64,000 nucleotides of DNA from Orenia marismortui DSM 5156 (lineage in GTDB: Bacteria > Bacillota > Halanaerobiia > Halobacteroidales > Halobacteroidaceae), in contig NZ_KB900623.1 of assembly GCF_000379025.1 (NCBI RefSeq), positions 108,334 through 172,333 of the forward strand, read 5' to 3'. Under the pieces are notes generated by a model. It worked only from the letters and a program-made list of their open reading frames with translations. It was not told the DNA's origin and searched no databases. This document shows, piece by piece, positions 1 to 64,000 of this stretch (the first letter of the stretch is position 1; each line of letters opens with the position of its first letter). Made by a program: the position numbers and the translations under genes.

Positions 1-876
1 ATGGCTATCACTTATACTTTTGGCTTACTACTTCCATTGGTTATTGGCTTTTATCTCTTCTTAGCGATTTTAGAGGATTCAGGTTACTTACCAAGAATTG
101 CGGCTTTAGTTGATAGAATGCTGACATCTTTAGGATTGAATGGTAGAGCTATTATTCCAATGTTATTAGGGTTTGGTTGTGTAACTATGGCTACAATTAC
201 AACTAGATTACTAGGTTCTAAACGTGAACGGATTATTGCAGTATTCTTATTAGGATTAGCGATTCCTTGTTCAGCCCAATTAGGGGTTATTGCAGGATTG
301 ATTGCTCCTTTAGGTGCTAAATTCTTTATGATTTATGTTGCTGCTATTTTTGTTGTTTATGTTTTAGCAGGAACTTTCTTAAATAAGATATTACCTGGTG
401 AGTCTACAGATTTATTAATTGATTTACCACCACTTCGCTTGCCAAGAATTACTAATGTTATGCAAAAGACCTTTATCAAGTCTAAATCTTTTATTAAAGA
501 AGCAGGTCCAATCTTTGCATTTGGTGCAGTAGCAATTACTTTAATGCAAGAGTTTGGAATCTTAGAGGCTATTCAAAATGCAGTAGCACCAATAACTGTA
601 GGGTGGCTAGAACTGCCTAAAGAAGCTGCTACAGCATTTATCATGGGAATTGTTCGTCGTGACTTTGGGGCAGCAGGTTTAACAGATTTGGCTATGACAT
701 CAGCACAGACTACAGTAGCTTTAATTACAATTACATTATTTGTTCCATGTATCGCAGCAATGCTAATTATGATCAAAGAGAGAAGCTGGAAAGAAAGCAT
801 TTATATCTGGTTTGGAAGCTGGATTACAGCCTTTGTGACAGGTGGTATTGTAGCTAAGTTGTTGGCCTTATTTTAA
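1..876 (+). CDS. feoB: FeoB-like ferrous iron transporter, C-terminal membrane part (5' end outside window)
   Basis: This is the membrane region of a FeoB-type ferrous iron permease of the inner membrane; the GTPase domain would lie upstream of the window, so the ATG at base 1 is probably internal. About eight hydrophobic segments are visible. The Gate motif LLGFGC lies at residues 55-60, PCSA at 89-92, and RRDFGAAGL at 219-227, matching the FeoB pattern GFGC ... CSA ... RRDYGAAGL. It departs from classical FeoB: GFGC is followed by VTMA instead of NVPA, and CSA by QLGV instead of RLPV, so it is a variant subfamily and iron specificity is inferred. A terminator follows 22 bases after the stop, so it ends its transcription unit. 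Confidence 0.85.
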   Translation: MAITYTFGLLLPLVIGFYLFLAILEDSGYLPRIAALVDRMLTSLGLNGRAIIPMLLGFGCVTMATITTRLLGSKRERIIAVFLLGLAIPCSAQLGVIAGLIAPLGAKFFMIYVAAIFVVYVLAGTFLNKILPGESTDLLIDLPPLRLPRITNVMQKTFIKSKSFIKEAGPIFAFGAVAITLMQEFGILEAIQNAVAPITVGWLELPKEAATAFIMGIVRRDFGAAGLTDLAMTSAQTTVALITITLFVPCIAAMLIMIKERSWKESIYIWFGSWITAFVTGGIVAKLLALF

Positions 877-897
877 TAGAAGTAAATGAAAGTGTGG

Positions 898-940
898 GTG
901 TGAGTAGTTTCTAAAACTAGCTTATTACTCACACTTTTTT
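898..940 (+). terminator. Intrinsic terminator after feoB
   Basis: The 9-bp stem GTGTGAGTA (898-906) pairs with TACTCACAC (926-934) and is followed by six T. It closes the feoB transcript. Confidence 0.85.
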
Positions 941-965
941 AATTTTTAAGTTAGATTTAATAGGT

Positions 966-1058
966 ATAGTGCGATATTTTGGCCGCTAGCCTCTAGCTAT
1001 TAATATTATAAGCCAACGGCTAGTAGCCAAAAGCTAGCAGCTAAAAATCTATAGTGTC
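966..1058. repeat. Dispersed palindromic heptamer element 1 (TAGC type)
   Basis: The stretch between the feoB terminator and the Cys-rich gene begins with TAGTGCGATATTTT and ends with ATAGTGTC. The interior is made of about 7-bp units ending in TAGC or GGC on one arm and their complements on the other. The outer edges resemble those of the other dispersed elements in this window, although the core sequence differs. Confidence 0.6.
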
Positions 1059-1091
1059 AAATTCATATAAAATTATGAGGAGGTTAAACAT

Positions 1092-1232
1092 ATGAAATGT
1101 AACACCAACAAAAAAACAAGAATCTGCTCAGAATGCGGTTATGAGGTTAAAGATCAATCAGCAATTAGGTGTCCGCGTTGTTTTAAGATATTATTGAAGA
1201 AATGTTCGGAATGTGATGGTTGTGGGATATAA
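1092..1232 (+). CDS. Small Cys-rich zinc-ribbon-like protein (46 aa)
   Basis: This 46-residue ORF has a strong ribosome site, GAGGAGG, nine bases before the ATG. It contains eight cysteines, at residues 3, 12, 15, 27, 30, 38, 41 and 44. They form CSEC, CPRC and an overlapping CSEC/CDGC cluster, the pattern of a compact metal-binding (zinc-ribbon or rubredoxin-like knuckle) protein. There is no signal peptide or membrane segment, so it should be cytosolic. It lies directly downstream of feoB but beyond its terminator. A role in metal handling or in iron uptake is a guess from position. It is not recognised as a named family. Confidence 0.7.
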   Translation: MKCNTNKKTRICSECGYEVKDQSAIRCPRCFKILLKKCSECDGCGI

Positions 1233-1436
1233 AAAATTCGAAAGTACAAATAGTTTTCTTCTGAGGAAGTAGTCTTAGCTTGGAAAAAAGTAACTTGCCT
1301 TTTAGGTGAAAAAGTAATTCTATTTCTAATATTTACTTCTTTCATTTTCTATCTCTCTGCGTTACAATAAATAAAGTAAGATAATTTGAATCACTGGTCA
1401 ATTATAAAATGAAAATTACATAGAAAGGGTGTAATC

Positions 1437-2195
1437 ATGAAAAAAATTGCAGTAATATTTGCAGCTTTAGTCATACTATTAAATACTGCAACAGTTTTTG
1501 CTAATGATCGAGTTGGTATGGGCTTTGATTATATGAAATTAAATTATAAGTTTAATAATAGTATTGATCAAGATATGGAATTGAAACAGGTTCGTGGAGC
1601 TATTAAATTCAGTGAAGACTTATCATTAGAAGCAGGGTATGCTTTTGGTGGCTATGATAGTTATACTTCTTCTGACTTGAAAGTATTTAATTTAGATCTA
1701 AAAAAAGACTTTAATCTAACTCCAAGCAGTGAAATTTATTTAGGAGTTGGAGGTAATTATTCTAAGTATGATACTAACTTCTTTGGAAGTGAGTTATTTA
1801 ATATTAAAAGTAAGGATTTAGACCTATTGTTTGGTTTAGAATATAAATTAAATAATAGATTAAGTCTCTTTGCTGACGGAAGATATGGAATAGCAGGAGA
1901 TTATCAAATTTATTCACAATATTTAAAGGAGCAAGAGTATACTCAAGACGGAAAGATCACAGATTATGAGTTAGCTGAGAGTTATGGTTTAGAAACTGGC
2001 TTAAACTTTGCTATAACAGAAGATTTAAAGGCAAAGTTAGGTTATACTATTAAGCATGATACTATTAATAATAAGTCTTATAGTGTAGCTGGAATTCAAG
2101 CAATTGATGGAAATGATGTAATTAGTAATTATAATTTCTTAAATGTTGATCGTTTCACTCAAGGAATTTTCTTTGGAGTAGAGACTAACTTTTAA
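1437..2195 (+). CDS. Outer-membrane beta-barrel protein (252 aa)
   Basis: A Lys-Lys start followed by a hydrophobic core and a VFA-ND junction gives a clear signal peptide cut near residue 22. The rest is a series of alternating polar and hydrophobic strands rich in Tyr, Gly and Asn, with repeated blocks such as LSLEAGYAFGG and LSLFADGRYGIAG, ending in GVETNF. The terminal Phe is the classic outer-membrane barrel signature. The length fits an 8- to 10-strand barrel. It stands alone: AT-rich DNA upstream and a perfect terminator immediately downstream. The specific role (porin, adhesin or structural) cannot be read from the sequence; the outer-membrane location is well supported. Confidence 0.8.
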   Translation: MKKIAVIFAALVILLNTATVFANDRVGMGFDYMKLNYKFNNSIDQDMELKQVRGAIKFSEDLSLEAGYAFGGYDSYTSSDLKVFNLDLKKDFNLTPSSEIYLGVGGNYSKYDTNFFGSELFNIKSKDLDLLFGLEYKLNNRLSLFADGRYGIAGDYQIYSQYLKEQEYTQDGKITDYELAESYGLETGLNFAITEDLKAKLGYTIKHDTINNKSYSVAGIQAIDGNDVISNYNFLNVDRFTQGIFFGVETNF

Positions 2196-2196
2196 A

Positions 2197-2226
2197 AGTA
2201 GTAGCTTATAAGCTACTACTTTTTTT
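2197..2226 (+). terminator. Intrinsic terminator after the OM barrel gene
   Basis: The perfect 10-bp stem AGTAGTAGCT / AGCTACTACT (2197-2206 and 2211-2220) has a TATA loop and is followed by six or more T, starting two bases after the stop codon. Confidence 0.93.
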
Positions 2227-2345
2227 ATTAAAATCTATATAACTATTGATTATTATATATAATTAATTATAAAATAAAGAAAGTGGCTATTAATCTAATT
2301 AGTAGCAACATATCAATTTATTAAGTTAGATAGGGGGAAAAGAGA

Positions 2346-2759
2346 GTGGTAGAGACTATCAAAAGAGGAGTAAAGAAATCTTGGAATACTTATTTGTCAT
2401 TGATTAAGATTATTATTCCTGTTTATATTTTGGTTACTTTTTTAAAACATACAGGAATTATTAGCTATATAGCAAATTTCTTTAGTCCATTGATGAAATT
2501 AGTAGGTTTACCTGGTGAAGCTGTAGTAGCTTTATTAACTGGCTATCTACTGAATATTTATGGTGGTATTGCAGTAATTGCTAGTTTAGACTTAGGTGCA
2601 CGAGAGATAACTATTTTAGGTACTATGTTAGGATTAGCACATAGTTTGATTATTGAAGCAGCTATTATTAAAAAGATTAAAGTTAAATTGTTTCCCCTAG
2701 TAAGCTTAAGAGTGGGGTTATCATTATTAGCTGGAATAATCTTAAATATTATTTTATAA
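2346..2759 (+). CDS. Gate-domain (nucleoside recognition) membrane protein A, 137 aa
   Basis: This is a small integral membrane protein with about four hydrophobic helices and the Gate-domain pattern (Pfam nucleoside recognition family, also found in FeoB, SpmA/B and concentrative nucleoside carriers), with the loop VGLPGEAVVALLTGYLLN near residues 52-69. The start is a GTG preceded by AGGGGGAAAAGAGA. It is followed four bases later by the second Gate protein, so the two are almost certainly co-translated and likely form a hetero-oligomer. The transported substrate is unknown. Proximity to the feoB-like gene is suggestive, because FeoB carries the same fold, but it is not proof of an iron role. 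Confidence 0.75.
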   Translation: MVETIKRGVKKSWNTYLSLIKIIIPVYILVTFLKHTGIISYIANFFSPLMKLVGLPGEAVVALLTGYLLNIYGGIAVIASLDLGAREITILGTMLGLAHSLIIEAAIIKKIKVKLFPLVSLRVGLSLLAGIILNIIL

Positions 2760-2772
2760 AGAGGTGAGAGTT

Positions 2773-3255
2773 ATGGATTGGTCAGCATTCTTCTCTGAAG
2801 CTTTATGGGGAAGTCTGGATATGTTAAAGACGGTAGCAATGATTTTGTTTCCATTATTAATTGGAGTAGAGATAGTTGATAAACTAGGTTTTTTAGATAA
2901 GTTTTCTAGTCTATTTAATCCAGTTCTAAAATACTTTAAGTTATCCAAATATGCTAGTTTGCCACTAATTGTAGCCCAAGTTTTTGGTATTACATATGGT
3001 GCTGGTGTCATTATTAGAAGTGTAGAAGAAGATAAATTATCTGCTGATGAGTTGATGACTTTAGCAGTATTTTTGGTCATCTGTCATGCAGTAGTGGAAG
3101 ATACCTTATTATTTGTTGCTATTGGTGGTAATGGATTAGTTATGTTAGGTAGTAGAGTAGCTTTAGCAATAGTAATAACTTATTTTTATACTAAGTATTT
3201 TGTAAAAAATTCTGAAATAGATGTTGAAGGGTTATCAGAAGTAGATTGTTGTTGA
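2773..3255 (+). CDS. Gate-domain (nucleoside recognition) membrane protein B, 160 aa
   Basis: This is the partner of the preceding gene: a membrane protein with a Gate domain, several helices and the conserved segment VFGITYGAGVIIRS around residue 75. I choose ATG 2773 because GAGGTGAG (2761-2768) sits at ideal spacing before it; an in-frame GTG at 2764 lies inside that ribosome site. Such gene pairs occur widely in Clostridia as two half-size Gate proteins. The C-terminal tail ends in Asp-Cys-Cys, which could bind metal but may be chance. Function and substrate are unknown; the two-gene complex is inferred from the 13-base gap and shared domain. Confidence 0.75.
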   Translation: MDWSAFFSEALWGSLDMLKTVAMILFPLLIGVEIVDKLGFLDKFSSLFNPVLKYFKLSKYASLPLIVAQVFGITYGAGVIIRSVEEDKLSADELMTLAVFLVICHAVVEDTLLFVAIGGNGLVMLGSRVALAIVITYFYTKYFVKNSEIDVEGLSEVDCC

Positions 3256-3353
3256 CAAGAAAAATTTAGTCGGTTATTTTCAAGAGCTCTAAGAAATTAT
3301 AAGAGAGAACTTAATTTCAATTATCTATAAGAAGAAGGGAGTAGAGATAAGAT

Positions 3354-4274
3354 ATGGAGCAGTTATTATCCAGAAGATTAAAGGCAGATTTAGCTTTATT
3401 ATTTGTAGTAGTTATTTGGGGGAGCACTTTCGCAATAATGAAAGGGGTATTTGAGGTTATTACACCTTTTTACTTTTTAACCTTAAGATTTACTTTTGCA
3501 ACCTTGGTATTATCTTTTGTTTTTCTTAATAGAACTAAAAAATTAAATTTAGATACATTAAAAAAAGGAGTTTGGACCGGTATTTTTCTCTTTGGGGGAT
3601 ATGCCTTACAGGTGACAGCTTTAAAATTGACCGAAGCCTCTAAGGTTGGATTTATCACTGGCTTAGCAGTAGTGTTAGTACCTATTTTATCAGCTTTAGT
3701 CTTTAAGAAGATACCAGAGCTAATGACAGTATTTGGAGTAGGTTTAGCCACTATAGGGCTTGTTTTAATGACTTTTAATGGGGAGATATTATTTAAGCTA
3801 GGTGACCTTTTAGTTTTAATATCTACTATTTCTTTGGCTATACATATCTTATTAGTTGATAAATATGTAAAGGATCAAGATCCTATTTTATTTGCTATTA
3901 TTCAGATAGGTACTGTAGCTCTTTTAAGTTCTATTGTTTCAGCTTTTGAAGGAAGTTATGTATTAGTATCAGATATGAGTATTTGGATTAGTGTGATCTT
4001 TATGGGTGTTTTTGCAACTGCATTAGCTTTTATAATTCAAAATAAAGCTCAACAATTTACAACTCCAACTAGGACAGCTATTATTTTTATTATGGAGCCA
4101 GTTTTTGGAGCATTATTTGCTTATCTTTATTTAGGAGAGGTAATAAGTGTTAGAGGATATTGGGGAGGATTACTTATAGTATTAGGTATGTTATTTTCTG
4201 AGCTCAATTTTGCTAATCTTAAAAGAAGTTTAGCAAATAAGATAAATAAAAAAGAGATAAATGAGTTGAATTAA
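3354..4274 (+). CDS. EamA/DMT-family permease (306 aa)
   Basis: This is a ten-helix inner-membrane transporter of the drug/metabolite transporter superfamily. It has two EamA repeats, the first starting at FVVVIWGSTFAIMKG (residues 16-30) and the second near residue 155. The typical E-P-V-F-G-ALFAYLYLGE motif lies in the second repeat at about residues 246-262, and a charged C-terminal tail follows. Members export amino acids, metabolites or drugs; the substrate cannot be told from sequence. It follows the Gate pair by 98 bases and may be in the same transcript. A modest hairpin with a T-rich tail follows the stop. Confidence 0.85.
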   Translation: MEQLLSRRLKADLALLFVVVIWGSTFAIMKGVFEVITPFYFLTLRFTFATLVLSFVFLNRTKKLNLDTLKKGVWTGIFLFGGYALQVTALKLTEASKVGFITGLAVVLVPILSALVFKKIPELMTVFGVGLATIGLVLMTFNGEILFKLGDLLVLISTISLAIHILLVDKYVKDQDPILFAIIQIGTVALLSSIVSAFEGSYVLVSDMSIWISVIFMGVFATALAFIIQNKAQQFTTPTRTAIIFIMEPVFGALFAYLYLGEVISVRGYWGGLLIVLGMLFSELNFANLKRSLANKINKKEINELN

Positions 4275-4278
4275 AAGG

Positions 4279-4307
4279 AAGAGACCTCAAGGAGGTTTTC
4301 TTTTTTA
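4279..4307 (+). terminator. Probable terminator after the EamA permease
   Basis: AAGAGACCTC pairs imperfectly with GAGGTTTTCTT, followed by TTTTTA. It is weaker than the other terminators in the window. Confidence 0.5.
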
Positions 4308-4450
4308 TTTATCAATTAATTTTGTAGAATGTAGTATTGATATTTATTAGGAATTATAGTAAGTTTTAATTAAGATAAGTAATTATTATTGAGCTGTGTT
4401 GTGCTAATTAAAGATGAATTTAAAACTATAAAATAATAAAGGAGAATAAA

Positions 4451-5476
4451 ATGCTCAAAAAAATTATTTTATTAATGATTTTAATTATTTTAACTACAAC
4501 TAATATTTTAGCAGCAGAGCCAGAAACTAAGATTATTCGAGTTCCTATAATAGCTAGAAGTCCAGAGACAGGGGTTATTTTAGGAGGAATGGCTATCTAT
4601 TTGAAGGAGGAAGAAGAGAAAAATTTAAAGGTAGATTTAGCGGCAATGTATACTCAAGAGAATCAAGCTAATCTATTTTTAAAGAGTTATAAAGGCTATG
4701 ATGACAAAAAGTTAGAATTAGGCATTAGCTACCAAGATTGGATATCGAAATTTTATGGAATAGGAAATAATACAGATATTGATAATGAAGAAAAATATGA
4801 TTCTAAAGGTTTTAAAGTAGAAGGGAGTATTAGCAAAGAAATAATTAACGATGGTTTTTTAGGCTTTATTACAAGTTATGAAGATTATAGGTTGAGCTTG
4901 AATAAAGAGATAGCAGGTATTGAAGAAAGTAAAGGCATTGATTTATTAAGCTTAGGGCTTAAGTATTCTTATGATACTAGAGATAGAAGAATGAATACAA
5001 GAAGTGGGCAATATTTTAACTATGAAGCAAAAACCTATTATCATGGCATGGATGATTATAAATTTTTCAAACATGATATAGACTATAGATTTTTTAAATC
5101 TATATCTAATGAATATACAATAGGTTTTCAAACTAAATTAGAGATTAATAGAGGAGAGATACCCTTTCAAAGTTTATCTTCTTTAGGTAATAGTAATATT
5201 ATGAGAGGAGTTATAAATGGAAGGTACATAGATAAAAATAAGTTTGCTGCCCAGATTGAATACAGATATCCAATTCATAAAAAGTTTAGTGGAGTTGTTT
5301 TTGCTTCAATAGGAGAAGTATATGAAAAAGATTTTAAGACAGATCAATTAAAGGAGAGTTATGGTTTAGGATTTAGGTATAATCTAGACAAAGAATCAGG
5401 AATTAATATGAGACTTGATTTGGCTTTTGGCCAAGAGGAAAGCCAGTTTTATGTTAATATTGGAGAGTCTTTTTAA
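4451..5476 (+). CDS. Omp85/BamA-like outer-membrane barrel without POTRA domains (341 aa)
   Basis: A signal peptide ending at LAA-EP (about residue 22) is followed by a beta-barrel of the surface-antigen (Omp85 C-terminal) type. The SSLGNSNIMRGVINGRY segment near residues 240-256 resembles the conserved (V/M)RG-x-xGRY loop of BamA/TamA/FhaC barrels, and SYDTRDRRMNTRSGQYF near residue 175 matches the start of the family domain. The chain ends in GESF, with a terminal Phe. Full BamA carries several POTRA domains, but only about 20 residues precede the barrel here, so this is a barrel-only form. It probably sits in the outer membrane; its cargo is unknown. It stands alone, with a GGAG ribosome site before the ATG. 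Confidence 0.8.
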   Translation: MLKKIILLMILIILTTTNILAAEPETKIIRVPIIARSPETGVILGGMAIYLKEEEEKNLKVDLAAMYTQENQANLFLKSYKGYDDKKLELGISYQDWISKFYGIGNNTDIDNEEKYDSKGFKVEGSISKEIINDGFLGFITSYEDYRLSLNKEIAGIEESKGIDLLSLGLKYSYDTRDRRMNTRSGQYFNYEAKTYYHGMDDYKFFKHDIDYRFFKSISNEYTIGFQTKLEINRGEIPFQSLSSLGNSNIMRGVINGRYIDKNKFAAQIEYRYPIHKKFSGVVFASIGEVYEKDFKTDQLKESYGLGFRYNLDKESGINMRLDLAFGQEESQFYVNIGESF

Positions 5477-5556
5477 TCTGAATATAAAAAAGGACAATCT
5501 AATAATAATCTTGAAAGAAGAAAGTGTTATCCACTTTGAAACGGAGGAAATTAGTG

Positions 5557-6573
5557 ATGAATTTTATTGATTTAAGAAGTGATACTGTAACTCAGCCAAC
5601 AGAGAATATGAGAACGGCTATGGTGACTAGTAAAGTAGGTGATGATGTTTATAAAGAAGATCCTACTATAAATAAATTAGAAAGAATAGCTGCTGAATTA
5701 GTTGGAAAAGAAGCAGCTTTATTTGTACCAAGTGGAACTATGGGGAATTTACTAGCAGTAATGACCCATACTCAACCGGGAAATGAAATTATCTTAGGGG
5801 CTAATGCTCATATCTTTCAATATGAAGTAGGAGGATTAGCTAAGATAGCTGGGGTACAGGCTAGAACTTTAGATGATAGTAAAGGAATTTTTTCTGCTAA
5901 AGATTTAAAGAAGTCTATTAGAGAAGAAGATATTCATTATCCTAAAACAGGATTAATCTGCTTAGAGAATACTCATAATAAGGCAGGTGGAGTAGCAGTT
6001 CCAAAAACAAAGATAGATGAAATTACTCAAATAGCTAAAGCTGAGAATATTCCAGTTCATTTAGATGGAGCAAGAATATTTAATGCAGCTACAGAATTAG
6101 ATATAGCTATTGAAGAATTGCTTGCAGAGGTCGATACAGTTATGTTCTGTTTATCCAAAGGGTTATCAGCACCAGTTGGTTCTATCTTAGCAGGAAAATC
6201 AGATTTTATTGAAAGGGCTAGGAAGAATCGAAAGATGTTAGGTGGTGGAATGAGGCAAGCAGGATTTTTAGCAGCAGCAGGTTTAGTAGCTATTGAAGAG
6301 ATGATAGAGAGATTAAAAAATGACCATCAATTAGCTAAAAAATTGGCTAGAGGTATAAATTCTAAAGTTGTTAGTCTTGAGTCTGTTAATAGTAATTTTG
6401 TAATCTTGAAGGTTAATGAAGAGTTATATGATACTAAAGAGTTAATAGAAGAGTTGGCTCAGCAGGGGATTAAGATTAGTTATTTTGGTCCAGGATTACT
6501 TAGAGCAGTTATCCATAATGATATTAGTAACGAGGATATTGATACTGTTATTGATTCCTTTTCTAAATTATAA
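5557..6573 (+). CDS. ltaE: Low-specificity L-threonine aldolase (338 aa)
   Basis: This PLP-dependent enzyme cleaves L-threonine or L-allo-threonine to glycine and acetaldehyde. Family marks are the N-terminal IDLRSDTVTQPT, GDDVYKEDPTINKLE, the substrate and cofactor loop LENTHN, HLDGARIFNA, and the PLP lysine in CLSKGLSAPVGS near residue 200. I choose ATG 5557 because CGGAGGAAA (5542-5550) precedes it and the protein then begins at the conserved MNFIDLRSD. The longer frame back to 5524 lacks a ribosome site. It makes glycine, which may relate to the glycine-sensing AGCS gene elsewhere in the window, but there is no local linkage. Confidence 0.92.
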   Translation: MNFIDLRSDTVTQPTENMRTAMVTSKVGDDVYKEDPTINKLERIAAELVGKEAALFVPSGTMGNLLAVMTHTQPGNEIILGANAHIFQYEVGGLAKIAGVQARTLDDSKGIFSAKDLKKSIREEDIHYPKTGLICLENTHNKAGGVAVPKTKIDEITQIAKAENIPVHLDGARIFNAATELDIAIEELLAEVDTVMFCLSKGLSAPVGSILAGKSDFIERARKNRKMLGGGMRQAGFLAAAGLVAIEEMIERLKNDHQLAKKLARGINSKVVSLESVNSNFVILKVNEELYDTKELIEELAQQGIKISYFGPGLLRAVIHNDISNEDIDTVIDSFSKL

Positions 6574-6604
6574 AAATTTATCATTTAAAGTTAGACTTAA
6601 GGGA

Positions 6605-6700
6605 GAGTATGCGATATTTCAGTAACAAGTAATTAGTGGCGAGTAAGCAGTAAATAAATTAACTTGTCATCTGTTACTAGTTATTGTCATTTTATACTAA
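6605..6700. repeat. Dispersed palindromic heptamer element 2 (AGTAAxx type)
   Basis: Between ltaE and aroE, TATGCGATATTTC opens a run of 7-bp units (cAGTAAC, aAGTAAT, tAGTGGC, gAGTAAG, cAGTAAA), then a TAAATTAAC hinge, then the complementary arm built from GTTACTA and GTTATTG. It closes with TCATTTTATAC. The hinge and right arm are shared with elements 7 and 8. Confidence 0.7.
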
Positions 6701-6735
6701 TATAAAGTAATATTATAATGGTTAAAAGAACTGTT

Positions 6736-6773
6736 AACTGTAGCGAAGTATGAATGGGGGAATTGTTTTCCTC
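6736..6773 (+). repeat. Short dispersed repeat C, copy 1
   Basis: The core TGTAGCGAAGTATGAATGG is followed by GGGAATTGTTTTCC. The same core recurs at 53299-53320 and, inverted, at 62894-62922, always between genes. Confidence 0.6.
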
Positions 6774-6816
6774 CTGAATATTGTAAATGGAAGACTTAAT
6801 TAGAGGAGGAGTTAGT

Positions 6817-7695
6817 ATGGAGAAGCTTATATTAGAAGGGAATTTAGCAGAGATGAAAGTAACAGGGTTGTTTGGTTATCCTGTTGAGCACTCTTTATCA
6901 CCTGCTATGCACAATAATGCCTTTAAAGAATTAAATTTAAACTATCTATATTTACCTTTTGCTGTAAAAAAAGAGAATCTAGAAGAAGCGGTAAATGGAA
7001 TGAGGGGAATGAATCTTAGAGGAGTTAATGTAACGATTCCTCATAAGCAAGAAGTTATTCCTTATTTAGATGAATTATCAGAAGAGGCAAAGTTGATAGG
7101 AGCAGTAAATACAATTGAGAATAGAGATGGGAAGTTAATTGGATATAATACCGATGGACGGGGTTTTATCAGGTCATTACGAGAAGAGGGTAACTTTGAC
7201 CCTAAGTCCAAAAAGGCTTTATTAATTGGAGCTGGTGGAGCAGCAAGAGCTGTTGCTTTTCAATTGGCTTTAGAAGGGATTAGTGAATTGTATATCTCTG
7301 ATTTAAATTTCGAGCTTGCTCAGAATTTAGCAAAGGATATTTCTAATAAATTAAATATTGCTAAGGTAGAAATTATTGATGCTATAGATTTAAATCAAAC
7401 TGTTAGCAAAGTAGATTTATTAATAGATGCAACACCGGTAGGGATGTATCCAAAGGTTGATGTAAAGCCAGTAGTAAGTACTGGTTCATTGCATAAAGAT
7501 CTTCTTGTTTATGATTTAGTATACAACCCACTAGATACAGTCTTATTAAAGGCTGCTAAAAGATCAGGAGCTAAAGCTGTTAGTGGATTAGGGATGTTAC
7601 TTTATCAAGGAGCAATAGCTTTTGAGATTTGGACTGGAAAAGATGCCCCTATAGCAGTAATGAGAGAGGCGTTAGAGAAAGGATTAAAATATTAG
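6817..7695 (+). CDS. aroE: Shikimate dehydrogenase (292 aa)
   Basis: This NADP-dependent enzyme reduces 3-dehydroshikimate to shikimate. The substrate domain carries GYPVEHSLSPAMHN near the start and the catalytic Lys in NVTIPHKQEV. The Rossmann domain has IGAGGAARAVAF around residue 128, and LIDATPVGMYP and GLGMLLYQGAIAFEIWTG follow in the right order. I choose ATG 6817, since GAGGAGGAG (6803-6811) precedes it; ATG 6787 is in frame but has no ribosome site. The gene is separated by 10 kb from the other aro genes (17.9-21.3 kb) and ends at a perfect terminator, so it is transcribed on its own. Confidence 0.95.
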   Translation: MEKLILEGNLAEMKVTGLFGYPVEHSLSPAMHNNAFKELNLNYLYLPFAVKKENLEEAVNGMRGMNLRGVNVTIPHKQEVIPYLDELSEEAKLIGAVNTIENRDGKLIGYNTDGRGFIRSLREEGNFDPKSKKALLIGAGGAARAVAFQLALEGISELYISDLNFELAQNLAKDISNKLNIAKVEIIDAIDLNQTVSKVDLLIDATPVGMYPKVDVKPVVSTGSLHKDLLVYDLVYNPLDTVLLKAAKRSGAKAVSGLGMLLYQGAIAFEIWTGKDAPIAVMREALEKGLKY

Positions 7696-7698
7696 AAA

Positions 7699-7729
7699 AA
7701 CTCCCAGGTTTAAACCTGGGAGTTTTTTA
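7699..7729. terminator. Bidirectional terminator between aroE and the minus-strand gene
   Basis: A 26-bp perfect palindrome, AACTCCCAGGTTT and its complement (7699-7724), is flanked by A-rich sequence on the left and T on the right. It can stop transcription from both sides. Confidence 0.93.
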
Positions 7730-7960
7730 ATATCCATAGTATTTTTCTAGTATGCCAAAAATTTTATTTTTGATAGCAGAAGGAGCATTTTGGAAAGATA
7801 TTTTTTTATTTTTAGGAGGTACTATAGAGCTGTCCCCCAAATAAGTACAACTTCCAATTGCATTAATTTTATATACTTTCTTTTCAACAACCACTGTATA
7901 ATCTCGCTTATTTTCTATTATTTGAAAGAATGGTTCTTTAGAATAAAGCTGTTCTGACAT
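7727..7960 (-). CDS. Unknown small protein (77 aa)
   Basis: I do not recognise this protein. On the minus strand, AGAGGTGG sits a few bases before the ATG at 7958-7960, which supports translation. It is soluble, basic and has no signal peptide. The central part reads VVVEKKVYKINAIGSCTYLGDSS, followed by a Pro-Pro-Lys-Asn-Lys stretch, and the chain ends EKYYGY. A single Cys occurs. It is followed by the shared palindromic terminator and may be co-transcribed with the second small gene upstream (8028-8216), 67 bases away. It is probably lineage-restricted. Confidence 0.55.
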   Translation of the reverse strand: MSEQLYSKEPFFQIIENKRDYTVVVEKKVYKINAIGSCTYLGDSSIVPPKNKKISFQNAPSAIKNKIFGILEKYYGY

Positions 7961-8027
7961 TATACCACCTCTACAAATTATTTTACTAAGATTAGAAAAA
8001 ATTAATGAATCAAACTTATTTTTTAGC

Positions 8028-8216
8028 TTAGATACAGCCTAGAGTCTTTTTAATATAAGATTTATTTGGATTTTTTAACATAATACATCCTTCTTTTTTA
8101 TTATCAAACCAAATACATTCTTTTTGGCAGGAACTAGCACATATAATATCATCGGAATTTCTCTGTTTTTTTATTAAACTTTTATTAGCGATAAATAATA
8201 TTGGACAGGCATACAT
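8028..8216 (-). CDS. Unknown small Cys-rich protein (62 aa)
   Basis: I do not recognise this protein. A good ribosome site (AGGGAGG on the minus strand) lies about eight bases before the ATG at 8214-8216. The protein has six cysteines: one at residue 4, three in the spaced set CASSCQKEC (residues 26-34), one in EGC (residue 44) and one at the penultimate position (LGCI). The spacing suggests a metal- or cluster-binding or disulfide-stabilised fold. The N-terminus is mildly hydrophobic (MYACPILFIANKS) but too short for a clear signal peptide. It sits upstream of the other unknown minus-strand gene. Function is not assignable. Confidence 0.55.
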   Translation of the reverse strand: MYACPILFIANKSLIKKQRNSDDIICASSCQKECIWFDNKKEGCIMLKNPNKSYIKKTLGCI

Positions 8217-8497
8217 TATCAGATCCTCCCTTAGTAATTATGTAATATAATTAATACTATTTTATATGTCTGCTAATATTATTATGTTATTTATTTGTAG
8301 AATAGAAGATAAATTTTATTAGTCCAACTTAGATCAAAAATGATTCTTTTATATTGCATAAATGATATTTTTTAACTATTATTGATATTTATTTTTAATT
8401 TTAGAAGGAAAAAATATCATATTTGAAGAATAAAATATCTAAAAGAGTTTAAATTTTCATTTTTATAAATTCAATAACATAATAGGAGGAATCAAGT

Positions 8498-9604
8498 ATG
8501 GCAAAGAATAAACCTAAAATAACTTCTAAAATATTTGCTGCTTTAAAAATGTTTATGGTAAATATATCATTTTTTGTAAAAAGTATGGTTGGGATCTTTA
8601 TAACATTGATATTAACATTATTCCTTTGGAATAATAACCCAATCCCCATCGTTGATGATTTTATAATTGGATTTTTAATCTTAATTTTCTCCTTATTAAT
8701 CTATTATGTAGTCAGATATTCTTTAGATATATATAATAAGAAGAAGGAGAAGATCAAATTTTCAGATATCTTTTCCAATGAGACAATTGGACAAATATTT
8801 TCATTGCTGGTAGTAATCTTAGCTGGAGGAATATTTGCATATTTTCCAAAGTTCTTTTTGAATAAAATAAATCTGCTGATATCTAATTTAATTGTAGCGG
8901 TTATTGGAATCTATATATTTAGTAGATTAATATTTACACTTCATTTCATGGTAGATGAAAAGGCTGGAGCTTTGGATGGAATTGAAAGAAGTCATATTTT
9001 AACTAAAGAAAATATATTGGAATCGACTATATTATTACTAATTTTATTGACACTTAATTTACCTCCTATTGTAGTATTATTTACTTTGGCAAAGACAAAT
9101 CTATTAGCGAATTTATTATCAATTGCTTATCTTTCTATTTCTATTCCTTGGAGTATATTTATTTCTGTAGTTATTTATTGTAATTTGGTAAAAGAGAAGT
9201 TTAGTCAAGGACTTAAAATGGTAATTAATGAAGAGAAGTTCAAAATGGATATGCTTAATAATAAAGAAGAATTAAGAAAAGATATAATTGCTAAAGAGGA
9301 GATGGCCTCTAGTGAAGAAGTAGAAGAAGTAGAAGAAGTAGAAGAAGTAGAAGAAGTAGAAGAAGTAGAAGAAGTAGAAGAAGTAGAAGAAGTAGAAGAA
9401 GTAGAAGAAGTAGAAGAAGCAGAAGAAGCAGAAGAAGCAGAAGAAGCAGAAGAAGCAGAAAAAGCATTATTGGAAGAATTAGCTAAAGAGTTAGTAGAGG
9501 AAGAATCAAATAAAAGTTTGGAAGATAAAAATTCAGAAGATGATGACATATTGAATTTTGATATTGGAATTGGAGAGTATTATTTTAATAATGATGAAAA
9601 TTAA
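8498..9604 (+). CDS. Polytopic membrane protein with long acidic repeat tail (368 aa)
   Basis: The N-terminal 235 residues contain about six hydrophobic helices (roughly 27-43, 52-72, 100-115, 128-147, 175-197 and 205-230). After a charged linker, residues 273-323 are an uninterrupted tripeptide repeat: eleven Glu-Glu-Val, five Glu-Glu-Ala, one Glu-Lys-Ala, then a further acidic tail. AGGAGG precedes the ATG. The tail must be cytoplasmic if the helix count is right and would be strongly negative, so it could form an extended helix or bind a basic partner. The next gene, 79 bases downstream, is a ParM-like actin with a Lys-rich C-terminus, so an electrostatic partnership is plausible but unproven. 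No named family was recognised. Confidence 0.7.
   Translation: MAKNKPKITSKIFAALKMFMVNISFFVKSMVGIFITLILTLFLWNNNPIPIVDDFIIGFLILIFSLLIYYVVRYSLDIYNKKKEKIKFSDIFSNETIGQIFSLLVVILAGGIFAYFPKFFLNKINLLISNLIVAVIGIYIFSRLIFTLHFMVDEKAGALDGIERSHILTKENILESTILLLILLTLNLPPIVVLFTLAKTNLLANLLSIAYLSISIPWSIFISVVIYCNLVKEKFSQGLKMVINEEKFKMDMLNNKEELRKDIIAKEEMASSEEVEEVEEVEEVEEVEEVEEVEEVEEVEEVEEVEEAEEAEEAEEAEEAEKALLEELAKELVEEESNKSLEDKNSEDDDILNFDIGIGEYYFNNDEN
9314..9466 (+). repeat. Coding minisatellite of 9-bp units (17 copies)
   Basis: Eleven identical GAAGAAGTA units are followed by five GAAGAAGCA units and one GAAAAAGCA, all in frame in the membrane-protein gene. The near-perfect copies, with a block switch from GTA to GCA, point to recent slippage expansion. 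Confidence 0.95.
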
Positions 9605-9683
9605 TGAAATTATATTAATTTATAAAGATTTTTAATTTGATTAGATTACTTAGTTATTAAAATATTCTTAAGGGGGAAAATAA

Positions 9684-10790
9684 ATGAAGGTTTTTGATGT
9701 AGTAGGTTTTGACAATGGCTATGATTGTGTAAAGATTGTTGTTGGTCCTGGTGAGGAGGATAAAGTATTATTTCCTTCAGTAACCCATCAACCGGATCCA
9801 GTATCCAATTTCTCTATTTTTAGTATTAGCAAAATTTCTAATAATGTAACATTTAATAAAGAAAAGATGATTATTGAATACCAAGGAAAGGAATATTATG
9901 TAGGAGATTATGCAGTAAGCCAAGATGCACGAGGTGGTACCAAAAATTTCTCTGATGAAAAATTTCAAGAACCATCTGAAATTGTTAAATTTTTAGCTGG
10001 AATCTCTCTATTTACTGACGATGATAAGGTTAAAATAAACAATCTGGTTTTAGGACTAAATGTAGAGAAATATAACCAATATAGAGATAAGATGATAAAA
10101 GTTTTTAAAGATAAAAGCTTTGAATATAAATTATCTAAAAGTGATAAAATTACCCAAATAGAAATTAAGAATGTTATTTGTGTACCTCAAGGAATTGGAG
10201 CTTATTATGATCAAGCATTAACATTGGAAGGAAGCCCTTCTAATGATGAATTGGCAAATTCTAGATTTGGTTTAATTGATATTGGTGGTAAAACAGTAGA
10301 TGCATTTATTTCTGAAGGGATGGAGCCAATAGTTGGTACAGATATAGGAATTCAATATGGAATGTCTAATTCTTTTAAAAATGTAGCAGAAAATTTAGGA
10401 GATGACATACCATATAATTTAATTGCTCAAAATTATCTTAAAGGAGAAGAAAATATCTTTTGGAAAGGTAAGGAATATAATGTAATTGAGAATTGTAAAA
10501 AAGGGTTTAATCAATTTGCTCAGAAGGTTTATGATGAAATCACTAAAACCTGGGATCAACAACTATATAGAACAAGATCTGTCTTGTTATGTGGTGGTGG
10601 TGCTAGAATAGTTGGAGATAAATTAAGTGAGATGTTGCCTGTTGAGGTTAATGTACTTAACAATCCTCAGTTTAGTAATGCAAATGGATATTATAAATTG
10701 GGTGTATATAATTCACGTAAGAGTAGAGCTGCTAAATCATTAAAATCTAAGCAAGTAAAAGATAAAAGAGATAAGAAAAATCATGCTTAA
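9684..10790 (+). CDS. ParM-like actin-family ATPase (368 aa)
   Basis: This is a bacterial actin homologue of the ParM/Alp type. Phosphate-1 loop GFDNGYDCVKI lies at residues 8-18, phosphate-2 loop LIDIGGKTVDAF at 197-208, and the adenosine motif LCGGGARIVG at 302-311, followed by NPQFSNANGYYKLG (327-340), which resembles the ParM family end. Residues 346-367 are very rich in Lys and Arg. Such proteins polymerise with ATP and usually move plasmids with a DNA-binding adaptor (ParR) and a centromere. Here no ParR-like gene or centromere array is visible; instead the upstream neighbour is a membrane protein with an acidic tail. AAGGGGGA precedes the ATG, and a perfect terminator follows the stop. 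Confidence 0.85.
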   Translation: MKVFDVVGFDNGYDCVKIVVGPGEEDKVLFPSVTHQPDPVSNFSIFSISKISNNVTFNKEKMIIEYQGKEYYVGDYAVSQDARGGTKNFSDEKFQEPSEIVKFLAGISLFTDDDKVKINNLVLGLNVEKYNQYRDKMIKVFKDKSFEYKLSKSDKITQIEIKNVICVPQGIGAYYDQALTLEGSPSNDELANSRFGLIDIGGKTVDAFISEGMEPIVGTDIGIQYGMSNSFKNVAENLGDDIPYNLIAQNYLKGEENIFWKGKEYNVIENCKKGFNQFAQKVYDEITKTWDQQLYRTRSVLLCGGGARIVGDKLSEMLPVEVNVLNNPQFSNANGYYKLGVYNSRKSRAAKSLKSKQVKDKRDKKNHA

Positions 10791-10830
10791 TAAACAATCC
10801 CTTGGCCTAAAAAGCCAAGGGATTGTTTAT
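10790..10830. terminator. Bidirectional terminator between the ParM-like and ABC genes
   Basis: A 17-bp perfect stem (10790-10806 with 10814-10830), core CAATCCCTTGGC, has a 7-base loop. It overlaps both stop codons of the convergent genes. Confidence 0.9.
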
Positions 10831-12551
10831 TATACTAAACTAAATTGTTTGGTATATAACTTTCTATATACCCCATCTGTTTTATCTAATAATTCTTCAT
10901 GTTTTCCTATCTCAACTATACCTTTATCAGTTAAAACTATAATCTTATCTGCGTTTCTAACAGTAGATAAACGATGAGCTATTACTAAAGTAGTTCTATC
11001 TTTTGATAATCTAGCTAAAGATTTTTGAATGATTCTTTCACTTTCGTTATCTAAAGAAGAAGTAGCTTCATCTAAAATTAAGATAGGTGGATTTTTCAAG
11101 AATGAGCGGGCAATAGAAATCCTCTGTTTCTGTCCACCAGATAATTTGACACCACGCGCACCTATGTTAGTATCATATCCATTTTCTAGATTTATAATAA
11201 ATTCATGTGCGTTAGCTTCTTTTGCTGCTTCTATAATCTCTTCTTGAGTAGCATCTAAGCTTCCATAGAGAATATTTTCTTTGATTGTGCCATTAAAGAG
11301 AAACACATCTTGTTGTACAATCCCAATATTCTTTCTTAATGAATCTAAGCTAAGATTTTGAATATTTAGATTATCAATCAAAATTTCGCCTTTATCAATA
11401 TCATAGAATCTAGGTAGTAACTTACATAAAGTAGATTTACCTGCCCCCGAAGGACCAACAAAGGCAACGGTCTCTCCTGCATTAATACTAATATTAATAC
11501 CTGTTAACACCTTGTTATGATGATTATATCCAAAGGAGACATTAGAATATTTTATATTCCCTTTAATATTTTCTAATTTTTTAGCATCTTCATTCACTTT
11601 AATCTCTGTTTTGATAGCCATTAATTCAGTAAATCTTTGAAATCCTGCCATTCCTTTTTGGAATTGTTCATTAAAGCTTACTAGCCTTTTGATAGGCTCC
11701 ATAAACATCTTAACATAAAAGATAAAAGCAACTAATTGCCCTGTTGTTAGCTCACCTTTTTTGATGAAATAGGCACCAGCAGCTAAGGTTATTAAGACGA
11801 TCATATTACTAAAGAAATTCATGCTAGCATAAAAATCAGCCATTGTTTTCATAGTAGTTTCTCTTGAGTTACAGTAATTATTATTAACTCTGTTAAATTT
11901 CTTCTTAACTACTTCTTCATTAGTAAAAGATTTAACTACTCTGATCCCACTTAAGCTATCTTCGATCTCTGAGTTTAAGATTCCTAACCTTTCTTTATTA
12001 GTTTTAAAGTGTTGATGCATTCTTTTTCCTAATTTGAAAGAGAATAGAATCATAATCGGAATCATAATAAAGGTTAATAATGCTAATTTTAAATTGATAT
12101 TTATTAAGATAATAAAAGATCCTAAGATCATAACAGTAGATATAAATAAGTCTTCAGGACCATGGTGAGCCAATTCCGATATATTAAGCAGGTCATTAGT
12201 AATTCGAGACATCAAATACCCAACTTTATTATCATCATAGAATTTGAAATCTAAAGTTTGTAAATGAGAGAATAAATCTCTTCTCATATCTGTTTCCATT
12301 CTAATACCGACAACATGTCCCCAATGATGGACAATATGTTGTAGTACAAATCTTAAAATATAGAGTCCTAATAAGATTAAGATAATATTAAAGACCATTG
12401 AAAAATTCTGTCTAGGAAAGTGTTTATCAATCATTTCTTTAATAAAGAAAGGAAAGATTAAGTCAATTCCTGACATAATGAAGGCACTACTTATATCCAA
12501 AATAAATAATTTGAAATGTTTCTTATAATAACTTATAAACTTTTTTAACAT
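10830..12551 (-). CDS. ABC exporter half-transporter, MsbA/BmrA type (573 aa)
   Basis: This is a fused membrane and ATPase half-transporter that should act as a homodimer to export lipids or hydrophobic compounds. The N-terminal ABC membrane domain (residues about 15-300) has six helices. The ATPase domain carries Walker A GPSGAGKST at 366-374, a Q-loop, signature LSGGQ at 470-474 and Walker B LILDEA at 491-496, followed by the switch His in AHRLSTV. AAGGAGG precedes the ATG on the minus strand. In a diderm organism a lipid-flippase role is possible, but there is no lipopolysaccharide gene next to it; substrate is unknown. It is transcribed alone, convergent with the ParM-like gene. Confidence 0.93.
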   Translation of the reverse strand: MLKKFISYYKKHFKLFILDISSAFIMSGIDLIFPFFIKEMIDKHFPRQNFSMVFNIILILLGLYILRFVLQHIVHHWGHVVGIRMETDMRRDLFSHLQTLDFKFYDDNKVGYLMSRITNDLLNISELAHHGPEDLFISTVMILGSFIILININLKLALLTFIMIPIMILFSFKLGKRMHQHFKTNKERLGILNSEIEDSLSGIRVVKSFTNEEVVKKKFNRVNNNYCNSRETTMKTMADFYASMNFFSNMIVLITLAAGAYFIKKGELTTGQLVAFIFYVKMFMEPIKRLVSFNEQFQKGMAGFQRFTELMAIKTEIKVNEDAKKLENIKGNIKYSNVSFGYNHHNKVLTGINISINAGETVAFVGPSGAGKSTLCKLLPRFYDIDKGEILIDNLNIQNLSLDSLRKNIGIVQQDVFLFNGTIKENILYGSLDATQEEIIEAAKEANAHEFIINLENGYDTNIGARGVKLSGGQKQRISIARSFLKNPPILILDEATSSLDNESERIIQKSLARLSKDRTTLVIAHRLSTVRNADKIIVLTDKGIVEIGKHEELLDKTDGVYRKLYTKQFSLV

Positions 12552-12810
12552 TTTTATCCTCCTTAGAATAAATTAAAGCTTGATGAAGAGTTTTAGGGTA
12601 GGTTTGGGTTTAGAGTTTATAAAAATAATAGCGATTAGCCAGAATCTTATATCTTTTATATTTTAGCATATTATAATTTTTAGCGCAATCAAGCAATTAT
12701 AACAGATGTTATTTGGGATAATAAGGATTTCTAGTTATATTTTTATCGATGATGGGTATTATACAATCATAGTTCTTAATTTAAATCTGTTATTTAGAAA
12801 GGGTAAATAA

Positions 12811-13272
12811 ATGTTAACTAAAATAAATGGATTTACTTTAATAGAAGTAATGATTGTAATTGCTATTATATCTATCTTAGTTTCAATTTCTTATCCTAAA
12901 ATTAATAATTATGTAAACTATTTTACTTTGACAACTGAGCTTAATCAATTGATAAGTGATTTACAATGGGCTAGACAACAGTCTATAGTAAGTAAAATTA
13001 AACATGGGATTATATTTTATCCAATAGAAAGTAAATATCAGATAGTTAAAGATAAAATTAATTGCAAAGTTATTAAAGAAGTAAGTTTAAGTGAGGATAA
13101 GATTAGATTTGGTGATATTACATTTCCAAGTTATAAAGGAGGAAAGGCGATATTCTTTAAAACTTTAGGAAATTTAGACAATCATAACGGAAGTATAGAA
13201 TTAATTAAGGTAGGTTATGGCAGTAAAAAAATAGTTTACTCTTCCAATGCAGGAGTAATAAATATAAATTAG
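12811..13272 (+). CDS. Type IV pseudopilin, GspH/FimT-like (153 aa)
   Basis: The prepilin cleavage motif G-FTLIEVMIVIAIISILVSI lies at residues 7-26, with Glu5 of the mature chain present. A helical spine (about 27-60) with WARQQSI near residue 54, typical of GspH/FimT pseudopilins, precedes a small globular beta domain. The protein would be cut by a prepilin peptidase (not in this window) and built into a pilus or secretion pseudopilus. It is the first of seven closely packed genes ending at 16558. Which machine it serves (type IV pilus, competence pilus or type II secretion) cannot be decided here. Confidence 0.85.
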   Translation: MLTKINGFTLIEVMIVIAIISILVSISYPKINNYVNYFTLTTELNQLISDLQWARQQSIVSKIKHGIIFYPIESKYQIVKDKINCKVIKEVSLSEDKIRFGDITFPSYKGGKAIFFKTLGNLDNHNGSIELIKVGYGSKKIVYSSNAGVININ

Positions 13273-13282
13273 GGGTTGAGAA

Positions 13283-13651
13283 ATGCTAACTAGTTCTAAT
13301 AATCAAGCAGGATTTACTTTAATTGAACTATTAGTCACAATATCAATTTTAGGTATTTTCTTAATACCGATGATAGGATATTTATCTACTACAAATCAAC
13401 AGATAGAAGAATTACATAAAAGGACAATAGCAATCAATCTAGCTAGACTAAAGTTAGAAGAAGAGATAAATGAAGATTTTGATAATGTGATTAGTAGTAG
13501 TTTGATCAACTTTAATGGTGAATTTATAGCTTATAAATATCAGTTTAATGTTATTAGAATCAATGAGAGAATTAAAAAAGTTCAAATTAAGGTTTATTGT
13601 CATAAAAGAGAAGTAGTTGATTTGATAACTTTTATAACTGCTTCTATCTAG
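13283..13651 (+). CDS. Type IV pseudopilin, GspI/PilV-like (122 aa)
   Basis: It carries the prepilin motif G-FTLIELLVTISILGIFLI near residues 10-28, with the conserved Glu at +5, followed by a short helix and a small C-terminal domain. Size and position match the minor pseudopilins GspI/PilV, which help start pilus assembly. It starts 10 bases after the previous gene with GGGGTTGAG as ribosome site and ends 8 bases before the next. The single C-terminal-half Cys (YCHKREV) is unpaired. Assignment to GspI rather than another minor pilin rests mainly on gene order. Confidence 0.75.
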   Translation: MLTSSNNQAGFTLIELLVTISILGIFLIPMIGYLSTTNQQIEELHKRTIAINLARLKLEEEINEDFDNVISSSLINFNGEFIAYKYQFNVIRINERIKKVQIKVYCHKREVVDLITFITASI

Positions 13652-13659
13652 GAGGATAA

Positions 13660-14103
13660 ATGATTAATCCAAACAATGAAAATGCTTATACAATGATAGA
13701 AATAATTGTAGTTTTAGCTATCTTCTCTATTATAATATCTCAATTGGCTTTAATTAATCAGCTTTTATTGGATAGTTGGAATTTCAATAAGAGAAAGTCT
13801 AGTCTAGAAGATGAATTACGAATAAGTATGAGTACAATAAATAATAATATTCAATCTTCCTTGTATATAAAGGAGATAGATCCTTCTAAAGTTATTTATC
13901 TAAATAAAGAAGGAGAATATAAAGAAATCTATTATAAGAAAGGCTTAGGATTATGTATGGACTCTGATCAAAATATTATCAGTAATAAAGTTAGAAATTT
14001 AGATTTCAAATTTTTAAATAATATTTTATATATTCAGATTGGGGCTGGAGAAAAAGAGGAAGAGTTTAAACTTAAAACAGCAATTAAAGTTAATTATAAT
14101 TAG
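13660..14103 (+). CDS. Type IV pseudopilin, GspJ/PilW-like (147 aa)
   Basis: It has a prepilin-like N-terminus, A-YTMIEIIVVLAIFSIIIS (residues 9-27), with Ala instead of Gly before the cleavage site and Tyr instead of Phe at +1, but Glu at +5 retained. The cleavage residue is unusual, because prepilin peptidases strongly prefer Gly, though Ala is tolerated in some. The middle (KSSLEDELRISMSTINNNIQSS) forms an amphipathic helix, as in GspJ. It sits third in the pseudopilin run with an AGGAGG ribosome site. It is probably a minor pseudopilin of the same tip complex as its neighbours. Confidence 0.7.
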   Translation: MINPNNENAYTMIEIIVVLAIFSIIISQLALINQLLLDSWNFNKRKSSLEDELRISMSTINNNIQSSLYIKEIDPSKVIYLNKEGEYKEIYYKKGLGLCMDSDQNIISNKVRNLDFKFLNNILYIQIGAGEKEEEFKLKTAIKVNYN

Positions 14104-14111
14104 GTGATTAG

Positions 14112-14903
14112 ATGGTAATGCTCAAGAAAGAAGATGGGTATGCATTAATTTTTGTAATGATAATCCTGTCTATGTTTAGTATTATTTTTCCTGTACTTTT
14201 AAATTTATCTTATAATCAGTTTTGTATAAGTAGAAATTACGAAGCTGCTATAAAAGATCATTTCTTAATAAATGGAGTAGTTAATATATTATTACAAGAT
14301 ATTTATGAAACTTTAAAAGAAAAGGTTAATAAACAAGGATATATTAGAAAAAAGGATTTATCTTTATTGTCTAAGAAGAAGACTTTGCGAATAGATGGTG
14401 TAACAATTAAATATGAAATTAAAGATATTGTCGATGAAAGTAGTAAGATTAATATAAATAAGGCTGATAAGAAGATCTTAAAATCATTACAAGGGGTAGG
14501 TGATTTATTAGCGCAAGAAATCATTAGTAATAGAAATTTCAAAGCAATAGAAGAAATTACAAAGGTCAAAGGTATAGGTGAAGTAAATAGCCCGAGTTAT
14601 CAGAAAATAAAAAGATATATTACTATTCATTCTGATAAAAGGATAAATATTAATACTGCAGAGAAATTAGTCTTGGAATCTTTAACTGGAATTAGCTCTT
14701 CTTTGGCCCAAAGAATTATTAATCATCGTCCTTTTGATAGAATTGAAGAGTTAACTGAGATAAATGGAATTGGTGAGAAGACTTATAGTAGTCTTTCAGA
14801 TTATATTAAAGCTTCATCTAAAAATTTTACGGTATCCTTCTTGATTCATATAAAAGAGGAAAATATTAAATATGAGTCAAGTAGAATATTGACTATTGAT
14901 TAA
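14112..14903 (+). CDS. GspK/PilX-like pseudopilin with two ComEA-type HhH domains (263 aa)
   Basis: A short N-terminal membrane helix, DGYALIFVMIILSMFSIIFP (8-27), lacks the Glu at +5, as is usual for GspK. It is followed by a domain that contains two helix-hairpin-helix units: residues 114-170 (ININKADKKILKSLQGVG ... VKGIG) and 178-232 (ININTAEKLVLESLTGIS ... INGIG). Both match the INTA..L..L.GIG pattern of ComEA DNA-binding domains. GspK proteins have one related SAM/HhH-like region; a clean tandem HhH is notable and hints at DNA binding, as in transformation. A second ATG at 14118 is also possible. It is the fourth gene of the cluster. Confidence 0.75.
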   Translation: MVMLKKEDGYALIFVMIILSMFSIIFPVLLNLSYNQFCISRNYEAAIKDHFLINGVVNILLQDIYETLKEKVNKQGYIRKKDLSLLSKKKTLRIDGVTIKYEIKDIVDESSKININKADKKILKSLQGVGDLLAQEIISNRNFKAIEEITKVKGIGEVNSPSYQKIKRYITIHSDKRININTAEKLVLESLTGISSSLAQRIINHRPFDRIEELTEINGIGEKTYSSLSDYIKASSKNFTVSFLIHIKEENIKYESSRILTID

Positions 14904-14935
14904 GAAGGTTATTTTCTAAAGAGGAGTGATTTTTA

Positions 14936-15451
14936 ATGAATTTAATACCAAAAGAATATCGATTGAGAATTAAATATAAGGAGTATAGAAAAAGAAGTAT
15001 TATAGTATCATTATTTTTGTCTTTATTATTAATTGGAGTAGTAATTTACTATCAGTACTCTATTTTAGATTATCAAAGGAGTGTTATCACTCTTAATACT
15101 AAATTAGAAGCTCTAAGCCAAGAGATGGCTAAAGAAGAGTTTTTAAAAGATCAAAAAAGAGATATAGATAGAAAGAGAAGTATAATTTCCAAGCTATCTA
15201 ATAGGGTTAGTTACCTACAGATTTTAGAGGATCTTAATCTTTTAGTACCAAAAAATACTTCTTTAGAGCAATTTGTTATTAATAGAGATCAAAGTTTAGA
15301 GATTATAGCTAAAACTACCAATGATCATAAAGCAATTAACATACTTAAGCGATTAGAGAAATATCCATATTTTAAAAACTTGAAGATGAATTTTACTGAT
15401 AGTCAGGTAAATGAACTAATCTTTGGTATAAAGGGGAGTGTAGGGCTATGA
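14936..15451 (+). CDS. pilN: PilN-like pilus assembly protein (171 aa)
   Basis: The N-terminal MNLIPKEYR is the classic PilN start (the NLLP-like motif that binds PilM). One membrane helix follows (about residues 25-43), then a coiled coil and a ferredoxin-like fold domain. PilN links the cytosolic actin-like PilM to PilO in the inner-membrane alignment complex. No pilM lies in this window, so it must be elsewhere or absent. AGAGGAGTG lies before the ATG, and the stop overlaps the next gene start by four bases, implying translational coupling with the PilO-like gene. Confidence 0.75.
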   Translation: MNLIPKEYRLRIKYKEYRKRSIIVSLFLSLLLIGVVIYYQYSILDYQRSVITLNTKLEALSQEMAKEEFLKDQKRDIDRKRSIISKLSNRVSYLQILEDLNLLVPKNTSLEQFVINRDQSLEIIAKTTNDHKAINILKRLEKYPYFKNLKMNFTDSQVNELIFGIKGSVGL

Positions 15452-16011
15452 TTGAACTAAACCAGACTAAATTGTCTGTAATAATTCCTTTAATTATTTT
15501 TTTCTTATTATCTTTTAGTCTATATTTTTTTAATATTAGTCCGACAAGAAATAAGGTAGAAAGTTTAAAAGAAGAGATTACAAATAGAAAGCTTAAGATT
15601 AACAAAGTTAACGATTTTATACTTAAGTCTAAAGATAATGATTTAGTAAACAAGGTTATTGAAGAAAATAAGAAAATTAATAGCCAAATACCACTAAAAT
15701 CAAATACTAATCAATTTTTGCGAGAAATTGAGAAAAAGATTATGAAGAATAATATCAATTTAGATAATTTTTATACCCAGGGAAGTGTTAAAAAAGATGA
15801 ATATATTCAAATTTCAATCAGATTATTATTTTCAGGAAGTTATAAAGATATTATCAATTTTTTCAAGGATTTAGAATCATTAGAACGATTATATAATATA
15901 GCTAGTTTGGCTATAACTAAGAATGATAAGCAAGAATTAGAGATAGAAACTTTATTACATATCTATTCATTTAATCAAGGTGGTGGATCTAGTAGTGAGC
16001 ATATCAAATAA
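15448..16011 (+). CDS. pilO: PilO-like pilus assembly protein (187 aa)
   Basis: It has a short cytosolic N-terminus, one membrane helix (about residues 10-29), a coiled coil (33-75) and a C-terminal ferredoxin-like domain, including the PilO-type segment GSYKDIINFFKDLESLERLYNI near residues 130-151. It would pair with the PilN-like protein in the inner membrane and reach into the periplasm. Its start overlaps the pilN stop, and its own 3' end overlaps the next gene start region. The assignment comes from topology, gene order and this motif rather than strong identity. Confidence 0.75.
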   Translation: MIELNQTKLSVIIPLIIFFLLSFSLYFFNISPTRNKVESLKEEITNRKLKINKVNDFILKSKDNDLVNKVIEENKKINSQIPLKSNTNQFLREIEKKIMKNNINLDNFYTQGSVKKDEYIQISIRLLFSGSYKDIINFFKDLESLERLYNIASLAITKNDKQELEIETLLHIYSFNQGGGSSSEHIK

Positions 16012-16558
16012 TAAATATAAATTATCACCGCTAGTAATTAAGTTTAAGTTATTTATAGCAGTATTCTTGTTTATTGTTGCTGTTATTTTGTGGGGGAAAT
16101 TATTGATCTTTGATAGTAATATGACTAATTCTAAAGTAGCTAGAGGAGAAAAGGATAAAATTGAATTTACTAATAATCTAAGAAAAGATAATAAAGAAGA
16201 ACAATATACTAAGTTAGAAGATTGGAAGGACTACATTGGTAAAAGTATTATGCGCAACTCTCCTTTTTCAAATAAGTCTCAAAATGGTGTAGAATTTAGT
16301 TATAAATCACATTCTGATTCTTATAGTAGTAAAGTTGAGGTAGAATTAAGAAGTAGGTTTAAAATATCTGGTTTAATTAAGGATGGTCAAGATAAATTAG
16401 TTATTTTAAGAGATGGTAACAAACTCTATTTTCTTAAACAAGGGGATAAATTTAATGGTTTTATTATCAAAGGAATAAAGGATAAAGAGGTTTTATTCTC
16501 AGATAGTAGAGCAGAATATAGTTTAAGATTAATTAAATATAATCAGTTAAAGATATAA
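15995..16558 (+). CDS. PilP/GspC-like periplasmic-linker protein (187 aa)
   Basis: It has one N-terminal membrane helix (FIAVFLFIVAVILWGKLLIF) and a linker, followed by a C-terminal beta domain (FKISGLIKDGQDKLVILRDG and on), which resembles the homology region of GspC or PilP that contacts the secretin. Start choice: GTG 15995 lies 11 bases after AAGGTGG; an earlier in-frame GTG at 15980 is inside that ribosome site. The gene start is inside the end of pilO. It would complete the N-O-P inner-membrane set. No secretin gene is in the window. Sequence similarity is weak, so the call leans on context. Confidence 0.6.
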   Translation: MSISNNKYKLSPLVIKFKLFIAVFLFIVAVILWGKLLIFDSNMTNSKVARGEKDKIEFTNNLRKDNKEEQYTKLEDWKDYIGKSIMRNSPFSNKSQNGVEFSYKSHSDSYSSKVEVELRSRFKISGLIKDGQDKLVILRDGNKLYFLKQGDKFNGFIIKGIKDKEVLFSDSRAEYSLRLIKYNQLKI

Positions 16559-16590
16559 TTAAGGTTATTTTAGATTTTTGGATTAAAATA

Positions 16591-16617
16591 AAAAAAGCAG
16601 ATGATCTGCTTTTTTTA
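16591..16617. terminator. Bidirectional terminator after the pilus cluster
   Basis: AAAAAAGCAGA-TGA-TCTGCTTTTTT forms a symmetrical stem with A and T tracts and serves both the pilus cluster and the convergent minus-strand gene. Confidence 0.9.
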
Positions 16618-16619
16618 TT

Positions 16620-17519
16620 TTAAAGTTCTGTTATCTTATAATTTTTATTTTTAAGTAGGTTTAAGATTCCTTTAGCTCCTAAAAGATGTCCTGTTTCTAC
16701 AAGTATAAAATAGTTTTTATTAGAATTTAAATAACCTTCTATTTTACTAGCCATAGCTTGATTTCTTTTATCCCAGAATTGGGTATATAATTTTTCGAAC
16801 TCAGGATGTTCTTGACGGGTATTCAGAAAATATTGCTGTAAATTTTCAAAATCACCTTTTTCCCAAAAATTAAGGTTTTGCTCCATAAAGTTTTTAATGC
16901 TTCCTTCCTGCGCTAATGTAGAAGATAAAAATAACTTTTGAGTTTTAGGATCTAGATTACTTAAAAGCTTAACTAGGTAAGGTAAGGGTTCAAGTTCTAA
17001 TATTTTTTTATTGCTTGCTTTTTTTATAAAGTACTTATCTAATCTATTTTTTGCTAAAAGGTTTTCTTGTTCCATTTGTAGACTTGTTAGGGTTAATGCT
17101 GCTAACCATGGTTTCATCATATATATTTGTATAGGATTTAAATTATAGTTAGATAATGAATTGTTTAATTTTCTGTAGGTCTGATTAGATATGTGATCCT
17201 TTAAAGTAGTTCCATCAATATAGATACCTTTTAACATCAGTGATCTTTGAATTTGAGTTTGGTTAAAGTTATTTGTCCTAGCTTGTACTACTAAATAATC
17301 TGATTTATCAAAGACTTGCTTAATTTTATTATATGAAGGAATTAATCTCTTATCAGCAAAATGAATTCCTCCCATAATATATACGTTATTACTTCCTGAT
17401 GATACCTTCCATAAGAAGTTGTTTCCTTTTTCAGAAGCTAAAAGGTAATTATTTGAGGAAATTAAGAGAAGTACAAGAAATACTAATGTTAGTATCATAA
17501 TATTTTTTTTAATGGACAT
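16620..17519 (-). CDS. TraB/GumN-family protein with altered signature residues (299 aa)
   Basis: A signal peptide or N-terminal anchor (residues 5-28) is followed by a TraB/GumN (TIKI-like putative metalloprotease) domain. The first motif is intact: NNVYIMGGIHFADKRLIP (GxxH). The usual Glu in LVVE is replaced by Gln (YLVVQAR), and the second GxxH motif reads ETGH with Glu instead of Gly (ILVETGHLLGAKG). Two of the three signature sites are therefore changed, so it may be inactive or use different chemistry. It is probably exported. AAGGGAGAG precedes the ATG. It is a single-gene unit convergent with the pilus cluster. Confidence 0.75.
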   Translation of the reverse strand: MSIKKNIMILTLVFLVLLLISSNNYLLASEKGNNFLWKVSSGSNNVYIMGGIHFADKRLIPSYNKIKQVFDKSDYLVVQARTNNFNQTQIQRSLMLKGIYIDGTTLKDHISNQTYRKLNNSLSNYNLNPIQIYMMKPWLAALTLTSLQMEQENLLAKNRLDKYFIKKASNKKILELEPLPYLVKLLSNLDPKTQKLFLSSTLAQEGSIKNFMEQNLNFWEKGDFENLQQYFLNTRQEHPEFEKLYTQFWDKRNQAMASKIEGYLNSNKNYFILVETGHLLGAKGILNLLKNKNYKITEL

Positions 17520-17599
17520 AGTAATCTCTCCCTTTATAACTTTTTTTATATTATACCTCAGTTAACTATTATTGTAAAAGGTTTTGATAATAATATACT

Positions 17600-17695
17600 T
17601 TCTTTGGTGTTAGGCTCTAGGGGTTAGGTATTAGGGTTTACCTAGCTCCAAAAACCTATCTCCTATTGCCGAAACTGCTGTTTTATCTATTATAT
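17600..17695. repeat. Dispersed palindromic heptamer element 3 (GTTAGG type)
   Basis: The stretch upstream of aroC (17520-17892 holds no gene) carries 7-bp units GGTGTTA, GGCTCTA, GGGGTTA, GGTATTA and GGGTTTA. The complementary arm holds CCTATCTCCTATTGCC, and the element ends with GAAACTGCTGTTTTATC. It matches the boundary type of elements 4, 5 and 9-11. The rest of the gap is AT-rich with no clear signal. Confidence 0.65.
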
Positions 17696-17892
17696 AAGTA
17701 TGTTTGCAATCAAGAATAGCAGAAATTATAAGTATAGATATAGCTATTAGTAAATATTAAATAATAAAAAGAGTGTAGTTTTCAATGAAATCTAAAAATA
17801 TTGAGATTTAAACAGGAATTAAGCTGTGGAGTCAAGAATTTAAAGAAAAAGCTATGGAAAAGAAGTCGAGTAGTAATAAGGAGGAGAAAAAG

Positions 17893-19092
17893 ATGCGTTA
17901 TTTAACTGCAGGAGAATCACATGGAAAAGCAATTACAGCTATATTGGAAGGAATACCTGCTAATTTGAAGATTAGTAAGGAAGATATTGATCGAGATTTA
18001 GCGAGAAGGCAAGGAGGATATGGTCGTGGAGGTCGAATGAAGATTGAGACAGACCAGATTAATATTTTATCAGGGATAAGAGGTGGAAAAACTCTAGGAA
18101 GTCCAATAACTTTACAAATAGAGAATAATGACTGGGAGAATTGGCAAGATGTTATGGCGGCTTTTGGAAATAGTGGATATGATCAAGAAGAGATTACTAT
18201 CAAAAAAGAAACAAAAATTAAGCATGTTAAGCCAAAAGTTACAAAGCCAAGACCAGGTCATGCTGATTTAGCAGGAAGTTTAAAATATAATCAAGAAGAT
18301 ATTCGGAATATATTAGAACGGGCTAGTGCTAGGGAAACTGCAATGAGAGTAGCAGTGGGTGCTATTGCTAAGACTTTTTTAAGAAACTTTGGTATTGAAG
18401 TTGCAGGTCATGTCTTACAAGTAGGAAGAGTTGCTTTAGATAAAGAGTTGGATATTGATTTAGATGAAATTAGGGAAAGAAGTGAAGATTCTCCTTTAAG
18501 ATGTGTTGATAAGGAAGTTACTCAACAGATGATTGAGGAGATTGATCAATGTAAAACAGAAGGTAACTCTTTAGGAGGGATTTTTGAAATTAGGACCACT
18601 GCTTTACCTATAGGATTAGGTAGTCACGTCCAATGGGATCGTAAATTAGATGCTCGCTTAACGGCTGCTTTAATGAGTATCCAAGCAATTAAAGGAGTAG
18701 AGGTTGGTTTAGGTTTTGAGGCAGGAAAACGTTGGGGATCTAAGGTGCATGATGAAATTTTCTATGAAGATAGATTCTATCGAAAATCTAATAATGCTGG
18801 TGGAATTGAAGGTGGAATGAGTAATGGTGAACCACTTGTATTACGGGCTGCTATGAAACCAATTCCAACCTTATATAAACCATTGTCATCAATAGATTTA
18901 GAAAGTAAAGAAGAGTTTAAAGCTAGTGTAGAACGTTCTGATGTAACTGCTGTACCAGCAGCTAGTGTAGTTGGTGAAGCGGTAGTAGCTATTGAATTGG
19001 CTAAAGTATTTTTAGAGAAGTTTGGTGGCGATAGTATAGAAGAGATTAGAACAAATTATGAAAATTACCTTGCTATGGTAAGGGAGAGATAG
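17893..19092 (+). CDS. aroC: Chorismate synthase (399 aa)
   Basis: This enzyme converts 5-enolpyruvylshikimate 3-phosphate to chorismate, using reduced FMN. Family motifs are present in order: [12 protein letters not shown] at the start, [57 protein letters not shown], and the C-terminal [18 protein letters not shown] and [16 protein letters not shown] choose ATG 17893, preceded by AAGGAGGAG, so the protein begins at [11 protein letters not shown] as usual; the frame extends back to 17854 without a ribosome site. It leads a cluster with aroK four bases downstream, then aroB and aroQ. Confidence 0.96.
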
Positions 19093-19096
19093 TAGC

Positions 19097-19600
19097 ATGA
19101 ATATATCATTGATTGGTTTTATGGGAACAGGAAAAAGTACTATAGGACACAGGTTAGCAGAAAGGCTTAATTATAAATTTGTAGATTTGGATGAAGAGAT
19201 CGTTAAGATTGATGGTAGGCCAATTCCTACTATCTTTGCTGAAAATGGTGAAAAATATTTTAGGGATTTAGAAAGTAAAGCCACAGCAGAGGTCTCTAAA
19301 GATAATAATCAAGTTATTGCTACTGGTGGAGGGGTAGTTTTATGCCCTAAAAATATTGAGTATTTAAAGAAAAATGGTATAGTCATTTTATTGAAGGCTA
19401 GCGCAGAGGTAATATTGGAGCGAACTCAACATGATAATAATCGTCCTTTATTAGAGGTAGCAGATCCCTTAGCGAAAATTAAGACTATGATGGAAGAAAG
19501 AGCAGATAAATATAGTTGTACAGAACATCAGATAGATACAAATGATTTATCGGTAGATGAAGTGGTGGAAGAGATAATGAAGATAATGGATAATGAATAA
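19097..19600 (+). CDS. aroK: Shikimate kinase (167 aa)
   Basis: This P-loop kinase phosphorylates shikimate at O3. Walker A GFMGTGKST is at residues 7-15, the substrate-binding DxD-like site is LDEEIVK with a following ENGEKYFRDLE, TGGGVVL is at about residues 77-83, and the lid holds RPLL near residue 116. The length is typical. It starts four bases after aroC, so the two are translationally linked. A 218-base gap with dispersed D-type repeats separates it from aroB. Confidence 0.95.
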   Translation: MNISLIGFMGTGKSTIGHRLAERLNYKFVDLDEEIVKIDGRPIPTIFAENGEKYFRDLESKATAEVSKDNNQVIATGGGVVLCPKNIEYLKKNGIVILLKASAEVILERTQHDNNRPLLEVADPLAKIKTMMEERADKYSCTEHQIDTNDLSVDEVVEEIMKIMDNE

Positions 19601-19806
19601 TTTACAATTAATGATTAAAAGTACTTTTAATTATCCTAAGTCTTTTCTTCAATAAGAGCATAGAGGGTAGGGATAAATAATTATATTTTTGAGGTTTGTT
19701 TTTAAGATTGAATTAAAATATAAAATTATTATTATTAACTAGAAATTTTATTATAAAACTAATATTTTTTTAATTCTACATTATAAATTATCAATTCTAC
19801 ATTAAA
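19586..19806. repeat. AT-rich gap bounded by inverted D-type half repeats
   Basis: The gap between aroK and aroB begins with AATAATTTACAATTAATG and ends with ATTATAAATTATCAATTC. These are loosely inverted copies of a motif (AATTGACAATGTACAATT-like) that also occurs at 21337-21360, 22432-22465, 62850-62880 and 62955-62988. Nothing else is visible in it. Confidence 0.4.
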
Positions 19807-19818
19807 GAGGAGGTTAGT

Positions 19819-20910
19819 ATGGAGCAGCTTAAGGTTGAATTGGGAGAGAGAAGTTATAAAATTAAGATAGGTTATGATATATTATCTAAAGTTGGTCAAT
19901 ATTTAAAAGAACTAAATTTGGGTTCTAAGGTTATGATTATTACTAATGAATTGGTTGATAGTTTATATGGAAGAGAAGTTGAGCAAGCTATTAAAGAAGC
20001 TGGATTTGAAGTAAATATTGCCAAAATAGGTGATGGTGAAGAGTATAAGTCTTTAGATACTGCTAAAGACTTATATGATCAGGCTGTAGATATTAACTTA
20101 GACAGAAGCTCTACTATATTAGCTTTAGGTGGTGGAGTTGTTGGTGATATAGCAGGATTTATTGCTGCTACTTATATGAGAGGGGTCAATTTTGTACAGA
20201 TTCCTACCACAGTCTTAGCCCAAGTTGATAGTAGTGTAGGAGGAAAGGTAGCTGTTAATCATCCTCAGGGTAAGAATCTAATTGGTGCTTTTTATCAGCC
20301 TAAACTAGTAGTAGCTGATATTAAAGTCTTATCAACTCTTGAGCAGAGGCAACTTAAGGCTGGTTTAGCTGAGGTTATAAAATATGGTGTTATCTGGGAT
20401 GAAGGATTTTTTCATTTTCTGGAAGATAAGAGAGAAGAAATTTTAGAGTTAGATATTGAGACGATGGAGTATCTACTTAAACGGTGTTGTGAGATTAAAG
20501 CGGAAGTGGTTGCTCAAGATGAGAGGGAGATGGATATTAGAGCTATCTTGAATTACGGACATACTATTGGTCATGCTTTAGAGGCTGTAACTGATTATCA
20601 GAGATTTGTACATGGTGAAGGTGTAGCAATTGGTATGGTAGCAGCAGCTAAGTTGGCTAATAAGCTAGGGATCTTAGATTTAGCTGATGTAGAGAAGCAA
20701 GAGCAGCTTGTTAAAGACTTTGGTTTAGCAGTATCTTTTGATGCTTTAAAGATTAATAAAATTATCAAAGCCTTGGCTAAGGATAAGAAGGTAAAGGATG
20801 GTATGCTTAGATTTATTTTAGCAGAAGAGATAGGTAAAGTAGTAATTAAGTCAGATTTACCCCATAATATTATTAGAGAAGTTTTAGAGGAGTTAGGAGG
20901 AGAAAGATGA
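19819..20910 (+). CDS. aroB: 3-Dehydroquinate synthase (363 aa)
   Basis: This NAD- and zinc-dependent enzyme turns DAHP into 3-dehydroquinate. Visible motifs are DGEEYKSL, the dinucleotide loop [21 protein letters not shown] near residue 100, [20 protein letters not shown], and the metal-binding [21 protein letters not shown] and HGEGVAIGM, with ligands Glu, His and His. AGAGGAGG lies before the ATG. The stop overlaps the aroQ start by four bases. This places the second and third steps of the shikimate pathway in one coupled pair. Confidence 0.96.
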
Positions 20911-21341
20911 TTTTAGTAATTCATGGGCCAAATTTGAATTTGTTAGGAGTCAGAGAGCCTGATGTTTATGGTGCTAAGACCCTAGATGATATCAATAATG
21001 ATTTACAGCAACTAGCAGATCAAGAAGGAATAGAATTGGGGATATTTCAATCAAATAGTGAAGGTCAGATTGTAGATAAGATTCACGATGCCTTTCAAAA
21101 AGAATTAGAAGCAATTGTTATAAATCCAGCTGCCTATACTCATTATAGTATAGCTATTCGTGATGCTTTAGCTATGCTTAATATTCCTATTATTGAAGTA
21201 CATTTGAGTAATATTTATAAGCGGGAAGGATTTAGGCATAAGTCTGTTATTTCTCCTGTAGTAACAGGGCAGATAGCAGGTTTGGGGGTAGATGGTTATC
21301 TATTAGCTTTAAAGCAAGTAATAAAGATAATTAATAATTAA
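20907..21341 (+). CDS. aroQ: Type II 3-dehydroquinate dehydratase (144 aa)
   Basis: This dodecameric type II dehydroquinase forms 3-dehydroshikimate. Motifs are [17 protein letters not shown] at the N-terminus (catalytic Tyr in VYG), [30 protein letters not shown], and [17 protein letters not shown] (catalytic His and Arg). The length is normal. It overlaps aroB by ATGA and precedes an Xaa-Pro peptidase by 31 bases. The mix of type II AroQ with a separate aroE is the usual Firmicute arrangement. Confidence 0.96.
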
Positions 21342-21372
21342 TAATGTACAATTTATAATTAGGGGTGATAGG

Positions 21373-22446
21373 ATGAAGAAAAGAATCTCTAAATTACAAG
21401 CAGAATTAAAGGAAAAAGAATTGGATGCACTATTAATCAATACACCTGAAAATCGCAGATATATGACTGGCTTTACTGGAACTGCTGGGACTGTTCTAGT
21501 TAGTCAAGAGGAAGCAATTTTAATTACAGATTTTCGTTATACTCAGCAAGCCAAAAAGCAGGCTCCAGATTATAGAGTGGTTGAGTTTAAGGGCTCTAAA
21601 CTTGATAAAATCAATGAGTTGCTTAAGGAAGTAAAGATAGATACTTTGGGTTTTGAAGCTACTTATGAAAATTACAATACATATTTAAATTATAAAGAAA
21701 AGTTAGATGTAAGTTTGAAGGCAACTGAGAATATAGTTAAGAAAATTAGAATGATAAAAAATTCTGATGAAATAGAGAAGATAAAAAAGGCTGTAGAGCT
21801 TGCTGATGATGCCTTTACTATGATTAGAGATTTTCTAAAGGTTGGTGTTGTTGAAAGAGAGGTAGCTTTAGAGTTAGAATTCTTTATGAAAAAAGCAGGG
21901 GCTACAGACAACGCCTTCGATTTTATTGTTGCTTCTGGAGAACGTTCAGCATTACCTCATGGAGTAGCTAGTGATAAGCAGATAGCAGTAGGGGATTTTG
22001 TAACGATGGACTTTGGTTGTGTTTATGATGGCTATCACTCTGATATGACTAGAACAGTAGTAGTTGGAGAAGAAGCTACACCTAAGCAGAAGGAGATTTA
22101 TGAAATAGTTTTAAGAGCTCAATTAGAAGCTATTAAAGGAATTAAGGCAGGGATAAAGGGATCTGAAGTAGATAAGATAGCGCGTGATATTATTGCTCAG
22201 GCAGGTTATAAAGATTATTTTGGACATGGTTTAGGCCATTGTGTAGGCTTAGAAATACATGAAGGACCTAGGTTATCGCCCAAAGATGATACTGTTTTAG
22301 AGGCAGGGATGGTTGTGACTGTTGAGCCAGGTATTTATCTTCCTAACTGGGGTGGAGTAAGAATTGAGGATATAGTAGTAGTAACAGAGGATGGGTGTCA
22401 GATTTTAACAGAATCCTCAAAGGAACTTTTGATAATTGACAATTAA
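21373..22446 (+). CDS. Xaa-Pro aminopeptidase (M24, 357 aa)
   Basis: This is a dimetal pita-bread peptidase that removes N-terminal residues ahead of proline. An N-terminal creatinase-like domain (1-125) precedes the catalytic domain, with metal ligands in TMDFGCVYDGYHSDMTRT (two Asp), GHGLGHCVGLEIHEGP (His), VTVEPGIYLP (Glu) and VRIEDIVVV (Glu). In Firmicutes this gene commonly precedes efp, as here, perhaps because it helps process Pro-containing peptides. AGGGGTGA lies before the ATG. A D-type and a heptamer repeat separate it from efp. Confidence 0.93.
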   Translation: MKKRISKLQAELKEKELDALLINTPENRRYMTGFTGTAGTVLVSQEEAILITDFRYTQQAKKQAPDYRVVEFKGSKLDKINELLKEVKIDTLGFEATYENYNTYLNYKEKLDVSLKATENIVKKIRMIKNSDEIEKIKKAVELADDAFTMIRDFLKVGVVEREVALELEFFMKKAGATDNAFDFIVASGERSALPHGVASDKQIAVGDFVTMDFGCVYDGYHSDMTRTVVVGEEATPKQKEIYEIVLRAQLEAIKGIKAGIKGSEVDKIARDIIAQAGYKDYFGHGLGHCVGLEIHEGPRLSPKDDTVLEAGMVVTVEPGIYLPNWGGVRIEDIVVVTEDGCQILTESSKELLIIDN

Positions 22447-22470
22447 CAATTGAGAATGTACAATAATAAA

Positions 22471-22553
22471 GCAGTGAAAAGTTAGGGGTGAGAAGTAAAA
22501 AGTAAAAGATTTTATTAATTACTGCTCACTGCTTACTCCTCACTACTCACCGA
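22471..22553. repeat. Dispersed palindromic heptamer element 6 (AGTGAGG type)
   Basis: Between the peptidase and efp, AGTTAGGGGTGAGAAGTAA on the left arm pairs with units of TACTGCTCACTGCTTACTCC and CTCACTACTCACC on the right arm, around an AT-rich hinge. It is the AGTRAGG variant of the same heptamer architecture. Confidence 0.6.
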
Positions 22554-22574
22554 ACTTAAAAGGGGGATTACATA

Positions 22575-23138
22575 ATGATTTCTACAAGTGAATTTAAGCC
22601 AGGAATGACTATTGAAATGGATGGTAAGTTATACTCTATCATGAGTTATGATCATGTTAAACCAGGTAAAGGTGGTGCTTTCTTACAGACTAAACTTAGA
22701 GAGATAGAGTCTGGAAGAATCATTAATAAACGTTTTAGAGCTGGAGAAAAGGTTAATCAAGCTTATGTTGATACAAGAGAATATCAATATCTATATCGTA
22801 GTGGCGATGATTTTATTTTTATGGATAAAGAGAGTTATGTACAATTAACTTTAACAGTAGACCAAATTGGTGAATCATATAAATATATTAAAGAAAATAC
22901 TGATATTCAGGTACAGATGTATCAAAATAATCCAATTGGTGTAGAGGTTCCAGATACGGTAGAGCTAGAAGTAGTTCAATCTCCTCCTGCTGTAAAAGGT
23001 AATACAGTTTCTGGTGGAACAAAAGATGTAACTGTAGAGACTGGAGTAGAGGTTACTGTTCCTTTATTTGTTAATAAAGGTGATATTCTAAAGATTGATA
23101 CTAAGACTGGTGAATATATGGAAAGAGTTAATAAGTAA
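22575..23138 (+). CDS. efp: Translation elongation factor P (187 aa)
   Basis: EF-P relieves ribosomes stalled on polyproline. The KOW-like N-terminal domain has the conserved loop HVKPGKGGAFLQTKLR with the usually modified Lys near residue 32. Two OB-like domains follow, with PIGVEVPDTVELEV near 120 and the C-terminal signature VETGVEVTVPLFVNKGDILKID. The length is standard. AAAAGGGGG precedes the ATG. A strong terminator follows, so it closes the cluster that began at aroC. Confidence 0.96.
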   Translation: MISTSEFKPGMTIEMDGKLYSIMSYDHVKPGKGGAFLQTKLREIESGRIINKRFRAGEKVNQAYVDTREYQYLYRSGDDFIFMDKESYVQLTLTVDQIGESYKYIKENTDIQVQMYQNNPIGVEVPDTVELEVVQSPPAVKGNTVSGGTKDVTVETGVEVTVPLFVNKGDILKIDTKTGEYMERVNK

Positions 23139-23183
23139 GATTGAATATAATTATGAGTTAAGTTTAAATTTAACTCTATTAGG

Positions 23184-23211
23184 AAGGGCGCAGAAGTTGC
23201 GTCCTTTTTCT
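23184..23211 (+). terminator. Intrinsic terminator after efp
   Basis: AAGGGCGCA (23184-23192) pairs with TGCGTCCTT (23198-23206), with one G-T pair, followed by a T-rich tract. It ends the aro-efp unit. Confidence 0.88.
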
Positions 23212-23340
23212 TTTTGATAGAGGTAATTATATGGTAGAAGTTCTAGAGAATAATTTGAAATATAATCATCATAAATAAGAGAAGCAGTCTTTTTATTGTC
23301 GAATAAGATTACTTATAAGCTAATAAATAACAATAAACTC

Positions 23341-23369
23341 TTTCAAATTTTAAAATTTTGTATTATAAT
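23341..23369 (+). promoter_or_regulatory. Sigma-A promoter for the FUSC-like gene
   Basis: TTTCAA (23341-23346), a 17-base spacer and a consensus TATAAT (23364-23369). It rules out a start codon at 23358, because that codon lies upstream of the -10 box. Confidence 0.65.
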
Positions 23370-23393
23370 GTTTATTTAAAAGGAGGCTTTGTT

Positions 23394-23861
23394 TTGATTA
23401 GTAGCAATTTTGAAAAGGCATTTAAGACAGGGATAGCAGTATTTCTATCAATTGTAATTGGAGGTTTCTTTCATATAAATTCTCTTTTTTATGCAGCTAT
23501 TGCGGCTGTAATTACTCTCCAAACAAAAGTTGTAGATACTATTAAAGCAGGACAGAATAGAGTATTTGGAACAATAGTTGGGGCTATCATTGGTATGTGC
23601 TTTGCTATTATTGGACAAGGAAATGCTGTTTTATGTGGGCTAGGAATATTCTTAACAGTATTAAGTTGTCAAAAATTTGGTTATGACAAATCTATTAATA
23701 TTGCTTGTATAGTATTTATTGCTATAATGATAAATTTATATGATGATATAACTCCATTTTATTATAGTATTTATAGATTAAAAGATACTTTAGTAGGAAT
23801 TATAACAGCGATAATTGTAGATTATTTAATTCTTCCTAAAAAAGAGCAAAAATTTAATTGA
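23394..23861 (+). CDS. FUSC / aromatic-acid exporter-like membrane protein (155 aa)
   Basis: It has about five hydrophobic helices with the FUSC/ArAE pattern: FYAAIAAVITLQTKVVDTIKAG and NRVFGTIVGAIIGM near residues 35-70, and RLKDTLVGIITAIIVDYLI near the end. It is shorter than typical ArAE proteins, which carry a cytosolic C-terminal domain. I choose TTG 23394, because AAAGGAGG (23378-23385) lies eight bases before it; an upstream in-frame TTG at 23358 overlaps the promoter. It sits just ahead of a TetR regulator and a MATE exporter, which suggests a role in efflux, but the substrate is unknown. Confidence 0.75.
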   Translation: MISSNFEKAFKTGIAVFLSIVIGGFFHINSLFYAAIAAVITLQTKVVDTIKAGQNRVFGTIVGAIIGMCFAIIGQGNAVLCGLGIFLTVLSCQKFGYDKSINIACIVFIAIMINLYDDITPFYYSIYRLKDTLVGIITAIIVDYLILPKKEQKFN

Positions 23862-23877
23862 AATATTTTTAATAGAC

Positions 23878-23905
23878 TTGATTTTTCTATCACTTTAGTT
23901 ATAAT
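23878..23905 (+). promoter_or_regulatory. Candidate promoter for the TetR gene
   Basis: TTGATT (23878-23883), a 16-base spacer and TATAAT (23900-23905), 40 bases before the GTG start of the regulator. Confidence 0.6.
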
Positions 23906-23944
23906 TTATATAGAAAGTAATTATAGTATTTATCTGAAAGGGGA

Positions 23945-24553
23945 GTGAACAAAATCGATAGCAAAGAGAAGATACTACAGACTGCTTCTAGATTGTTTAT
24001 AAAAAAAGGTTATAAGGGGACATCACTTAATACAATTGCTAAAGAATCCGGATTAACTAAAGGTGGTATATATCATTATTTTGATAGTAAAGAGGACTTA
24101 TATTATCAAGTATTAAAAGATTTTTTTGCTTTTAATGGTATACCTAAATGGTTAAAGAATATAGATTTAGATATAAAGAGTCTGATCTGGAAGGGTTTTA
24201 AATCTATTAAGGATAAGAAAAAGTACATTCAAGAACTTGTTGACTCGAATAAGGATGATGCAATTCTACATTATTATAATTTTTTATATGAAGCGACGCG
24301 TAAGTATCCAGAGTTTCAAAAAAGAATTGATGAGCAGGACCGTCAAAAAATAGGAGTTTTAACTGAAGCATTTAAAAAGGCTCAAAATAGAGGGGAGCTT
24401 CGTCATGATTTAGATCCAGAAGTATTAGCCTTTGAATTGGATGCACTTTTACAGCAGTTACAATATCTTAGTTTTGTAAATCCTAGTATCAAAAAAGATG
24501 GAAGTATGTTCAAAAGATTGTTTGATAATTATTGTTTAAGATTAGAAGTTTAA
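23945..24553 (+). CDS. TetR/AcrR-family transcriptional repressor (202 aa)
   Basis: The N-terminal TetR helix-turn-helix (residues 5-52) is clear: KEKILQTASRLFIKKGYKG, then TSLNTIAKESGLTKGGIYHYF and DSKEDLYYQVL. The C-terminal part is an all-helical ligand domain with the typical EVLAFELDALLQQLQYL end. The start is GTG 23945 after AAAGGGGA. Directly downstream lies a 20-bp near-perfect palindrome and a MATE exporter, so the protein most likely represses that exporter and is released by its substrate. The palindrome is not seen in front of tetR itself, so simple autorepression at its own promoter is not evident. Confidence 0.92.
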   Translation: MNKIDSKEKILQTASRLFIKKGYKGTSLNTIAKESGLTKGGIYHYFDSKEDLYYQVLKDFFAFNGIPKWLKNIDLDIKSLIWKGFKSIKDKKKYIQELVDSNKDDAILHYYNFLYEATRKYPEFQKRIDEQDRQKIGVLTEAFKKAQNRGELRHDLDPEVLAFELDALLQQLQYLSFVNPSIKKDGSMFKRLFDNYCLRLEV

Positions 24554-24570
24554 TTTTTTAATATCAAAAA

Positions 24571-24590
24571 CATACCAACCGGTAGGTATG
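24571..24590. promoter_or_regulatory. Palindromic TetR-type operator
   Basis: CATACCAACCGGTAGGTATG: the two 10-base arms match at 9 of 10 positions. It lies between tetR and the MATE gene, four bases ahead of the MATE ribosome site, where bound repressor would block transcription into the exporter. Confidence 0.8.
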
Positions 24591-24605
24591 AATGGAGGTT
24601 TAATA

Positions 24606-25988
24606 ATGAATAATAAGACTAGTAGATTTAAAATGATTTTAACCATAGCTTTGCCAATTATAATTCAGAATATAGTAATGCATTTTCAAATAATGATTGA
24701 TAGAGCATTTTTAGGAAATCTGGACTCTCGATACCTTGCTGCTATTGGTAATGTCTTAATTCCTTATAATGCTTTGAATTTTTTCTTCTTTTCTGCAGCA
24801 ACTGGTTTAACAGTGTTAGTTGCCCAGAATTTTGGAAGGAAGGATTATTCTAAAGTACAACGATTAGGAGAATCATCTTTCTTTTATTCAACAGTATTCT
24901 CAATTGGATTATTTCTAGTATGGGAGTTTGGAGCTAAAGGAATATTCTCTCTATTTGGAGCTCAAGGAGATATTCTTTTAGACTCTGTAACCTATGTTCA
25001 GATTATAGCTATTTCATTAATATTTCTTGGAATTGAGATTTCAGCAGGATCTATCTTCCAAGGAGTAGGTACTACTAGACCAATTATGGTATTTGGAGTT
25101 ATAAAAAGCTTAAGTAATATTTTTCTTGATTGGGTGTTGATCTATGGTAAATTTTCTTTGCCTGCTATGGGATTAAAAGGTGCTGCTTTGGCTACAATGC
25201 TTTCTAATATTATTGCTGCAATAGGTCTTTTTGTAGCTGTGTTACTTTATAGTGACCTACCTTTTAAATTCTCCAAAAGGGCTCTATTAAAACCAGATTG
25301 GAATCTATATAAGGAAACTTTAAGTATTGGAATTCCTAGTGGTTTAGAATCATTATTATGGAATGTAGGGCAATTAGTAATAGTTAGATTTTTAAATCAA
25401 ATCGATGGGATGACTATAGGAATTTACTCATTAGTAGCTGGTATTCAATCCCTAGCACTTTATATTTATCTTGGTTTTGCCAAGGCAGCGATGACTAAAG
25501 TAGGTCATCACTGGGGGAATAAGGAGTTTGATAAATCCCGGGATATAGGTTTTTATTGTCAGAAGTTATCTGTAGCGGTGACCATAATCTTTGCAGTTAT
25601 ATTTATGTTATTCCCTAAATTTCTTGCGGGAATATTTACTTCAGACCCAGAAGTGATTGCTAGAGCAGTACCATTACTTAGATTATCTGGGTTACATATT
25701 AATTTACAGGTCTTTAATGTAGTAATGGGGCATGCTATTCGGGGTACTGGAGATACAAAATGGATGCTATACTCACAGATTTTTGGCACTATTTTTGTAG
25801 TTGGGTTATCACCAGTTATGATATTTGGATTTTCTTTAGGATTACTTGGTATGTATATAACTCTAATTTTGGATGAAGGAATTAGAGGTGGAATCAATTT
25901 GATGAGGTTCTACTATGGGGATAATCCATTTAAAGTTTTAATTTCCACTTTGAAAAAAGATAAAGAGGTAGCTGGAGTTAATGAATAA
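24606..25988 (+). CDS. MATE-family multidrug efflux protein (460 aa)
   Basis: This is a twelve-helix Na+- or H+-driven exporter of the MATE superfamily. Two homologous halves are visible: the first contains MIDRAFLGNLDSRYLAAIG and the SAATGLTVLVAQNFGRKDY loop, and the second starts near SIGIPSGLESLLWNVGQLV and contains the HAIRGTGDTKW loop. I choose ATG 24606, since AATGGAGG precedes it; an in-frame ATG at 24588 lies inside the operator. It is almost certainly controlled by the adjacent TetR protein. The substrate (drug, bile-like or cationic compound) is unknown. Confidence 0.92.
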   Translation: MNNKTSRFKMILTIALPIIIQNIVMHFQIMIDRAFLGNLDSRYLAAIGNVLIPYNALNFFFFSAATGLTVLVAQNFGRKDYSKVQRLGESSFFYSTVFSIGLFLVWEFGAKGIFSLFGAQGDILLDSVTYVQIIAISLIFLGIEISAGSIFQGVGTTRPIMVFGVIKSLSNIFLDWVLIYGKFSLPAMGLKGAALATMLSNIIAAIGLFVAVLLYSDLPFKFSKRALLKPDWNLYKETLSIGIPSGLESLLWNVGQLVIVRFLNQIDGMTIGIYSLVAGIQSLALYIYLGFAKAAMTKVGHHWGNKEFDKSRDIGFYCQKLSVAVTIIFAVIFMLFPKFLAGIFTSDPEVIARAVPLLRLSGLHINLQVFNVVMGHAIRGTGDTKWMLYSQIFGTIFVVGLSPVMIFGFSLGLLGMYITLILDEGIRGGINLMRFYYGDNPFKVLISTLKKDKEVAGVNE

Positions 25989-26044
25989 TTAGTGATTTTA
26001 GATTTGTCACTGTTGACTAATAATAATTTATTGAGGTGCTAATA

Positions 26045-27670
26045 ATGAAAAATACAGATTGGTTTAAGGATGTAGTTGTTTATCAGATATATACTAGGAG
26101 CTTTTTCGATTCTAATGGTGATGGAGTAGGGGATATAAGAGGGGTAACTGCGAAACTAGACTATATAGATGAACTTGGTGTAGATGTAATCTGGCTAAGT
26201 CCTTTTTGTTCATCACCTAATTATGATAATGGTTATGATGTTTCTGATTATAGAGGTATTATGAAAGAATTTGGAGATATGAGTGATATTGAAAGCTTGA
26301 TAACAGAATGCCATAAGCGCAATATTAAAGTAATGATGGATTTAGTTTTAAATCATAGTTCAGATGAACATCCTTGGTTTATTGAGTCCCGTTCTTCAAA
26401 AGATAATCCTAAAAGAGATTATTATATCTGGTCTAAGGATCCTAATAATTGGGAATCTTATTTTGAAGATTCAGCCTGGACCTTTGATGAAAAAACTGGC
26501 GAGTATTATTTACATCATTTTTATTATAAACAACCTGATTTAAATTGGAGTAATCCCCAAGTTAGAGAAGAAATATATGAAATTGTTCAGTGGTGGATAG
26601 ATAAGGGGATAGATGCTTTTCGTCTAGATGCAATTCATCATATTGGGAAGCCAGAAGGATTACCAGATGCTCCTGAACCTGAGAAGGAATGGGGTAAGAA
26701 GAATTATCGTAATCTTGAAGAGACTCATCTTTATTTGCAAGAACTCTATCAGAAGGTATTAAGCAATTCTAATATAATGACTGTTGGTGAGACAGGTGGC
26801 ACTACTCCTGAATCTTCAAGACTTTATGTAGATGAGGATAGAAATGAACTTGATATGGTATTCCATTTTGGCCATGTTCATATGGAGCAATTGGATGCAC
26901 TAGCTTTAAGGAAGTATTTTAAATTATGGTATGATTCACTAAGTCATAATGGTTGGGATACAGTATTTTTTAGTAATCATGATCTACCTCGTCACTTATC
27001 AGTTTTTGGTGACGATAAAGATTATTGGAAAGAATCAGCTAAATTATTTGCTACCTTAGAATTAACTATGTGGGGAACACCATATATCTATCAAGGTGAA
27101 GAGATAGGAATGACAAATGTTAAATTTGATAATATAGATGATTATAAAGACCAAGCGAGTAAAAAGAGGTATGAATGGGCCCTTCAGTCTGGTATTGATG
27201 AAGATAAAGCTTGGGAATACTTTTTAGAACGAAATAGAGATAATAGTAGAACTCCAATGCAATGGAATAATCAGGAGCATGGAGGTTTTACTAGTGGAGA
27301 TCCATGGATTAAAGTAAATCCAAATTATAAAAGTATTAATGTAGAAGAAGAGAAAAAAGATAATGATTCTATCTTAAATTATTATAAAGAGATGATAAAT
27401 TTACGTAAATCATATTCTACATTAAGAAGAGGAAGTTTCGAACTATATGGTAAAGAGGATGATAATATATTAGCTTATACTAGAGCAGATGAAGAAAATA
27501 AATTTTTAATTCTATTAAATATTTCAAGTGATTTAGTAGAATATAAATTGGAAAAGGTTAATCATAAATGGATGTTAATTAAGAGTAACTATGCTAATGA
27601 AGAAGAAATCTTTGCTAAAGAAAATCAATTTAAGCCTTGGGAAGCTAGGGTATATATAATGGAAAGCTAA
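26045..27670 (+). CDS. GH13 alpha-glucosidase / oligo-1,6-glucosidase-like (541 aa)
   Basis: This is a cytosolic (no signal peptide) glycoside hydrolase of family 13, probably of the subfamily that includes oligo-1,6-glucosidase and trehalose-6-phosphate hydrolase. Conserved regions are DVIWLSPFCSSPNYDNGYD, MDLVLNHSSDEHPWF, GIDAFRLDAIHHIGK (nucleophile Asp), TVGETGG (acid/base Glu) and FFSNHDLPRHLS (NHD; the usual Gln after NHD is Leu here). The C-terminal beta domain is present. GAGGTGC lies before ATG 26045; an in-frame ATG at 26036 is less likely. No sugar transporter is adjacent, so the natural substrate (isomaltose, sucrose or trehalose-P) is open. Confidence 0.88.
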   Translation: MKNTDWFKDVVVYQIYTRSFFDSNGDGVGDIRGVTAKLDYIDELGVDVIWLSPFCSSPNYDNGYDVSDYRGIMKEFGDMSDIESLITECHKRNIKVMMDLVLNHSSDEHPWFIESRSSKDNPKRDYYIWSKDPNNWESYFEDSAWTFDEKTGEYYLHHFYYKQPDLNWSNPQVREEIYEIVQWWIDKGIDAFRLDAIHHIGKPEGLPDAPEPEKEWGKKNYRNLEETHLYLQELYQKVLSNSNIMTVGETGGTTPESSRLYVDEDRNELDMVFHFGHVHMEQLDALALRKYFKLWYDSLSHNGWDTVFFSNHDLPRHLSVFGDDKDYWKESAKLFATLELTMWGTPYIYQGEEIGMTNVKFDNIDDYKDQASKKRYEWALQSGIDEDKAWEYFLERNRDNSRTPMQWNNQEHGGFTSGDPWIKVNPNYKSINVEEEKKDNDSILNYYKEMINLRKSYSTLRRGSFELYGKEDDNILAYTRADEENKFLILLNISSDLVEYKLEKVNHKWMLIKSNYANEEEIFAKENQFKPWEARVYIMES

Positions 27671-27798
27671 GAAAACTTCTTAAGTTTTCAACCAAAGACT
27701 ACAGACTACTTTTTTCGATTCGAACAGATAACCTTACCTGGGATTTTAAATTTGATAGTTATCTTCAGGGAGTGTGGGAAAATATGTTGTTATAGATA

Positions 27799-27904
27799 GA
27801 TAATGCGATAGTTTCGGAGTTAGGCGTTAGGAGCTAGGACATAGAAAGATCTTACTAACTCCTATGACCTATCACCTAGCACCTAAAAGTGTCTCTTTAT
27901 ACCC
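27799..27904. repeat. Dispersed palindromic heptamer element 4 (GTTAGG type)
   Basis: GATAATGCGATAGTTTCGG opens the element, followed by AGTTAGG, CGTTAGG, AGCTAGG and ACATAG units. The complementary arm is built from CTAACTC, CTATGAC, CTATCAC, CTAGCAC and ends with CTAAAAGTGTCTCTTTATAC. The 5' half is nearly the same as in element 11. Confidence 0.75.
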
Positions 27905-27971
27905 ATTAAATTTCATTCTAGACTTGCAATCTATATTTTAAAATAATAAATATAGGAATCTATTTAAGTAA

Positions 27972-28006
27972 AACCTTGTAGTATTAAAATGCTACAAGGT
28001 TTTTTA
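27972..28006 (+). terminator. Strong terminator without an adjacent gene
   Basis: AACCTTGTAG (27972-27981) pairs with CTACAAGGTT (27992-28001), followed by T5. It lies 300 bases past the glucosidase and 144 before spoIIIAA. It may end a long 3' UTR through repeat element 4 or a small RNA. Confidence 0.8.
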
Positions 28007-28099
28007 TGTTTAAGATTAGATTTATGATTAAATAGCGAATTGCTTATAGAATTCAATTCTATTAAATATAATAAATTTTTTTAGAGTCTTGAGTATCTT

Positions 28100-28128
28100 G
28101 CATATTTTTACCATAAAGATAATATGAT
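28100..28128 (+). promoter_or_regulatory. Candidate sigma-E promoter of spoIIIA
   Basis: GCATATT (28100-28106) fits the sporulation sigma-E -35 pattern KMATATT. AATATGAT (28121-28128), 14 bases later, matches the -10 pattern CATACAAT only in part. The position, about 20 bases ahead of spoIIIAA, is right, but this is weak. Confidence 0.3.
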
Positions 28129-28149
28129 TAATTAATAGAGGTGGTATCT

Positions 28150-29106
28150 ATGAAAAGAAAGATGAATAGACTTCTACAAGAGAATATTTTACCTGTACTA
28201 GCTTCTAATTTGAGAAATATTATTAATAATATAAACCCTAAAAAAATAGATGATCTAATAGAGATTAGATTAAGGGCAAATAAACCAATTATCTTAGAAA
28301 GAGTCAGGGGGGAATTAATCTTAAGTAAGACAGGTACAATTATTAATGATACTTCAGAAGCATATATTACTAAAGGAAAGGATATTAAGGATACATTAAA
28401 TTTAATGACTGATAGCTCTTTATTTACATTGCAAGGAGAAATAAGGTCTGGTTATTTTACATTAACTGGTGGTCACCGAGTTGGATTAGTGGGGCAAGTA
28501 ATTTCTGATAATAATGAAATAAAGAGAATTAAGCATATATCCGGACTTAACATTAGAATTTGTCAAGAGGTTATTGGGGCAGCAGATAGTGTGATTAAGG
28601 ATGTAATTAGAGGCAGAAGTGATATTTATAATACTTTAATAATATCCCCACCTCGTTGTGGTAAAACTACTTTGATTAGGGACTTAACTAGGCAGTTAAG
28701 TTGTGGGGTGTCAAAACTCCAATTTAAGGGTATAAAGGTTGGAGTAGTAGATGAGCGTTCAGAGATTGGTGGAGCATATCAAGGTGTTGCACAGAATGAT
28801 TTAGGAATAAGAACAGATTTGTTAGATAGATGTCCTAAGGCTAAAGGTATGATGCTATTGATTAGGTCTATGTCCCCAGATGTAATCATTACAGATGAAA
28901 TAGGATCACAAGAAGATGCTAAAGCTTTACAAGAAGCAATTAATGCTGGAGTAAGAATAATTACTACTGTTCATGGAAGTAACTTAGATGAGATTAGATC
29001 TAGACCTAGTTTAAAAGAAGTTATCAATTCTCATTTTTTTCAAAGGGTTATTATTTTAAGCTGTAGGAAAGGACCTGGAACAGTAGAGAATATTATTAAA
29101 ATATAA
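28150..29106 (+). CDS. spoIIIAA: Stage III sporulation protein AA, ATPase (318 aa)
   Basis: This secretion-type ATPase of the mother cell works with the SpoIIIA-SpoIIQ channel during engulfment. The P-loop reads ISPPRCGKTTLIRDL near residue 165 (the first Gly of Walker A is Ser here; Bacillus has GPPQTGKTT). Walker B is VIITDEIG and there is a conserved TVHG segment. An N-terminal region with GYFTLTGGHRVGLVG matches the family. I choose ATG 28150, preceded by GAGGTGG; an in-frame GTG at 28141 is inside that site. It is first of an eight-gene operon and the next gene follows by 13 bases. Confidence 0.95.
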   Translation: MKRKMNRLLQENILPVLASNLRNIINNINPKKIDDLIEIRLRANKPIILERVRGELILSKTGTIINDTSEAYITKGKDIKDTLNLMTDSSLFTLQGEIRSGYFTLTGGHRVGLVGQVISDNNEIKRIKHISGLNIRICQEVIGAADSVIKDVIRGRSDIYNTLIISPPRCGKTTLIRDLTRQLSCGVSKLQFKGIKVGVVDERSEIGGAYQGVAQNDLGIRTDLLDRCPKAKGMMLLIRSMSPDVIITDEIGSQEDAKALQEAINAGVRIITTVHGSNLDEIRSRPSLKEVINSHFFQRVIILSCRKGPGTVENIIKI

Positions 29107-29119
29107 AGGAAGATGATAG

Positions 29120-29629
29120 ATGAAGCTATTAGGTGCTTTGATTATAATTATCAGTAGTAGTATGATGGGATTTTTAATGGCTCAACAATATATCTTAAGG
29201 CCAAAGCAATTAAGAGAGTTACAAACTGCTTTACAGATGTTGGAGACTGAAGTTAGTTATGGAGTTACTCCCTTACCTGAAGCCTTTACTAAGTTAGCGA
29301 AGAATTTTTCTGAGCCTATTTCTAATATATTTATGGCGACTAGAGATAATTTGAATTCTGGAATTATAGCAGAAGATGCATGGCAGAATGCTATTAATAA
29401 TGTTAGTAACAAGACAGCTTTAGTTGATGAAGATATTGAAATATTATTAGATTTTGGTTATAACTTAGGGCAAACAAGTATAGATGAACAGGTTAAATAC
29501 TTAAATTTAACTCAACATAAATTGGATAATTTGTATCAGCAAGCTTTTGATGAGAAAGAGATCAAGGTTAAGCTATGGAGATATTTAGGGGTTTTAGGGG
29601 GGCTTTTTTTAGCGATATTAATCTTTTGA
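29120..29629 (+). CDS. spoIIIAB: Stage III sporulation protein AB (169 aa)
   Basis: It has an N-terminal membrane helix, a cytosolic helical domain and a second C-terminal helix (LGVLGGLFLAILIF). The block YILRPKQLRELQTALQMLETEVSYG (positions 26-50) matches SpoIIIAB, a GspF-like platform protein of the channel. The length is standard. It starts 13 bases after spoIIIAA. Normally spoIIIAC follows within a few bases, but here 425 bases of non-coding DNA intervene, including a dispersed repeat and a GC-rich block. Confidence 0.93.
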   Translation: MKLLGALIIIISSSMMGFLMAQQYILRPKQLRELQTALQMLETEVSYGVTPLPEAFTKLAKNFSEPISNIFMATRDNLNSGIIAEDAWQNAINNVSNKTALVDEDIEILLDFGYNLGQTSIDEQVKYLNLTQHKLDNLYQQAFDEKEIKVKLWRYLGVLGGLFLAILIF

Positions 29630-29658
29630 TAATATAAATTTTCAAGTTTAGAGTAGTT

Positions 29659-30006
29659 TCTTATAGATATAAAGTCACAGTAAAGACTGACTAGTAATAG
29701 GTGACAAGTTAATTTATCCGATATTTAAGCGGCTCTAGTACTACTTCTTTAATCTTAATTACGAAATGTTGAAGCAGTATGAAGGACGTTCTTTAGGTCA
29801 TACTTGGGGCATCGAATCTTCCTAACTCTCAGTGGCTTTTAGGAGATCCCTTGGGTCATGCGTTGGTACTAAGTTTCAAGGGGAGATAAATTCTTTTATC
29901 TTATACGCAATGTTGATCGTGGTACTACCGAATCGACTTGGCATAACCCCCCTTTACAACTAAGAAGTCACTTTATTTACTGGTTGCTCGTCATTTATTA
30001 CTAGTT
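29659..30006. repeat. Dispersed heptamer element 7, split by a GC-rich block
   Basis: The left arm (29659-29724), read on the minus strand, is TAAATTAACTTGTCACC then TATTACTAGTCAG and TTACTGTGACTTTATAT. This matches the right arms of elements 2 and 8. A second arm (29966-30006) carries ACTTTATTTACTGG and TTATTACTAGTTA. Between them lies 240 bases of unrelated sequence. It separates spoIIIAB from spoIIIAC. Confidence 0.6.
29725..29965. other. GC-rich non-coding block inside the spoIIIA operon (candidate structured RNA or element relic)
   Basis: By direct count 76 of 180 bases (42%) are G or C in 29761-29940, compared with about 25% in the adjacent spoIIIAC. No ORF of note is open on either strand. 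Two diverged direct repeats are visible: ACGAAATGTTGA (29761) with ACGCAATGTTGA (about 29904), and TAGGTCATACTTGG with TGGGTCATGCGTTGG. TAGTACTAC near the left end can pair with GTGGTACTA near the right end. I do not recognise it. Confidence 0.5.
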
Positions 30007-30054
30007 ATGGAAGTGTTACATTCTCTTTTTATTATGAAGATGGGAGGTAATAAG

Positions 30055-30249
30055 TTGAATATAGATTTAGTATTCAAGATTGCAGGTGTAGGTATTTTAA
30101 TTTCTGTATTTAATATGGTACTTAAACAGGCTGAAAAGGAGGAGCAGGCACAAATGTTGACTTTGGTAGGAGTTATTATTGTATTAATGGTTATTATTCA
30201 GCTGATTAATCAATTGTTTACTAATGTACGCAGTATCTTTGGATTTTAG
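30055..30249 (+). CDS. spoIIIAC: Stage III sporulation protein AC (64 aa)
   Basis: This tiny two-helix membrane protein has the typical sequence: NIDLVFKIAGVGILISVFNMVL, then KQAEKEEQAQMLTLVGVIIV. I choose TTG 30055, because GGGAGG (30042-30047) precedes it and the 64-residue product has the family length. A longer frame back to 30007 starts inside the repeat. It stacks with SpoIIIAD in the channel base. It is the first gene after the split in the operon. Confidence 0.93.
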   Translation: MNIDLVFKIAGVGILISVFNMVLKQAEKEEQAQMLTLVGVIIVLMVIIQLINQLFTNVRSIFGF

Positions 30250-30261
30250 GGGGGAGTTAGA

Positions 30262-30648
30262 GTGGAGATAATCCAAATTGTCGGATTGGGAATAATAGGA
30301 GCTATTTTAGCTGTGGTTATTCATCAGACAAAGGGTGAATTTGCTCTCTTATCAAGTATAGTCGTTAGTTTAATAATCTTACTTCTGATAATTGGAAAGA
30401 TTGCTGTTATCATTGATGTAATGGAGAATTTAGCCACTAAAGCAAATATAGACCTGATCTATTTTAGAACTATTTTAAAAGTAATAGCTATTTCGTATAT
30501 AACTGAATTTGGATATAAAATTTGTGAAGATACAGGTCAGCATAATATAGCTATGAAAATTCAGCTTGCAGGCAGAGTATTTATTATGATTTTAGGTATT
30601 CCTATTATGTTAGCTATTTTAGAGTCAGTAATGCAACTTTTACCATAA
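30262..30648 (+). CDS. spoIIIAD: Stage III sporulation protein AD (128 aa)
   Basis: This is a membrane protein with four helices, matching SpoIIIAD: EIIQIVGLGIIGAILAVVI at the start, an internal repeat similar to SpoIIIAC, and ILKVIAISYITEFGYKICEDTGQ near residue 75. The start is GTG 30262 after GGGGGGAG. It sits in the mother-cell side membrane of the SpoIIIA complex. It is packed 12 bases after spoIIIAC and 12 before spoIIIAE. Confidence 0.94.
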   Translation: MEIIQIVGLGIIGAILAVVIHQTKGEFALLSSIVVSLIILLLIIGKIAVIIDVMENLATKANIDLIYFRTILKVIAISYITEFGYKICEDTGQHNIAMKIQLAGRVFIMILGIPIMLAILESVMQLLP

Positions 30649-30660
30649 AGGCGTGATGAG

Positions 30661-31839
30661 ATGAAGAAATTATTACTCTCTATTCTGATAATATGTGTTA
30701 TTAGTTCATTTGTTTATGCTCAAGATTCTGAAACTGATTTAACTCTTAAGCCTGGAGATGTTATAGAAAGAAAATTAGAAAAGTTAAATCTCTCGGAATT
30801 AGAGGAAGAAGTTAATAAATTAAATAAAGAAGTAGATGGATATCTACCAAATATAAGTGTGAAAGATATTATTAGTTTATTTAGTAGAGATGGATTTAGG
30901 GTAAAAATGATAGAGATAGTTAGAGGTATATTGAGATATCTTCTAGATGAAATATGGTCTAATAGTAAATTATTAGGTCAATTGATAGTGCTGTCAATAA
31001 TAGTAGCTGTATTAAAGACCTTTCAAACAGAGGATTCTTACGAAGTAAATAACCTAGCGAATGGAGTTGTTTACTTAGTACTAGTTATTTTAGCACTTAA
31101 TTCTTTTAAAGTTGCAGCAGGGATTGGGAGAGATACAATTAGATATATGGTTGATATAATGCATGCAATTTTACCAGTCTTATTATCTTTGCTTGTTAGT
31201 ATGGGGAATTTAACCTCAGCAGCTTTATTTCATCCAATTAGTTTTTTAATTGTAAATAGTTTGAGTACATTAGTTATAAATGTAGTATTTCCTCTGATTT
31301 TTTTATCGACTGTCTTAGATATAGTAAATAATATCTCTGATAATTTTAAAGTAACAGGACTAGCTAGTTTGTTTAAACAGGTTTTAGGAGGAGTTTTGGG
31401 ATTTGTAACTACTATTTTTTTAGCTACTATTGTAACTCAAGGAACAGTTGCTACCGTGAGTGATGGTGTTACTATTAGAACAGCCAAATATTTAACTGGG
31501 AGCTTTATACCAGTAGTAGGTGGTTTTTTATCTAGTACTTTAGATATGGTCGTTGGTGGATCACTTTTGATTAAGAATGCCCTAGGGTTATTTAGTGTGT
31601 TGATTATTCTTGTCTTCTGTTCTTTTTCAGTAATAAAGATTTTAGCTTTGGTCTTTATTTATAGATTAGCTGGAGCAATTATTCAACCAATAACTGATAG
31701 TAAGATTGTAGATTGTCTTAATAGGTTATCTGGAAATTTATTATGGATTTTTGGTTCAGTTACTGTAGTTGGTGTAATGTTCTTTATGGTTATTATTATA
31801 ATGGTAGGAACAGCCAACTTTACAGTAATGATGAGGTGA
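30661..31839 (+). CDS. spoIIIAE: Stage III sporulation protein AE (392 aa)
   Basis: A cleavable signal peptide (LIICVISSFVYA-QD) is followed by a short extracytoplasmic region and eight or so helices. The family block MLPVLLSL is replaced here by HAILPVLLSLLVSMGNLTSAALFHP (positions 168-192), which matches SpoIIIAE. It is thought to be the main membrane core of the SpoIIIA complex. It lies 12 bases after spoIIIAD and five before spoIIIAF. Confidence 0.94.
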   Translation: MKKLLLSILIICVISSFVYAQDSETDLTLKPGDVIERKLEKLNLSELEEEVNKLNKEVDGYLPNISVKDIISLFSRDGFRVKMIEIVRGILRYLLDEIWSNSKLLGQLIVLSIIVAVLKTFQTEDSYEVNNLANGVVYLVLVILALNSFKVAAGIGRDTIRYMVDIMHAILPVLLSLLVSMGNLTSAALFHPISFLIVNSLSTLVINVVFPLIFLSTVLDIVNNISDNFKVTGLASLFKQVLGGVLGFVTTIFLATIVTQGTVATVSDGVTIRTAKYLTGSFIPVVGGFLSSTLDMVVGGSLLIKNALGLFSVLIILVFCSFSVIKILALVFIYRLAGAIIQPITDSKIVDCLNRLSGNLLWIFGSVTVVGVMFFMVIIIMVGTANFTVMMR

Positions 31840-31843
31840 TAAG

Positions 31844-32392
31844 ATGAATTTATTAATCAATTGGGTTAGAAATATAGTATTAGTGATTTTGTTTGCTAAT
31901 TTTATAGAGATGTTATTACCTAATAATAAAACTAAAAAAGATGTTGATATGATTATTGGTTTATTTGTTATTTTAGTAATCTTAAACCCAATAATTAATT
32001 TATTTAGATTTCAGGAAAGTTCATTGAGTTTATTTAATATATTTAGTTATAGTAAGCCCCCTTTTGAAGAAATAGTAGCTCAAGGAGAGGTATTAAGAGA
32101 AGAGAATAAGAAGGTTCAAGAGGATTATGAAGTAAGGATTTCCAATCAAATAGCAGCATTAATAAAATTAAACTCTGATTTAGAGAATATTAATATAAAT
32201 ATAGATTTAGCTGATGGTAAATTAAAAAAAGTAATTATTAAAGCTAAAGATAATAGAGTAGAAAGAGTTACAGTAGATTTGTCCCAAGAGAATTTATCTG
32301 ATAAATCAGATAAATTAACAAACAATTTAAAAGAGTTGATATCTAGTTTTTATGGCTTAGATAGAAATCAAGTGTTAGTAAATTTAAATTAA
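31844..32392 (+). CDS. spoIIIAF: Stage III sporulation protein AF (182 aa)
   Basis: Two N-terminal helices (about residues 5-22 and 35-55) containing ANFIEMLLPNNKTKKDVDMIIGLFVILVIL precede a ring-forming soluble domain with the end pattern NNLKELISSFYGLDRNQVLVNL. The domain belongs to the ring-building motif class also found in SpoIIIAG and SpoIIIAH. It begins five bases after spoIIIAE with AGGTG as ribosome site. Confidence 0.92.
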   Translation: MNLLINWVRNIVLVILFANFIEMLLPNNKTKKDVDMIIGLFVILVILNPIINLFRFQESSLSLFNIFSYSKPPFEEIVAQGEVLREENKKVQEDYEVRISNQIAALIKLNSDLENININIDLADGKLKKVIIKAKDNRVERVTVDLSQENLSDKSDKLTNNLKELISSFYGLDRNQVLVNLN

Positions 32393-32468
32393 TAAACTTT
32401 GTAATAAAAACTAATATATATGAGTATTTTCAAGTTCAATTTAAATCAGCAGTGAAGGGAGGATTAAG

Positions 32469-33056
32469 ATGAATAATCTCTTTGGGAAAGATGGATTATT
32501 AAACAAATCACAATTTAAATTTATTCGATATTTATTGGTGTTAATATTAGCAGGTGTATTTTTAATGTTATTAGGTGACTTTGGAAATGATATTTCAGGA
32601 TCAAACTCTAAAAAAAAATTAACTACTAAGCAATCTGGAATTTATGCTTCTGCTGATCTTAGTTTAGAAGAGATAATTGAAGATAAATTAACTGCTATAT
32701 TATCTGAAATAGATGGTGTGGGAGATGTATCTGTTGATATCACTTTAGATTCAGCTACAGAGTATACTTATGCTAAAAATCATCAAGATTCTAGACAAGA
32801 GACTATAGAAGAAGATAATGCTGGTGGGAATCGTAAAACAATACAGTACGAAAATAGGAGCGATATAGTATTACTTAATAAAGGTGGTGAACAAATACCA
32901 CTGATAAAAAAAGAGGTTAAGCCTAAAATTAGAGGTGTATTAGTGGTTGCTGAAGGTGCCCAAGACTCATATATAAAATCTAATCTATTCAGAGCAATTA
33001 AAGTTGGGTTGGGGGTGCCAAGTTATAAGATAGTTATATTATCAAAAGAAAGGTAG
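32469..33056 (+). CDS. spoIIIAG: Stage III sporulation protein AG (195 aa)
   Basis: One N-terminal helix (residues 19-38: FIRYLLVLILAGVFLMLLG) precedes a ring-building domain with the family pattern LEEIIEDKLTAILSEIDGVGDVSVDITL and ending PKIRGVLVVAEGA ... IKVGLGVPSYKIVILSK. SpoIIIAG forms large rings in the intermembrane space between mother cell and forespore. GGGAGG lies before the ATG. The gene is followed eight bases later by spoIIIAH. Confidence 0.94.
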   Translation: MNNLFGKDGLLNKSQFKFIRYLLVLILAGVFLMLLGDFGNDISGSNSKKKLTTKQSGIYASADLSLEEIIEDKLTAILSEIDGVGDVSVDITLDSATEYTYAKNHQDSRQETIEEDNAGGNRKTIQYENRSDIVLLNKGGEQIPLIKKEVKPKIRGVLVVAEGAQDSYIKSNLFRAIKVGLGVPSYKIVILSKER

Positions 33057-33063
33057 GGTTAAA

Positions 33064-33699
33064 ATGAAAATAATTAGTATAATAACTAATCAAGAGTTGA
33101 AAAGAAGGGCAGGATGGTTTCTAGTATTAATGATCTGGGTTGGAATGGTTAGCGCTGTAGTTATTCATCGTACTCCAGCAGACACAGATCATATAGCTGA
33201 AGTTTCATCAGTAGAAGGATATGTAGAAATAGAAGATGAAACAGAAGACAACTCCCAAGTTATAAGTGAAAATCAAGCTTTAAATGAGGTGGAAGAAGAG
33301 GCAATTAGTGTTGCGAAAACAGATAAAGATAACAAGAATAAAGGAAAGGATTTTTTTATAGAATATAGGATGGATAGAGATCAAGCACGTAGTGAACAGA
33401 TAAATTTATTAAGAGAAATGATCAACAATCCCAATTCTGATAAGAGTCTAAAATCTAAAGCTCAAGAACGTTTATTAACGTTAACGAATAATATAGAAAA
33501 AGAGATGGAAATAGAGAGCTTAATTCGAGCTAGAGGATATGAAGATGGAATTGCTTTTATTCATGATAATTCGATAGAATTAATTATAGCAACTACAGCT
33601 TTAAAGAAGCAAGATGTAGCTAAATTGGGTGATATTATTAAAAATAGTACCAAGATTAGCTTAGAGAATATTACTATCATTGAGAAAAAACCTGAATGA
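33064..33699 (+). CDS. spoIIIAH: Stage III sporulation protein AH (211 aa)
   Basis: One N-terminal helix (residues 16-34) is followed by an acidic linker (about 40-90) and a C-terminal YscJ/FliF-like domain containing FFIEYRMDRDQARSEQINLLREMINNP and ALKKQDVAKLGDIIKNSTKI. It meets SpoIIQ from the forespore to close the feeding channel; spoIIQ itself is not in this window. It ends the operon. The next promoter begins immediately after its stop codon. Confidence 0.94.
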   Translation: MKIISIITNQELKRRAGWFLVLMIWVGMVSAVVIHRTPADTDHIAEVSSVEGYVEIEDETEDNSQVISENQALNEVEEEAISVAKTDKDNKNKGKDFFIEYRMDRDQARSEQINLLREMINNPNSDKSLKSKAQERLLTLTNNIEKEMEIESLIRARGYEDGIAFIHDNSIELIIATTALKKQDVAKLGDIIKNSTKISLENITIIEKKPE

Positions 33700-33700
33700 A

Positions 33701-33729
33701 TTGACAAAATATATAAAAGAAGATATAAT
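33701..33729 (+). promoter_or_regulatory. Full-consensus sigma-A promoter ahead of the carboxylase genes
   Basis: TTGACA (33701-33706), exactly 17 bases, then TATAAT (33724-33729). The start point would be near 33736, so the carboxyltransferase mRNA has a leader of about 150 bases containing the hairpin at 33750-33780. Confidence 0.88.
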
Positions 33730-33749
33730 AATTAAATAAGATTAACAGT

Positions 33750-33784
33750 GCTCAGGTTAAGTTTGTTCGTTAACCTGAGCTTTC
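33750..33784 (+). terminator. Leader hairpin or attenuator downstream of the promoter
   Basis: GCTCAGGTTAA (33750-33760) pairs perfectly with TTAACCTGAGC (33770-33780), followed by only TTTCTGT. The weak T tract suggests either an incomplete terminator for spoIIIA or a 5' leader structure of the next mRNA. Confidence 0.6.
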
Positions 33785-33886
33785 TGTAATAAAAAACTAT
33801 GAAATAAAAAATAGAAAATAGCTAGTTAAAAAGGAATTTAGATAATTAATATAGAATAACAAACTGAGTACTTAGGAGGGAGAAGG

Positions 33887-35743
33887 ATGAAGAAGAAAGT
33901 AAGAATTACTGATACTACTTTAAGAGATGCACATCAATCTTTATGGGCGACTAGAATGCGCACAGAAGATATGCTACCTATTATTGGTAAGATGGATAAA
34001 GTAGGATATAATGCAATGGAAGTTTGGGGTGGAGCAACATTTGACGTATGTATGCGTTATTTGAATGAAGACCCTTGGGAAAGATTACGGCTATTAAATA
34101 GTTATGTTAGAAATACTCCTTTACAGATGTTATTAAGAGGGCAAAATGTAGTAGGATATAAACATTATCCAGATGATGTAGTAAGAAGATTTGTGGATAA
34201 AGCAGCAGAGAATGGAATAGACAATTTTAGAATCTTTGATGCTCTTAATGATGTAAGGAATATGGAAGTAGCTATGAAATCTGTGAAAGAAACTGCTAAA
34301 CATGCACAAGCTACAATAGCGTACACGATTAGTCCTGTTCATACAATTGAACATTATTTAGAGACTGCTATTACTCTAAAAGATATGGGGGCAGACTCTT
34401 TATGTATTAAAGATATGGCTGGACTATTAACGCCTTATCGTGCTTATGATTTAGTTTCTGCAATTAAAAAGAAGATAGACCTTCCAATTGAATTGCACAG
34501 TCATTATATTGGAGGGATGGCAATACCAACTTATTTAAAAGGTATTGAAGCTGGTGTAGATATTGTTGATACTGCTACGGCTTCTTTGGCTTTTGGATCT
34601 TCACAGCCACCAGTAGAGACAATGGCTGCTATTTTAAGGAATACTGATTATGATGCTGATTTGAATTTGGATCTATTATTTGAAATAGATAGTTATTGGG
34701 AAAGAGTGAGAAGAAAGAGAGGCTTCCCACGTGGAGTTACTCGAATTACTGATATGCAGACATTCTCACATCAAGTTCCAGGTGGAATGATATCTAACTT
34801 AGTATCACAATTAGAAAAACAAGAGGCTTTAGATAGAATTCATGATGTATTGGAAGAAATACCAAGAGTTAGAGAAGATTTAGGATATCCGCCCTTAGTT
34901 ACTCCAACAAGTCAAATTGTTGGTACTCAGGCAGTATTTAATATCTTATTAGGGGAAAGATATAAGGTAATACCAGATGAAGTTAAATCATATATTAAAG
35001 GATATTATGGTAGACCTCCAGCTGAGATTAATCCAGAATTACAGAAAAAAGCAATTGGTGATGAAGAGCCAATTACTTGTCGTCCAGCTGATTTATTAGA
35101 GCCAATGTTGGATAATATAAAAGATGAAGTTGAAAGATATGTAGAAAAAGAAGAAGACTACTTATCATACTCATTATTCCCACAAGTGGGGTTAAAATTC
35201 TTAAAAGAGAGAAAGAAAGAAAAAGATATTTTTGGAGAAACTGAACCAGAAATTACTAGGGAGGAAGAAGATATGGAATTAAAAGATATTAAAGAATTGG
35301 TACAAATGTTAGATGAGACTGATATTTCTGAAATTAATTTAGAAAGTGATGGAACAAAGATTAATATCAGAAAGGGAGGAAAAGTAGTAGCTCAAGAATC
35401 TACTGTAGCAGCTGCTCCAGCTCCAATAGTAGAAGAAGTGAAAGAAACTCCAAATACTCAAGATAAAGCACAAGCAAATGTTGAGGAAAAAGAGGTTGTA
35501 GATGGTGAAAAAATAGAGGCTCCAATGGTTGGAACATTCTATCGATCTCCTGCACCAGATGCAGATCCATTTGTTAAAGTTGGTGACGTTATTAATGCTG
35601 GAGATACACTATGTATTATTGAAGCTATGAAACTAATGAACGAGATTGAAGCAGAGTTTAAATGCAAGATTGTTGACATCTTATTAGAAGATGGAGAAGC
35701 AATTGAATATGGTCAACCTCTGTTTGTAGTTGAGCGAGTATAA
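33887..35743 (+). CDS. Biotin-dependent carboxyltransferase (pyruvate carboxylase B / oxaloacetate decarboxylase alpha) fused to an AccB-like carrier (618 aa)
   Basis: The N-terminal domain is a DRE-TIM carboxyltransferase ([20 protein letters not shown] at 6-25, metal-binding ELHSHYIGG near 200). The conserved domain with PGGMISNL follows. From residue 463 the sequence changes to [20 protein letters not shown], the start of an acetyl-CoA carboxylase AccB, followed by an Ala/Pro linker and a biotinyl domain with EAMKLMNE (biotin Lys near 582). Together with accC 15 bases downstream it would make a two-subunit pyruvate carboxylase feeding oxaloacetate. No membrane beta or gamma decarboxylase subunit is adjacent, which argues against the Na+-pump version. 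AGGAGGGAG precedes the ATG. Confidence 0.88.
35258..35275 (+). promoter_or_regulatory. Internal ribosome site and ATG at the carrier-domain junction
   Basis: AGGGAGGAAG (35258-35267) lies at good distance before an in-frame ATG (35273-35275), which is exactly the first Met of the AccB-like part. Translation from here would give a free 156-residue AccB-sized biotin carrier. Confidence 0.5.
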
Positions 35744-35758
35744 GGGAGCTGTGATATA

Positions 35759-37114
35759 ATGTTTAATAAGATACTTATAGCTAATCGTGGAGAAATTGCT
35801 TTAAGAATTATTAGAGCTTGTAGAGATTTAGGAATAAAATCTGTAGCAGTTTATTCAGAAGCTGATAAAGATTCATTACATGTTAAATACGCAGATGAGG
35901 CCTATTGTATTGGGCCTGCTGCATCTAATAAAAGTTACTTAGATATACCAAGTTTAATTAGTGTTGCAGAAATAGCTCATGCTGATGCTATTCATCCAGG
36001 ATATGGATTCTTATCTGAGAATGCACATTTTGCTGAAGTGTGTGAAGAGTGTGGTTTTAAATTTATAGGTCCATCTCCAGAACATATTAATAAAATGGGT
36101 GATAAATCTATAGCTCGTGAGACTATGATTAATGCAGGAGTACCGGTTGTTCCAGGTACTGAGGGTGCTATTGAAAGTCAAGAGCAAGCAGTTGAAATTG
36201 CTGAAGAGATAGGTTACCCTGTGATTGTTAAGGCTTCCTTTGGTGGAGGAGGTCGTGGAATGAGAGTAGCGAATAATAAAGGTGAATTAGTAAAAGCTAT
36301 TCAAACAGCTAGTTCTGAGGCTGAAGCAGCTTTTGGAAATGCTGAAGTTTATTTAGAAAAATATGTTCAGAATCCACGACACATAGAATTCCAAATCTTA
36401 GCTGATGAGCATGGAAATGTAGTTCATTTAGGTGAACGTGATTGTTCTATTCAGCGCCGTCATCAAAAGGTAATTGAAGAGGCTCCATCACCAGCTATAG
36501 ACCCTAAATTACGTGAAAAGATGGGAGAGGCTGCAATTAAAGCTGCAAAGGCTGTTGATTACTACAATGCTGGTACAGTTGAGATGTTATTAGATAAAAA
36601 TGGGGACTTTTATTTTATTGAAATGAATACTCGTATTCAGGTAGAGCACCCAGTGACTGAATTAGTAACAGGTATAGATATTGTAAAAGAACAGATCAGA
36701 ATTGCTCAAGGAGAAGAATTAGGATACTCTCAAGAGGATATTATAATAGAGGGAGCTTCAATTGAGTGTCGGATCAACGCTGAAGACCCTAGTAAGAACT
36801 TTAGACCATCTCCGGGTAAAATAAATAATTATTTAGTTCCTGGGGGAATTGGAGTAAGAGTTGACAGTTGTGCTTATCCTAATTATATGATACCTCCATT
36901 CTATGATTCTATGGTTGCCAAGTTGATTACTTTTGGTAAAGATCGAGAAGAAGCTCGGAAAAGAATGTTAAGAGCTTTAGCAGAGTATGATATTGATGGA
37001 ATTGAGACTACTATTCCATTCCACAAAGAGGTTTTAAATAATCAACAATTTATTAAAGGTGAGTTTGATACTAGTTTTATAGCTAAATATATTATGGATC
37101 CGAAAGAAGATTAA
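35759..37114 (+). CDS. accC: Biotin carboxylase (451 aa)
   Basis: This ATP-grasp enzyme carboxylates the biotin of the carrier protein. The N-terminal [26 protein letters not shown] is typical; the glycine-rich loop is [14 protein letters not shown] near residue 160; [23 protein letters not shown] and [22 protein letters not shown] carry catalytic residues. It lies 15 bases after the carboxyltransferase-AccB fusion, so the natural reading is a pyruvate carboxylase subunit A. It could also serve acetyl-CoA carboxylase if the internal AccB start is used. Confidence 0.95.
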
Positions 37115-37206
37115 TTATATTTAGTAAATAATTTTTTAGGCTATATCTTTATAACTTAGGAGTATATTAATTGATCCCATATATAAATTAAAAAGGAGGG
37201 ATAGAT

Positions 37207-37623
37207 ATGAGCCAAGTTGAAAATGGTGTAGGCACTATTAAGATTGCTAATGAAGTTGTCGGTATCATTGCTGGATTAGCTGCTACTGAGGTTGAAGGAG
37301 TAGCAGGTATGAGTGGAGATTTAGTTGGTGGAATTGCTGAAATGTTAGGTAGAAAGAATTTATCTAAAGGTGTGAAAGTAGAGGTTGGAGAAACAGAAGC
37401 TGCAATTGATTTATATACAGTGATGAAATATGGTGTTAAGATCCCTGAGGTTTCTAGAGAGATTCAGGAGAATGTAAAAAAATCAATTGAGAGTATGACT
37501 GGATTAGATGTAGTAGAGGTTAATGTCCATATTCAAGGTGTTAGCTTCGCAGATGAAGAAGAAGAGGTAGAAGCTGATGATGAAGTAGAAGTAGAGGAAA
37601 CAGAAATTCCTCGAGTTAGATAA
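37207..37623 (+). CDS. Asp23/Gls24-family envelope stress protein (138 aa)
   Basis: This is an alkaline-shock (Asp23/Gls24, DUF322) domain protein: GTIKIANEVVGIIAGLAATEVEGVAGM near the start and EIQENVKKSIESMTGLDVVEVNVHIQGVSF near residue 110. The C-terminal tail is very acidic. Such proteins coat the inner face of the membrane, anchored by AmaP. The two next genes encode an AmaP-like protein and a DUF2273 protein, the usual companions. AAAGGAGGG precedes the ATG. It precedes nusB, as in many Clostridia (yqhY-nusB). Confidence 0.92.
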   Translation: MSQVENGVGTIKIANEVVGIIAGLAATEVEGVAGMSGDLVGGIAEMLGRKNLSKGVKVEVGETEAAIDLYTVMKYGVKIPEVSREIQENVKKSIESMTGLDVVEVNVHIQGVSFADEEEEVEADDEVEVEETEIPRVR

Positions 37624-37775
37624 ATGATTTTTGAAAGCTAGCTCTTATTAAAGGGTTAGCTTATCTTATTATTTTGTATATTTTATCTTTATTGTTTAAT
37701 TTATGTTAATATTTAGTTAGATGATAACTTTTATAGTTGTTTATGAAGCAATCCTTTTATGAAAGGGGTTTTAAA

Positions 37776-38309
37776 ATGACTGTTATAGATAAATTCTTTA
37801 TATTGTTTATGGATTTAATTATAATGATTTTTTCTATATTATTAGTTGGGATTTATTCAGGATTATTAGACCTTACTTATTTAACAGACCTAGTTCAAGG
37901 CTATTCTCAAGGTATAGAGGGAATAGTTGTTGGAGTTGTTCTATTTTTGATTTCTGTTAGGGTTTTGCAACTGTTTTTTAGAAGAAAGAAGGTTAAGCAA
38001 ACAGTAATTACTACAAATCAATTGGGGAATATTAATATTACATTAGAAGCAATTAATGATTTAGTACAAGATATAGTAAGAAAAGAGACAAGTGTTAAAG
38101 ATGTAAACTCTCGTATTAAGGTAAGAGAAGATGGGGTACATATCTACTTGAATTTAATAGTTGGAATAAAGAGTAGTATTCCTGAATTATCAGAAAGAAT
38201 ACAGAAATTATTAAAAGTAAAGGTAACTGAAGCTACAGGTGTTGATATTTCTAAAGTAGAGATCATGATTAAAGAGATCAACAAAGAAGCAAGAATGAGA
38301 GTAGAATAA
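37776..38309 (+). CDS. amaP: AmaP-like alkaline-shock membrane anchor (177 aa)
   Basis: Two N-terminal membrane helices (about residues 7-30 and 49-68) are followed by a cytosolic domain with an Asp23-like fold (GNINITLEAINDLVQDIVRK ... VDISKVEIMIKEI). This is the AmaP layout: it holds Asp23 at the membrane. I choose ATG 37776, preceded by GAAAGGGG; a longer frame to 37737 lacks a site. It lies 153 bases after the Asp23 gene and 16 before the DUF2273 gene. Confidence 0.88.
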   Translation: MTVIDKFFILFMDLIIMIFSILLVGIYSGLLDLTYLTDLVQGYSQGIEGIVVGVVLFLISVRVLQLFFRRKKVKQTVITTNQLGNINITLEAINDLVQDIVRKETSVKDVNSRIKVREDGVHIYLNLIVGIKSSIPELSERIQKLLKVKVTEATGVDISKVEIMIKEINKEARMRVE

Positions 38310-38325
38310 AGAGAGGTGTTTAATT

Positions 38326-38559
38326 GTGAATAAATTTGATGATTTAATTCAAACTTTTAGCCTCTTAAGTAAATATAAAGGCAGATTTTTAGGAGCTATA
38401 ATTGGGTTCTTAGTTTCTCTGTTAATTATTAATTTTGGGATTATTCTAGCTATTTTTATTAGTATTTGTATTGGAATTGGTTATTATATTGGTTTTCGAT
38501 ATGATAATAAGCAAGATTTTAAAGATATAATTAATGATATATTTCCTCATAATGAGTAG
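38326..38559 (+). CDS. DUF2273 small membrane protein (77 aa)
   Basis: This two-helix membrane protein (YKGRFLGAIIGFLVSLLIINFGI, then ILAIFISICIGIGYYIGF) matches the DUF2273 family that accompanies Asp23/AmaP in envelope-stress loci. The start is GTG 38326 after AGAGAGGTG. It probably forms part of the same membrane assembly. It is the last gene before a terminator, so Asp23-AmaP-DUF2273 form a unit. Confidence 0.85.
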   Translation: MNKFDDLIQTFSLLSKYKGRFLGAIIGFLVSLLIINFGIILAIFISICIGIGYYIGFRYDNKQDFKDIINDIFPHNE

Positions 38560-38646
38560 CTTCTTTGTTAAAAAGTAGTAGGAATTTTCTAGAGGGATTT
38601 ATTACATAATAAGTTTAATACGGTATTTTTATAAACTAGTTGAATT

Positions 38647-38675
38647 ACCACCTACTTGGCAAGGGGTGGTTTTTT
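38647..38675 (+). terminator. Intrinsic terminator after the Asp23/AmaP unit
   Basis: ACCACC (38647-38652) pairs with GGTGGT (38665-38670), with more partial pairing inside, followed by T5. Confidence 0.75.
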
Positions 38676-38745
38676 AATTGATTTTGGTCTATTTAATAAA
38701 GATATTAATTACTAACTATAGGATAATAATAAGGGGGAATAAACA

Positions 38746-39177
38746 ATGAGCTTTGAATTAAACAGACATCAGGCTAGAGAAGTTGCAGTACAAGTATTAT
38801 ATCAGATGGATATTAATGAAGAAAATTTTGATAAGAATTTAGAAATATTAAAATCTGAGCAACCAGAAATAGAGATAGAGGGAAGTTTTTTACTGGATAT
38901 TTTAAAAGGTACATATGAAAAAATTGAAGAAATTGATAATTTGATAAATGAGAATACAGTAGATTGGAAAGTAGATAGAATGGCTAAGGTTGATAGAAAT
39001 ATTATTAGATTAGCAATGTATGAGATTCTATTTAAAGGTGATATTCCTATAGCAGTATCTATTAATGAAGCAGTAGAATTAGCTAAAGGTTTTAGCGATG
39101 ATAAATCATCTAAATTCATTAATGGAATCTTAGGAAAATTGGTTGATCATTTAGGGTTAGAAGCAAAGGAGGAATAA
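38746..39177 (+). CDS. nusB: Transcription antitermination factor NusB (143 aa)
   Basis: This all-helical protein binds boxA RNA with NusE and helps rRNA transcription. Conserved motifs are RHQAREVAVQVLYQMDIN at the start and VDRMAKVDRNIIRLAMYEIL near residue 85, followed by PIAVSINEAVELAKGFSDDKSSKFINGILGKL. AGGGGGAA precedes the ATG. It ends seven bases before the TsaD-like gene. Confidence 0.95.
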   Translation: MSFELNRHQAREVAVQVLYQMDINEENFDKNLEILKSEQPEIEIEGSFLLDILKGTYEKIEEIDNLINENTVDWKVDRMAKVDRNIIRLAMYEILFKGDIPIAVSINEAVELAKGFSDDKSSKFINGILGKLVDHLGLEAKEE

Positions 39178-39183
39178 ATAAAA

Positions 39184-40122
39184 TTGATTCTGGGTATTGA
39201 TACTAGTAATTATACTACCTCAGTAGCTTTGATGACTTTAGATGGAGAGTTAATAAAACAGAGACGCCAAAGGTTGAAAGTAGATTTAGGTGAAAGAGGG
39301 CTAAGACAGTCAGAAGCATTATTTCAACATATCAATCAATTGCCTGATTTAATTGCTGATGTTGCTAAGGGTAGAAAGGATCAACTGACTAAAATAATAG
39401 TAAGTAATAAGCCACGTCCAAAAGAAGCTTCTTACATGCCTGTATTTAAAGCTGGAGTTGGACAGGCTAAAGCTTTGGCAAGTATATTAGATATACCATT
39501 AGTTAAAGTTTCTCATCAAGAAGGCCATTTAATGGCAGGATTATGGTCTGCTGATATAAGTTTTGATCAATTTTTAGCTGTTCATATATCTGGTGGAACC
39601 TCAGAGATATTAAAGGTAGAGAAGAAAAAGAGCAATAATAGCTTTAAAATAGAAGAGCTAGGGTCTTCACAAGACTTACATGCTGGCCAATTTATAGATC
39701 GGGTTGGTGTAGCATTAGGTTTATCTTTTCCAGCTGGACCACACTTAGAAAAATTAGCTAAGGGTGGGGAGTTAGGCAAGTTAAGTATTCCTTCTTCAGT
39801 ACAAGATTACCAGATTAGCTTTTCTGGTCCAAGTAGTGCTGCTATGAGAATGATTCAGAGTGAGAAAAAAGCTGAAGATATTGCTTTGGCAGTACAACAA
39901 TGTATTGCTAATTCATTAGAGAAGGTTCTAAAGAAAGCAATTGAGAAAGAAAAGTATAAAGATATCTTAATTGTTGGTGGTGTAGCAGCAAATCAATACA
40001 TAAGAGCTAGGTTAAGAAAACGCTTAGAGCATCGAGCAGTAGGAGCAAAGCTATATTTTGCAGATCCTAAGTGGAGTAGTGATAACGCAGTGGGCGTTGC
40101 TGCAATGGGATTGGAGTATTGA
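39184..40122 (+). CDS. TsaD/Kae1-family paralogue (312 aa)
   Basis: This ASKHA-fold metalloprotein is related to the tRNA t6A enzyme TsaD but divergent. The N-terminal ILGIDTSNYTTSVAL phosphate loop is present. The metal pair H..H is retained as SHQEGH, and the distal Asp is in KWSSDNAVGVA. SGGTSEIL replaces the usual SGGHT. It is shorter than TsaD and lies next to nusB, as a TsaD-like paralogue does in several Clostridia; the true tsaD should be elsewhere. The start is TTG 39184 after AAAGGAGG. Its function is not established. Confidence 0.75.
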   Translation: MILGIDTSNYTTSVALMTLDGELIKQRRQRLKVDLGERGLRQSEALFQHINQLPDLIADVAKGRKDQLTKIIVSNKPRPKEASYMPVFKAGVGQAKALASILDIPLVKVSHQEGHLMAGLWSADISFDQFLAVHISGGTSEILKVEKKKSNNSFKIEELGSSQDLHAGQFIDRVGVALGLSFPAGPHLEKLAKGGELGKLSIPSSVQDYQISFSGPSSAAMRMIQSEKKAEDIALAVQQCIANSLEKVLKKAIEKEKYKDILIVGGVAANQYIRARLRKRLEHRAVGAKLYFADPKWSSDNAVGVAAMGLEY

Positions 40123-40264
40123 AGTTAACAGTTATTATGAAGGTTGTTAACAAGAATAATAACTTTATTTTCTACGAAGAGTTTTTTTGAACTTTAAAAA
40201 CTCCTAGATTTCTGAAAAGGATTTAAATTCACTCTAAATAATTAATAATAGATTTTAAATTCAT

Positions 40265-40307
40265 ACAAAAAGACTGTATCTTGATTTTCAAGATACAGTC
40301 TTTTTGT
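40265..40307. terminator. Strong symmetrical terminator after the TsaD paralogue
   Basis: A perfect 20-bp stem (40265-40284 with 40288-40307), core GACTGTATCTTG, has flanking A and T tracts. It can also stop the convergent chemoreceptor gene. Confidence 0.92.
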
Positions 40308-40371
40308 ATTTTGATAGTAACATTTAATTAGAAAATTAAATGTTTGATTTTAGGTGAGGTTATTTATAATT

Positions 40372-41310
40372 TTATTTTATCATGCTTTTAACTAACTCAT
40401 CTAATTGATGTATAATTGAGGTTTTACTATTTGTTTTGCTGAATTTATCATTATTTCGAGCCAAAACCTTTTCAAAATTTTCTTGATTATTTTTAAGTTC
40501 TGCTACAAGTTCAAGTAGTGTTTGATTTATTTCTTCTGAATTTGAATTAGTAGTTTGAATTGATGCCAATATTTCAGAGATATTCTTATTAATTAATTTG
40601 TTTTCTTCTAAAATATCAGTATATATTTTTTTGGAAAGGTTTAAATCATTATTATTTTCTTTTATTAGCTGGTAATTTTCTTCGCTCATTTTTTTAGTTG
40701 TTGAAACTTTATCTAATAAATTATTACTACTCTGATTAATTTTATCTAATGTTTCTTTGGTTTCATCGGATAATTTTCTGATTTCATTGGCTACAACTGC
40801 AAAGCCTTTACCAGCTTCACCAGCTCTTGAAGCTTCAATAGAAGCATTAAGTGCAAGTAAGTTTGTCTGTTCTGCTATTTTTTCTATTTTGACTGTTTGT
40901 TCTATAGTTTTATTTGTTATATCAATTAAGTTATTAAATTCTTTCTTGAAAGAGTCTATCATTTCAAGATTTTTATTACTACTTGATAATGTCCTTTCAA
41001 TAGTTATAAAGCCCTCTTCTACGGATTTAGAGTTCTTATCAACTTTTGTAGAAGTAGATTCAATCTCTTTTGAAATAAATTCAATATTTGCTTGGATATC
41101 TTTTGAGTTTAGTACTGTCTCATTTAAGGTTGTAATTTCATCATTTAATAAGTTATTAACTTTATGAAAAGATATATTATTGTTAGAGTCAATAGATGTG
41201 ATATCTTGGTCTAAACTCTTTAAAAAATTACTAATTTCTTTCAAAGTTAATAAATGTTTATTTCTTTTAGAATTATCAAATAAATTTTTTATTTTTTTAA
41301 TAATATTCAT
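40372..41310 (-). CDS. Soluble methyl-accepting chemotaxis protein (312 aa)
   Basis: A cytosolic receptor with no membrane helix. It is nearly all helical, and the signalling hairpin reads [20 protein letters not shown] then [16 protein letters not shown] near residues 144-179, which binds CheA and CheW. The N-terminal 100 residues are a coiled coil without a known sensor domain, so the signal probably comes from a partner. The obvious partner is the FIST protein encoded 18 bases upstream in the same transcript. AGGAGG lies before the ATG on the minus strand. Confidence 0.9.
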
Positions 41311-41328
41311 TTTGATTTTCCTCCTATA

Positions 41329-42444
41329 TTATTTCTTTAAAGTTCCTGTTACAAGAAGGGCTAAGGTTTGGTTTAAATGGAGATTAGCTATTTGTTCTCC
41401 ATAGCTTGTAAAGCCACCAAAATTTTTAGTAAGTTCGCCTAAACTTTGGGTATATGTATTGGTGATTTTTTCTTCTTTAAACTGTAGTGTTCTAAGAATA
41501 CAATTAATACAGATCATTCCATCTATCTTTTTAAAATCTTGATTAATTTGAGCTTTGCTTTTGTCGAGAATAGTTAGAGGGTTTGCAGCTTTTAGTATAC
41601 TAACATGAATTTTATTATAAATTCTAGAATAGAAGGAGATACTACCATCATTATTTATAGCTTTAGGAGAGGAAATAAAGAGGTCATTTCCAATGATTCT
41701 TCCTAAAGGGTTTAAGAACATCTTTTTTTCTAATTCAGCTTCTTTTATTCCTAGAAGATCTGCATATCTTTTAGTAGCTGCTATACCATCAAATTCATAA
41801 ACTACTCTTTTTTCCACATCAACTTTTGTTACTTGCATTATATTGTTGCTATCTTCAAATATATTCTCTTTATAAATTTTAAAGTTATTATTATTTATAA
41901 AAGCAAATACAGCTGCATCATCATAAACTTTGCCATTTCTACTGACATAGGTAGTTTCAAAAGCTAAGTCATCACCGGCAGATCCCCCTATTAAATTTGG
42001 AGGATTTTCAAACCTACTTTCAACTACACTTAGTGCCTTTTCTTCTCCAGCATTATGTCCTGTGATTAATTGAATTATAAAACCTTTTTCCCCAGTTCTA
42101 CTCATTTCAGATTCAGTGATTGCTTTCTCAATTTTATCATAATGTAAAATGGGGGTTTTGCTAACGTTTGGAATTACTGTAGTAGAAAAGTTTTCTATAC
42201 TATTAAAAACTAATGCAACCAAAGAATTATTAGTGAAACCAGTATAAGATATTTCTCCACTAGTAGTACAACCTAATAATTGAGTTGTAGGAAATCCCTT
42301 AGATAGCTCTTTATTTAACAAGTTAAAATCAAAAGCTTTTGAAGATGCAAAGAATATGATTAGGTCAGGATTAATAATTGATTCATCTTTTAATTTTTTT
42401 ATTATGCTTTGCTCATTTCCCTTTAGTTGATAAATTTTAAACAT
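41329..42444 (-). CDS. FIST-domain sensor protein (371 aa)
   Basis: It contains a FIST N domain (GFPTTQLLGCTTSGEI near residues 50-65; LIGGSAGDDLAF near 150) and a FIST C domain (residues about 215-355), ending GFTSYGEQIANLHLNQTLALL. FIST proteins are intracellular sensors thought to bind small ligands such as amino acids. There is no fused output domain; the output is probably the soluble chemoreceptor encoded right after it. AAGGAGG lies before the ATG. It is the first gene of a two-gene minus-strand unit. Confidence 0.88.
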   Translation of the reverse strand: MFKIYQLKGNEQSIIKKLKDESIINPDLIIFFASSKAFDFNLLNKELSKGFPTTQLLGCTTSGEISYTGFTNNSLVALVFNSIENFSTTVIPNVSKTPILHYDKIEKAITESEMSRTGEKGFIIQLITGHNAGEEKALSVVESRFENPPNLIGGSAGDDLAFETTYVSRNGKVYDDAAVFAFINNNNFKIYKENIFEDSNNIMQVTKVDVEKRVVYEFDGIAATKRYADLLGIKEAELEKKMFLNPLGRIIGNDLFISSPKAINNDGSISFYSRIYNKIHVSILKAANPLTILDKSKAQINQDFKKIDGMICINCILRTLQFKEEKITNTYTQSLGELTKNFGGFTSYGEQIANLHLNQTLALLVTGTLKK

Positions 42445-42811
42445 TAAATTTCCTCCTTAAGTAATTAATTTAATAGTTTAATATCATATTAGAACTTAAA
42501 ATAGTTGAAATACCAAAAACTTTGTTAATAAAATAACATTTCTTGTTAAATTATGTTATTCTACATATAATGACACATTCCTGTAATAAATATGATTAAG
42601 TTATACTTATGAAATAGTTTTCTGTGAAATGGAAAATAATTTTATTATCTTTATAAAGTAAACAATTCAAAATATCCAATTTGATAATTTTTTATTAATG
42701 ATAAAAATAAGGTAATTTACTATAATATTTTAAGATATTAATAACTATATATCTTTTTTCCTATCTTAAGTAGGTGAATATTCTTCTATTTGTCAGATGG
42801 AAATATCTTTC
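42445..42811. other. AT-rich divergent intergenic region (no gene)
   Basis: The region separates the FIST unit from the divergent TrmB-like regulator. An 8-bp inverted repeat, AATAACAT (42532-42539) with ATGTTATT (42553-42560), lies near the FIST start. TTGTTAATAAAATAACAT (42522-42539) is a loose match to a Rex box. Nothing else is clear in the remainder. Confidence 0.35.
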
Positions 42812-42840
42812 TTGCTAGTACCTTATAAATGTTGTATAAT
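42812..42840 (+). promoter_or_regulatory. Promoter of the TrmB-like regulator
   Basis: TTGCTA (42812-42817), 17 bases, TATAAT (42835-42840). The -10 box is inside the palindrome at 42830-42850. Confidence 0.75.
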
Positions 42841-42850
42841 ATATACAACA
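42830..42850. promoter_or_regulatory. Perfect 9+9 palindrome over the -10 box (probable autoregulatory operator)
   Basis: TGTTGTATA, three bases, TATACAACA. It covers the -10 box and the start point of the regulator gene. The right half with its flank (ATATACAACAAA) recurs at 49732-49743 ahead of the glycyl radical enzyme unit. Confidence 0.75.
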
Positions 42851-42870
42851 AAAGAAGGGAGGCATAGGCA

Positions 42871-43659
42871 ATTATAATAACGGAGTTACAGAAATTTAAT
42901 TTTACTGAGATAGAAGCTAGAGTTTATGTGGAATTAGTTAAAAGCCCTAATTGCAATGGTTCACAGATAGCTAAAGAATTAAATTTACCTAGAACCTCGG
43001 TATATTCTGCTTTAGATAAACTCTATCAGCAAGGGGCAATCTTTTTATTACCTAATCGGACTACTAAAGTTTATGTAGCTAGAGCACCTAAAGAACTATT
43101 AAAAAGTTTAAAGGAAGATATGCTAGAAGCAATTGATTATCTAGATATAGAATTTCAAAAAATAGATCTAAAAGAAGAGAATAATAATTACTTAAATATT
43201 CAAGGAAAAGATAACTTTATTGAAGAGGCAAAGAAGATGTTGCTCTCAGCAGAAGAAGAAGTTTATATAAATACTGATTATGATTTGAGTTTATTTAAAA
43301 GTGAATTTAAGTCTTTGGAAGATGAAGGAGTTAGAGTGGTTCTTTTTTCCTTTACAAAGCTTAATCTTGATGGTTTAGATGTAGAATTTTATCATCATCA
43401 AGGAGAGGTCGATTGCTGTAGTGGGAAAAGGTTAATGTTGGTTATTGATCAAAATCAGGTTTTGATCGGCAATGAAGATAACAATGGAGAAGTACTAGGA
43501 ACCTTTACCAAAAATAGTTTAATGGTCTCTATTATTGCTGAACATATTCATCATGATATCTATTTATTAAAGTTAAAAGATAAATATGGTAGAGATTTAA
43601 TTGATGAAGAGGTCAAATTAAATAGTCTTTTTGAACTTAACTCTAAGATATGTAATTGA
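42871..43659 (+). CDS. TrmB-like transcriptional regulator with apparent ATT start (262 aa)
   Basis: A TrmB-type winged helix is encoded from the beginning: TELQKFNFTEIEARVYVELV (5-24), then SPNCNGSQIAKELNLPRTSV and YSALDKL. The frame has no ATG, GTG or TTG until GTG 42928, which would delete the first helix. It is closed by TAG at 42865. GGGAGG (42857-42862) stands eight bases ahead of ATT 42871, with ATA at 42874 and 42877 as alternatives. The C-terminal domain (about 100-262) is a TrmB ligand-like region. It most likely controls the two aldo/keto reductase genes downstream and itself through the overlapping palindrome. Confidence 0.75.
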   Translation: MIITELQKFNFTEIEARVYVELVKSPNCNGSQIAKELNLPRTSVYSALDKLYQQGAIFLLPNRTTKVYVARAPKELLKSLKEDMLEAIDYLDIEFQKIDLKEENNNYLNIQGKDNFIEEAKKMLLSAEEEVYINTDYDLSLFKSEFKSLEDEGVRVVLFSFTKLNLDGLDVEFYHHQGEVDCCSGKRLMLVIDQNQVLIGNEDNNGEVLGTFTKNSLMVSIIAEHIHHDIYLLKLKDKYGRDLIDEEVKLNSLFELNSKICN

Positions 43660-43683
43660 AGCTAATAAGGGGGAAATTAAGAT

Positions 43684-44565
43684 ATGTTAAAAAGGAAGTT
43701 TGGGAATACAGAAATTGAAACATCTATTTTAGGTTTTGGAGCTGGACATATTGGTTCACCAGAGCAATCGGAAAAAGATGTAGAAAGAATTTTGAATACT
43801 GTAGTAGATGAAGGGATTACTTTAATAGATACAGCAAGGGGCTATAATCTATCAGAAGAGAGAATAGGTAAATACTTATCTTATCGAAGAAGAGATTATA
43901 TCTTATCAACTAAGGTAGGCTATGGAATTGAAGGATATGAAGATTGGACTTATGACTGTGTAATTGAAGGAATTAATGAAGCTCTAAGAAGATTAAATAC
44001 TGATTATATTGATATTGTTCATTTACATTCTTGCTCTTTGGATATACTAAAAAGAGGAGATGTAATTGAAGCTTTACATAAAGCTAAGAAAGATGGAAAG
44101 ATCAGAGTAGCTGCTTATTCTGGAGAAAATGAAGCATTAGAGTATGCTGCAAAATCTAATCTTTTTGACAGTTTACAATGTTCTATTAATATTTGTGATC
44201 AGCGGGTAATTGATAATCAACTTAAGATAGCTAAAGAAAATAATATAGGGGTTATAGCTAAAAGACCAATTGCTAATGCACCCTGGAGATTTTCTACAAG
44301 ACCTGAAGGGCACTATTGTGAACCATATTGGGAAAGATTAAATAAGATGAAACTCAATACAGAGGGATTTTCTTTGCATCAATTAGCATTAAGATTTACT
44401 GCATATCTTGAGGGAGTACATAGTTGTATTGTAGGAACATCTAATATTAAGCATTTAAAAGAAAATATCGAGATTATTAATCAAGGTCTTCTGCCAACAA
44501 AATTAGTTAAAGAGGTTAGAGAGAAATTTAGAGCAAATGATGATAATTGGATAGGTCAAGTCTAA
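43684..44565 (+). CDS. Aldo/keto reductase (293 aa)
   Basis: A TIM-barrel NAD(P)H oxidoreductase. The catalytic tetrad is visible: Asp and Tyr in LIDTARGYNLSEERIG (47-62), Lys in LSTKVG (78-83) and His in IVHLHS (near 115). The phosphate loop comes late, in CIVGTSNIKHLKENI. It reduces aldehydes, ketones or sugars; the substrate is unknown. It starts 24 bases after the regulator gene and is followed by a second enzyme of the same fold. GGGGGAAA precedes the ATG. Confidence 0.9.
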   Translation: MLKRKFGNTEIETSILGFGAGHIGSPEQSEKDVERILNTVVDEGITLIDTARGYNLSEERIGKYLSYRRRDYILSTKVGYGIEGYEDWTYDCVIEGINEALRRLNTDYIDIVHLHSCSLDILKRGDVIEALHKAKKDGKIRVAAYSGENEALEYAAKSNLFDSLQCSINICDQRVIDNQLKIAKENNIGVIAKRPIANAPWRFSTRPEGHYCEPYWERLNKMKLNTEGFSLHQLALRFTAYLEGVHSCIVGTSNIKHLKENIEIINQGLLPTKLVKEVREKFRANDDNWIGQV

Positions 44566-44646
44566 ATAACTTTAGGATCAATGATAAAAACAAGGAATAT
44601 TATGTTTACTTTGTACAGGCCATTGAATTTAAAAGGAGGAATAGAT

Positions 44647-45549
44647 ATGGATAGAGTACAATTAAGTGATAATTTAGATATGTCTAGAATTGTTCATGGA
44701 CACTGGAGATTAGCAGATTGGGATATGTCAAAGCAAGAGATATTAGAACTTGTAGAAAGGTGTATAGAATTAGGTATTACAACCTTTGATCATGCTGATA
44801 TTTATGGTGATTATAAATGTGAGTCTTTATTTGGAGAAGTTTTATCATTAAAACCTGAGTTAAGAGCAAATATTGAGCTAGTAACTAAATGTGGTATTAA
44901 GTTAATTTCTAAAAATAGGCCAGAACATAAGGTTAAATATTATGATACAAGCAAAGAACATATTATTAAATCGGTAGAAAATTCTTTGAGAAATTTTAAT
45001 ACAGACTATATAGATTTATTATTAATTCATAGACCTGATACTTTTATGGATGCTGATGAAGTTGCAGAAGCTTTTGATCAACTAAAATGCCAAGGGAAGG
45101 TATTAAATTTTGGAGTTTCTAATTTTAAAGCTCATCAATTTGATTTATTGAATTCTAGATTAGATTTTCCATTGGTAACTAATCAAATTGAATTATCAGT
45201 ATTAGCATTGGAGAATTTTGATGATGGGACTTTAGATTATTGTCAAGAGCATAGGATTTCTCCGATGGCATGGTCTCCAATGGCAGGAGGAAGGGTCTTT
45301 ACTTCAGAAGAGAAGCAAGCTATAAGAGTAAGAGAAACCTTGGAAAGGATAAAAAGTGAAGTGAATGCCAAATCTATCTCCCAAGTTATGTATGCTTGGT
45401 TGTTAAGCCATCCAGCAGAAATAATTCCGATTGTAGGTAGTGGTAAGATTAAGAGAATAGAGAGTGCTGTTGAAGCTATGGAGATAGAATTAACAAGAGA
45501 GCAATGGTTCGAAATTTTGCAGAGTTCTATGGGACATGAGGTTGCTTAA
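44647..45549 (+). CDS. Aldo/keto reductase, YdhF-like (300 aa)
   Basis: This is a second aldo/keto reductase, of the YdhF-like group. The catalytic residues are Asp and Tyr in TTFDHADIYGDYKCE, Lys in ELVTKCGI and His in LLLIHRPD. WSPMAGGRVF near residue 205 is typical. I choose ATG 44647, preceded by AAAAGGAGG; the frame runs back to 44581 without a site. It ends the regulator-reductase unit, since a perfect terminator follows. It could reduce a sugar-derived ketone such as hydroxyacetone, but that is inferred from the neighbouring sugar enzymes. Confidence 0.9.
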   Translation: MDRVQLSDNLDMSRIVHGHWRLADWDMSKQEILELVERCIELGITTFDHADIYGDYKCESLFGEVLSLKPELRANIELVTKCGIKLISKNRPEHKVKYYDTSKEHIIKSVENSLRNFNTDYIDLLLIHRPDTFMDADEVAEAFDQLKCQGKVLNFGVSNFKAHQFDLLNSRLDFPLVTNQIELSVLALENFDDGTLDYCQEHRISPMAWSPMAGGRVFTSEEKQAIRVRETLERIKSEVNAKSISQVMYAWLLSHPAEIIPIVGSGKIKRIESAVEAMEIELTREQWFEILQSSMGHEVA

Positions 45550-45557
45550 ATAAATTT

Positions 45558-45593
45558 AATTCCCTATTAATTTAAATTAATAGGGAATTTTTT
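45558..45593 (+). terminator. Perfect terminator after the aldo/keto reductases
   Basis: AATTCCCTATTAATTT and its exact complement form a 32-bp palindrome (45558-45589), followed by T. Confidence 0.92.
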
Positions 45594-45720
45594 ATTATAC
45601 AAATAATAAAGATAAATTGATTTATATTTAACAATATCAAAATAAATATTTATTAATTAATTTATTTGTTGTCTTAAATTAGATATAAAATCATAGAAAA
45701 GTATAATAATTTTCATTATA

Positions 45721-45749
45721 TTGCAACATATTACCTCTTATGTTATAAT
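45721..45749 (+). promoter_or_regulatory. Promoter of the iron-dependent alcohol dehydrogenase
   Basis: TTGCAA (45721-45726), 17 bases, then TATAAT (45744-45749). The start point falls inside the Rex-type operator. Confidence 0.78.
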
Positions 45750-45753
45750 ATAA

Positions 45754-45771
45754 TTGTTAAAATATTAACAT
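45754..45771. promoter_or_regulatory. Rex (NADH-sensing repressor) operator
   Basis: TTGTTAAAATATTAACAT matches the clostridial Rex box TTGTTAAnnnnTTAACAA at 13 of 14 fixed positions. It lies over the transcription start of the alcohol dehydrogenase, where Rex represses when NADH is low. Confidence 0.8.
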
Positions 45772-45784
45772 AAGGAGTGATAGG

Positions 45785-46927
45785 ATGAGTACATTTTTAA
45801 TTCCAAGAAATATTGAATTTGGTGAGAATGCTTTAGAAACTTTAAAGGGATTACAAGGAGAGCGAGCGGTTTTAGTTACAGGTGGTAGTTCAATGAAGAG
45901 ATTTGGATTTTTAGATCAGGCAGTAGATTATTTAAAGGAAGCTGGTATTGAGTCAAAAATAGTTGATGGAGTAGAGCCTAATCCATCAGTTAAGACTGTA
46001 ATTAAAGGAAAAGAAGCAATGTTAGAATTTAATCCTGATTGGATTATTGCTATCGGAGGAGGTTCAGCATTAGATGCTGCTAAGATTATGTGGGCATTTT
46101 ATGAACATCCTGACTTAGAGTTTGAGGATATTATAGAAGTAGCTTCTATGCCTAAGCTAAGAAATAAGGCTAAGTTTATAGCAATTCCTTCTACTAGTGG
46201 AACAGCATCTGAGATTACAGCCTTTTCAGTTATTACAGATACAGAAAATAAGATTAAATATCCAATTGTATCGCCAGAGATTGTACCAGATATAGCAATC
46301 GTTGATCCTAAGATTCCTGCTACAATGCCATCACATATTACAGCTAATACTGGAATGGATGTTTTAGCACATGCAGTTGAAGCTTTTGTATCCACTGCCG
46401 CTAATGATTATAGTGATTCTTTAGCACTAAAAGCAATTGAGATGGTATTTGAGTACTTACCTAAGGCTGTTAGTAATGGTGATGATATGGTAGCCAGAGA
46501 GAAGATGCATAATGCTTCTACAATGGCAGGAATGGCTTTTTCTAATGTTTCTTTAGGAATTGTACATAGTTTGGCTCATAAAATTGGTGGGGAATTACAT
46601 GTCACTCATGGTTTAGCCAATGCTATCTTACTTCCATATGTTATAGAATTTAACTATGAAGCTGCTAAAGAGAAGTTTGCTATTGTTGAGAAGTCATTAG
46701 GTATAGATAGCTTAGCAGATGCGATTAGAAATTTAAATAGAAAATTAGATATAGTCTCTTCATTTAAAGCAATAGACTGGTTAGACTATACTGAAGGTGA
46801 TTTTGAGAGTATAGTAGATAGGATGGCTAAAAATGCTCATCAAGATCCATGTACATTAACTAATCCACAAGAGCCTACTGTTGCAGATATGAAGAAGATT
46901 TATATTGATTCTTTTTATGGAAATTAA
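45785..46927 (+). CDS. Iron-containing alcohol dehydrogenase (380 aa)
   Basis: This is a class III NAD(P)H-dependent alcohol dehydrogenase. The dinucleotide site is IIAIGGGSALDAAKIMWAFYEHP (around 90-112), and the metal ligands are Asp and His in NTGMDVLAHAVEAFVS, and two His in IVHSLAHKIGG and HVTHGLANAI. It likely reduces an aldehyde (acetaldehyde, butyraldehyde or 3-hydroxypropionaldehyde) to an alcohol in fermentation. It has its own promoter with a Rex box, so it should be induced when NADH builds up. AAGGAGTG precedes the ATG. Confidence 0.93.
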   Translation: MSTFLIPRNIEFGENALETLKGLQGERAVLVTGGSSMKRFGFLDQAVDYLKEAGIESKIVDGVEPNPSVKTVIKGKEAMLEFNPDWIIAIGGGSALDAAKIMWAFYEHPDLEFEDIIEVASMPKLRNKAKFIAIPSTSGTASEITAFSVITDTENKIKYPIVSPEIVPDIAIVDPKIPATMPSHITANTGMDVLAHAVEAFVSTAANDYSDSLALKAIEMVFEYLPKAVSNGDDMVAREKMHNASTMAGMAFSNVSLGIVHSLAHKIGGELHVTHGLANAILLPYVIEFNYEAAKEKFAIVEKSLGIDSLADAIRNLNRKLDIVSSFKAIDWLDYTEGDFESIVDRMAKNAHQDPCTLTNPQEPTVADMKKIYIDSFYGN

Positions 46928-46995
46928 TAGATTGAAGCTTAGAAAGATATAACTCTTAAAAAGAAGAAAATGAGATACTTTATTTGAATTAATCT

Positions 46996-47024
46996 AAAGC
47001 TACGGGATTTTCTCCCGTAGCTTT
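46996..47024 (+). terminator. Hairpin after the alcohol dehydrogenase
   Basis: AAAGCTACGGGA (46996-47007) pairs with TCCCGTAGCTTT (47013-47024). The T tract is short, so termination may be partial. Confidence 0.7.
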
Positions 47025-47083
47025 AATATTAAATGAGTCGATGAAAATTATTCCTGTAAATTAAAGGTATCTTTCTGGATAGA

Positions 47084-47168
47084 GATTACGACAGTTTCGG
47101 AGTTAGGTGTTAGGAAGAACTTACTAATTCCTATAACCTATCACCTAAATTTTATGGGATAGTTGCTA
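47084..47168. repeat. Dispersed palindromic heptamer element 5 (GTTAGG type)
   Basis: GATTACGACAGTTTCGG opens the element, followed by AGTTAGG and TGTTAGG. The return arm is CTAATTC, CTATAAC and CTATCAC then CTAAA. It is a shortened copy of elements 4 and 11, in the gap between the alcohol dehydrogenase and nfnA. Confidence 0.7.
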
Positions 47169-47288
47169 AGATTCATTCAAGAAAAGTTGATTTTAACCTT
47201 TAACTTGATATAATTATAATAATTGCTCTTATAGTTAGATTAATATTATTAAATAAGTAAGTAAATATAGATTAGGAGGAGAGTAGGA

Positions 47289-48137
47289 ATGTATAAGATA
47301 ATAGCCAAAGAAGAATTGGCTCCTAAAATAGTTAAATTTAAGGTCTTAGCACCTAAAGTAGCTATTAAAGCTAAGCCAGGTCATTTCTTGATTGTTAGAG
47401 TAGATGAACAGGCAGAAAGAATACCTTTAACAATTGCTGATTATAATCGTAAAGAGGGTAGTGTTACAATTATTGTACAAGAAGTAGGTTATAGCAGTAA
47501 AGAGATTTGTGCTCTAGAAGAAGGAGATAGTTTCTTGGATTTAGTAGGTCCTTTAGGAGAACATATTGAAACGGAGAATTATAATAAGGTTGTCTGTGTT
47601 GCAGGTGGTTTAGGAGCTGCCCCCTTATATCCTAAAGCAAAATCTCTAGTTGGAGAAGGTACAGATATTATCAGTATATTAGGGGCTAGAACTGAAGAAT
47701 TAGTGATTTTAGAAGATGATTTTGATGAAATAAGTAATCAATTATATATAAGCACAGATGATGGTTCTAAAGGTCATCAAGGATTTGTGACTGATGTTTT
47801 AAAGGATATCTTAGAGGATAATGATAATATAGATTTAGTAATAGCTATTGGTCCAATGATCATGATGAAATTTGTTTCAGAATTAACTAAAGAATATGGA
47901 GTTAATACCATGGTCAGTTTAAATTCATTAATGGTTGATGGTACTGGTATGTGTGGTGGGTGCCGGGTAACTGTTGGTGGAGAGACTAAATTTGCTTGTG
48001 TTGATGGTCCAGCTTTTGATGGACATTTGGTAGATTTTGATGAACAATTAAGAAGACAGAAATTCTATAATGAACACGAAAAGTTAGCACATGGTCATAG
48101 CATAGGAGGTGAAGGTTGTCGTGTCAAAAGAAACTAA
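47289..48137 (+). CDS. nfnA: NADH-dependent ferredoxin:NADP+ oxidoreductase subunit A (282 aa)
   Basis: This small subunit of the electron-bifurcating Nfn complex has an FAD domain (KPGHFLIVRVDEQAERIPLTIADY, residues 34-57), an NAD domain (CVAGGLGAAPLYPKAKSL) and a C-terminal [2Fe-2S] site with Cys in DGTGMCGGCRVTVGG and FACVDGPAFDGH. It pairs with the large subunit next door. Nfn links NADH, NADPH and reduced ferredoxin pools, which fits an anaerobic fermenter. AGGAGGAG precedes the ATG. Confidence 0.94.
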   Translation: MYKIIAKEELAPKIVKFKVLAPKVAIKAKPGHFLIVRVDEQAERIPLTIADYNRKEGSVTIIVQEVGYSSKEICALEEGDSFLDLVGPLGEHIETENYNKVVCVAGGLGAAPLYPKAKSLVGEGTDIISILGARTEELVILEDDFDEISNQLYISTDDGSKGHQGFVTDVLKDILEDNDNIDLVIAIGPMIMMKFVSELTKEYGVNTMVSLNSLMVDGTGMCGGCRVTVGGETKFACVDGPAFDGHLVDFDEQLRRQKFYNEHEKLAHGHSIGGEGCRVKRN

Positions 48138-49509
48138 AAAGACAAAGATGCCAGAACAGAATCCTAAGGAGCGGATTAGTAATTTTGATGAAGTAACTTT
48201 AGGTTATTCAGCTAAAGATGCGATAAATGAAGCCAAACGTTGTTTGCAATGTAAGAATCCTCTTTGTATGCAGGGGTGTCCAGTAGAGATTGATATTCCA
48301 GATTTTATTGCTTTGGTAGCAGAAGGTAAGTTTGCAGAAGCTGCTCAAAAGATTAAGGAGAAGAATAATTTACCTGCAATCTGTGGACGAGTCTGCCCTC
48401 AAGAGGAGCAATGTGAGCAGAAATGTATAGTAGGAATTAAGAATGAGCCAGTGGCAATTGGACGTTTAGAGAGGTTTGTGGCTGATTATGTTAGAGATAC
48501 AGAGGTTATAGAAGGGGTTATGAAGCAAGAAAAGGGTAAAGTAGCTATAGTAGGTGCTGGTCCAGCTGGGCTTACAGCGGCAGCAGATTTGGCTAAGGTC
48601 GGTTACCAAGTAACTATCTTTGAAGCCTTTCATGAAGCAGGAGGAGTACTAACATATGGTATTCCAGAATTTAGATTACCTAAAGAAATTGTTAAAGATG
48701 AGGTAGATAAGATTAAGCAGTTAGGGGTAGAAATAAAACTAAACCATGTTATTGGTAAGATTAAGGGAGTAGATGAGTTATTTAAAGATGGTTATGATGC
48801 GGTGTTTGTAGGGACTGGAGCTGGACTTCCTCGCTTTTTAGGTCTTGAAGGTGAGAACTTGAATGGAGTTTATTCAGCTAACGAATTCTTAACTAGAGTT
48901 AATTTAATGAAGGCTTATCGTTTTCCAGAATATAAGACTCCTGTTTATGTAGGTAAACGGGTAGCGGTTATAGGTGCAGGAAATGTAGCTATGGATGCTG
49001 CCAGAACTGCGTTAAGGTTAGGCGCTGAAGAGTCTATGATTGTTTATCGACGAGCTAGAGAACAGATGCCTGCTAGAGCCGAAGAAATTCATCATGCAGA
49101 AGCGGAGGGTATTAAGTTTAAATTACTTAATAACCCAACTAAAATTTTGGGGGATGAGAATGGTTTTGTAACAGGTATGGAATGTATTAAGATGGAATTA
49201 GGTGAACCTGATGATTCAGGTAGAAGAAGACCGGTTCCAATTGAAGATTCAGAATGGGTGATGGATGTAGACACTGTAATTATGGCTATTGGACAGAGTC
49301 CAAATCCAATTTTATTAAAAGATAGTCCAGAAATAGAAACTACAGATTGGGGTACAATTGTAGCTGATGATAGGACAGGAAAGACTAGTAAAGAAGGTGT
49401 CTTTGCTGGTGGAGATACAGTTACAGGAGCAGCTACAGTAATTCAAGCTATGGGCGCTGGTAAGAGAGCTGCCAGAGCAATTGATGAGTATATTCAAGGT
49501 AGTAAGTAG
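48121..49509 (+). CDS. nfnB: NADH-dependent ferredoxin:NADP+ oxidoreductase subunit B (462 aa)
   Basis: This large subunit is related to the small subunit of glutamate synthase. The N-terminal ferredoxin-like domain holds two [4Fe-4S] sites (CLQCKNPLCMQGCPVEIDIP and CGRVCPQEEQCEQKC). Two dinucleotide sites follow: VAIVGAGPAGLTAAADLAK and VAVIGAGNVAMDAARTALRL. I choose GTG 48121, nine bases after GGAGGTG, which overlaps nfnA by 17 bases; an in-frame GTG at 48109 is inside the ribosome site. No large glutamate synthase gene is adjacent, which supports Nfn. Confidence 0.93.
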   Translation: MSKETKKTKMPEQNPKERISNFDEVTLGYSAKDAINEAKRCLQCKNPLCMQGCPVEIDIPDFIALVAEGKFAEAAQKIKEKNNLPAICGRVCPQEEQCEQKCIVGIKNEPVAIGRLERFVADYVRDTEVIEGVMKQEKGKVAIVGAGPAGLTAAADLAKVGYQVTIFEAFHEAGGVLTYGIPEFRLPKEIVKDEVDKIKQLGVEIKLNHVIGKIKGVDELFKDGYDAVFVGTGAGLPRFLGLEGENLNGVYSANEFLTRVNLMKAYRFPEYKTPVYVGKRVAVIGAGNVAMDAARTALRLGAEESMIVYRRAREQMPARAEEIHHAEAEGIKFKLLNNPTKILGDENGFVTGMECIKMELGEPDDSGRRRPVPIEDSEWVMDVDTVIMAIGQSPNPILLKDSPEIETTDWGTIVADDRTGKTSKEGVFAGGDTVTGAATVIQAMGAGKRAARAIDEYIQGSK

Positions 49510-49549
49510 TGATGAGTGACAAGTAACAAAGTAAATATGTTTCGGATAA

Positions 49550-49595
49550 TAGGGTAGCTTAAGATTAGAATCTTAAGTTGCCCTATTTTTATTTT
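49550..49595 (+). terminator. Intrinsic terminator after nfnB
   Basis: TAGGGTAGCTTAAGAT pairs with ATCTTAAGTTGCCCTA with one mismatch, then TTTTTATTTTATT. Confidence 0.88.
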
Positions 49596-49686
49596 ATTGT
49601 GGGTGGTATGCTGTGATATTTTAGCCGCTGCTTTCTTACTAGCTTAATAAGAGGAAATCAATCTAATTTTATACTTAGATGTTCCC

Positions 49687-49715
49687 TTGACAGATAAAAA
49701 TTGCTATGGTACTAT
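49687..49715 (+). promoter_or_regulatory. Promoter of the glycyl radical enzyme unit
   Basis: TTGACA (49687-49692), 17 bases, TACTAT (49710-49715). The start point would be near 49722. Confidence 0.8.
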
Positions 49716-49731
49716 ATGAGTGTAAGAACAA

Positions 49732-49755
49732 ATATACAACAAAGAACAAATGTTC
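49732..49755. promoter_or_regulatory. Candidate regulator sites just downstream of the start point
   Basis: ATATACAACAAA (49732-49743) is identical to the right half of the TrmB-like palindrome plus flank at 42841-42852. It is followed by a 12-bp palindrome, GAACAAATGTTC (49744-49755). Both lie in the 5' leader of the activase gene. Confidence 0.5.
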
Positions 49756-49801
49756 ACAAGATAAATTTTTGAAGGTGAGTTTATAAAGGGGGTGACAAGT
49801 T

Positions 49802-50563
49802 ATGTCTGAAGGTTTAGTTACTAGAATAGAAAGGTATGCAGCTTATGATGGGCCAGGTATTAGAACAGTAGTCTTTCTTAAAGGGTGTCCACTTAGATGT
49901 CAATGGTGTAGTAGTCCTGAAACCCAACATAAAGAACAGGAACTCTATTATGATGGAGAGTTAGTAGGTAAATATATGAATGTTGAGGAAGTATTTTTAG
50001 AGATTAAAGAGGATATAACTTTTTATAATCAATCTGGGGGAGGGGTTACACTATCGGGGGGAGAGGTTTTATTACAGCCTAGATTTACTGCAGATATTTT
50101 AAAAAGATGTCAAGAAGAATATATTCATACTGCTATTGAAACCTCTGGATATGGAAGTTGGGATAATTTCGAGGAAATTTTAGAATTTACAGATTTAGTA
50201 TTATTTGATCTTAAGCATTTAGACACTAAGGAACACTTAGAAGTAACAGGAGTTGAAAATACTTGGATAATAGATAATTTAAATAGAGCTGCTAAATTAG
50301 ATAAAGAGATTATTATCAGGATTCCTATAATTCCAGGAATTAATGATAGTAAAAATAATATAATTAAAACTGCTGATTTGGCAGAAAAGCTGGGAATAAA
50401 AGAGATTCACCTTCTTCCTTATCATAGTTTGGGGAGGGAAAAGTATAATAAATTGGGACGTAGATACTTGTTAGGAGATTTAGAAAGTCCTAGTGATGAG
50501 CGAATGAATTATTTGAAGGAGTTAGTAGAGAATAAAGGATTAATGGTTCAAATTGGAGGCTAA
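49802..50563 (+). CDS. Glycyl-radical-enzyme activating enzyme (radical SAM, 253 aa)
   Basis: It uses S-adenosylmethionine and a [4Fe-4S] cluster to install the glycyl radical on its partner. The cluster motif CxxxCxxC is CPLRCQWC near residue 29, preceded by YDGPGIRTVVFLKG. GGGVTLSGGEVLLQ is the SAM-binding GGE motif, and RIPIIPGIND comes later. It lacks the eight-iron ferredoxin insert seen in some activases, giving the short PflA-like length. It lies 22 bases before its substrate enzyme. GGGGGTGA precedes the ATG. Confidence 0.93.
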   Translation: MSEGLVTRIERYAAYDGPGIRTVVFLKGCPLRCQWCSSPETQHKEQELYYDGELVGKYMNVEEVFLEIKEDITFYNQSGGGVTLSGGEVLLQPRFTADILKRCQEEYIHTAIETSGYGSWDNFEEILEFTDLVLFDLKHLDTKEHLEVTGVENTWIIDNLNRAAKLDKEIIIRIPIIPGINDSKNNIIKTADLAEKLGIKEIHLLPYHSLGREKYNKLGRRYLLGDLESPSDERMNYLKELVENKGLMVQIGG

Positions 50564-50585
50564 TTATAAAAAAGGAGGGGTAAAG

Positions 50586-52997
50586 ATGAAAGATAAAGTT
50601 TATGAAATTCAGAGTTCTAGGGTAGAAAGATTAAGGGAAAGTGTTCTCTCTAAAACTCCAGGAGTTTGTATTGAAAGAGCTAGATATATCACAGAAGCTT
50701 ATGAAGAAAATGAAGCTGCACCTATTTATTTAAAGCGAGCTAAAGCAGTAGAGAAAACTTTAGAGAGTATGAGTATTTATATTAAAGATGGGGAATTAGT
50801 AGTTGGGAATCAGGCTTCTGATGAGAGAACAGCTCCTATCTTTCCAGAGTATGCTGTAGAGTGGATGGAGAATGAAATAGAGGCAGAGGGTAATTTCGAT
50901 AAAAGAGCAGGTGACAACTTCCATTTGCCCAAGGAGCATATTGATGAGTTATTAGAACTTGTTCAATACTGGAAAGGTAAGACTTTACATGCTAAATGTT
51001 ATGAGTTGTTACCAGAAGAGGTTAAAAAGGCTTCTAAAGCAAAAGTTATTCATGGTGAAGGAAACATGACTTCTGGTGATGGTCATATTGTTCCAGACTT
51101 TGAGAAGGTTTTAAATAGAGGTCTTGAAGGTGTAATTGAAGAGGCTAAAATAGAACTTGAAAATCTTAATCTAGGTGAGCTTGATGCTATTAGAAAGAAA
51201 GCTTTCTGGGAAGGTGTTATTTTAACTAATGAAAGTATTATAAAGTTTGCAAAAAGATATTCCCAATTAGCTAAAAAGCAGGCAGAAGAAGTGGATGACT
51301 TGACAAGAAAAGAAGAACTAATAAAGATTGCTGAGATTTGTGATCGAGTTCCAGCTAAAGCTCCTCGCAATTTCTATGAAGCAGTGCAGGCGATTTGGTT
51401 TATACACTTGGTTATTCAGATTGAAAGTAATGGTCATTCAGCTTCTTTAGGTAGAGTAGATCAATATTTATATCCTTTTTATAAAAAGGATATTGAACAA
51501 GGAGCTATTACTAAAGATTTCGCAAAAGAGTTACTAGAATGTCTATGGGTAAAACTATTTTCTATTATTAAGCTAAGACCTACTTCACATGCAGGTTATG
51601 GAGCAGGTTATCCGACCTATCAAAATGTAACTATTGGTGGACAGAATGCACAAGGAAAAGATGAAACAAATGAATTGACTTATTTGATTTTAGAGAGTGT
51701 TGCTGAGATGAAGCTTACTCAACCTAACCTATCTGTTAGAGTGCATGCTAATAGTCCAGAAAGATTATTGCGTGAGGCTGCACAAGTTATTAAGACTGGT
51801 TATGGAATGCCGGCTTTGCATAATGACGAGATTATCATTCCTTCTTTGCTGGATAAGGGAGTAAGCTATGAAGATGCATATGGTTATACAATGGTAGGAT
51901 GTGTAGAAGTAGCTGTACCTGGTAAGTGGGGCTATAGATGTACTGGTATGACTTTTACTAATTTGATCAAAGCTTTAGAGTTAACCTTAAATGATGGAGT
52001 TGACCCAAGAACAGGTTATGAATTATTTAGAGGTCAAGGAAGATTGCAAGATTTCCAAAGTTTTGAGGACTTTTGGAAGGCTTGGGAGGCTCATATCGCT
52101 TATTATACAAAATTATCGGTAGTTGTTGACCATATAGCAGATGCTCAGCTTGAAGAGTTTCCAGATATGCTATGTTCTTCATTAGTAAATGATTGTATTA
52201 AGCGAGGTAAGACTGCTAAAGAAGGTGGAGCAGTTTATGATATGGTCAGTGGCTTACAGGTAGGTATTGCTAATGTAGCTAATTCCATGGCAGCTATTAA
52301 GAAGTATATCTTTGAAGAAAAGTCTTTAAAAGCCGAAGAGTTAATGGAGGCTTTAGCTAATAATTTTGCAGGGGATAAAGGTAAATTTATTCAAAAAATC
52401 CTACTTGATGCTCCTAAATATGGTAATGGTCATGATTATGTAGATCAGCTAGCAGTAGATGCTTATAAGACTTATATGAATGAGATTAATAACTATAAAA
52501 ATACTAGGTATGGTCGAGGCCCTATCGGTGGTAATTATTATATGTCGACCTCTGGAATCTCTTCTAATGTACCAATGGGAACAGTAACTGGTGCTACTCC
52601 TGATGGTCGTGAAGCTGAAAAGCCTACTGCAGAAGGTGCTTCCCCTACCCAAGGAACAGATATGAAAGGGCCAACTGGAGTTTTGAATTCTGTGACTAAA
52701 TTCCCTACAATAATGATGACTGGTGGTCAATTGCTTAATCAAAAGTTTCCTCCTGAATTATTAGAAGGCGAAGATAGGTTTGATAGATTTGTATCTTTTA
52801 TCAAAGCTTTTATCAATTTGAAAGCTTGGCATGTACAATTTAATATTGTATCTGGAGAGACACTTAGAGCAGCTCAACAGAATCCAGAAGAATATAGAGA
52901 TTTAATAGTTAGAGTAGCAGGTTATTGTGCTCAATTTGTAACTTTAGATAAGAAGACACAAGATGATATTATCTCTAGAACAGAGCAGAAGTTTTAA
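50586..52997 (+). CDS. Glycyl radical enzyme, YbiW/PflF-like (803 aa)
   Basis: A pyruvate-formate-lyase superfamily protein. The active-site Cys439 is in MVGCVEVAVPGKWGYRC and the glycyl radical Gly779 in VRVAGYCAQF. GCVE with Glu441 after the thiyl Cys is the pattern of the dehydratase/lyase branch, not of true pyruvate formate-lyase (CCVS). In E. coli the YbiW/PflF-type enzyme sits next to its activase and fructose-6-phosphate aldolase. That enzyme has been reported, as I recall, to act on 1,5-anhydroglucitol 6-phosphate. The same three-gene set occurs here, so that lyase is the leading hypothesis. I choose ATG 50586, preceded by AAGGAGGGG. Confidence 0.88.
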   Translation: MKDKVYEIQSSRVERLRESVLSKTPGVCIERARYITEAYEENEAAPIYLKRAKAVEKTLESMSIYIKDGELVVGNQASDERTAPIFPEYAVEWMENEIEAEGNFDKRAGDNFHLPKEHIDELLELVQYWKGKTLHAKCYELLPEEVKKASKAKVIHGEGNMTSGDGHIVPDFEKVLNRGLEGVIEEAKIELENLNLGELDAIRKKAFWEGVILTNESIIKFAKRYSQLAKKQAEEVDDLTRKEELIKIAEICDRVPAKAPRNFYEAVQAIWFIHLVIQIESNGHSASLGRVDQYLYPFYKKDIEQGAITKDFAKELLECLWVKLFSIIKLRPTSHAGYGAGYPTYQNVTIGGQNAQGKDETNELTYLILESVAEMKLTQPNLSVRVHANSPERLLREAAQVIKTGYGMPALHNDEIIIPSLLDKGVSYEDAYGYTMVGCVEVAVPGKWGYRCTGMTFTNLIKALELTLNDGVDPRTGYELFRGQGRLQDFQSFEDFWKAWEAHIAYYTKLSVVVDHIADAQLEEFPDMLCSSLVNDCIKRGKTAKEGGAVYDMVSGLQVGIANVANSMAAIKKYIFEEKSLKAEELMEALANNFAGDKGKFIQKILLDAPKYGNGHDYVDQLAVDAYKTYMNEINNYKNTRYGRGPIGGNYYMSTSGISSNVPMGTVTGATPDGREAEKPTAEGASPTQGTDMKGPTGVLNSVTKFPTIMMTGGQLLNQKFPPELLEGEDRFDRFVSFIKAFINLKAWHVQFNIVSGETLRAAQQNPEEYRDLIVRVAGYCAQFVTLDKKTQDDIISRTEQKF

Positions 52998-53008
52998 TTA
53001 AAGTAATC

Positions 53009-53107
53009 GGAGATAGGGGATAGGAGATAGGAGATAGGAGATAGGAGATAAGGAGATAAGGAGATAAGGAGATAAGGAGATAAGGAGATAAGGAGATAAG
53101 GAGATAT
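53009..53107. repeat. Tandem GGAGATA(A) array
   Basis: Four GGAGATA units and one GGGGATA (7 bp each) are followed by seven GGAGATAA units (8 bp) and one terminal GGAGATA, directly after the glycyl radical enzyme stop. Each unit looks like a ribosome-binding core. It is a homogenised cousin of the heptamer elements. The rest of 52998-53508 holds repeat C and heptamer element 8 and no gene. Confidence 0.93.
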
Positions 53108-53295
53108 AGGATCTTAGTAGGCATCAATCCTTAAAAAATTTATTACAATAAAGCACTATAAAACAGCATAGTTCTTAGATTATTTAATTATACAGATGAC
53201 CAACCTTATAAGAATTGATCATTTTTTTGTAGGGAATGGTCCGACCATTCCCTAGATATATTAATTTTTCATTTTGAATTAGGCTTTGATGAGCG

Positions 53296-53325
53296 TAATT
53301 GTAGCGAAGCATGAATAGGACTTGA
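53296..53325 (+). repeat. Short dispersed repeat C, copy 2
   Basis: AATTGTAGCGAAGCATGAAT matches copy 3 (inverted at 62902-62922) exactly over its 20 bases and copy 1 with few changes. Confidence 0.6.
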
Positions 53326-53359
53326 CCTCTAAATCTTATCAATCAATTGCTGTCTAATT

Positions 53360-53458
53360 GTGATAGTTTAAGTGGTGAGATATCGTCGGTTCTAGGAGCT
53401 AGGTAAATAAATTAACTTGCCACCTGTTATTAGTCACTTGTTACTGTCACTTTATACC
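53360..53458. repeat. Dispersed heptamer element 8 (chimera of two types)
   Basis: The left part has GTTCTAGGAGCTAGG (GTTAGG type). The right part, TAAATTAACTTGCCACC then TGTTATTAGTCAC and TTACTGTCACTTTATACC, is the AGTAAC type shared with elements 2 and 7. The two arms therefore do not pair over their full length. Confidence 0.65.
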
Positions 53459-53508
53459 TGCTATATTCTATTTTAAAAATTGGATATTTATAAAAAGGAG
53501 GAGATTAA

Positions 53509-54186
53509 ATGAAGCTTTTATTAGATACTGCAAATTTAGAAGAGATTAAAAAACTTGGTGATTTATATCCAATTGATGGAGTAACAACTAATCCATCAAT
53601 CATTGCCAAAGAGGGAAGAGGTTTTATTCCATTATTGCAAGAGATAAGAGCAATAATTGGTGAAGATAAGATGTTACATGCTCAAGTATTAAGTACTAGT
53701 GCAGAAGAAATGGTGGAAGAAGCAGAGTTTTTAAATGATAAGATAGGTGGAAAGTTATATATTAAAATTCCTGTTATTCCACAAGGAATTAAAGCTATGA
53801 AGATTCTGAAGGAGAAAGAAATTAAGATAACAGCTACAGCGGTTTTTACAGCACAGCAGGCATTAATGGCAGCTAGAGCTGGAGCACATTTTGTAGCTCC
53901 TTATGTTAATCGCTTAGATAATATTGCTGCTGATGGTATTAATACTGTCAAGGAGATTATTAACTTATTTGGGATTTATAATTGTGAAACTCAAGTATTA
54001 GCTGCTAGTTTCAAAAATGTAAACCAAATTCACCAGTCTACTTTAGCTGGAAGCCATGCTATTACAGCAAATCCTGATCTTATTGATAAATTGATCTATC
54101 ATCCAATGACTGAATTAGGAGTAGAAGGCTTTATTGCAGATTGGGAAGAAACTTATGGTAAAGGTAAGAAGGTTAATAATCTATAA
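53509..54186 (+). CDS. fsaA: Fructose-6-phosphate aldolase (transaldolase-like, 225 aa)
   Basis: This small class I aldolase of the FSA/TalC group has the Schiff-base Lys86 in LYIKIPVIP and conserved GVTTNPSIIAKEGR at 24-37. Gln59 (HAQV) and Tyr132 (APYVNRLD) are the residues that mark true fructose-6-phosphate aldolases; transaldolases have Glu and Phe there. It should split fructose 6-phosphate, or 1-deoxyfructose 6-phosphate, to glyceraldehyde 3-phosphate and a dihydroxyacetone or hydroxyacetone unit. It follows the glycyl radical enzyme after 511 bases of repeats. AAGGAGGAG precedes the ATG. Confidence 0.88.
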   Translation: MKLLLDTANLEEIKKLGDLYPIDGVTTNPSIIAKEGRGFIPLLQEIRAIIGEDKMLHAQVLSTSAEEMVEEAEFLNDKIGGKLYIKIPVIPQGIKAMKILKEKEIKITATAVFTAQQALMAARAGAHFVAPYVNRLDNIAADGINTVKEIINLFGIYNCETQVLAASFKNVNQIHQSTLAGSHAITANPDLIDKLIYHPMTELGVEGFIADWEETYGKGKKVNNL

Positions 54187-54240
54187 CTAAAGTATTAATT
54201 TCTTTTATTGTATATATTTTAGGTTGTTGAAAGAATATAA

Positions 54241-54365
54241 AGATATGTAGATTAATGGATGTATTGAGACATTTTTAGGTGATAGGAGTTAGGTTATAGG
54301 TGATAGTAAGGTCTTCCTACCTCCAATGTCCTAACGCCTAACTCCGAAAGTGTCGTTTTATCAAT
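54241..54365. repeat. Dispersed palindromic heptamer element 9 (inverted relative to element 11)
   Basis: Read on the minus strand it starts GATAAAACGACACTTTCGG, then AGTTAGG, CGTTAGG, ACATTGG, AGGTAGG. The return arm is CTATCAC, CTATAAC, CTAACTC, CTATCAC, ending at CTAAAAATGTCTCAATACATCC. It is nearly base for base the same as element 11. The rest of 54187-54728 is AT-rich with a hairpin at 54577. Confidence 0.85.
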
Positions 54366-54576
54366 CTAATCTCTAAATAATAAAAGCTATATAAATAATA
54401 AGTTAATTATTCAACAAGCTCGTATATATTTAAAAATAGGGGAAACCATATATAGTATATATTTATTTGCTTTTTGCTACACAAAAATTAAGTTGATTGA
54501 AAGATTAGATAAGTAAATAATATATCTTTAATATAGTTCTTAAGGTTGATAAGAGAATTATTTATTGGAGATTACT

Positions 54577-54601
54577 AAGAGCGGACATCTTGTTCGCTCT
54601 T
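54577..54601 (+). terminator. Hairpin upstream of the SorC-type gene
   Basis: AAGAGCGGAC pairs with GTTCGCTCTT with one mismatch, followed by a U-poor tail. It may end the fsaA transcript. Confidence 0.5.
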
Positions 54602-54728
54602 ATATATTTTCTTGCTTGATATTTTAAGTGTAGGAAGAATATAAACTAAGATAAATATTTGACTAGACTTTAAAATTAATTAAAAAGGGCTTATAATAAG
54701 AGTAGATTGTATTAAGGAGTGGGTCGAT

Positions 54729-55664
54729 ATGGCGAGTTATGAACCAAAATTGATGGCTAAAGTAGCTGAATTATATTATAAGAATAATATGAGTCAACAA
54801 GAGATAGCCGATAGAATTAAGATTTCTAGAGTCAAGGTCTCAAGAGTGTTAACTGCAGCTAAGAAAGAAGGAATTATTGAAGTTAAGATAAATTATCCTA
54901 AAGATAATGCTACTAGGTTAGAAAGAAAATTTGAGGAATTATTTGGCTTAAAAGAAGCGAAAATCATTGTTAATCAAGATGCTTCTGAAGAAATTTATTT
55001 TAATGAAGTAGCTAAGACTGCTGCTAAGCATGTAAGTGACAAAGTTAGTGATGGAGATGTATTAGGAGTTTCTTGGGGGAGAACTTTACGTCGGGTAACT
55101 GATTATCTAGAACCTACTAATAAAAAGGTTGATATTGTGCAATTGATAGGTAATTTAGGTTCTAATGATGTAAGTGCTAATACTATTATCCATGATTTGG
55201 CTAGAGCTTTTGGTGGAGAATATAATATGTTATCAGCACCTGCTATTGTTGATAATAAAACAATTAGAGATGCTATAATATCTGATAGAAAGATAAAAGA
55301 AATTTATGAAATGATGAATAATATAACAGTAGGTATGGTTGGAATTGGAGGCTTAAGTCCAGTATCAACCTTTATCAAATCCGGTTATTTATTAGAAGAG
55401 GATATGGAGTTGTTAAGTGAGGTTGGTGCAGTAGGTGATATATGTGCTAGATTCTTTAATATTAATGGGGAAAGGTGTAATGCTAGCTTTGATAATAGGG
55501 TGATAGGTGTTGGCTTTGAGCAACTTGCTAAGATTCCTTATTTAATTGCAGTTGTTTCTGGTTCTCAAAAAGCAGAGGCTATTTTAGGTGTGATGAGAAG
55601 CGAGTTAATAGATGTACTGATAACAGATGAAATTACTGCCTTAGCTGTCTTAGAACTGATTTAA
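54729..55664 (+). CDS. SorC/DeoR-type sugar-responsive regulator (311 aa)
   Basis: The N-terminal helix-turn-helix (NNMSQQEIADRIKISRVKVSRVLTAAK, residues 18-44) is followed by the large SorC C-terminal domain, which binds sugar phosphates (DGDVLGVSWGRTL, VQLIGNLGS, MVGIGGLSP, and GDICARFFNINGERC). Relatives include CggR and DeoR-like repressors of sugar operons. It lies 542 bases after fsaA and transcribes in the same direction, so it may regulate the aldolase/glycyl radical unit, sensing a sugar phosphate. A TATAAT is visible at 54692-54697. AAGGAGTG precedes the ATG. Confidence 0.9.
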   Translation: MASYEPKLMAKVAELYYKNNMSQQEIADRIKISRVKVSRVLTAAKKEGIIEVKINYPKDNATRLERKFEELFGLKEAKIIVNQDASEEIYFNEVAKTAAKHVSDKVSDGDVLGVSWGRTLRRVTDYLEPTNKKVDIVQLIGNLGSNDVSANTIIHDLARAFGGEYNMLSAPAIVDNKTIRDAIISDRKIKEIYEMMNNITVGMVGIGGLSPVSTFIKSGYLLEEDMELLSEVGAVGDICARFFNINGERCNASFDNRVIGVGFEQLAKIPYLIAVVSGSQKAEAILGVMRSELIDVLITDEITALAVLELI

Positions 55665-55818
55665 TTTTTGTTCTCTAATTATTTCGCGGTAGAAGATATT
55701 AACTTAAAGTCAAAAAAGTAAGTATGGATTTTTAATATAGTCTTCTTATTTATTATTAAAGTTCTTTATGCTATAATATTTGTAATTAAAGATAGTATTT
55801 ATCAAGGAGGGAATTAGA

Positions 55819-56676
55819 ATGAGAGTAGGAGAGGATAAGATTTTAATTGGTAGAAAGGTTGCCAAAGCAGTTGAAAGTGATCTTAGTAAAGAAGTAGAAA
55901 GATTGAAAGATGTTGATATAAAACCAGGTTTAACAGTAATTTTAGTGGGAGATAATCCTGCTTCAGAAATATATGTTTCTTATAAAGAGAAGGCATGTAG
56001 GAGGGTAGGAATCAACTCTACTATAATTAATTTGCCTAAAAATATTAGTGAAAGCGATCTTTTGACAGAAGTTCAGAAACTAAATGAGGATGATCAGGTA
56101 GATGGGATTTTAGTCCAATTACCTTTGCCAGATCATATAGATGATGAAAAGGTAATTGCTACTATTAGGCCAGATAAAGATGTAGATGGTTTCCATCCGA
56201 TAAATGTAGGAAAATTAATGATTAATAATAAGGGATTGCCATCTTGTACACCACGAGGAATTATGGAAATTTTAGCTAGATATAATATTGAACTTGAGGG
56301 AAAGAATGCAGTAGTTATTGGAAGAAGTAATATTGTAGGTAAACCTATGGCAACGATGTTATTACATCAGAATGCTACAGTTACTATTTGCCATAGTAGA
56401 ACTAAAAATTTAGCAGAACATACTAAAAATGCTGATATTTTAGTAGCAGCAGTAGGCAGGGAGAAGTTTGTAACTGCTGATATGGTTAAAGAAGGAGCAG
56501 TTGTAATAGATGTAGGGATGCATAGAACAGAAGAAGGGTTATGTGGTGATGTTGATTTTGAAGGAGTAAAAGATAAAGTTTCAGCAATCACTCCTGTTCC
56601 AGGAGGGGTTGGACCAATGACAATTGCTATTTTACTTAAAAATACATTGACTGCCTGCAAAGAGAGAAGGGGCTAG
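55819..56676 (+). CDS. folD: Methylenetetrahydrofolate dehydrogenase/cyclohydrolase (285 aa)
   Basis: This bifunctional enzyme interconverts methylene-, methenyl- and formyl-tetrahydrofolate. Motifs are NPASEIYVSYKEKAC (catalytic Lys), DGILVQLPLPDHID, DKDVDGFHPINVGKL, and the NADP site VVIGRSNIVGKPMATML; the end reads TPVPGGVGPMTIAILLKNT. AAGGAGGG precedes the ATG. It ends one base before xseA, so they are coupled. This folD-xseA-xseB-ispA-dxs order is the usual Firmicute one, but here it is interrupted. Confidence 0.96.
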   Translation: MRVGEDKILIGRKVAKAVESDLSKEVERLKDVDIKPGLTVILVGDNPASEIYVSYKEKACRRVGINSTIINLPKNISESDLLTEVQKLNEDDQVDGILVQLPLPDHIDDEKVIATIRPDKDVDGFHPINVGKLMINNKGLPSCTPRGIMEILARYNIELEGKNAVVIGRSNIVGKPMATMLLHQNATVTICHSRTKNLAEHTKNADILVAAVGREKFVTADMVKEGAVVIDVGMHRTEEGLCGDVDFEGVKDKVSAITPVPGGVGPMTIAILLKNTLTACKERRG

Positions 56677-56677
56677 A

Positions 56678-57901
56678 ATGTGGGAAGAAAATAATTTTTT
56701 AGATAGGGCATGGTCTGTTACTCAAGTTACCAATTATTTAAAAGAGGTTTTAGAGACTGATCCAAATCTAAGTAAAGTCACGGTTAAAGGAGAGATTTCT
56801 AATTTTCATCATCATTCTTCAGGGCATATGTACTTTACTTTAAAAGATGAGAAAACACAGATAAGTGCAGTTATGTTTAAAGGTTATAATCATAAATTAG
56901 AGTTTGAGCCTGAAGATGGGATGGCAGTTATTGCTCAAGGGAAGGTAAGTATTTATCCTGCAAGAGGACAATACCAGATTTACATACATAATTTAGAGCC
57001 AGATGGAATAGGTAGTTTACATTTGGCCTTTGAGCAATTAAAGAAAAAGTTAGATCAAGAAGGATTATTTAAAGATGAATTTAAAAAGACAATTCCAAAG
57101 ATACCTGCTAAAGTAGGGGTTATAACTTCACCAACAGGAGCAGCTATTAAGGATATTATCAGTGTAGTTAAAAGAAGATTTGCTAATATATCTTTACTGA
57201 TTGCCCCTGCTGTAGTTCAAGGTGAAAAATCAGTAGCGAGTTTAGTTAAGGGCTTAGAACTTTTAAATAAGAGTGATGTGGATGTAATTATTATTGGACG
57301 TGGTGGAGGTTCAATTGAAGATTTATGGGCTTTTAATAAAGAAGAAGTGGCAAGGTCTATTTTTAAATCTAAAGTACCTGTGATTTCAGCGGTTGGACAT
57401 GAGACAGATTTCACTATTTCTGATTTTGTAGCTGATTTAAGAGCCCCAACTCCTTCAGCAGCAGCAGAGCTAGTTGTATCTAATCGTGAAGAGATAGAAA
57501 GGTATGTGAAACGATTATATAGCAATTTAACAGTTGCTATAGAAAATAGATTAAATCGCTTAGGTGATAAGTTGAATAACTTAAAAGGGCGTAGAGCACT
57601 ACAATTGCCTAAGGATCAAATTTTGGAATATACTCAAAAGCTAGATGAATTAACACTGAACCTTCAGGATAAATTTAAGAATAACTTGAGCAAGAAAAGA
57701 GAAAAATTAGAAAGTCTAGTAAGTAATTTGAATTCTTTATCACCATTAAATACTTTGGCTAGGGGTTATAGTTTGACTAGGAAAGCTGAAGGTGGTAGAG
57801 GTATCAATTCAATTTATCAAGTTAATAAAGATGATTTAGTTGAGATTTTATTAAAGGATGGTTATTTGTTATGTAATGTAGAGAAAATTTCCGAAAAATA
57901 A
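56678..57901 (+). CDS. xseA: Exodeoxyribonuclease VII large subunit (407 aa)
   Basis: This catalytic subunit digests single-stranded DNA. The OB-fold at the N-terminus (WSVTQVTNYLKEVLE, then VTVKGEISNFHHHSSGHMYFTLKD) is followed by the nuclease domain with KVGVITSPTGAAIKDI, IIIGRGGGSIEDLWAFNKE and PVISAVGHETDFTISDFVADLRAPTPSAAAE, and a long coiled coil. It starts right after folD. Its small partner xseB lies 3.8 kb downstream instead of adjacent. Confidence 0.95.
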   Translation: MWEENNFLDRAWSVTQVTNYLKEVLETDPNLSKVTVKGEISNFHHHSSGHMYFTLKDEKTQISAVMFKGYNHKLEFEPEDGMAVIAQGKVSIYPARGQYQIYIHNLEPDGIGSLHLAFEQLKKKLDQEGLFKDEFKKTIPKIPAKVGVITSPTGAAIKDIISVVKRRFANISLLIAPAVVQGEKSVASLVKGLELLNKSDVDVIIIGRGGGSIEDLWAFNKEEVARSIFKSKVPVISAVGHETDFTISDFVADLRAPTPSAAAELVVSNREEIERYVKRLYSNLTVAIENRLNRLGDKLNNLKGRRALQLPKDQILEYTQKLDELTLNLQDKFKNNLSKKREKLESLVSNLNSLSPLNTLARGYSLTRKAEGGRGINSIYQVNKDDLVEILLKDGYLLCNVEKISEK

Positions 57902-57921
57902 ACTTTTAGAATATAGTTACT

Positions 57922-57953
57922 ATCATAGTTGTTGCTGACTATGATTATTTTTT
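57922..57953 (+). terminator. Intrinsic terminator after xseA
   Basis: ATCATAGT (57922-57929) pairs with ACTATGAT (57938-57945), then TATTTTTT. It would uncouple xseA from xseB. Confidence 0.85.
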
Positions 57954-58053
57954 AGAGCATAAAGATATAATTAAAGATAAAATGCTTCGAATGTATTAAA
58001 AAGTAATAAGATAAACTATTATTTTTGATTTTTAATTGTTGAATAATATGAGT

Positions 58054-58155
58054 ATAGTGTGACACTTTTAGGTGCTAGGAGTTAGGTTATAGGGGTTAGT
58101 AAGTTCTTCCTACCTCCTATTTTCTAACGCCAAACTCCGAAACTGTCGCTTTATC
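58054..58155. repeat. Dispersed palindromic heptamer element 10 (inverted GTTAGG type)
   Basis: TATAGTGTGACACTTTTAGG, then GTGCTAGGAGTTAGG units, with a return arm ending CCGAAACTGTCGCTTTATC. On the minus strand it matches elements 4 and 11. It stands about 140 bases upstream of the IS30 element's target repeat. Confidence 0.8.
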
Positions 58156-58273
58156 TTATATCTGTATATCCATTTGTTAAAGATATCGAATGCCATTAAG
58201 TTTTTAATTATCATACAAGCAAGAAATAAGTTTAAATAATTCTAAAACAAATAGAAAAGACTGTTTTGTTTAT

Positions 58274-59542
58274 TTTATATAATTATTTTGAAAGGTGCAT
58301 TGTATAATTAAATGCACGGATAGTTCAAAAAATAAAAAATGACACACATTAATACCTCATATATAATGTTAACTGACCAAAGCAAACATTGGAGGTATTA
58401 AATATGTGCCAAAATAATTATAACACAAAAAGTAGAAAAGGAAAACATTTAAAGTGGGAAGAGAGAAAGATAATAGAACATTTATATAATATACAAAACA
58501 AATCGAAGACAGCAATAGCAAGAGAGTTAGGGAGGCATAGGACGACAATAAGTCGAGAAATTGAAAGGGGAAAGCTTGTATTATTAAATTCAGATTACAC
58601 TAAAAGAATAGAATACGATGCTGATATAGCTCAAAACTTATATGATAACAATGCGACTGCTAAAGGAGCTAAGATTAAAATAGGAAAAGATCATCAATTA
58701 GCTGAATTCATAGAAGAAAAAATAAAAGGAAATTATTCTCCAGAGGTAATTGCAGAGATGATTAAAGAGGATGATGGGTTTGAAATTAAAATACATTGGA
58801 AGACGATATATAATTATATAGATAAAGGCATTCTGTTTATAGATAGAGAAGATTTGGTTTATGGTAGATATAAAAAGACTAATAAATCTAAACAGAAAGA
58901 AAAAGAATCAACAAAAAGGAGAAAAGAGGGAAGAAAGATATCAGATAGGCCTAAGGAAGCTGATAAAAGGTCAGAAATAGGTCATTGGGAAATGGACTTA
59001 GTAGAGGGTAGGAAAGGTAAAGATGAGCCCTTTTTATTAGTTTTAACAGAGAGATATAGTCGCAAAGAAATAATAGAACTAATACCTAATAAGACTCAAG
59101 AATCTGTAATAAAAGGATTAGATCGCGTAGAAAGAAGAATAGGAGTTAGAAAATTTAGAGACTTATTTAAAACTATAACTACAGATAATGGTAAAGAATT
59201 CTATGATTATGAAGGGATAGAAACTTCCTTTACAGGAAGTGATATCTCAAGAACTAGTCAATATTATGCTGATGCTTATTGTTCTTGGCAAAGAGGTAGT
59301 AATGAGAATTTAAATAAAATGATTAGAAGGTTTTTACCAAAAGGAAGTAGCTTTAAGAATATTAGCAGAAATGAAGTTAAAAGAATTGAGCGATGGATAA
59401 ATAATTATCCACGAAAAATGTTTGGGTTTAAGAATGCAAATTATATATTTGAAGAACAGTTAAAGGCAGCTTAAAATTTATGAGGTATTGAGTAATAAAA
59501 AACCGTGCATTTTATATTGCAATTTATATAATTATTTTGAAA
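58274..59542 (+). mobile_element. IS30-family insertion sequence with 20-bp direct repeats
   Basis: A 1229-bp element (58294-59522) lies between two identical 20-bp direct repeats (58274-58293 and 59523-59542, beginning TTTATATAATT). Imperfect terminal inverted repeats share AAATGCACGG (left, near 58310) and CCGTGCATTT (right, near 59503-59512). It carries one intact transposase. Long target duplications are rare but known in some IS30 relatives. It is inserted just ahead of the glycine riboswitch promoter. Confidence 0.85.
58404..59474 (+). CDS. IS30-family transposase (356 aa)
   Basis: The N-terminal helix-turn-helix is HLKWEERKIIEHLYNIQNKS then KTAIARELGRHRTTISREIE. A DDE integrase core follows, with Asp in GHWEMDLVEG, Asp in TTDNGKEF and Glu in RGSNENLNKMIRRFLPKGS, all in place, so the gene looks intact and probably active. 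I choose ATG 58404, preceded by GGAGG; an in-frame TTG at 58389 overlaps the ribosome site. It is Lys-rich like its host genome, so it shows no strong composition bias. Confidence 0.95.
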   Translation: MCQNNYNTKSRKGKHLKWEERKIIEHLYNIQNKSKTAIARELGRHRTTISREIERGKLVLLNSDYTKRIEYDADIAQNLYDNNATAKGAKIKIGKDHQLAEFIEEKIKGNYSPEVIAEMIKEDDGFEIKIHWKTIYNYIDKGILFIDREDLVYGRYKKTNKSKQKEKESTKRRKEGRKISDRPKEADKRSEIGHWEMDLVEGRKGKDEPFLLVLTERYSRKEIIELIPNKTQESVIKGLDRVERRIGVRKFRDLFKTITTDNGKEFYDYEGIETSFTGSDISRTSQYYADAYCSWQRGSNENLNKMIRRFLPKGSSFKNISRNEVKRIERWINNYPRKMFGFKNANYIFEEQLKAA

Positions 59543-59553
59543 AAAATAAATAC

Positions 59554-59582
59554 TTGCTAAAATGACAAACATGTGTTATCAT
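59554..59582 (+). promoter_or_regulatory. Promoter of the glycine riboswitch-AGCS transcript
   Basis: TTGCTA (59554-59559), 17 bases, TATCAT (59577-59582). It begins 12 bases after the right target repeat of the IS30 element. Confidence 0.7.
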
Positions 59583-59604
59583 AGCTTTATAAAAGTGAAT
59601 ACGT

Positions 59605-59800
59605 TGTCGAAGGATTATTACAGGAGAAAAGTTTATGGCTTTGCCGACGGGGCAAATCTATAGTTGTCCGACTATAGATGAAACTCTCAGGTTAAATACT
59701 GTAATATGACGGCACTCTGGAGAGACTTATAAAAGAGCACCGAAGGAGTAACCTGAATAAATTTCAGGGTAATCTCTCAGGTAAAAGGACAGAGCAAAGG
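59605..59800 (+). promoter_or_regulatory. Tandem glycine riboswitch
   Basis: Two aptamers are visible. The first contains GAAACTCTCAGGTTAAATAC (59689-59708). The second contains GGAGAGAC, AGAGCACCGAAGGAGTAACC, then AATCTCTCAGGTAAAAGGACAGAG (59771-59794). These are the family hallmarks, including CTCTCAGGTAAAAGGACAGAG. Binding glycine should control the downstream terminator and thus the symporter. Confidence 0.93.
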
Positions 59801-59894
59801 ACAAATAGTAGTTGATTATTAGTTGCTAATTATTACTTCTTATCTAATGTTATGGAGCTAAGAACTCAATAGATCTATTTGTTTTTCTCCAGAG

Positions 59895-59920
59895 TCTAAA
59901 CCTTAGGGTTTAGATTTTTT
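59895..59920 (+). terminator. Riboswitch expression platform terminator
   Basis: TCTAAACC-TTAG-GGTTTAGA (59895-59914) plus T6. Upstream sequence around ATGGAGC ... CTCCAGAG could form a competing structure. It lies between the aptamers and the AGCS start. Confidence 0.88.
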
Positions 59921-59955
59921 ATTTTATAATTGAAATTTAAAGGGGAGGAAGAAGA

Positions 59956-61329
59956 ATGGAAGCTTTATTGAATTTTTTTAGTGCAATGAGTAGTCTTGTC
60001 TGGGGACCACCAATGTTAATATTATTGTTGGGAACTGGAGTATATTTGACTATTAGGTTAAAAGGGATTACATTATCTAAAATTCCTTATGCTATAAGTT
60101 TGATCTTTAAAGAAGACAATGAGAGTGAAGGTGATGTATCAGCCTTTGAAGCATTGGCGACAGCACTTTCTTCTACGATAGGAACTGGTAATATAGCGGG
60201 TGTTGCTACTGCTATTGCTGTTGGTGGTCCAGGTGCTGCATTATGGATGTGGATTGCTGCCATAGTTGGTACAGCTACCAAGTTTGCTGAAGGTGTTCTA
60301 GCTGTAAAATATCGTGTTAAGAATGAAGATGGTGAAATGGCTGGGGGGCCAATGTACTATATTCAAGAAGGATTAGGAGAAAAGTGGAAGCCGTTATCAA
60401 TCTTTTTTGCTGCTTGTGGTGTTATGGTTGCTTGGTTAGGAATTGGAGCTACAGTTCAAGCAAATTCAATGGCTGATGCTTTACAGGCTAACTTTGGAAT
60501 TTCACCTATAGTTACAGGGGTAGTTATGGCTGCTTTAGTTGGAATGGTTGTTTTAGGTGGTATTAAAAGAATTGCTAAGGTTGCAAGTAAGATTGTTCCT
60601 TTAATGAGTGCTATTTATATTTTAGGAACTTTATATATTATACTTACTAATATTGTTGAATTACCAGCTGCTATTTCTTTAATTGTCAAATCTGCTTTTA
60701 GTGGTCAATCTGCTATTGGTGGTTTTGCTGGTGCAGGAGTGATGTTAGCTATAAGAAAAGGTATTTCAAGAGGTATCTTCTCTAATGAAGCTGGTCTAGG
60801 TAGTGCTCCAATTGCTCATGCTGCTGCTAAGACAAATAATCCAGTTCGTCAGGGGTTAATTGCTATGTTAGGAACATTCATTGATACAATTATCATTTGT
60901 AGCTTAACTACTTTGACAATTATTATGACTGGTGTTTGGAATAGTGGAGAGACTGGTGCTGCTTTAACAACTAAAGCTTTTAATGTAGGAATGCCTGGTC
61001 CTGGTGGTTTAGTAATTGGAATTGGAATCATATTCTTTGCCTTTTCTACAGCTTTAGGTTGGTGTTATTATGGTGAAAAATGTATTGAATATTTATTAGG
61101 GCATAAAGCTATTAAGCCTTACAAATTTATTTATATTTTATGTGTTCTATTAGGTGCTACTGTTAAATTAGAATTAATTTGGGCTATCTCTGATGTAGTA
61201 AATGGTCTAATGGCTTTACCTAACTTAGTTGCTTTATTAGGGTTATCGGGTATAGTTATTAGTTTAACTAAAGAATATTTTAATAACTTAACTACAAATG
61301 GAAAAGATCAAGCAGAGCATATAGCTTAA
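59956..61329 (+). CDS. AGCS-family Na+/alanine (glycine) symporter (457 aa)
   Basis: This sodium-coupled importer has about ten helices. Conserved parts are ALATALSSTIGTGNIAGVATAI (near 65-86), GGPGAALWMWIAAIVGTATKF, GPMYYIQEGLGEKW and GISRGIFSNEAGLGSAPIAHA AAKTN near residue 275. The glycine riboswitch and terminator ahead of it show that glycine is the regulating ligand and likely a substrate. Many riboswitches of this type switch on such transporters to use or exchange glycine. AGGGGAGG precedes the ATG. It forms a single-gene unit with its own terminator. Confidence 0.94.
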   Translation: MEALLNFFSAMSSLVWGPPMLILLLGTGVYLTIRLKGITLSKIPYAISLIFKEDNESEGDVSAFEALATALSSTIGTGNIAGVATAIAVGGPGAALWMWIAAIVGTATKFAEGVLAVKYRVKNEDGEMAGGPMYYIQEGLGEKWKPLSIFFAACGVMVAWLGIGATVQANSMADALQANFGISPIVTGVVMAALVGMVVLGGIKRIAKVASKIVPLMSAIYILGTLYIILTNIVELPAAISLIVKSAFSGQSAIGGFAGAGVMLAIRKGISRGIFSNEAGLGSAPIAHAAAKTNNPVRQGLIAMLGTFIDTIIICSLTTLTIIMTGVWNSGETGAALTTKAFNVGMPGPGGLVIGIGIIFFAFSTALGWCYYGEKCIEYLLGHKAIKPYKFIYILCVLLGATVKLELIWAISDVVNGLMALPNLVALLGLSGIVISLTKEYFNNLTTNGKDQAEHIA

Positions 61330-61338
61330 CTAAATTCA

Positions 61339-61363
61339 AAGGTTGCCTTCGGGCAACCTTTTT
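61339..61363 (+). terminator. Intrinsic terminator after the AGCS gene
   Basis: AAGGTTGCC-TTCG-GGCAACCTT (61339-61360) with a stable tetraloop, then T. Confidence 0.93.
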
Positions 61364-61417
61364 GTTATTATAAAGTAAGATATTTGATTATGCTTAAGGT
61401 TATTAAGGAATATAGAT

Positions 61418-61530
61418 TGATAATGCGACACTTTCGGAGTTAGGCGTTAGGACATGGGAGGTAGGAAGACCTTACTATCACCTATAACCTAACTCCTATC
61501 ACCTAAAAATGTTTCAATACATCCATTAAG
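61418..61530. repeat. Dispersed palindromic heptamer element 11
   Basis: GATAATGCGACACTTTCGG, then AGTTAGG, CGTTAGG, ACATGGG and AGGTAGG. The return arm is CTATCAC, CTATAAC, CTAACTC, CTATCAC, ending CTAAAAATGTTTCAATACATCC. It is the inverted twin of element 9, 7 kb away. The remainder of 61330-61731 is AT-rich and without visible genes. Confidence 0.85.
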
Positions 61531-61731
61531 TTTTACTTTAAACTTGGATATATCACTTTCAAATAATGTAAATATAAATTATTATAAAATTAGTAATTTT
61601 AGGGATAATAAAATATACTTAACATCTAATTAAAAATAGTTATTTAAGTGGTAAGTTAAAGAGAGATGAAGGGAATAAAGATCGAATGTAGAAATATCTA
61701 AAGTGGATTAAGTATTAAGGAGTTGAGGCCT

Positions 61732-61968
61732 ATGAGTCAGGAAATTAGCTTTGAAGAAGCATTAAAACAATTAGAAGATACTGTAGATAAATTAGAGCGA
61801 GGAGAACTATCTTTAGAAGATTCATTAACAGAGTTTGAAAAAGGAGTCAGGCTAACGAAATTTTGTTCAAATAAGTTAGATCAGGCTGAAGAAAGAATAG
61901 AAGTTATTAAAGAGGAGAATGGAGAAATAGGTGTAGAAAGTTATAATTATAGAGGTGAAGGAGAATAA
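61732..61968 (+). CDS. xseB: Exodeoxyribonuclease VII small subunit (78 aa)
   Basis: It is an all-helical small subunit with the family pattern ISFEEALKQLEDTVDKLERG, then ELSLEDSLTEFEKGVRLTKFC. I choose ATG 61732, preceded by AAGGAG (61717-61722) at nine bases; a TTG at 61723 directly abuts that site. Its stop overlaps the ispA start by one base. In most relatives it directly follows xseA; here about 3.8 kb of DNA with an IS and the AGCS unit intervene. Confidence 0.93.
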   Translation: MSQEISFEEALKQLEDTVDKLERGELSLEDSLTEFEKGVRLTKFCSNKLDQAEERIEVIKEENGEIGVESYNYRGEGE

Positions 61969-62849
61969 TGAATATTAAAGAATTTATTAATTGTAAGAGT
62001 AAAGTAATAAATAAAGAATTAGACAAGCATCTACCAGCTGAAGATATACACCCAATCCAATTAAATAAATCTATGAGATATAGTGTATTAGCAGGTGGAA
62101 AGAGGTTGAGGCCCATTTTGGCTTTAGAAGCGGCAAAATTAATAGGCGGAGAAGAGGAAGATATCTTAGCCGCAGCTTGTGCCCTTGAATTAATACATAA
62201 TTATTCTTTGATCCATGATGATTTACCTGCTATGGATGATGATGATTTAAGACGAGGAAAGCCTACTAATCATAAAGTCTTTGGTGAAGCAATGGCTATA
62301 TTGGCTGGTGATGCTTTATTAACTTATGCTTTTGAAATTATGACTAATATTGATAATGTATCAGTAGAACAAGTTTTGTTAGCGATAAAAGAGTTAGCTA
62401 AGGCTTCAGGATCTAAAGGTATGGTTGGAGGACAAGTTGCTGATATTTTAGCTGAAGGTCATCAAATAGATAGTAATGAATTAGATTATATACATAGGCA
62501 CAAAACAGGAGCTTTATTAAAGGCATCTGTTAGAATTGGAGCTATCTTATCAGGGGCTAATGATGAGCAATTAAAGGCTTTGACTACTTATGCAGAAGAG
62601 ATCGGTTTAGGTTTCCAAATTGTTGATGATATTTTAGATATTGAAGGAGATGCTAACAAGTTAGGAAAAGATGTAGGCAGTGATTTAGATAGGGATAAAG
62701 CTACTTTCCCAGCTATTTATGGTTTGGAAGAGTCTAAAAAGATGGCTTCTAAGACCTGTAAACGAGCAAAAGAAGCATTAAATATTTTTGGTGAAAAAGC
62801 AGAAGTCTTATTAAAGTTAGCAGATTATATTATACAACGAGACTATTAA
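61968..62849 (+). CDS. ispA: Farnesyl/geranyl diphosphate synthase (293 aa)
   Basis: This trans-prenyltransferase makes geranyl and farnesyl diphosphate. The first Asp-rich motif is DDLPAMDDDDLRRGKPTNHK (near residues 81-100), and the second is GLGFQIVDDILDIEGD (near 210-225). LAGGKRLRPILALEA and HNYSLIHDDLP are conserved. It is coupled to xseB and followed by dxs, so isoprenoid precursors are made from the same region. Confidence 0.95.
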   Translation: MNIKEFINCKSKVINKELDKHLPAEDIHPIQLNKSMRYSVLAGGKRLRPILALEAAKLIGGEEEDILAAACALELIHNYSLIHDDLPAMDDDDLRRGKPTNHKVFGEAMAILAGDALLTYAFEIMTNIDNVSVEQVLLAIKELAKASGSKGMVGGQVADILAEGHQIDSNELDYIHRHKTGALLKASVRIGAILSGANDEQLKALTTYAEEIGLGFQIVDDILDIEGDANKLGKDVGSDLDRDKATFPAIYGLEESKKMASKTCKRAKEALNIFGEKAEVLLKLADYIIQRDY

Positions 62850-62988
62850 GTAATAACTGACAATTGATAATATATAATATTCAGTGGGAAAAGAACTCCC
62901 CCATTCATGCTTCGCTACAATTAAAAATTTAAGTTCTTAAGATCTTAGTTTTAATCATAGATTGTCAATTGTACATTGTAAATTAGAA
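62850..62988. repeat. D-type half repeats framing repeat C copy 3
   Basis: The ispA-dxs gap starts with AATAACTGACAATTGATAAT and ends with ATTGTCAATTGTACATTG, which are loosely inverted to each other. Between them repeat C is inverted (62894-62922: CTCCCCCATTCATGC, then TTCGCTACAATT). Together they look like a small composite element. Confidence 0.5.
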
Positions 62989-63008
62989 AAAGAGGGTGAT
63001 ATCTGATT

Positions 63009-64000
63009 ATGGAAGAATTTTTGGCACAAATAGATTCACCAAAAGATTTAGAAAAAATATCAGCAGATAATCTATATAAGTTAGCTCAAGAGATTAGAGA
63101 AGAGATAATAGTGAATTTATCCAATACTGGTGGTCATTTAGCCTCTTCTTTGGGAGTGGTTGAATTAACAATAGCACTTCATTCAGTATTAAATAGTCCT
63201 AAAGATAAGATTTTGTGGGATGTAGGGCATCAAAGTTATGCTCATAAATTATTGACCGGAAGAAAAAATAAGTTTAACACATTAAGGCAGTTTAATGGTT
63301 TAAGTGGTTTTCCAAAACGTCAAGAAAGTATACATGATCATTTAGATGTGGGTCATAGTAGCACCTCAATTTCAGCTGCATTAGGTATGGCATGTGCTCG
63401 AGATATTAGGGGAGATGATGAAACTATTGTGGCTGTAATTGGTGATGGAGCTTTAACGGCAGGTATGGCTTTTGAAGCCTTAAATCATGCTGGTGATTTA
63501 GCTAAGGATTTAATAGTTATTTTAAATGATAATGAAATGTCTATATCAAAAAATGTAGGAGCTGTATCTAATTATTTAGATAAATTAAGGACTAATCCTA
63601 AAATACATAAGGCTAAAAAAGATGTAGGATATTTAATAAATTCTATACCTGCTTTTGGTGATCAATTGCTGAAGACGGCTAATAAAGTAAAAAACAGTTT
63701 AAAATATTTATTGGTTTCAGGACTTTTATTTGAAGAGTTTGGTTTTACTTATTTAGGACCAATCGATGGACATAATATTAAAGTATTACAAGAACATATA
63801 AAAGATGCTAAAAATATTGGTGGTCCAGTTTTGATACATACGGTGACAACTAAAGGAAAAGGTTATGCACCAGCTGAAAAAGAACCATCTAAATATCATG
63901 GTGTAGCACCATTTAATATAATGACAGGAGAGGCTAAAAGTAAAAGGACAAAAAAGACTTATACAGATATTTTTAGTCAAACATTAGTAGATCTAGCTAA
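63009..64000 (+). CDS. dxs: 1-Deoxy-D-xylulose-5-phosphate synthase, 5' part (330 aa visible)
   Basis: This thiamine-diphosphate enzyme begins the MEP isoprenoid pathway. The frame stays open to the end of the window, so the 3' half is missing. Visible motifs are SNTGGHLASSLGVVELTIALH (37-57), KILWDVGHQSYAHKLLTGR, HLDVGHSSTSISAALGMA, the diphosphate-binding VIGDGALTAGMAFEALNHAG and NDNEMSISKNVGAVS. GAGGGTGAT precedes ATG 63009. It continues the xseB-ispA-dxs order, separated from ispA by a repeat-bearing gap. Confidence 0.96.
   Translation, partial: MEEFLAQIDSPKDLEKISADNLYKLAQEIREEIIVNLSNTGGHLASSLGVVELTIALHSVLNSPKDKILWDVGHQSYAHKLLTGRKNKFNTLRQFNGLSGFPKRQESIHDHLDVGHSSTSISAALGMACARDIRGDDETIVAVIGDGALTAGMAFEALNHAGDLAKDLIVILNDNEMSISKNVGAVSNYLDKLRTNPKIHKAKKDVGYLINSIPAFGDQLLKTANKVKNSLKYLLVSGLLFEEFGFTYLGPIDGHNIKVLQEHIKDAKNIGGPVLIHTVTTKGKGYAPAEKEPSKYHGVAPFNIMTGEAKSKRTKKTYTDIFSQTLVDLA

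Follow-up and report, generated by a model that had tools for sequence, protein, structure and literature searches.

The spoIIIA operon of Orenia marismortui DSM 5156 raises the question of why spoIIIAB and spoIIIAC lie so far apart, and of what the G+C-rich block between them is. The locus was analysed within a 64,000-nucleotide stretch of contig NZ_KB900623.1, hereafter called the window. The ORF coordinates confirmed that 425 bases separate the end of spoIIIAB (29120-29629, + strand; Pfam PF09548, E 1.2e-54) from the start of spoIIIAC (30055-30249, + strand; Pfam PF06686, E 5.5e-17). The latter begins with TTG at 30055, a position that agrees with the starts in relatives, and is preceded by the ribosome-binding site GGGAGG at 30042-30047. 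SpoIIIAA, AB, AC, AD and AE were all recognised by Pfam. According to the first-pass annotation, the two genes are normally only a few bases apart. This applies to most relatives, with 20-40 bases from the spoIIIAB stop to the conserved spoIIIAC motif in G003, G006, G007, G008 and G025, whereas the same distance is 68 bases in G005, about 190 in G004, about 256 in G002 and 536 in G001. As G002 and G001 are congeners of O. marismortui, a long AB-AC junction is therefore usual in the genus.

The base composition of the block was then compared with that of its surroundings. The block is indeed richer in G+C, but the contrast is smaller than the first-pass annotation had claimed (about 41% versus 32%, instead of 42% versus 25%). 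G+C content was 40.7% at 29725-29965, or 39.4% when taken over the exact element (29713-29976), compared with 31.6% in spoIIIAB, 30.9% in the window and 28.6% in the repeat arms, and only 1.7% of the 241-bp windows across the 64 kb reached 40.7% or more. The other features noted at first sight were borne out: a repeat arm stands on each side of the block, in the form of 19-nt inverted arms (29690-29708 and 29987-30005), a 13-nt direct repeat is present inside it (29760-29772 and 29904-29916), and the ORF list contains no ORF in the core.

When the block was searched against its own genome, 42 matches of two kinds were obtained, corresponding to the outer arms and to the core family. The outer arms are part of a palindromic repeat of about 90 bp (GTGACTAGTAACAGGTGAC...), and the core is a separate family. 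The left half of the palindrome (29669-29712, unstranded) carries GTGACTAGTAA-type heptamers and matches dispersed copies in the same genome and in G001; the right half (29977-30014, unstranded) was delimited by genome matches, the inverted arms and the joined-flank alignment. In that alignment, 29718-29976 was removed and the flanks were joined over a single TTTAT, upon which paralogues of the outer repeat aligned through the junction without a gap (e.g. L029, 82% over 104 bp, and L025, 77% over 124 bp). The empty site is thus a paralogous one, and the result refers to one such site only. The 19-nt arms enclose a loop of 19 nt, and the insertion point lies in this loop at distances of 9 and 10 nt from the two arms, that is, in the loop of a predicted hairpin, and such a position suits a single-stranded target. 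The outer arms in the window have themselves diverged. These alignments indicate that the element landed in the loop of an older palindrome and so passively widened the gap between the genes.

The junctions of congeners G001 and G002 and of more distant relatives lack the element. Those of the two congeners contain other repeats together with recognisable pieces of the same outer palindrome. Within the genus, then, the palindrome probably predates these inserts, and each lineage has since been invaded in its own way. The suggestion that a mobile-element relic had entered a palindrome is supported by a multi-copy family with fixed ends, a paralogous empty site and relatives' junctions free of the element. 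As separate observations, a different G+C-rich block (CCTCGGGG, CTTCGGGGTT, with similar hairpins) occupies the G001 junction (L138, about 977-1512), where it sits between remnants of the same outer palindrome and has no Rfam match. Two more stretches of the window, 53407-53492 (- strand) and 6604-6681 (- strand), contain copies or fragments of the outer palindromic repeat of GTGAC type, the former with an unoccupied loop of sequence AAGTTAATTTATTTACC.

The search for homologues of the core in its own genome revealed a multi-copy family with identical ends. About 40 two-ended copies from G000, G001, G002 and the distant G025 measured 39 to 408 bp and carried no gene. The left end of the family reads TTTAT followed by CCGATA..TAAGCG.CTCTA, and the right end reads CTAAGAA(G/C)TCACTTTAT. 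With family ends, other copies and the empty site as guides, the window copy was assigned to 29713-29976 (+ strand; 264 bp with both TTTAT pentamers), the inserted DNA proper being 29718-29976 (259 bp). The left target pentamer TTTAT (29713-29717, + strand) abuts the left end, and one TTTAT is left after joining the flanks; the right terminal pentamer TTTAT (29972-29976, + strand) was defined by comparison across 56 elements. Among these 56, the left pentamer was TTTAT in 38, and the right one was TTTAT in 34 and TTGAT in 12. The two pentamers were unequal in 26 of the 56 elements, and in several genomes the right one differed systematically from the left (TTTAT/TTGAT), so simple target duplication offers no explanation.

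Elements of the family consist of two domains. Helices P0 (ATCC/GGAT) and P1 and hairpin P2 make up the left domain, in which internal loops separate P0 from P1 and P1 from P2. The right domain is a long imperfect hairpin, P3, set back from the end by about a dozen bases. In the predicted fold, the segment linking the two domains is paired to the right tail. The window copy is a decayed and enlarged form of the family, of which only the right domain is recognised by the covariance models. This domain, P3 plus tail (29869-29976, + strand), scored 30.4 bits against model R3 (E 5.9e-6), which had no other match in the 64 kb; its long imperfect P3 is enlarged at the apical loop by a hairpin module and is decayed relative to sister copies. 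Model R2 of the left domain did not match the window copy, whose left-end module TTTATCCGAT..TAAGCG.CTCTA.. (29713-29772, + strand) has diverged and has an expanded P2 hairpin; the corresponding query segment 81-143 recurs in other copies. The hairpin module of about 57 bp (TATACGCAATGTTGATCGTGGTACTACCGAATCGACTTGGCATAA; 29892-29948, + strand; query 263-319) gave repeated matches in L004, L013, L015 and others, and it recurs in the same genome in tandem, with two to three repeats in other copies. In G104, other modules were found within P1-P2, P2, the linker and the P3 loop. Larger copies, the window copy included, would thus arise by adding or duplicating hairpin modules in loops. By inspection, short forms of 45-57 bp resemble products of deletion between short direct repeats, AAAACTCCC being one example. 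Also by inspection, four G104 copies (L295, L297, L298 and L299) have extra pieces in the linker and the P3 loop that seem mutually complementary (CCCTAAAGGATTAG / CTAATCCTGTGGG), and two others (L313 and L314) have only the first of these pieces.

The distribution of the family was assessed with R1, a covariance model of the short form (about 135 bp). R1 was seeded from alignment A1, which includes one artificially trimmed row (L006 minus its apical module) and serves as seed for R1 only; alignments A2, A3 and A6 consist of genuine sequences. R1 was matched from end to end in 30 out of 300 phylum genomes, representing 22 genera and 15 families, and several genomes contained at least 11 copies, 11 being the largest number of candidates scored per genome. 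Searches of Rfam 15 with gathering and E-value thresholds (the window, 15 loci from the wide search and 6 further loci) returned no match on the element. The same window does contain a glycine riboswitch aptamer at 59707-59802 (+ strand; RF00504, 62.8 bits). Meanwhile, phage, plasmid and IMG/VR collections, searched by similarity or exact patterns, gave no match, and a literature search found no description of the family. It is a previously uncatalogued family, present in at least 22 genera of one phylum. Two loci from a single genus (L183 in G073 and L185 in G190) carry a near-identical element with identical 12-bp flanks, which points to an old shared insertion.

Covariance analysis across relatives revealed strong covariation in support of the two-domain hairpin fold. 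In 62 distinct elements, aligned by fitting to the model, standard pairs filled 95.4% of the paired cells and two-sided changes occurred in 29 of 36 pairs; when partners were slid by 1-3 columns as a control, at most 45% remained paired. The first alignment, made of close relatives and not fitted to the model, gave a similar picture, with 94.9% paired and double changes in 7 of 21 pairs. An intact 136-bp copy folded as single-stranded DNA had a z-score of -7.6. All 60 copies examined were intergenic and in either orientation, and where both flanking genes were co-directed, 24 elements ran in the same direction and 23 in the opposite one. The helices, again in alignments fitted to the model, contained 37 G-U versus 49 A-C cells, one near-invariant G-U pair being left out. 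G-U was thus tolerated no more than A-C, neither strand having the wobble tolerance that an RNA would lead one to expect, and so the fold seems to be kept as DNA rather than as a single RNA strand. Taken together, the lack of orientation bias and of wobble bias favours selection on DNA hairpins.

The non-coding RNA proposed in the first-pass annotation has to be weighed against these data. The proposal is right about conserved structure; what the family does not display is an Rfam match, a fixed orientation to genes or an RNA-type wobble bias. One could still suppose that the family is at heart a structured RNA, be it regulatory or mobile, which is copied via DNA, and that the window copy acts on the spoIIIA mRNA. 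The strong fold conserved over many families, the conserved internal-loop residues and the sense orientation of the window copy to the operon would fit. We nevertheless regard this as highly improbable, given the unbiased orientation, the G-U counts and the Rfam result, and also given that the window copy has neither promoter nor terminator and shows no unusual stability when folded as RNA (z -1.1 and -1.5), and that congeners carry other sequences at the same junction. A likeness to the 11-nt GAAA-tetraloop receptor (CCTAAG...TATGG), seen in the genus-1 copies, was discarded: the spacing does not fit, and the motif is absent from other families. More locally, the insert may have acquired a function in the operon, reducing spoIIIAC-AH in comparison with spoIIIAA-AB as a co-opted attenuator or processing site between the cistrons. 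Intercistronic hairpin repeats such as BIME and ERIC can reduce downstream expression or destabilise mRNA (PMC3049150), and long, repeat-laden AB-AC junctions are present in each of three congeners. Against such a role, each congener has a different junction sequence, other relatives have a normal short junction, and the P3 hairpin of the window copy has decayed, which together make co-option quite improbable. The related proposal, that the block sets the SpoIIIAA-AB ratio as a processing site, finds no support, given that congeners differ at the junction and the same element occurs at many unrelated loci. Neither a conserved regulatory RNA nor an operon processing site is supported. No terminator-like site was found in the window copy, and its promoter-like matches were no more than expected by chance. 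Transcription would read through with little effect on the operon, a local effect is probably nil, and the insert is most likely a tolerated, co-transcribed passenger.

From sequence comparison, the block is likely to be a copy of a non-autonomous, non-coding mobile element that moved as hairpin-forming single-stranded DNA, in the manner of palindrome-associated transposable elements (PATEs), and grew in the manner of BOX elements. A trans-acting transposase of the IS200/IS605 type (HUH, Y1) would recognise the element hairpins on single-stranded DNA and direct insertion to the 3' side of TTTAT, with no variable target duplication; the target here would have been the single-stranded loop of the older palindrome already present between spoIIIAB and spoIIIAC. 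IS200/IS605 elements insert at a fixed target, lack terminal inverted repeats, carry hairpins near their ends and use a guide-like pairing. In the present family, the complementarity between the linker behind P0 and the right tail exceeded that of 2000 out of 2000 row permutations, a comparison that ignores relatedness, and it was weak in G000 and G025. A search for the parent at 40 TnpA/TnpB loci found no matching ends except one relic, and IS605 TnpA/TnpB was rejected as the parent since the Y1 and TnpB genes examined lack element ends. The relic (L205:916-966 in G240) is a P1-P2 piece just upstream of an IS605 tnpA, outside the apparent end of the insertion sequence. Left and right ends were paired in four genomes, of which one is a single contig: all 47 pairs had a spacing of 119-186 bp and none one of 0.2-6 kb, as an autonomous copy would; the orphan ends inspected belonged to truncated or module-enlarged copies. 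No case of transposition between strains was observed. TnpB was not found in G001 or G030. Y1 proteins of about 250-300 aa occur in many element-bearing genomes, and a 182-aa Y1 protein resembling REP-associated tyrosine transposases (L051, G000:C1:1069287-1069682) has flanks without the element. PF01797 proteins were not found in four element-bearing genomes; G187 (13 left/right pairs) and G164, in which no PF01797 gene was found, nevertheless have abundant copies. These last two genomes, along with the lack of an autonomous copy in the four genomes searched by end pairing, lend some weight to the family being moved by something other than a Y1 (HUH) enzyme, such as a DDE transposase acting on weak ends or an undescribed factor. 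We hold this only tentatively, as the lack of terminal inverted repeats, the constant target, the unequal pentamers and the guide-like linker-tail pairing fit a single-strand HUH mechanism better, and loss of a Y1 gene may have followed the spread of the copies. It is also conceivable, if rather unlikely, that the family is a widespread, minimal class of mobile element with no autonomous relative, its two-domain single-stranded DNA fold being maintained by covariation throughout a phylum, in which the linker-tail pairing would mark the cleavage site for a host or unrecognised enzyme and hairpin modules would be captured in loops.

Dependence on a parent transposon usually limits non-autonomous repeats to a single species or genus. 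The present family, for which no parent transposon is visible, maintains one fold in at least 22 genera and 15 families of a phylum, as dozens of compensatory changes show. This raises a testable question, namely which enzyme moves the element and why its fold is conserved. The clear insertion into the loop of a DNA palindrome bears on the targeting of single-stranded hairpin loops, and the covariance model is ready for annotating copies that are absent from Rfam. For the spoIIIA operon the message is an ordinary one: the long gap is repeat DNA and not a conserved regulator.

Among known systems, classical MITEs of the DDE type differ in having terminal inverted repeats and a variable target duplication. 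The REP/BIME/REPIN and TIR repeats are hairpins associated with RAYT/TIRYT Y1 transposases (PMC3733652, PMC3116915), and the present family resembles them in its hairpins and in the Y1 proteins of about 250-300 aa in many of its host genomes. However, its ends are TTTATCCGA and TCACTTTAT rather than 20-40 bp palindromes tagged GTAG or CGTC, its fold is much larger, and the Y1 genes examined are not flanked by elements. The right end that encodes the omega-RNA of IS605 TnpB is likewise structured and lies beside a T-rich target motif, but the TnpB right ends in these genomes were not matched by our models. BOX elements of Streptococcus pneumoniae measure 67-637 bp, have terminal inverted repeats and target duplications, and are linked to ISSpn2 (PMC3049150). 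As described, they are like our family (39-408 bp) in being structured, intergenic and parasitic-looking, and their boxA-(boxB)n-boxC build has an analogue in our elements, where a constant module stands at either end and the number of modules in between varies. Our family differs from them in its phylum-wide occurrence, its TTTAT target, the lack of inverted repeats between its ends and the unequal pentamers (26 of 56). PATEs are non-autonomous relatives of IS200/IS605 in Haloquadratum walsbyi (PMC3119063). They differ in that our family has no IS605-type element with matching ends, grows modularly by tandem hairpins and keeps its two-domain fold across 15 families of a phylum instead of in one species. 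Both are non-coding, lack terminal inverted repeats, have imperfect palindromes near both ends and a constant terminal targeting oligonucleotide with no variable target duplication, include very short forms (39-57 bp in our family) explicable as repeat-mediated core deletions, and are nested in or host other repeats. Thus, while no parent transposon was found among the loci examined, the element works like a PATE as far as its anatomy goes.
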